IMG/VR virus record: IMGVR_UViG_3300035158_000033
Span: 1 to 20,347 of that record
Length of the DNA: 20,347 bases
Direction: 5' to 3' (one strand)
Source: a virus
In this document: in pieces, positions 1-20,347 of the stretch
Layout of the letters: each line of letters starts with the position of its first letter
Numbering within the stretch: the first letter of the stretch is position 1
Position numbers and translations under genes: made by a program
The notes under the pieces: model-generated
What the model was told of the DNA's origin: nothing
Database searches by the model: none
The model's input: the letters and a program-made list of their open reading frames with translations, nothing else

Positions 1-318
1 CAAGCCCGGTTGACGTTCGATCAAAACAACATCGGGGGCGGGGTCCCGGGAACGTTGACCGTTCCGACAACCGGGATTGACGTTGACCTTTCCGCCTTGA
101 CGCTTGTTGGTTGGGCCCGGTTCGTGAATCTTGATGACACAAACATTGTTCAACACGGTCCGAAAGTTGCGGGGACGTTTCACCCCTACGGACAGATGAA
201 GCCCGGGGAACCCGCCCAATTCCGGATTGACCCTTCCGCCGTTGCCGAGGGGAACACTGTTCACTTGAAAGCGGACACCGCCCCTTGCCTTGTTCAAGTC
301 ATTGTTCATGAAGATTGA
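1..318 (+). CDS. Small virion-type protein, 5' end outside the window
   Basis: The frame is open to base 1, so this is probably the C-terminal part of a gene that starts upstream. A TTG at position 10 could serve as a start, but I see no ribosome site for it. The visible ~105 residues are beta-rich and soluble, with segments ALTLVGWARFVNLDD and FHPYGQMKPGEP and a short acidic end. This resembles a small protein I recall from head regions of other siphophages (a VGYARFRNLD-like motif, then a G-x-F-x-P segment), which has no established function. It ends two bases into the region before the GT32 gene and sits just upstream of portal-region genes, which fits a structural or accessory head role. 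No catalytic motif is seen. Confidence 0.6.
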   Translation, partial: QARLTFDQNNIGGGVPGTLTVPTTGIDVDLSALTLVGWARFVNLDDTNIVQHGPKVAGTFHPYGQMKPGEPAQFRIDPSAVAEGNTVHLKADTAPCLVQVIVHED

Positions 319-329
319 CGGGGGAACCG

Positions 330-1016
330 ATGGGGATTGCAAGGCAAGAGAGAATCCCGCCCCGGGTCCATCACGTTTGGCTTGGGGCAAAACCCATCCC
401 GCCGCTTTATGAGCGGTCAATGGAATCATGGAAGATTAGACATCCCCGTTGGGAACAAAAGGTTTGGCGGGAAGAAGACTTGTTTTCCCTTCCGTTGACC
501 GGGGAACTTTGCAAGCGGTTTGAAAGCAACCCCGTCTTTGTTTGCGACATTGCCCGGACGGAAATTGTCTTTCAAAGCGGGGGGATATACGCGGACGTTG
601 ACATTGAACTTTTGCGTCCCATCAATTATATGAGACACGCCCCGCAAATCTTGGGTTGCCGCTTGGACTTGGGAAGCGGGGCGGAAGACGCCCCAACAAC
701 TTGTTTCTTCGGGTTCCCCGCCGGAAGCCCCTTCTTGAAAGCGGCAATTGAAAGCTTCATTCAATTTGTCGAAAGCATCCCGGACGGTCAAGCGTATCAT
801 CCGGAAACAAACGGGATTGACGGACGTTGGGAAGGGGTTTGGCGGTTGAACCCGATTCCCTTCAACTTCCATCATTGCTTCCGGTTTTCAAGAACCATCG
901 GACACCGTTCATATATGATCGACAAGACCCGGGCGGAATTGTTTGGGATTCATCACTTGAAGAATACTTGGCGGGGGAGCAAGATTGAAGCGGACCCCCT
1001 TGAAGCGAAAGGTTGA
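330..1016 (+). CDS. GT32-like glycosyltransferase (DXD sugar transferase)
   Basis: A 228-residue protein read from ATG 330, preceded by a GGGGAA ribosome site. An upstream in-frame TTG at 315 is less likely because it overlaps the previous stop and lacks a site. The N-terminus PPRVHHVWLGAKPIP matches the start of the glycosyltransferase sugar-binding DXD family (Gly_transf_sug/GT32: I-P-x-x-I-H-x-x-W-x-G). The metal and nucleotide-sugar binding motif is GGIYADVDIELLRPI at residues 84-98, with D89-V-D91. The family transfers a sugar from a nucleotide sugar using a divalent metal. The acceptor is unknown. It ends 4 bases before the portal start, so it is embedded in the head gene block. It may work with the glycan enzymes at 17196-19894, but that is inference. 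Confidence 0.82.
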   Translation: MGIARQERIPPRVHHVWLGAKPIPPLYERSMESWKIRHPRWEQKVWREEDLFSLPLTGELCKRFESNPVFVCDIARTEIVFQSGGIYADVDIELLRPINYMRHAPQILGCRLDLGSGAEDAPTTCFFGFPAGSPFLKAAIESFIQFVESIPDGQAYHPETNGIDGRWEGVWRLNPIPFNFHHCFRFSRTIGHRSYMIDKTRAELFGIHHLKNTWRGSKIEADPLEAKG

Positions 1017-1020
1017 ACCA

Positions 1021-2559
1021 ATGCCTTCAAAAGTTCTTGACCAATACGGAAACCCGTTCAAGACAAAGCGGGATGAAACCCAAGCGGAATTGCGAAGCTT
1101 GCGGCGGGAAATCTTGAAAGCCAAGTATGACGCTGCACAAACCGTTGAAGGCAATGAAAGGCATTGGTCCCAAGCGGACAACCTTGACCCCCATTCCGCA
1201 AACTCGTTGATCGTCCGCCAAAAGTTGCGGGGCCGGTCCCGATATGAAGTGATTGAAAACAATCCGTATCTCAAGGGGACAATCTTGACGTTGGCGGGGG
1301 ACACAATCAAGACGGGACCGACATTGAAGGTTACGGACCGCCGGATTCCCAAGGAAACCCGCCGGAACATTGAAAGGCGTTTTCAACATTGGGCAAAGGC
1401 GGTCAAGCTTCGCCAAAAGCTTTGGCGGTTGAAGCTTGCCAAGATTGTTGACGGGGAAGGGTTCGCGTTTGCGTTCCAAGACCCGGGCTTGAAGGATCGG
1501 GTCAAGTTGAACTTCTTTTGCGTTGAAGCGGACCGGGTTTCATCGGACGGGATTCTTCCCGCAACGTTGCGGCGGGAAGAAAGCAATGAAGTTGATGGGG
1601 TCCGGTTCGATCAATATGACCGCCCCCTTCAATATCATCTTTTGAACTTGCATCCGGGGGCAAGCTTTCTTTACAACTTCTTCGCCAAGCAACTTGGCGG
1701 GGAATGGATTGACGCAAAGTTTGTCTTGCATTGGTTCCGACAAGACCGGGGATGGTTGCGGGGGATTCCCGAAACAACCGCGTCCCTTCCGTTGTGTGCG
1801 TTGTTGCGGCGTTATACGTTGGCGGTTGTCCGGGCAGCGGAAGTTGCGGCGGACTTTTCGGCAATCATCGAAACCGAAGGGCCCCCGTCAATGAACGCAT
1901 GGACGGACGGACAAGGGAACCCGCTTCAAGATGATCCGTTTGACCGATTCCCGATTGAATACGGAATGATAACGTCAATGCCTTGGGGATACAAACTGAA
2001 ACAACTTGAATCCCGCCAACCCGGGACAATGTATGACCGCTTTGTTGATATGCTTCTTCGGGAAATCATCCGTCCGTTGAACGTTCCCTTCAACGTCGGG
2101 GCCGGTTCATCGGCGGATTCAAACATGGCGTCCGCCGTTGTTGACGTTCACAACTACAAAAGCGGCGTTGCCGATGAACGGACAACCGGGGAAGAACAAG
2201 TCCTTGACCCCGCCCTTGACCTTTGGTGGGATGAAGCAAAACTTTTGCCGGGGTATTTGCAAGATGATCTTTCCCCGGACCGGGATTTCATTTCACAAAA
2301 CCCAACGCTTCGGGATGAAGTTCCGGACCACTATTGGCGTTGGCCCCGCGTTGGTCTTGACCATACGGACCCAAAGAAGGTTGCGGATGCGATAATTGAA
2401 CAACGGAAGGACGGGGAATTGACGGACCGCGATATACAAGAAGAATACCACAACCGCGATGTTGACAATTGGCGGGAAGAAGTGAAAGAAGATACGGAGT
2501 TCCGAAAAGAAATCGGGCTTCCGGTTGGGACCGGGGCAACCCCCGCTGCCCCGGAATAA
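1021..2559 (+). CDS. Phage portal protein (lambda-type)
   Basis: A 512-residue protein from ATG 1021, with GAAAGG 8 bases upstream. A longer form from TTG 985 would overlap the GT gene and lacks a ribosome site. The portal forms the dodecameric ring at the capsid vertex, through which DNA is packaged and ejected and onto which the tail docks. Length, a charged N-terminus (DETQAELRSLRREIL), the central NNPYLKGTILTLAGDTI segment (a helix found in lambda gpB-type portals) and the GAGSSADSNMASAVVDVHNYK-type segment near residues 360-380 support the lambda portal family. The C-terminal ~60 residues are acidic and charged (DRDIQEEYHNRDVDNWREEV). Terminase genes are expected upstream of this window. 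All 21 Gln codons I counted here are CAA. Confidence 0.88.
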   Translation: MPSKVLDQYGNPFKTKRDETQAELRSLRREILKAKYDAAQTVEGNERHWSQADNLDPHSANSLIVRQKLRGRSRYEVIENNPYLKGTILTLAGDTIKTGPTLKVTDRRIPKETRRNIERRFQHWAKAVKLRQKLWRLKLAKIVDGEGFAFAFQDPGLKDRVKLNFFCVEADRVSSDGILPATLRREESNEVDGVRFDQYDRPLQYHLLNLHPGASFLYNFFAKQLGGEWIDAKFVLHWFRQDRGWLRGIPETTASLPLCALLRRYTLAVVRAAEVAADFSAIIETEGPPSMNAWTDGQGNPLQDDPFDRFPIEYGMITSMPWGYKLKQLESRQPGTMYDRFVDMLLREIIRPLNVPFNVGAGSSADSNMASAVVDVHNYKSGVADERTTGEEQVLDPALDLWWDEAKLLPGYLQDDLSPDRDFISQNPTLRDEVPDHYWRWPRVGLDHTDPKKVADAIIEQRKDGELTDRDIQEEYHNRDVDNWREEVKEDTEFRKEIGLPVGTGATPAAPE

Positions 2560-2666
2560 TCCCCGGACCGCCCCGGATTTTATAGCCCCTATAATGGGAA
2601 GAAGCTTGAACGGTTTTGGGAAAACCGGGACAATGAATGAAAGTCTTGTTTCATGGGGTTTGACCA

Positions 2667-5258
2667 ATGCCCAACGTTGGAAGAAAAGGATCGGGCAATC
2701 ATACGCAATCGGTCTTGTTCCGCAAGGATCAATGGACCCGGGCCCGGGCCGTTTCTTGGTTGAAAGAACACGATTACAAGACGGACGGGTTTGAACAAAC
2801 CGAAAGTCTTTTCCGCTTCCGACAAGTTGACCCGGAACCAAGCAAGTTCCGATACCGCAACAACCCGATTGGGGACGGAATCACCTTGGTTCTTGCCTTT
2901 CCGAAGGGAAGCCGATCAATGACAAAAGAACTTGACCTTAACCTTGCCCTTGATCCGTCAGCGGAACTTGCCCTTGACCCGCTTGCGTTCAACATTCCCG
3001 CAACGTTGGAACTTGCCGGGGAAATAGACTTTTTTGAAGCCAAGTCGGAAGCGGAATCCGAAGACGGGAAACCGGACCGGATTCCGTCTTTCTTTCTTCA
3101 CGCGAACACCGGACGCCCAATGGATGTCCGGGGTTTCACATATCCCGTAATTGTCGATCTTGAAGGGGCGAAGTTTGACAAGCAAAAAACCCCGGTCATT
3201 CAAGATCATGAAACAAAGTTGCGGATCGGACACACAACCGAACAATTGATCCTTCCCGCCGGGGAAAAGGGGAAGATCGGGAAGAAGACCGTCAAGGGCC
3301 CGGTTGTTGCCGCTGCGGGGATTGTTTCTTCATCAAGTCAAACAGCGGCGGAATACGTTGCGGATTCAAAAAAGGGATTCCCGTTTCAAGTTTCCCTTGG
3401 GGCCAGAATTGTTGAAGGGTCCATTGTTGTAGAAGGGGACACCGTTGAAGTCAATGGGCGGTCATGGCGGGGCCCGTTGATTGTTGCCGAAAAGTCAATC
3501 ATACGGGAATTGACTGTCACCGTTCTTGGGGCGGACAATCGGACATCCGCCAAGATTGCCGCCAAGTCCCAGACTTTCAAAATTGGAGGGAACCCACAAA
3601 TGACATTTGCAGATTTTGTCGAGTCAATGGGGTTGAGTCCCGATGACCTTTCCGAAGATCAACGGGAGAAACTTCAAGCCCATTGGGAAAACCATCAAGA
3701 GCTTGAAGCGGCCCGGAAGAATCCGCCCCCTCTTCCCAAGCCCCCGGTCAAGTCCGCAGCGGATGGTCCGGACGATACGGACCCCACCCCGGATGACAAG
3801 CTTGAAGCCCAACGCAAGCTTCTAGCCGATGAAGAAGACCGGGTTGACGGAATCAAGCGTCTTGCCGCAATGTTTGCGGACGTTGAAGACCTTGATTGGA
3901 AGGGGAAGACCATCAAGCTTGCAACCGCGAAGAAGAACGCAATCCGGGACGGGGATTCCCCGGACGCCTTTGAACTTGTTTGCCGCCGGGCTTCATACCC
4001 CTCGCCAACGCAATTCAAGGGGGTCCGCGTGGAAAACCGGGACATCCAAGCTTCCGCCCTTGAAGTTGCGGTCCTTCGGTCCGTTTGCCCGGACATCCCG
4101 CTTCGGGCGAAAGCGGCGGACAAGACCGGGCGGGAATACGGTCTTGAAGTTTGGTTCAAGCCGGAAGTCTTGGAAGCTTCCGATTCCCCACTATACCGCA
4201 GCGTTGGTCTTCAATACATGATGGACTTGAACATCCAAGCGGCGGGGATGACCTATCACGGTTCCCGCAAGTCGGATGATTTCATCAAGACCTTCTTGCG
4301 GGCGGATCGGGAACTTCGGGCGTCTTCGGGCGGGTTTTCAACGCTTGCCGTTGCAAACATTTTGGAGAATGTCGCCAACAAGACGCTTCTTGCGTCATAC
4401 TCCGCTCAAGAAACGGTTTGGAACCAAATCACCGGACGCCGCAACCTAACCGATTTCAAACCCCATTCCACTTATCGTTTGACCATCACCGGCGGATATG
4501 AACAAGTCGGGAAGGCGGGTGAACTGAAACACGGCGAGTTCTCGGACCAAAAGTTTGAAGTCCAAGGCGACACCTACGGAATGATGTTGGCGTTGACGCG
4601 GAAGGATATGGTCAATGATGACCTTGACGCCTTCCAACAAATCCCAACCGCGTTGGGACGCCTTGCCGCGTTGGCGATAGAGTTCGCGGTTCTTGAACTT
4701 GTCCTTGCCGCCCAAGGGTCCGGGTTCTTTTCCGTTGCCAACAACAACTTGTTGACCGGGGCCGCTTCGGACTTGACTATCAACGGGTTGACCGATTCCG
4801 ATTCCGCCTTCCGGAATCAAGTCCATGACAACAAGCCGATCTTGGTTTCCCCGGACCGGATTCTTGTTGGGGTCCAAGATGGGATCAACGCGAAGGACTT
4901 GTTCCAAGAAATCAACGTTTCTTGGCTTGACGATGGTTCAACAACGGAACGGGTTGTTTCGCGGAACCCGCACGTTGGCAAATATACCCCGATTGTTTCC
5001 CCCGTCTTGAACAACACTTCAATCTTGAAGATGGACAAGACCGCCTTCACCGGACAAGACGGGGACCAATGGTACATGTTCTGCAACCCCGCCGTTCTTG
5101 CCGCTTTTGTCATCGGGTTCTTGAACGCGAACACAACGCCGGTCATCGAATCGGCGGAATCCGATTTCAACACCCTTGGGATGCAATGGCGGTCATACCA
5201 CGATTGGGGCGTTGCCGAGAACGAACCGATGGGGGCCGTCAAGAACGCGGGAAAATAA
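2667..5258 (+). CDS. Prohead protease-scaffold-major capsid protein fusion
   Basis: One 863-residue frame with four parts. Residues 1-85 form a small module (VLFRKDQWTRARAVSWLKEH...LFRFRQ) often seen before HK97-family prohead proteases. Residues ~110-300 are the protease, with candidate catalytic His181 (IQDHETK) and Ser243 (PFQVSLGA). Residues ~312-460 are helical, charged and Pro-rich, like a scaffold/delta domain. Residues ~490-863 are an HK97-fold capsid subunit of Mu-like or fused type. Self-cleavage would release the shell subunit during maturation. A stop lies two codons before ATG 2667. Internal starts exist at 2919 (before the protease) and at 3600, the latter with a strong GGAGGG site, so scaffold plus capsid could be made alone (552 residues). 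A GC-rich hairpin follows the stop. Protease and capsid assignments are firm; domain borders are approximate. Confidence 0.88.
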   Translation: MPNVGRKGSGNHTQSVLFRKDQWTRARAVSWLKEHDYKTDGFEQTESLFRFRQVDPEPSKFRYRNNPIGDGITLVLAFPKGSRSMTKELDLNLALDPSAELALDPLAFNIPATLELAGEIDFFEAKSEAESEDGKPDRIPSFFLHANTGRPMDVRGFTYPVIVDLEGAKFDKQKTPVIQDHETKLRIGHTTEQLILPAGEKGKIGKKTVKGPVVAAAGIVSSSSQTAAEYVADSKKGFPFQVSLGARIVEGSIVVEGDTVEVNGRSWRGPLIVAEKSIIRELTVTVLGADNRTSAKIAAKSQTFKIGGNPQMTFADFVESMGLSPDDLSEDQREKLQAHWENHQELEAARKNPPPLPKPPVKSAADGPDDTDPTPDDKLEAQRKLLADEEDRVDGIKRLAAMFADVEDLDWKGKTIKLATAKKNAIRDGDSPDAFELVCRRASYPSPTQFKGVRVENRDIQASALEVAVLRSVCPDIPLRAKAADKTGREYGLEVWFKPEVLEASDSPLYRSVGLQYMMDLNIQAAGMTYHGSRKSDDFIKTFLRADRELRASSGGFSTLAVANILENVANKTLLASYSAQETVWNQITGRRNLTDFKPHSTYRLTITGGYEQVGKAGELKHGEFSDQKFEVQGDTYGMMLALTRKDMVNDDLDAFQQIPTALGRLAALAIEFAVLELVLAAQGSGFFSVANNNLLTGAASDLTINGLTDSDSAFRNQVHDNKPILVSPDRILVGVQDGINAKDLFQEINVSWLDDGSTTERVVSRNPHVGKYTPIVSPVLNNTSILKMDKTAFTGQDGDQWYMFCNPAVLAAFVIGFLNANTTPVIESAESDFNTLGMQWRSYHDWGVAENEPMGAVKNAGK
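3583..3602 (+). promoter_or_regulatory. Internal ribosome-binding site for the capsid half
   Basis: TTGGAGGGAA at 3583-3592 lies 7 bases before an in-frame ATG at 3600 inside the protease-capsid gene. Its GGAGGG core is one of the best Shine-Dalgarno matches in the window. The same 10-mer stands before the tail-tube gene (6751-6760). The codons here (GGA GGG AAC CCA) are uncommon choices for this sequence, which suggests selection for the site. I infer an internal start giving a scaffold-capsid product without the protease. Confidence 0.6.
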
Positions 5259-5272
5259 TCCCCGAAGCAACC

Positions 5273-5310
5273 GGGCCCCGGGTTCTTGGCTTTCTTCCCC
5301 GGGGCCCTTT
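5273..5310 (+). terminator. GC-rich hairpin after the capsid gene
   Basis: GGGCCCCGGG (5273-5282) pairs perfectly with CCCGGGGCCC (5298-5307) around a 15-base loop and is followed by TTT. It starts 15 bases after the capsid stop. The T run is short, so this could be a partial terminator or an RNA-stabilising hairpin, not a full stop to transcription. The downstream decoration gene lies on the same strand with no obvious promoter. Confidence 0.6.
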
Positions 5311-5364
5311 CCGAAACATACGTCAACTTTCAACCGTTCACACTAGAAACAAGGAAAAGAACAA

Positions 5365-5751
5365 ATGTCACATGACGCCGTTTTTCAATACGGTCCGCAA
5401 CGGAATCTTGACCATACACCCGCCGGGGCCGTTGACCCGGGGGAATTGGTCAAGGTTGCGGATGATGGAAGCGATAATGTCCTTTGGGGCGTTGTCAATT
5501 CCGCCCTTGAAGCCAATGAACTTGGAGCCGCTGACATCATCGGAATCTACCGCTTGAACAAGGAGGATGATGACGGTCCGGTCTTCGCACCCGCCGAAAC
5601 CGTAGCTTGGGATGACGCCGCCAATAAAGCGGTTGCCTCTGGGACCGCCGGGGCTTGGGACATCGCGGTTTGTCTTGCCGCCGCATTGGCAACGGATGAC
5701 AACGTTCTTGTGATGTTGCTTGGGACCGTTGCCTCGGTCAACCCGGAATAA
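5365..5751 (+). CDS. Capsid decoration/cement protein (DUF2190 family)
   Basis: A 128-residue protein that starts at ATG 5365 after an A-rich leader containing AAGGAAAAG. It is small, acidic and rich in Ala, Val and Gly. It has the DUF2190 pattern: an early basic/Asn segment (YGPQRNLDHTPAGAVDPGELV), a middle Asp-rich turn, and a repeated Ala-rich end (VCLAAALATDDNVLVMLLG). DUF2190 proteins form small beta-barrel trimers that cement the capsid surface. Its place directly after the major capsid gene is the expected one. It is bracketed by two GC-rich hairpins, which may set its dose relative to capsid protein. Family assignment is by recognition of pattern and position, not by alignment. Confidence 0.75.
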   Translation: MSHDAVFQYGPQRNLDHTPAGAVDPGELVKVADDGSDNVLWGVVNSALEANELGAADIIGIYRLNKEDDDGPVFAPAETVAWDDAANKAVASGTAGAWDIAVCLAAALATDDNVLVMLLGTVASVNPE

Positions 5752-5772
5752 TCGGAACTTCCCTTTCTTCTT

Positions 5773-5805
5773 CCCCGGGGTCCCGTCCGCCGGGCCCCGG
5801 GGTTT
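5773..5805 (+). terminator. GC-rich hairpin after the decoration gene
   Basis: CCCCGGGGTCC (5773-5783) pairs with GGGCCCCGGGG (5792-5802), 11 pairs with one G-U, around an 8-base loop. TTT follows. It starts 21 bases after the decoration stop and resembles the hairpin at 5273-5310 in sequence and placement. A partial terminator or a stability element is likely. Confidence 0.58.
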
Positions 5806-5837
5806 CAAACTTCGACGAACTCTTGCCCTTCCGCTAA

Positions 5838-6236
5838 ATGGGATACAACTTCCAAAACCGCCTTGACCGTTTGGGACCCCGCATGAAAGAAGTGAACGGG
5901 TTTGCCGGAACGTATGTCCGCCCGGGAACCGGGACGATTGACCCAATCACTCTTTGTCCCGTCTTGGCGGAAGGGCAAGAGTTCATCCCGGGCGTTGCGA
6001 TTACAAGGGTTGAGTTTCAGGATTTCGCGGTTGACGCGGACGCAATTGACTTCGGAAGCGGGGAAGTCAAACCGAAGGTTGGGGATCATGTCACAATCAA
6101 CCTTGTTCCGGGCGTTCAATTCCGTCTTGTTTCACGCGGGGCCGAAGAACCGCCCTACACCTATACAACTTCATCCCGGAAAAGGTTGCGGTTGTTTACG
6201 GAACGAATGGGGGAGTTTCAAGCGGTCCATCCGTAG
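5838..6236 (+). CDS. Putative head-tail connector/head-closure protein
   Basis: A 132-residue protein between the decoration and tail genes, where siphophages carry adaptor and head-closure proteins that join the portal to the tail. It is beta-rich with a Gly-containing segment (GDHVTINLVPGVQFRLVS) and a basic end (SSRKRLRLFTERMGEFQ). A TAA stop lies directly before ATG 5838, so this is the longest possible start. It has no clear ribosome site, whereas ATG 5883 (residue 16) is preceded by GGGA, so the true protein may begin there. No enzyme motif is seen. The assignment rests on size, predicted structure and order. A minor tail or virion protein is the alternative. Confidence 0.45.
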   Translation: MGYNFQNRLDRLGPRMKEVNGFAGTYVRPGTGTIDPITLCPVLAEGQEFIPGVAITRVEFQDFAVDADAIDFGSGEVKPKVGDHVTINLVPGVQFRLVSRGAEEPPYTYTTSSRKRLRLFTERMGEFQAVHP

Positions 6237-6248
6237 AAAGGGGACATC

Positions 6249-6725
6249 ATGGCGGAAGCAATGCTTGTGACGGTTGAAAAGAAGGTTGAAGCGAAGATCA
6301 ACGCCCGGAAGGCGGGAACGCAATATGTTGTCAATGATTTTACGGTTCTTCGGTCCGCGTTGCCGATTCAACTGATTGAAGATTTGCCGAAAGAAGGGCT
6401 TGCATACATTATCGGATTGGGTCCGGATGAACAAGGGGTTTTGACGCGGACCAACGCAGCGGAAACGTTGCTTCCGGTCCAAGTTGGATTCATCAAGGCG
6501 GTTGTTGCGGACGATACCCAAACCATCGACAACTTGAAACTTTTGACGGAACAATTGCTTGAAACGGTCCGGAAGGACGTTGACCCGGAAATCAATTGGG
6601 CGTCTTGGCAACGTTCCGAATGGTTGAAAGGTGAAAACGGAACGCCCTTCTCTTTTATGGGCTTGCGGGAAGGGTCCTTTTTTGAAGTCCACTTTGCCGC
6701 TTTTTACAAGGTTGCGGTTGCGTAA
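6249..6725 (+). CDS. Putative tail terminator/tail completion protein
   Basis: A 158-residue protein from ATG 6249, with the site AAGGGGACATC directly upstream. It begins with a short helix (VEKKVEAKINARKAG). A long beta-rich middle follows (YVVNDFTVLRSALPIQLIEDL...GLAYIIGLGPDEQ), then a helix DTQTIDNLKLLTEQLLETV and a final hydrophobic strand. Tail-terminator and gpU/gp10-like proteins share this alternation, and gene order (connector, this gene, tail-tube) fits. The terminator caps the tail tube and contacts the head. I do not recognise a named family with certainty, so another small tail protein remains possible. Confidence 0.45.
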   Translation: MAEAMLVTVEKKVEAKINARKAGTQYVVNDFTVLRSALPIQLIEDLPKEGLAYIIGLGPDEQGVLTRTNAAETLLPVQVGFIKAVVADDTQTIDNLKLLTEQLLETVRKDVDPEINWASWQRSEWLKGENGTPFSFMGLREGSFFEVHFAAFYKVAVA

Positions 6726-6750
6726 ACCAAACAACAAACAACATTCAAAC

Positions 6751-6767
6751 TTGGAGGGAAAGTCATG
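6751..6767 (+). promoter_or_regulatory. Strong ribosome-binding site of the tail-tube gene
   Basis: TTGGAGGGAA (6751-6760) stands 4 bases before ATG 6765; the GGAGGG core is 6 bases from it. Most other starts here use a weaker AAGGGGA-type site. A 25-base A/C-rich, unstructured stretch lies just upstream. Both features fit the high output needed for a tail-tube subunit. Confidence 0.65.
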
Positions 6768-7229
6768 CCGCCGGTTGTCGGACACAAAATGAAGTTGTAT
6801 CGGAACACGGGAACAATCGAGGTTCCGACTTGGCAAGAGATTTGCGAGATTGGGGACGTTTCGATTCCCGATCTTGCAATGGGTCTTGCGGAGTTGAAGC
6901 GGCGTTGCAACAACTTCACAAAAAACCTTGCAACGTTGATTCAATCCATTTCCGTTGAGTTCCGCATGATTCACGGTTTGGGGCAAACCGTTTTTGACGG
7001 AATCCGTGGGGACTTCTTCGCGGGGAACGCAAAAGAGTTTGCGGTTTACAACGGGGACATTGCGACAAGCGGGAACGAAGGGTTGCGTCTTCCCGCCCTT
7101 GTCGAACAATTCCCGTGGGATCAACCCTTGGAAGAAGTAAGCGGTCATGATGTCCGCCTTGCCGTTGCGTATTATGAAGAACCCGCCGGGACGGAAATTG
7201 ATCCGTCTTGGCAACAAACCCTAGAGTAA
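6765..7229 (+). CDS. Major tail (tail tube) protein
   Basis: A 154-residue protein from ATG 6765 with the strong GGAGGG site. It opens with KLYRNTGTIEVPTWQEICEIGDVSIPDLAMGLAE, a pattern I recognise from phage tail-tube proteins: K-L-Y-x-N-x-G, then P-T-W-x-E-I, then a DVS strand. It continues with alternating beta strands (SISVEFRMIH) and a short helix, which suits the tube beta-sandwich. The C-terminal GHDVRLAVAYYEEPAG is again strand-rich. Its product would stack as hexameric rings on the tape measure. It is the last clear structural gene before the accessory block. Confidence 0.72.
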   Translation: MPPVVGHKMKLYRNTGTIEVPTWQEICEIGDVSIPDLAMGLAELKRRCNNFTKNLATLIQSISVEFRMIHGLGQTVFDGIRGDFFAGNAKEFAVYNGDIATSGNEGLRLPALVEQFPWDQPLEEVSGHDVRLAVAYYEEPAGTEIDPSWQQTLE

Positions 7230-7283
7230 AACCACCCCGCCGGTTTGAAACCGTCCCGTCAATTAGAAACGAAAGGGGAACCA

Positions 7284-7670
7284 ATGTCCGAAGTTTTGGA
7301 AAACTTGAAGAAGCGTCTTGCGGCAAAGCGGCCCAAGTCCCCCGTTGCGGTCATGAAGACCCATCGGGCGAAGATGGTTGAAGTTTCCGTTGGGGAGTTG
7401 AAAGCGGCAATTGAAGCCCGTTCAAACCATCCCAACGCGGAAGCTTTTGCAATCGGAATCCGATTGGGGGAAGAAGATGAAATGCCCGATCAAGCCAAGT
7501 TGACGGTTGAAGCGATTGACCTTCAAGCGTTGCTTGACGGATCGGAAACGGAAACCGTTGAAGTTGTTGAAGACGGGATTCCGTATCTTGACAAGAAGAT
7601 CAAGAAGGGCCCCGTTGTTGCGGACCCGGGGGCGAAACCCCCGAAACCGAAGAAACCAAAAGAAGATTGA
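7284..7670 (+). CDS. Hypothetical protein after the tail-tube gene
   Basis: A 128-residue protein. The start at ATG 7284 is chosen over the in-frame TTG 7245 because GAAAGGGGAACC lies directly before it. The N-terminus is a basic helix (LENLKKRLAAKRPK). The middle is acidic and mixed (LGEEDEMPDQAKLTVEAIDLQALLDGSETET), and the end is lysine- and proline-rich (GAKPPKPKKPKED) and likely disordered. No membrane segment, signal or catalytic motif is seen. Position suggests a tail assembly or virion role, but I cannot name a family. Confidence 0.65.
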   Translation: MSEVLENLKKRLAAKRPKSPVAVMKTHRAKMVEVSVGELKAAIEARSNHPNAEAFAIGIRLGEEDEMPDQAKLTVEAIDLQALLDGSETETVEVVEDGIPYLDKKIKKGPVVADPGAKPPKPKKPKED

Positions 7671-7690
7671 CCGATTGAAAAGGGGACATC

Positions 7691-8191
7691 ATGCCGGTTC
7701 AAATCGGGGAACTTCTTTTGCGGGAACGCGGGATTGACCCTTCAACCGGGCGGACCGTTTTTGAACTTCTTGAAGACTTCACGGTTCAAACCGGGTTGAA
7801 CGGGGAACAATGGTCAATCACCGTTCCCAAGGGTTTCTTGACGGACTTTGCATCCGTCCCCCGCCGGATTCCCTTTCTTCTTCCGGACTTCATTGCAAAA
7901 CGCTTGCCGGTTTGGGTCCGTTGGATTGGAAGAATCGGAATCCCGCTTTGGTCGATCTTCCCACCTTGGGGCCGATACAACAAAGCGGCGGTTGTCCATG
8001 ATTGGCTGTATAGGGGCAAGATTGTTGACCGTTTCCTTGCGGACGCGGTTTTCCGATACCTGATGAAAGAGTTGAAAACCCCGTTTTGGAAACGGGTCAT
8101 AATGTTTTACGCGGTCCGATTGGGCGGACGGTCCGCGTTTGGTTCCGATCCGCCGAAACCCGAAGATATAATTGAAGGGGAAAGCCAATGA
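7691..8191 (+). CDS. DUF1353 family protein
   Basis: A 166-residue protein from ATG 7691, with AAGGGGACATC upstream. The family signature is clear: a beta-rich N-terminus, TDFASVPR at 51-58, PPWGRYNKAAVVHDWLYR at 91-108, an Asp-rich helix with ADAVFRYLMKEL, and the end segment YAVRLGGRSAF. This matches DUF1353 (PF07087), which is common in phage genomes and has no settled function. The conserved His103-Asp104 pair and the Asp/Ser segment could form an active site, but that is a guess. The stop overlaps the next gene's ATG (ATGA), so the two are probably translationally coupled. The DUF1353 assignment is firm; the role is unknown. Confidence 0.85.
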   Translation: MPVQIGELLLRERGIDPSTGRTVFELLEDFTVQTGLNGEQWSITVPKGFLTDFASVPRRIPFLLPDFIAKRLPVWVRWIGRIGIPLWSIFPPWGRYNKAAVVHDWLYRGKIVDRFLADAVFRYLMKELKTPFWKRVIMFYAVRLGGRSAFGSDPPKPEDIIEGESQ

Positions 8192-8448
8192 CCATCACAA
8201 CACAACAAGCCCAATTGTGCGTTGACGCGGCCCAAAGGGTTGTTGAACAAGCCGCTTCGGAATTGGGGATGTCCCGCCGCAAGGTTGCCCGAAGATACCG
8301 CCGAGGCCGGAAGCAAGACGCGGAAGTTGTCACAACGGTCTTGCGTCTTGCCGCCGCTGAATCGGTTGCGATTGACCCGGACAATTTAAGGGCAATTCTT
8401 GAAATCATTTTGGAGTTTATCAAGGCGTTGTTTGACATATTCTCTTGA
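8188..8448 (+). CDS. Small hypothetical protein, helical
   Basis: An 86-residue protein whose ATG overlaps the stop of the DUF1353 gene (ATGA), which implies coupled translation. The first half is a predicted amphipathic helix with a basic middle (GMSRRKVARRYRRGRKQ). The last ~20 residues (LRAILEIILEFIKALFDIFS) form a strongly hydrophobic helix that could bind membrane or oligomerise. I do not recognise a family. A holin-like or tail-associated role is possible but not supported by more than the hydrophobic end. Confidence 0.6.
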   Translation: MTITTQQAQLCVDAAQRVVEQAASELGMSRRKVARRYRRGRKQDAEVVTTVLRLAAAESVAIDPDNLRAILEIILEFIKALFDIFS

Positions 8449-8502
8449 TCGACACCCGGGCCGGTCCGTCAATAAAAACCAAGTTTCAAGAAAGGGGACA
8501 TC

Positions 8503-9342
8503 ATGAAACGTTTGAAGCTTTCGGGGTTCCGCCCCGTCTTGATTCATTCCGCCGGAATCGGTTGTTTGGTCTTCGTCTTTGCCGCCGGGCCCGGAAAAAG
8601 CACCGGGGCCCCGCCCGGTTCCGTTCCCGCCGGGGCCCCCGCCCCGGTTGCGGACATCGACATTGACGGACCGGACAAGATTCCCGCCGGTCAATTGGCA
8701 ATGTTCCCCTTGACGGGAATGACCCTTGCGGACTTGACCGCCGATCCGCCCAAGATCAACTTGATTTGCGTTCCGGAACCCCTGGGGGTCTTTTATGGGG
8801 TGTATGATTTCCTTGGAAGACGCCCCGCCGCTTTGCTTCAAAGCAACAAGTCCGGAACGTTTACAATTATCTTGGTTGATTATGAAGGGCGGGAAACCAA
8901 GAAGAAAGAAGTTCGGGTTGAAGGGGGACCGGGCCCGGACCCCGGACCCGGGCCCAACCCAAACCCGGACCCGGAACCGGAAGGTTGGGCCCTTTGGACA
9001 AAGCAAAACGCGGAACGGTTGATCGACAATTCAAACCGCCAAAAAGAAGCGGAAGCAATGTCCCGGGCAATCAACGCTTGCCTTTCTGCCCAAGCGGCGG
9101 GTGTTTACAAGACCCCCGCTTCCCTTCGAGCGGGTGTCAAAGCGGCCAATGTCAAAGCTTTCGTTGATCTTTACGGAAGCCAATCAACCGGAAGACTTCG
9201 GGCCCTTGACTGGGAAATGAAGCTCAACCGAGCCCTTGAAGACAACATCCGAAAACAAATCCCAAACCTTGACCGGATTCCCCTTGCGGAATGGGTCCGT
9301 TTATACGGGCAGATTGCGGAAGGGTTGTCCCTTGTTCGATGA
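8503..9342 (+). CDS. Exported protein with Pro/Gly linker
   Basis: A 279-residue protein from ATG 8503, with the AAGGGGACATC site upstream. Residues 1-29 look like a Sec signal (basic MKRLKLSGFRP, then the hydrophobic stretch AGIGCLVFVFAAG); I do not see a clear lipobox. Residues ~50-140 are beta-rich and may be an Ig-like domain (DIDIDGPDKIPAGQLAMF...GTFTIILVDYEGRETKKKEV). Residues 141-160 are a repetitive Gly/Pro/Asp linker. The last ~120 residues are helical with AALA/AEAMSRAINACLSAQAA segments. The protein is probably exposed on the outer surface or in the periplasm. It lies in an accessory block with another exported protein and a peptidase. Function is unknown. Confidence 0.7.
   Translation: MKRLKLSGFRPVLIHSAGIGCLVFVFAAGPGKSTGAPPGSVPAGAPAPVADIDIDGPDKIPAGQLAMFPLTGMTLADLTADPPKINLICVPEPLGVFYGVYDFLGRRPAALLQSNKSGTFTIILVDYEGRETKKKEVRVEGGPGPDPGPGPNPNPDPEPEGWALWTKQNAERLIDNSNRQKEAEAMSRAINACLSAQAAGVYKTPASLRAGVKAANVKAFVDLYGSQSTGRLRALDWEMKLNRALEDNIRKQIPNLDRIPLAEWVRLYGQIAEGLSLVR
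8923..8982 (+). repeat. GC-rich repeat encoding a Pro/Gly linker
   Basis: Short CCCGGACCC/GGGCCC units, nearly palindromic, encode a 20-residue Gly-Pro-Asp-Pro linker (residues 141-160). The DNA could vary in length by slippage and would separate the beta-rich and helical parts of the exported protein. Confidence 0.6.
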
Positions 9343-9353
9343 AAGGTGAAATC

Positions 9354-9626
9354 ATGGACCGCTTGTTTTTGCTTGCCGCAATCCTTGTTGTTATCCTTGT
9401 TTGGGCAACAATCGCGGACGCCCAATGTTGCCTCCGTTGCGGACGTTGCCGGGTTCCCGTTGCGGCCCCGGTTTTGGTCCCGCCGGTTGTCGTTGATGTC
9501 ATCCCGGGGCAAACAATCCAAGTCCCGGTTGAAGCGGTCATTGTTGACCCCGCCCCGGTCATTGCCGGTCCGCGGGGGTTGATCTTCCCGCGCATGGTAG
9601 TCTTCCGGGCTTGTCCCGTAACTTGA
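9354..9626 (+). CDS. Small exported Cys- and Val/Pro-rich protein
   Basis: A 90-residue protein. ATG 9354 is chosen because GAAAGGTGAA precedes it; an ATG at 9339 overlapping the previous stop has no site. Residues 1-23 are a Sec signal (MDRLFLLAAILVVILVWATIADA) with an Ala-x-Ala type cut before Gln24. A cysteine cluster QCCLRCGRC follows, then a Val/Pro-rich stretch (VPVAAPVLVPPVVVDVIPG) and one more Cys near the end. It may be a small envelope or disulfide-linked protein. No known family is recognised. It follows directly after the other exported protein. Confidence 0.62.
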   Translation: MDRLFLLAAILVVILVWATIADAQCCLRCGRCRVPVAAPVLVPPVVVDVIPGQTIQVPVEAVIVDPAPVIAGPRGLIFPRMVVFRACPVT

Positions 9627-9639
9627 AAGGGGAAAACCG

Positions 9640-10641
9640 ATGTTCCGTCAAGTCTTTTCCGATCCGCCTTCCGGGCCGGTTGTTGTCCTTGAATCTTCGC
9701 AAGCCCCCGCCCGGTTGATGGGTTGGGAAGGGCCCCTTGCGGAACGGGTTGCGTTTGAAGCTTGCCTTGAAGCGGGGTTCGCCCATGAATGGGAAGACGT
9801 TGCGGAACAATGCAACCGTATCATTCAATACCGCTTGCGACGGATCGGGGCAACGGGGCCCCGCCCGAAGACTTGGGACTTGGAAGTTGAAGCGGTTGCG
9901 TCCGGGAAGCTTGGCGGGAAGTTTCCCATCCATCTTCAAGACACCGGGAATTGTGTTGCCGCCGCAATTGAAATGTTGGGTCAACAACGGTCCATTATTG
10001 AAACCGTCCTTTTCAAGCAAGAAGAAAGAATCCGCCCTTGGTTTACACCTTACATATATGCGGTTTCAAGAAATCAGATCGGGGGCGGGATGTCCGGGGC
10101 CGGTTCAACCGGGGCTTGGGGTGCAAGAGCGGTCAATGAATATGGCGTCTTGTTCGCGGATGATGAAGGGGTCCCGTCATACGCGGGAACATCGGACGAT
10201 TGGGGCAACCGCCGCAACGTCAACAACCCGGAATATGAAAAGTTCTTCGCGGTTGCGGCGGACAACAAGATTTCAATTGTCCGGATGAATAACGTTGAAA
10301 AGATTGCGGAAGCGATTGAAGCGGGAATCATGTTTGCGGTTGCGTCAATGCAAGGTTTCGATGTCCGGGAATACAAGGGCTTTCATTGCTTCCGCCCTTC
10401 GGGTTCTTGGGCCCACCAAATGCATTGGACGGACGTTTTGCGGGACCCGTTTCCCGCCCTTTATCGCGGCAACCAATGGGGGCCCAACGCACACGGGAAA
10501 CCGTTGAACGGGGAAAGACCGGGCGGGGCTTGGAACTTGTTTGAAGACGTTGAAAAAGAAATCCGATCATCAAGCGTTGAAGTCTACGGGTTTTTCGACT
10601 TCGCGGGGGACCCCGGGCCGATTGAACCGGGGATTCTATAA
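9640..10641 (+). CDS. Papain-like cysteine peptidase
   Basis: A 333-residue protein from ATG 9640, preceded by GAAAGGGGAAAACCG. The core looks papain-like: oxyanion Gln100 and nucleophile Cys105 in LQDTGNCVAAA, a His in WAHQMHW (His259 or His262), and an Asn/Trp/Gly segment GNQWGPNAHG near 277-286, comparable to papain's NSWG. Such an enzyme would cut peptide bonds. It has no signal peptide, so it may act in the cell, in the virion or from the tail. It lies between exported proteins and the chaperone genes. Candidate roles are tail-protein processing, cleavage of host-surface proteins, or cell-wall peptide cleavage. The fold call is good; the substrate is unknown, and the Q-x4-C spacing is shorter than in papain. 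Confidence 0.68.
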   Translation: MFRQVFSDPPSGPVVVLESSQAPARLMGWEGPLAERVAFEACLEAGFAHEWEDVAEQCNRIIQYRLRRIGATGPRPKTWDLEVEAVASGKLGGKFPIHLQDTGNCVAAAIEMLGQQRSIIETVLFKQEERIRPWFTPYIYAVSRNQIGGGMSGAGSTGAWGARAVNEYGVLFADDEGVPSYAGTSDDWGNRRNVNNPEYEKFFAVAADNKISIVRMNNVEKIAEAIEAGIMFAVASMQGFDVREYKGFHCFRPSGSWAHQMHWTDVLRDPFPALYRGNQWGPNAHGKPLNGERPGGAWNLFEDVEKEIRSSSVEVYGFFDFAGDPGPIEPGIL

Positions 10642-10652
10642 AGGGCGAAGCA

Positions 10653-10889
10653 ATGCGGAATCTTCGGAACATGACCGCTTGGGGGTCCGCCGCTTTTGCG
10701 GAAGCGGTTAAGACCTTGAAGGAAATCCGGGAACGCGGAACCGTCCGGGACATTGATTCCGCCGTTGAAAACCTTGACAAGTTGATTTGTGAAATCCGGG
10801 AACTTGTTGCAATCTTCAAGATTGCCGGAATCAACATAACCCCGGGGGCCCCGGAAACCGAAACCCAAACCGAAGGGGACAAAACATGA
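10653..10889 (+). CDS. Small hypothetical helical protein
   Basis: A 78-residue protein from ATG 10653, preceded by AAAGGGCGAAGC. It is mostly one long amphipathic helix with heptad-like spacing (FAEAVKTLKEIRERGTVRDIDSAVENLDKLICEIRELVAIF) and a short acidic end. The stop overlaps the ATG of the next gene (ATGA), so translation is probably coupled. It may be a coiled-coil partner of tail assembly. No family is recognised. Confidence 0.6.
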   Translation: MRNLRNMTAWGSAAFAEAVKTLKEIRERGTVRDIDSAVENLDKLICEIRELVAIFKIAGINITPGAPETETQTEGDKT

Positions 10890-11467
10890 CCGAAGAACAA
10901 TTGACGGAACAACAAGCAGACGCGGACCCGTTTGAAATCGGGGAAGCCCCGTTCACTTTCAAGGACAAGAACGGAAAAGAATGGGACGCAACGTTGACGC
11001 TTGGCGGGGCAAGGCGGATTGACCAATCCGACTTTTCCGCGTTGACGGACAAGAAGTTTTCAATCCTTGTCCCGGAAAAGGGCGTCTTTATGGAAGTCTT
11101 GACCAATTCATCCCTTGTCTTCGCAATGATTTGGGCAATCAATCAAGACCGCGTTCAAGAGAACTTGGGGATTGACCCCGCTGAAAACCCCGAAGAAGCG
11201 GAACTTGCTTTCCTTGATTCTCTTGACGGGTCCGCAATTACGGCGGGAAGAAGGGCGTTTTGGGGGGCCCTTTCCGCTTTTTTCCCCGCACACAAGACCG
11301 CCTTATTGACCTTGATTCAACAATTGGCGAAGACGGAAGCGAAAATCGGGTTGGAGATACGGGCGTTGATTCCGGACTTGGAACGGGTGATGAACAAGGA
11401 AATCAAGAACGAAGTTGCGAAAGCCCGGGACGCATTGACAAAGGTTGGCGGGAAGTCTTCCGGATGA
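10886..11467 (+). CDS. Tail assembly chaperone-like protein, first ORF
   Basis: A 193-residue protein whose ATG overlaps the previous stop. It opens with an acidic stretch, then a conserved-looking beta hairpin (FTFKDKNGKEWDATLTLGGARRI). The rest is helical (VFMEVLTNSSLVFAMIWAINQDRVQENL...LLTLIQQLAKTEAKIGLEIRALI). Siphophage tail chaperones hold the tape measure before tube assembly. They lie between the tail-tube and tape-measure genes, as here, and are often made as two overlapping products. The next ORF overlaps by ATGA. A T-TTT-TTC heptamer in frame at 11278-11284 could also allow a -1 shift into the second ORF. I do not claim homology to lambda G. Confidence 0.55.
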   Translation: MTEEQLTEQQADADPFEIGEAPFTFKDKNGKEWDATLTLGGARRIDQSDFSALTDKKFSILVPEKGVFMEVLTNSSLVFAMIWAINQDRVQENLGIDPAENPEEAELAFLDSLDGSAITAGRRAFWGALSAFFPAHKTALLTLIQQLAKTEAKIGLEIRALIPDLERVMNKEIKNEVAKARDALTKVGGKSSG

Positions 11468-11775
11468 TCGGGGTTCTTGGTTGGGACCCGGATTCAATAT
11501 GGGACTTCACCTTGAAAGACGTTGCCGTTGCGTATGACGCAAAGCTTGTGACGGATTGGGACAAGACTTCAACGCTTTCGGCGTTGCTTTACAACTTGAC
11601 AATAACGGTTCACAACATCATGGGAAAGCGGCGGATTTCACCCAAGTCGATGTTTGACCTTCACCCGTATCGGAAGCCCCCGAAGAAACGGGGCTTGACC
11701 ATAACCCCGGAAAACTTCGGACTTCTTCGGGAAATCGGGAACGCAATGGTTGCAAGGGGAGTTCGCCGCCGATGA
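11464..11775 (+). CDS. Tail assembly chaperone-like protein, second ORF
   Basis: A 103-residue ORF in the -1 frame relative to the previous gene, starting at ATG 11464 that overlaps its stop (ATGA). The N-terminus (MIGVLGWDPDSIWDFTLKDVAVAYDAK) looks like the short second chaperone of siphophages (a gpT-like W-x-P-x-x-F-x-x-M region). A basic middle (HPYRKPPKKRG) follows and a helix ends it. It could be a separate protein made by restart after the first stop. Alternatively it is the C-terminal part of a frameshift fusion of 296 residues. The stop overlaps the start of the next gene by ATGA. Confidence 0.58.
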   Translation: MIGVLGWDPDSIWDFTLKDVAVAYDAKLVTDWDKTSTLSALLYNLTITVHNIMGKRRISPKSMFDLHPYRKPPKKRGLTITPENFGLLREIGNAMVARGVRRR

Positions 11776-12338
11776 TGTCAACGACAATTCCCAAGGTGAA
11801 GATACAGTTTTTCGGAAGGCAAGTTGTCAAAAGCAATTGGCGGAAACTTGCCCTTCATCCGTTGTCCCGCTTCGGAATTATCGTCATGCGGAACGCCCGT
11901 CAATCAATCGGGCGTTTGACCAAAAAGAAGACAACCCCGCCCCGCCCCGCCGGAAGACCGCCGCGAATGCGTTCCCCCAAGGGGGAGTTCAAGTTGATCT
12001 TTTCCGTCCCGCAAGACATGTCTTCTGTCATTATCGGGATGGTTGGTTTCGGGGCCGCAACCCCGGTCCCGGGTCTTCATGAACACGGCGGGACCGCAAG
12101 GCGTCAAGTCTTCGCGGAAGGGGGCTCCAAGTCCAAGCATACAAGGAAAACTTCGGGACGATACGCGAAGCGGACCGCCGCCCGAAGATTTCGAAGGCGG
12201 GGCGGGAAGCTTGTTGTTGAACCCGTCATGAAAAAGAAGACGTTGAAGATTGCCCCGCGTCCGTTCATGCTTCCCGCTTTCATTAGAGCAAAACCGAAGC
12301 TTCGCCCGATATATCACGGGGCGTTGAATAGATATTGA
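11772..12338 (+). CDS. HK97 gp10-like tail completion/minor virion protein
   Basis: A 188-residue basic protein starting at ATG 11772, which overlaps the previous stop; ATG 11775 is also possible. It contains LHEHGG at 102-107, a beta segment before it (GEFKLIFSVP...IIGMVGFG), and PRPFMLPAF at 162-170. This pattern (a P-x-L-H-E-x-G-G loop and a C-terminal P-R-P-F-M-x-P-A) is typical of HK97-gp10 and related virion morphogenesis proteins that join head and tail. The middle is very basic (KTSGRYAKRTAARRFRRRGGK). In most siphophages this gene lies before the tail-tube gene; here it follows the chaperone pair, which is unusual. Confidence 0.65.
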   Translation: MMSTTIPKVKIQFFGRQVVKSNWRKLALHPLSRFGIIVMRNARQSIGRLTKKKTTPPRPAGRPPRMRSPKGEFKLIFSVPQDMSSVIIGMVGFGAATPVPGLHEHGGTARRQVFAEGGSKSKHTRKTSGRYAKRTAARRFRRRGGKLVVEPVMKKKTLKIAPRPFMLPAFIRAKPKLRPIYHGALNRY

Positions 12339-12350
12339 AAAGGACCCATC

Positions 12351-12581
12351 ATGACAAACGCGGAAATTATCTTGTCCGTCTTCATGGCGGTCTTGACCAT
12401 TCTTTCAACCTTCGCAATCCCTTGGGCGTTCAAGGTGTCGAACAAGTTGACTGTGATTGACACAAAGTTGACCAACGGTTTGACGGACAAAGTTCAAGAA
12501 CACGGGGCCCGGATTTACGCAATTGAAATGACTTGCAATCGGAATCATCCGGACCGGGGCCCGGGAATGATTGACGGTTGA
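12351..12581 (+). CDS. Small membrane protein, holin-like layout
   Basis: A 76-residue protein from ATG 12351, preceded by GAAAAGGACCC. Residues ~5-27 form one membrane helix (EIILSVFMAVLTILSTFAIPWAF). A short coiled-coil-like segment (NKLTVIDTKLTNGLTDKVQEHGARI) follows, with a Cys/His/Pro-rich tail. This layout resembles XhlA-type small membrane proteins found near phage lysis genes. No endolysin lies next to it, so a holin role is only a possibility. It may also be a membrane factor for tail assembly. Confidence 0.62.
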   Translation: MTNAEIILSVFMAVLTILSTFAIPWAFKVSNKLTVIDTKLTNGLTDKVQEHGARIYAIEMTCNRNHPDRGPGMIDG

Positions 12582-12605
12582 TTCTTTCCCGGAAAGGGTT
12601 TCATC

Positions 12606-15083
12606 ATGCCAGCGGGAACAAAAGGCGGAATCAAGGCGGGAAGGGCTTTCATCGTCATCGGGGCGGTTGATCGAACCGCAATGGTCATGCGGCGGATTGC
12701 CGCGAAGATGAAAGCGTTTGGGGCCCGTATGGCCGCAATCGGTCAACAAATGATGATGCAATCATTGTTGATCTTGGTTCCCGCCGGGTTGGCAATCAAG
12801 AAGTTTGCAACTTTTGATGACGCCTTGAAGAAGGTTGAAGCCCGGGCAAAGGGAACGGACAAGCAACTTGCGGAGTTGCGGGAACAAGCGAAAGAACTTG
12901 GGCGGACAACTTCATTCACTGCGGTTCAAGTGGGGGAACTTCAAGCTTCATTGGGTCAAAAGGGTTTCGGGCGGGGGCAAATCAAGGATATGACGGAACA
13001 CGTTTTGGCCCTTGCCCGGGCAGCGGGGGAAGGCGGGGAAGCGGATGTCACCGTTGCGGCGGATGTCATCGCGGGAACGTTAAAAGCTTTCAAGATGGAA
13101 TCCGAAGACGCGGCGGAAGTTGCGGATGCCTTCGCCTTTGCGGTCAACAATTCAAACTTCACATTGCAAGGGATGATGGACGGGATGCAAAAGGTTGCCC
13201 CAATGGCCCACCAAATGGGGCTTTCCCTTGAAGAAACAATTGCAACACTTGCTTCAATGACAAACTTGAACATTCAAGCAACCGAAGCGGGAACCGCAAT
13301 GACAAGCTTTTTGGCCCGGATGTCGAAAGCGGAGTTCACCGGGAAGTTCAACAAGGGACTTGAAGACGCGGGGATTGCGGCGGTCAAGTTCCGGGACGCG
13401 GAAGGGGATTTGCGGGGGCCGCTTGAATTGTTCGCGGAAATCAACGAAAAGACAAAGGACTTGGGAACCGCCGCAAAGGCGGACATCCTTTCCGTTTTGT
13501 TTGGCGTCCGTCAATTTGGGAAGGCAATGGGTGGGATGGGGGAAGCGGTCAATTCAATCGACTTGTTCAACCGTCTTGTCAACGAAGCGGGGGGAACCGC
13601 TTTGAAGACATCAAAAAAGATGGATGAAGGACTTGGGGGAACGTTCCGGATGTTGAAGTCCGCCCTTGAAGGGGTGCAAATCGCAATCGGGGAAGCGTTG
13701 GAAGAACCGTTGCAAAAGCTTGGGGCCCAATTGATAACGTTTTTGGGCGGGATGACGGAATGGATTGAAAAGAACAAGGGCTTGATTGTCTTGATTGTTT
13801 CCATCGGGGCCGCAATGGCCGCAACGGGTTTGACGTTGTTGATTGTTGGCGGTATCATCAAGTTGATCGGGGCCGCAATCGGGGTCCTTGCCTTTGCCTT
13901 CACCGCGTTGAAGGTTGCAATCGGTTTGTTGATTTCCCCCTTCGGTCTTGTTGTCTTGGCGATTGCGGCGGTTGGCGTTGCCCTTTACACGCTTTCATCG
14001 GACGCCCGGGAAATCATGAACAAGATCGGGGGGTTCATCGCGGAAAAGTTCAAGGCAATCGGGGAAACAATCGGGGAGACCTTCAAGGGTATTCTTGACG
14101 CAATCGCGGTTGGGGACCTTCAAGCCGCTTGGGAAATCTTCGGGCAGGGAATTACAACAACTTGGCTTCAAGTCGTTGACACCCTTGCAACCGCTTGGGA
14201 AAACTTCGCAACGTTTTTCGTTGAAGCTTGGCAAGGGGCCAAAATGGCAATCAAGCAAACTTGGTTTGGAATCCAAAAAGAGATTTCAACCGGAATCTTG
14301 CGTCTTGCGGAAGACGCGGGGGTTCTTGGGGAATTGCTTGACGTTGTTGTTGGGACGGATGTTTCCGAAACAAAAGCCAAGTCCGAAGCGTTGGAAGTTC
14401 AACGCCAACAAATCTTGCGGAACCGCTTGCGGACGTTTCAAGATGAAATGAAAGAACTTGAAGAACAGCGAAGAAGGGCGGGACCAGGAACGGAACTTCA
14501 CAAGGAATTGGGGGAAAGCATTGAAACCTTGCAAGTCCGGATTGATGACTTGATGGAAAGCGTTGGGACGTTGAATGACGGGTATGAAGATTCAATCGCC
14601 AATATGCAACAAACGTTTGATGACAAGATCGAACAAGCGGCGGTTGACGCGGCCCAAAGTCTTGCGTCTTGGGATGACAAGGTTTCCGCGTCCCGCAAAG
14701 CCCGGGAAGCGGAAATCAAGACGGAAAAAGAAGCGTTGCGGCGGATGCTTGATGAAATCCGGGCAAGGCGGGACCAAAAAGAACAACTTGACGCAATGGC
14801 GGAAATGGACAAGGAAAGGATGGAAGCGGAAGAAGCTTTCGGAAAGTCGATGATGGAAGGGGTCGCGGGACAAGGGCCCCTTGCCCCGGGTCTTCCGGGA
14901 ATCGACGTAACACCGCAAAAGGCGTTGGAACAAGGGACCGTTGCCGCCGCCCAAAAGGTTGCGGAAATCCAATTCCGGGAAGGGACCGCCAACAAGCAAC
15001 TTGCGGAAGCCCGGAAGACCAATGACCTTCTTGAAGAACAAAACGTCATGTTGAAAGAACTTGAACCCGTTGGGGGTGTTTGA
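12606..15083 (+). CDS. Tail tape measure protein
   Basis: An 825-residue protein from ATG 12606 with GGAAAGGG upstream. Residues ~60-320 match the phage minor tail (PhageMin_Tail/TP901) core: helices with FDDALKKVEARAKG, ELGRTTSFTAVQVGELQASLGQKGF and the long VAADVIAGTLKAF and MTNLNIQATEAGTAM segments. A hydrophobic stretch covers ~392-463. Residues ~590-750 are charged coiled coil (RNRLRTFQDEMKELEEQRRR). The end is acidic and Glu-rich. The protein sets tail length and spans the tube; 825 residues would give about 120 nm at 1.5 angstrom per residue, if fully helical. It follows the chaperone pair as expected. Confidence 0.92.
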   Translation: MPAGTKGGIKAGRAFIVIGAVDRTAMVMRRIAAKMKAFGARMAAIGQQMMMQSLLILVPAGLAIKKFATFDDALKKVEARAKGTDKQLAELREQAKELGRTTSFTAVQVGELQASLGQKGFGRGQIKDMTEHVLALARAAGEGGEADVTVAADVIAGTLKAFKMESEDAAEVADAFAFAVNNSNFTLQGMMDGMQKVAPMAHQMGLSLEETIATLASMTNLNIQATEAGTAMTSFLARMSKAEFTGKFNKGLEDAGIAAVKFRDAEGDLRGPLELFAEINEKTKDLGTAAKADILSVLFGVRQFGKAMGGMGEAVNSIDLFNRLVNEAGGTALKTSKKMDEGLGGTFRMLKSALEGVQIAIGEALEEPLQKLGAQLITFLGGMTEWIEKNKGLIVLIVSIGAAMAATGLTLLIVGGIIKLIGAAIGVLAFAFTALKVAIGLLISPFGLVVLAIAAVGVALYTLSSDAREIMNKIGGFIAEKFKAIGETIGETFKGILDAIAVGDLQAAWEIFGQGITTTWLQVVDTLATAWENFATFFVEAWQGAKMAIKQTWFGIQKEISTGILRLAEDAGVLGELLDVVVGTDVSETKAKSEALEVQRQQILRNRLRTFQDEMKELEEQRRRAGPGTELHKELGESIETLQVRIDDLMESVGTLNDGYEDSIANMQQTFDDKIEQAAVDAAQSLASWDDKVSASRKAREAEIKTEKEALRRMLDEIRARRDQKEQLDAMAEMDKERMEAEEAFGKSMMEGVAGQGPLAPGLPGIDVTPQKALEQGTVAAAQKVAEIQFREGTANKQLAEARKTNDLLEEQNVMLKELEPVGGV

Positions 15084-15084
15084 G

Positions 15085-15981
15085 ATGCCGCAAGTCTTGG
15101 GAATAAAGAACGCAAGTCATTCCGCAAGCTTGAAGCTTGAAAAGCGAGAAAAGCTTTGGGCAAGACGCAAGACGTTCCGGCGGACCTATTACGTCTTGTC
15201 GGATGACGTAAACCAAACCGAAGATGACATTGTTACAACAACGGGAATCCCGCCGCTTTTTTCCGCGTTGAACGGGGCGTTTTGTGTGTCCCAAGACCCG
15301 AAAGAAAACTCCCGGGTTGTCCATCCGTTGACCGGGGTTCCCACAATCCTTTGGGAAGTTGATTGCAAGTTTGATTCAAACGTTGACGTTGAACAAGACC
15401 AACCGCCGGAAGCCAAGCCCCCGGTCTTGCGATGGTACGGGGAAAGCGAAGAAGAAGTCCTTGAAAAAGACCTAATCACCGAAGACCCCATCCGGACGGA
15501 CGCGGAAGAACCGTTGATAGTGACAACGCAAATCCCGATTGCCGTTCTTGAAATCAAGCGTTATGAGTTCTATCCGTTCGATCCGGATATCATTTTGAAT
15601 TACGGAAACCATGTCAACACCGGGGCTTTTTACGGGGCCCCGTTGGGAACCGCGTTGATGATGCCCCCTTCCGCCGATGAAGAAACAATTGAAGGCGTCA
15701 AGTATGTTTCCGTAACATATCGGATCAAGTTCAAAATCCGCAAGATTGCCGGGGCAATGCAAGTTCAGACTTGGAAAGCCCGGGTTCTTCACGTTGGATA
15801 CAAGTTCAAGAATGATGACGGGAAGATTGCGATATATGAAGACAAGGACGGGAACCCCGCCCAAGTTTTCCTAATCAACGGAACCGGGAAGAAGAAAGCA
15901 ACCGGGGCGGACCCGGACTATAAAGAGTTCAACCGATACCCTTGGGCCGATTTCAACGCCTTGAACTTGGGCCCGTTTTGA
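15085..15981 (+). CDS. Putative distal tail/minor tail protein
   Basis: A 298-residue protein read from ATG 15085, 1 base after the tape-measure stop, with GGGGGTG as a site inside the end of that gene. An upstream in-frame TTG 15061 would overlap the tape measure. It is mostly beta-rich (IPIAVLEIKRYEFYPFDPDI, YVSVTYRIKFKIRKIAGAM, TWKARVLHVGYKF) and has repeated short loops. No signal or membrane segment is seen. Genes right after the tape measure usually encode distal tail or baseplate-hub parts, which is the basis for the call. I recognise no specific family. Confidence 0.5.
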   Translation: MPQVLGIKNASHSASLKLEKREKLWARRKTFRRTYYVLSDDVNQTEDDIVTTTGIPPLFSALNGAFCVSQDPKENSRVVHPLTGVPTILWEVDCKFDSNVDVEQDQPPEAKPPVLRWYGESEEEVLEKDLITEDPIRTDAEEPLIVTTQIPIAVLEIKRYEFYPFDPDIILNYGNHVNTGAFYGAPLGTALMMPPSADEETIEGVKYVSVTYRIKFKIRKIAGAMQVQTWKARVLHVGYKFKNDDGKIAIYEDKDGNPAQVFLINGTGKKKATGADPDYKEFNRYPWADFNALNLGPF

Positions 15982-16010
15982 TTGACCAATAAACCCGGCG
16001 GTTTTGAATA

Positions 16011-17171
16011 ATGGTTTGGGGATTCAACGAAAAAGAAGACGCCCTTTTTGCAAAAGAAGTTGCAAGGGAAAGAAGAACGAACCCTTGGAAGAAGACCGGG
16101 TTTCAATTCCCGGGGCGGGGCTTCAACTATTTGCGGGCGTATGTTGTTTCTCCGCAAGAAGTCATCCCGGGGGCCCGAAGGGTTGGAAACAAAGTCTTCT
16201 TGGGGTCCGGGAAATGTTGCGTCTTCATCCGGAAGAAGAATCTTGAAGAAGACGCTGCAAGGCGTCCGGAAAACTACTTGCAGACAACGGAGTTGATTCC
16301 CCGCCTTGATGAAGACGGGGACCGTCTTTTTGTTCGGGTCTTCAACCTTTGCCCGGAAACAATTCAACCCGTCAACGCTTGCGGCAAAGGATCGGAAGCC
16401 AACCTTGGTTGTGATGAACCGCTTTGCTTCGCGGTTTCGGATGTTTGGGGGGACTTGTATATTGTCAAGCAATGCGAGTGTCCTTGTTCTTCTTCTTTTT
16501 CCCTTTCATCCGCCGCTTCCGTTTCAAGTATCCCATCCGTTTCGGAATCCGTTTCCGCTTCGGAATCAAAATCCCTTTCCATTTCGGAATCGGTTTCCGT
16601 TTCGGAATCGGTCCCGTCTTCTTCCGCAATCGGTTCCGCTTCAATCCCGTCCGTTTCGGAATCCGAAGTCCCTTGCGATTATACGGGAACCGTTCAAGTC
16701 TACGTTCCAACCGCAACCTTTTCCCCGTTCACAATCACAATTCCGACCAAAATCTTGACGTATCGGGACGGGTTGCTTTGCACCGTCACCGATGGAAGCC
16801 CAACGTCAATTGACATTTCCCAATGTTGCTTGTATTGTTGCCCGTCTTCATCTTCAAGCAGTTCCGCTTCCGTTTCGAAGAAGCTTTTGGGCTTGTCCCA
16901 TAATCCGGAGCCGGCGGAATCGGTTTTGGAATCCGAACCCCCAACGCCCCCTTCATCTTCGGATGGGGCCGCTTCCGTTTCCGTTTCCGTCCCGCTTTCA
17001 TCTTCGGAAGGGGTGTCCGTTTCGGAATCCCTTTCCGTTTCGGAATCGGAATCAAAATCGGTTTCCGCTTCGGAATCCGTTTCGGAATCCGTTTCCGCTT
17101 CGGGGTCCGCAAGTCTTCCGTCCGTTTCCGGGTCCGTTGGGTCAACAAGCCCAACAAGTTTGTCAAGTTGA
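16011..17171 (+). CDS. Cys/Ser-rich repeat tail surface protein
   Basis: A 386-residue protein in five parts. Residues 1-155 form a globular N-terminal domain with several Cys (GKCCVF, NLCPE, NACGKG, CDEPLC). At ~155-159 lies a CECPC cluster, then a Ser/Val/Glu-rich tract to ~220 built from S-V-S-E-S type units. Residues ~221-275 are a second domain (DYTGTVQVYVPTATF...DISQCCLYCC). Residues ~278-386 are a second Ser-rich tract with the same S-E-S-V-S units. Each Ser tract follows a Cys cluster. Such tracts are usually extended stalks and typical O-glycosylation targets. The two genes that follow encode fused glycan enzymes, so I infer a glycosylated tail fibre or adhesin. Assignment to the tail rests on its place after the tape-measure region. 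Confidence 0.62.
   Translation: MVWGFNEKEDALFAKEVARERRTNPWKKTGFQFPGRGFNYLRAYVVSPQEVIPGARRVGNKVFLGSGKCCVFIRKKNLEEDAARRPENYLQTTELIPRLDEDGDRLFVRVFNLCPETIQPVNACGKGSEANLGCDEPLCFAVSDVWGDLYIVKQCECPCSSSFSLSSAASVSSIPSVSESVSASESKSLSISESVSVSESVPSSSAIGSASIPSVSESEVPCDYTGTVQVYVPTATFSPFTITIPTKILTYRDGLLCTVTDGSPTSIDISQCCLYCCPSSSSSSSASVSKKLLGLSHNPEPAESVLESEPPTPPSSSDGAASVSVSVPLSSSEGVSVSESLSVSESESKSVSASESVSESVSASGSASLPSVSGSVGSTSPTSLSS
16488..16671 (+). repeat. First Ser-rich repeat tract (degenerate DNA repeat)
   Basis: Units like TCCGTTTCGGAATC and TTCCGCTTCGGAATC recur with small changes and encode SVSES/SASES-type residues 160-220. The repeat is degenerate, so there is no exact unit length. Slippage could change stalk length. 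Confidence 0.75.
16845..17168 (+). repeat. Second Ser-rich repeat tract (degenerate DNA repeat)
   Basis: The same GTTTCGGAATC-like units recur, mostly at 16975-17110, and encode residues ~279-386. An interrupted stretch (KKLLGLSHNPEPAE) lies near 16875-16920 and breaks the Ser pattern. Confidence 0.72.
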
Positions 17172-17198
17172 AAAGGGGACAATCAAGGGGACATCATG
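17172..17198 (+). promoter_or_regulatory. Doubled ribosome-site segment before the GT25 gene
   Basis: AAAGGGGACA appears at 17172-17181 and AAGGGGACA again at 17185-17193, just before ATG 17196. The second copy is the AAGGGGACATCATG start context used by several genes here. The duplication may strengthen initiation. Confidence 0.5.
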
Positions 17199-18548
17199 AA
17201 ATTGAAAGACGCTTTCAAAAGGGTCTATTGCGTCAACTTGAAAAGACGCCAAGACCGTTGGGAACAATTTCTTGAAGGGTTGCCGGATGATTGGCCCTTT
17301 CCCAAGATTGAACGCTTTGAAGCGATTGATGGAAAGAAGGCGAAGCATCCCGATTGGTGGAAGGCGGGGCCTGGGGCTTGGGGATGTTACCGTTCCCACC
17401 TTCGGATTCTTGAAGATTGCTTGAACAACGGAATCCCGTCCGTCTTGTTGCTTGAAGATGACGCTTTGTTTCTTCCGGACTTCCGCCGCAAGGTTGAACG
17501 CTTCTTCAAGTTTCTTCCGGAAGATTGGGAAATGATATATCTTGGCGGACAACACTTGATGATCGACAAGCACCCGCCGCTGAAGATCAACAAAGCGGTC
17601 TTTCAACCCTTCAACGTCAACCGGACGCACGCCTTCGGGATTCGCGGGGATATGATCCGCGTTGTCTACAAACACTTATTGCGGAATGATTGGGTCAACG
17701 CCCAACATATTGACCATCACTTAGGCCGCTTGCACCAAGGGCGGGACCACCGCATATACTGCCCTTGGGAATGGTTGGTTGGTCAAGCGGAAGGACAAAG
17801 CAACATTTCCGGACGGAATCCCCCGGACCGCTTTTGGGCCCCCGCCGAACAACTTGAAGCGTTTGACGCGGAAGCTTCCCCGTTGGTTGTTGTCATCGGT
17901 CTTCATTCATCCGGGTCTTCCGCCCTTGCCGGGGTCTTGCATCATTTGGGACTTCACTTGGGCAATCGACTCGTGGGATATTACGGGACGGACCCCAACG
18001 GGGCTTGCGGGTTTGAAGCGGTCCGCTTGTTTCAGATATGCGAAAAGGCAATCCCGTTCCCCGCAACGGAACGGAAGATCAAGCGGGGGGAACTTTGGGC
18101 CGAATTGCGGGCGTTCATCAACGAAAAGAAGCGGGAAGCTTTCTTCAAGGGAACGCTTGCCGCTTTGAAGTATCCGCAACTTTGCCAAATGGGCCCACAA
18201 CTTCGCAACCTTTGCGGGAAGAACTTGCGGGTCATTCATATTGACCGCCCGATTGAAGATTCAATCCGGTCAATGCAAAAGCGTCCGGATGTCAAGCGGA
18301 ACGGAATCAAGCCCCGGGACGTTGCGGAACATCAACGTTGGCTTGCGGAAGGGAAGCAAGACTTGCTTCAAAGCTTGCCCCCTTCCCAAGTCTTGACCGT
18401 CCGGTTCAAGACCCTTCTTTCCCATCCCCGCGTTGCAATCACGCAAATCAAAAAGTTCTTGAGGATCAAGCCAACCCGGGAACAAATTCAACGGGCCCTT
18501 GATTCCGTTGACCCGTCAAAGCAAACCGTCAAAGGGGACAAACAATGA
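17196..18548 (+). CDS. GT25-family glycosyltransferase fused to sulfotransferase
   Basis: A 450-residue two-domain enzyme from ATG 17196. Residues ~8-200 match the LPS glycosyltransferase family 25: VYCVNLKRRQDRW at 10-22, ERFEAIDGK at 39-47, GAWGCYRSHLRILED at 60-74, and the acidic catalytic-type LLLEDDALF at 84-92. Residues ~229-430 look like a sulfotransferase: the PAPS-binding P-loop GLHSSGSSALAGVLHHLG at 235-252, and a later RVIHIDRPIEDSIRSM segment at 345-360 resembling the 3'-phosphate binding region. The enzyme would add a sugar and could sulfate it. It follows directly after the Ser-rich tail protein. The family calls rest on motifs; acceptor and sugar are unknown. Confidence 0.8.
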   Translation: MKLKDAFKRVYCVNLKRRQDRWEQFLEGLPDDWPFPKIERFEAIDGKKAKHPDWWKAGPGAWGCYRSHLRILEDCLNNGIPSVLLLEDDALFLPDFRRKVERFFKFLPEDWEMIYLGGQHLMIDKHPPLKINKAVFQPFNVNRTHAFGIRGDMIRVVYKHLLRNDWVNAQHIDHHLGRLHQGRDHRIYCPWEWLVGQAEGQSNISGRNPPDRFWAPAEQLEAFDAEASPLVVVIGLHSSGSSALAGVLHHLGLHLGNRLVGYYGTDPNGACGFEAVRLFQICEKAIPFPATERKIKRGELWAELRAFINEKKREAFFKGTLAALKYPQLCQMGPQLRNLCGKNLRVIHIDRPIEDSIRSMQKRPDVKRNGIKPRDVAEHQRWLAEGKQDLLQSLPPSQVLTVRFKTLLSHPRVAITQIKKFLRIKPTREQIQRALDSVDPSKQTVKGDKQ

Positions 18549-19894
18549 CCGTCAAAATCTGGACATATTGGGAAGACAAACCCGGGAAGAAGCGGACCCC
18601 GCTTCAAGACCTTTGCTTTGAAACGTTGAAGCGGAACAATCCGGGCTTCCGCGTTGTCGGTCCGGAAGACATCCGGAAGATGGGGGGCGGTTCCGTCTTG
18701 AAGCTTGCGGAAGGGGTCCCGATTCCGCAACGTTCCGACTTGATCCGCCTTTGGTTGCTTCACAAGAAGGGCGGGGTTTGGGTTGACGCGGACACCGTTG
18801 CAACCGGGCCCTTTGAACCGTCATTCATTGAAGCGATTGAATGCGGGGAATATGAACTTGTCGGCCATTGGAATCCCGCAATCAAGAAGGGTTGGGGTTG
18901 TGACGGTTTGCTTGCAACGCCCTTCGGGGGTCCCGCCGGTTCCCAAGCTTTGCTTGAAGGGTTCAAGCGTTGCCGGGGAATGATTGAAAACATGAAGAAC
19001 GGGAAGGGCGTTCCCTACGGTCAATCGTCCGTTGGCTTGTTGTCCCAATTATACAAGCAACAAACCTTCAAAGTCCGCCGGTTTGAACATTGGCGGTTGA
19101 GCCCGATCCCTTGGTTCCGGGCGGGAAATCTTTTCCGGAAGGAGCGGAGGTCTTGGGGTCATGAAATCGCGGGTTGTTGGAATCCCAACGCTTGCGTATA
19201 TCACTTGACCAACGTTCCCGCCGATCAATTCAAGAACGCAACCCGGGAAGAACTTTTGAAGGGAAAAAGCTTCTTGTCTTTTATCATCCAAAAGGGGCTT
19301 TGCCTTCATCCCGCCGTCCCCTTCCCCGCAATTGAAATCTTGAAGCGTCTTCCGGACGGTCCCGCCCGGATGGTTGAACTTGGCGTTCTTCGCGGAAGCA
19401 ACCCCCGCAACCTTCTTCATCAAAAGAAAGACCTTCAATATATCGGGGTTGATCCTTGGAAGAAGCTTCCGCCCGAAGACCCGGATTCAAAGGGGTCCGC
19501 GTTGTCTTTCGATTGCAGACAATGGCCCCGGATTATGGGGCAAGCCCAAAAGCTTCTTCAGCCTTTTGATGATCGGGTCAAGCTATACCGTCAAACTTCA
19601 ATGCAAGCAATCCGGGCAATCAAGCCCCGGTCCGTTGATCTTGTCTTCATCGACGCTTGCCATTCTTTCCCTTGCGTCCGGGATGACTTGCATTGGGAAA
19701 ACCGGATCAAGCCCGGGGGTTGGATTTGCGGTCATGATTATGACAACCCCGGCCGGAAGGGATACGGGGTCAACAAAGCGGTTGACCAATTCGCCAAGAT
19801 CAACGGGCTTGAGCTTGAAACCGGGGAAGGGATGACTTGGTTTGTCCGCATCCCGAAGAAGGAGTTGAAGCAACTTCCGGGGGGGACATCATGA
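18545..19894 (+). CDS. GT32-like glycosyltransferase fused to SAM methyltransferase
   Basis: A 449-residue enzyme from ATG 18545, which overlaps the previous stop (ATGA). The N-terminal part (1-~230) has the GT32/DXD signature: KIWTYWEDKPG at 4-14, PQRSDLIRLWLLHKKGGVWVD at 61-81 and DAD at 81-83. A Gly-rich segment follows. The C-terminal part (~265-440) is a class I SAM methyltransferase (Methyltransf_24 type): motif I VELGVLRGSN at 277-286, VDLVFIDACHS at 364-373 and GGWICGHDYD at 391-400. It would transfer a sugar and methylate a glycan or its carrier. It is co-transcribed with the GT25-sulfotransferase and the Ser-rich protein, which supports one pathway. Confidence 0.82.
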   Translation: MTVKIWTYWEDKPGKKRTPLQDLCFETLKRNNPGFRVVGPEDIRKMGGGSVLKLAEGVPIPQRSDLIRLWLLHKKGGVWVDADTVATGPFEPSFIEAIECGEYELVGHWNPAIKKGWGCDGLLATPFGGPAGSQALLEGFKRCRGMIENMKNGKGVPYGQSSVGLLSQLYKQQTFKVRRFEHWRLSPIPWFRAGNLFRKERRSWGHEIAGCWNPNACVYHLTNVPADQFKNATREELLKGKSFLSFIIQKGLCLHPAVPFPAIEILKRLPDGPARMVELGVLRGSNPRNLLHQKKDLQYIGVDPWKKLPPEDPDSKGSALSFDCRQWPRIMGQAQKLLQPFDDRVKLYRQTSMQAIRAIKPRSVDLVFIDACHSFPCVRDDLHWENRIKPGGWICGHDYDNPGRKGYGVNKAVDQFAKINGLELETGEGMTWFVRIPKKELKQLPGGTS

Positions 19895-20220
19895 AGAAGA
19901 AACCGCCAACCCCGATCCGCCGGGGCAATAAACCCCGGAGGTCCCGAAAAGGGGTGTCGATGAACGCAAATGACGCGGACTTGCTTGAAGTTCAAGCGAT
20001 GATTCTTCCTTTGTTGGAACGAGCAGCGGAATCGGGAAGCTTTGTTGCGGCGGTCTTCGCACCCAACGGGAATCGGGTTGTCTTGCATTGGTTGACGCAA
20101 GAGTTTCCCCCGGAAGATTTCCCCGCCTGCGTTCAATTGCTTGACGCGGAGTTGAAGAAAGAACGGGCCCGGATTGAACGCGAAGCGGCCCGGGTTGCGA
20201 AAGTGAACAAGCGTTCATGA
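19891..20220 (+). CDS. Small hypothetical helical protein
   Basis: A 109-residue protein from ATG 19891, which overlaps the previous stop (ATGA) and has GGGGACATC upstream. The start is basic and Pro-rich (MKKKPPTPIRRGNKPRRSRKG). Helices follow (ADLLEVQAMILPLLERAAE), then a beta segment (SFVAAVFAPNGNRVVLHWL), then a charged helix (DAELKKERARIEREAARVAKV). I do not recognise a family. An ORF of the same length is open on the other strand between inverted copies of the start motif. I prefer the + strand protein because its composition and coupling match its neighbours. Confidence 0.65.
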   Translation: MKKKPPTPIRRGNKPRRSRKGVSMNANDADLLEVQAMILPLLERAAESGSFVAAVFAPNGNRVVLHWLTQEFPPEDFPACVQLLDAELKKERARIEREAARVAKVNKRS

Positions 20221-20229
20221 TGTCCCCTT

Positions 20230-20294
20230 CCCGCCCGGACCAAACCCGCGGGGGGTGTCTCCTCCCCTTCGGGGGCGGTTCGGGCGGGGCTTTT
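20230..20294 (+). terminator. Strong hairpin with UUCG loop ending the module
   Basis: CCCGCCCGGACC (20230-20241) pairs with GGTTCGGGCGGG (20277-20288), 12 pairs with one G-U. Inside, CCCC-TTCG-GGGG (20264-20275) forms a second hairpin with a stable UUCG tetraloop. GCTTTT follows (20289-20294). It begins 9 bases after the last stop. This is the best intrinsic terminator in the window and probably ends the late transcript. Confidence 0.72.
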
Positions 20295-20347
20295 CCGCTG
20301 CGGATCGGCGGACGCCCGGAACCGGGGCAAATCCCGCCGGAACGCCC

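What the first reader, a model, noticed from the sequence alone, without database searches (positions are those of the whole stretch)
16011..19894. Possible phage-encoded virion glycosylation system: Ser-rich tail protein plus sulfating and methylating glycosyltransferases
A Cys/Ser-rich repeat protein directly precedes two fused enzymes: GT25-sulfotransferase and GT32-methyltransferase. These steps (sugar transfer, sulfation, methylation) are what a decorated O-glycan would need, and Ser-rich stalks are the usual kind of O-glycan acceptor. Motifs for all four enzyme activities are visible. The link between enzymes and acceptor is inferred from adjacency only. The alternative is that the enzymes alter host surface glycans to block superinfection.
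Basis: partly seen in the sequence, partly recalled or inferred. Interest (0 to 1): 0.78.

Follow-up and report, generated by a model that had tools for sequence, protein, structure and literature searches.

The report
Phage tail glycoprotein with own enzymes
An uncultured phage, probably of Planctomycetota bacteria, carries a serine-studded tail protein next to fused sugar-transfer, sulfate-transfer and methyl-transfer enzymes; comparison with dozens of related phages shows that such proteins and such enzymes travel together, so the phage very likely decorates its own particle with sugars, although no chemistry has been measured.

Summary
A Ser-rich protein (16011-17171) is followed by a GT25-sulfotransferase fusion (17196-18548) and a GT32-methyltransferase fusion (18545-19894), downstream of tape-measure and tail genes. 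Profile and structure searches support all four enzyme folds. The window is a 20-kb virus record; its kin occur in Planctomycetota assemblies.

I added comparative evidence. Of 32 dereplicated GT25-sulfotransferase loci, 29 have a Ser-tract gene within 3 kb. Starting instead from one Ser-protein family, 13 of 13 testable loci encode GT25-sulfotransferase downstream. At the window's own tail locus, two phages lacking the Ser tract also lack the enzymes. One ortholog with Thr/Ser tracts is followed by non-homologous enzymes of similar kinds: GT2-methyltransferase-like, Sulfotransfer_2 and GT2.

Caveats: the sulfotransferase of this phage has Ser where many relatives have the usual PAPS-loop Arg, so sulfation is the weakest step. 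One phage has the enzyme without a tract. No modification was measured. Best reading: a tail protein O-glycosylated in the cytoplasm by dedicated phage enzymes. Phage virion glycosylation and Ser-rich glycoproteins are both known; this pairing is a new variant. Confidence 0.66, interest 0.62.

The parts
12606..15083 (+). tape measure protein; context gene and anchor for the unbiased comparison
   Evidence: PF10145 E 1.5e-41; phrog_1533 and many other tape-measure PHROGs
15085..15981 (+). conserved tail-region protein of unknown fold (g15061; likely ATG start at 15085), always directly upstream of the Ser-rich gene in this phage group
   Evidence: 76-89% identity in three relatives, 35-52% in further ones; no Pfam or PHROG match
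16011..17171 (+). Ser-rich putative virion protein, proposed glycan acceptor
16011..16466 (+). N-terminal domain (aa 1-152), proposed virion anchor, conserved where distal parts differ
   Evidence: 60-76% identity in relatives; 26-35% in remote ones, including L011, which has no Ser tract
16467..16676 (+). Ser tract 1 (aa 153-222; 30 Ser, 0 Thr)
   Evidence: predicted disordered, pLDDT < 50 at aa 156-221
16677..16832 (+). small central beta domain (aa 223-274) with Cys pairs
   Evidence: pLDDT 82-92 over aa 221-270; 71% identity in L002
16803..17168 (+). Ser tracts 2 and 3 (aa 265-300 and 312-386; 46 Ser, 4 Thr)
   Evidence: predicted disordered, pLDDT < 50 at aa 275-386
17196..17840 (+). GT25 domain (about aa 1-215) with GCYRSH, EDD and HIDHHL motifs
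   Evidence: PF01755 E 2.4e-10; COLGALT1 E about 1e-11 by sequence and 9e-13 by fold
17880..18515 (+). sulfotransferase domain (about aa 229-440)
   Evidence: PF13469 E 1.8e-5, below gathering cutoff; TPST2 and CurM folds
17898..17921 (+). PAPS-binding loop GLHSSGSS (aa 235-242); position 238 is Ser instead of Lys/Arg
18545..19894 (+). GT32-like glycosyltransferase (N-terminal half, DAD motif) fused to a Methyltransf_24 methyltransferase (about aa 265-420)
   Evidence: PF04488, PF05704 and PF13578
19837..20220 (+). small conserved protein of unknown function downstream of the trio (true start may lie further in)
   Evidence: 36-75% identity at the same position in L002, L003, L004, L015 and L016
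315..1016 (+). third, stand-alone GT32-like gene upstream of the portal gene; link to the trio unproven
   Evidence: PF04488 E 2.8e-6; two homologs in the contig of L002, only weak or no matches in the other relatives

Best explanation
The trio is a late-expressed virion-decoration cassette of a tailed phage that probably infects Planctomycetota. The Ser-rich protein attaches to the tail through its N-terminal domain and exposes disordered Ser tracts. In the host cytoplasm, before or during assembly, the GT25 domain transfers a hexose (probably galactose from UDP-Gal) either directly to Ser or to a first sugar, and the GT32-like domain adds a further sugar. The fused methyltransferase and sulfotransferase domains cap the glycan. 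The outcome is a mucin-like sleeve on the tail. Shown here: the gene order, the four folds, linkage to Ser/Thr tracts across many phages, and joint absence. Inferred: late expression, virion location, the acceptor, the sugar, the linkage, the order of steps and the benefit (receptor or surface attachment, protease protection, or shielding from binding proteins). Sulfation in this phage is the least certain step.
For: Linkage: 29 of 32 dereplicated GT25-ST loci have a Ser-tract gene within 3 kb, against 18 of 41 GT25-only loci. Per gene, 39 of 167 within 2 kb are Ser-tract genes against 4 of 310 further away, odds ratio 23. Reverse direction: from one Ser-protein family, 13 of 13 loci with enough downstream DNA encode GT25-ST. 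Same tail locus, anchored on the tape measure: eight phages have a Ser tract plus GT25-ST; L156 (same contig as L011) and L157 keep the tail gene but have neither tract nor enzymes. L161/L167 have the anchor domain (29% identity, E 5e-11) with Thr/Ser tracts, then GT2-methyltransferase-like, Sulfotransfer_2 (4e-12) and GT2 enzymes instead. GT-methyltransferase fusions recur with different GT types and in reversed order (MT-GT34 in L046), beside a sugar epimerase gene. The nearest solved relatives of both domains of the fusion include enzymes that act on proteins: COLGALT1 and TPST2. The trio proteins have no membrane segment or signal peptide by hydropathy, so acceptor, enzymes, UDP-sugar, PAPS and SAM would share the cytoplasm. 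The tracts are Ser-specific (55% Ser, 3% Thr). Methyltransferases occur near 15 of 43 Ser-linked loci against 1 of 27 others.
Against: No modification or virion location was measured. L158 has GT25-ST but no Ser/Thr tract, and L083 and L086 are further exceptions; L083 lies among chromosomal genes. Linkage counts are not independent: labels cluster on the tree. The PAPS-loop Arg is Ser in this phage's clade. GT25 is also a lipooligosaccharide family, and a group of GT25-only phages has no Ser protein. The Pfam sulfotransferase score is just below its cutoff.
Confidence: 0.66

Rival explanations
1. The enzymes remodel host surface glycans during infection or lysogeny (for example to block superinfection), and the Ser-rich protein is an unrelated neighbour.
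For: GT25 and GT32/Caps_synth profiles are typical of LPS and capsule enzymes. Some phages carry GT25 without any Ser protein.
Against: Tight two-way linkage to Ser tracts and joint absence. Placement within a tail gene run, with 24-nt and overlapping junctions. No membrane segment in the enzymes.
Confidence: 0.15
2. The cassette modifies the virion, but the acceptor is another structural protein or the Cys-rich modules; the Ser tracts are only flexible spacers.
For: L158 has GT25-ST without a tract. The GT25 relative COLGALT1 glycosylates hydroxylysine, not Ser (established knowledge).
Against: Tract and enzymes are absent together although the other tail genes stay. Enzymes of other families accompany the Thr/Ser-tract ortholog.
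Confidence: 0.13
3. Ser-tract proteins and GT genes are both common in the tail regions of Planctomycetota phages, and the linkage reflects shared ancestry rather than function.
For: Labels cluster strongly on the GT25 tree, with few independent changes.
Against: Ser-tract genes are rare elsewhere in the same loci (4 of 310 and 6 of 352 genes). Replacement by non-homologous enzymes in L161/L167 is not explained by descent.
Confidence: 0.06

Closest known systems
Phage-encoded virion glycosylation of mycobacteriophages (Freeman et al. 2023, cited in PMC12691614, PMC11652166 and PMC10877033)
   Same: Phage-encoded glycosyltransferases O-glycosylate structural proteins (capsid and/or tail).
   Different: There the acceptors are capsid and tail-tube proteins, as cited; here the proposed acceptor is a dedicated Ser-tract tail protein, the GTs are GT25/GT32 fused to sulfo- and methyltransferase domains, and the hosts are probably Planctomycetota.
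Serine-rich repeat glycoproteins (SRRPs) of Gram-positive bacteria (PMC7948813, PMC6973325)
   Same: Ser-rich acceptor glycosylated inside the cell by dedicated enzymes.
   Different: SRRPs are bacterial surface adhesins exported by accessory Sec and initiated by GtfA/GtfB; here no Sec system and no GtfA/B match were found, and the genes sit in a phage tail cluster.
COLGALT1 (GLT25D1), procollagen galactosyltransferase
   Same: Nearest solved relative of the GT25 domain by sequence and fold; transfers Gal to a repetitive protein.
   Different: About 21% identity; acceptor is hydroxylysine of collagen; no sulfotransferase fusion.
Sulfotransfer_3, CurM and tyrosylprotein sulfotransferases
   Same: Same fold; PAPS loop SGSS and 3'-phosphate motif with Arg and Ser conserved.
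   Different: The usual Lys/Arg of the PAPS loop is Ser (Ala in one ortholog) in this clade.

Membership tests
Glycosyltransferase family 25 | Match to the GT25 profile and fold | tested here: met
   PF01755 41.1 bits against cutoff 24; COLGALT1 fold E 9e-13
Glycosyltransferase family 25 | Conserved GC..SH and acidic EDD motifs | tested here: met
   GCYRSH and LEDDA, aligned with COLGALT1
PAPS-dependent sulfotransferase | Fold and PAPS-binding motifs (5'-PSB loop, 3'-PB Arg and Ser) | tested here: met
   TPST2 and CurM fold matches; S239, G240, S241, S242, R351, S356 and S359 largely conserved
PAPS-dependent sulfotransferase | Lys/Arg in the PAPS loop (catalytic in characterised enzymes) | tested here: not met
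   Ser238 in the window; among 35 dereplicated domains 15 Arg, 15 Ser, 2 Ala, 2 Phe, 1 gap. Hence sulfotransferase-like; activity not claimed
GT32-like glycosyltransferase | DXD-containing Gly_transf_sug profile | tested here: met
   PF04488 23.8 bits against 23, PF05704 27.4 against 24.5: marginal; DAD motif present
Class I SAM methyltransferase (Methyltransf_24) | Profile match above curated cutoff | tested here: met
   PF13578 55.7 bits against 26.3
Phage virion glycosylation systems | Glycan shown on a virion protein and dependent on a phage GT | not testable with these tools
   needs mass spectrometry
Serine-rich repeat glycoprotein systems | Accessory Sec genes and GtfA/GtfB | tested here: not met
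   no such gene in the 20-kb record by its gene list and Pfam/PHROG scans of the main genes; the record is a fragment

The most novel reading that the evidence does not exclude
Planctomycetota phages have repeatedly assembled interchangeable enzyme cassettes (GT25-ST with GT-MT; GT2-MT-like with Sulfotransfer_2 and GT2) that build sulfated, methylated O-glycans on mucin-like Ser/Thr-tract tail proteins, a form of virion decoration for which I found no description.
Probability: 0.4. Interest if true: 0.8.

Novelty: new variant of a known kind. Interest (0 to 1): 0.62.

Why it matters
It would make phage particles of a poorly studied bacterial phylum glycoproteins in their own right, with the acceptor and its enzymes encoded side by side, so the system could be expressed and tested in E. 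coli. It gives a testable function to unannotated Ser-tract proteins in these viral contigs, and offers compact GT-sulfotransferase and GT-methyltransferase fusions as tools. Sulfated phage glycoproteins, if confirmed, would be a surprise.

Tried and rejected
Fold search with the Ser-protein model (mean pLDDT 53.8) gave no significant match in PDB or BFVD, so the tail role rests on position. Scanning with the full Ser protein found no relative; its N-terminal domain worked. The PDB sequence search with the GT32-MT alignment gave nothing. Promoter and terminator scans were at chance, so late co-transcription is inferred from gene order only. A first scoring by Ser alone misjudged L161/L167 as tractless; their tracts are Thr/Ser, so the Fisher value printed is not used. 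Fisher values are descriptive, since loci are related. The paper library held no description of such a system in planctomycete phages, but subscription papers are missing from it. The idea that the tracts are mere DNA slippage was set aside: repeats are short and degenerate and Ser codons are mixed.

Full report
WHAT IS THERE. The window is a 20,347-base virus record with lambda-type portal, capsid and tape-measure genes. After the tape measure (12606-15083) and a conserved tail-region gene (15085-15981) come the three reported genes, all on the + strand with short or overlapping junctions. The Ser-rich protein consists of a conserved N-terminal domain, a small confident beta domain (aa 223-274) and three predicted-disordered Ser tracts holding 76 Ser and 4 Thr.

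ENZYMES. Gene two is GT25 fused to a sulfotransferase-like domain; gene three is a GT32-like domain fused to a Methyltransf_24 domain. A 21-sequence alignment gave a confident model (mean pLDDT 90.5). Its N-terminal half matches human COLGALT1 and its C-terminal half matches CurM and tyrosylprotein sulfotransferases; sequence profiles agree. The GT32 assignment is close to its cutoffs. Across 35 dereplicated sulfotransferase domains the PAPS loop and 3'-phosphate motif are conserved, but the loop position that is Lys/Arg in characterised enzymes is Arg in 15, Ser in 15, Ala in 2 and Phe in 2; this window has Ser. The Ser form is kept over a wide range of divergence, so it looks selected rather than decayed. 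An invariant Lys325 (33 of 35) might compensate, which is speculation. I therefore do not claim that this phage sulfates.

RELATIVES AND HOSTS. Scans of viral contigs found the trio in the same order in L002, L003 and L004 and in more remote form in L015, L016 and L099. Homologs in genome assemblies lie almost all in Planctomycetota, a few in Verrucomicrobiota. The host of this window is thus probably a planctomycete (inference).

LINKAGE TEST. I called genes in all GT25-bearing loci and scored a Ser tract as at least 50% Ser over 20 aa. After dereplication, 29 of 32 GT25-sulfotransferase loci have a same-strand Ser-tract gene within 3 kb, against 18 of 41 GT25-only loci. Per gene the fused class has 39 of 167 within 2 kb against 4 of 310 further off. 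The tracts are 55% Ser but only 3% Thr. The GT25 tree shows that the labels cluster, so these counts are not independent events. Two nested clades have neither the sulfotransferase fusion nor a Ser neighbour; another clade keeps the Ser neighbour without the sulfotransferase.

REVERSE AND SYNTENIC TESTS. Starting from the N-terminal domain of a different Ser-protein family, every locus with enough downstream DNA (13 of 13) encodes GT25-sulfotransferase. Starting from the tape measure, so without choosing on either partner, the window and seven relatives carry Ser tracts and GT25-sulfotransferase. L156 (the contig of L011) and L157 keep the neighbouring tail gene, and L011 also keeps the N-terminal domain of the Ser protein, but they have no tract and no such enzymes. 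L161 and its near-copy L167 keep the N-terminal domain (29% identity) and the tail gene (35%) but bear Thr/Ser tracts, followed by a GT2 protein with a weak methyltransferase match (E 0.048), a Sulfotransfer_2 protein (E 4e-12) and a second GT2 protein. Similar activities thus sit beside the tract-bearing protein although the enzymes are not homologous. L158 is an exception: GT25-sulfotransferase without a tract.

FURTHER SUPPORT. Methyltransferase domains lie near 15 of 43 Ser-linked GT25 loci against 1 of 27 others. GT and methyltransferase domains are fused in different pairings: GT32-MT here and in L016, another GT-A-like N-terminal part (no Pfam match) in L030, L044, L078 and L079, and MT-GT34 in L046, where a sugar epimerase gene resembling UDP-glucose 4-epimerase follows. 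None of the trio has a membrane segment or signal peptide by hydropathy, which fits cytoplasmic modification during assembly.

INTERPRETATION. I take the trio as a virion-decoration cassette whose acceptor is the Ser-tract tail protein. Gene order, folds and linkage are shown; virion location, acceptor, sugar and order of steps are inferred; sulfation here is uncertain. Host-surface modification remains possible but explains neither the joint absence nor the non-homologous replacement.

COMPARISON. Virion glycosylation by phage enzymes is known in mycobacteriophages (Freeman et al. 2023, cited in PMC12691614 and PMC11652166). Intracellular glycosylation of Ser-rich acceptors is known for Gram-positive SRRPs (PMC7948813, PMC6973325), which need accessory Sec and GtfA/B, not found here. 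I found no paper on such a pairing in planctomycete phages, within a library lacking most subscription journals. I file it as a new variant of a known kind.

Noticed in passing
L023 7065-7598; L026 6741-7577; L029 5760-6275; L037 6632-7501; L039 2116-2871 and 2868-3956; L040 3375-4163; L043 746-2491; L044 10698-12509: Many Ser-tract proteins near GT25-ST end in exactly the tetrapeptide NPLP; two non-Ser proteins near GT25 in other loci end likewise. Possibly a sorting or assembly tag. The window protein lacks it.
   Followed up: partly
window 315-1016: A third GT32-like gene lies upstream of the portal gene; the contig of L002 has two homologs, the other relatives only weak or no matches.
   Followed up: partly
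window 17898-17921: PAPS-loop Arg to Ser change shared by a large clade and coupled to a GYYGxDPxxxCGFE signature, while the Arg type mostly has GGGE there. It may mark an altered donor or a non-catalytic role.
   Followed up: partly
L023 5929-7068; L034 5367-6920; L040 1681-3402: Cys-rich modules of about 45-60 aa (W[FY]CYWP...C...SGPH...CC..C.C) repeat between the Ser tracts; unassigned.
   Followed up: no
L083 7986-9317 and 1-7809: A chromosomal GT25-sulfotransferase in a Pirellulaceae assembly sits divergently beside a 2603-aa protein with a Ser/Gly-rich tract, suggesting a cellular version.
   Followed up: no
window 19837-20220: A small basic protein conserved directly downstream of the trio in several relatives; no function assigned.
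   Followed up: no
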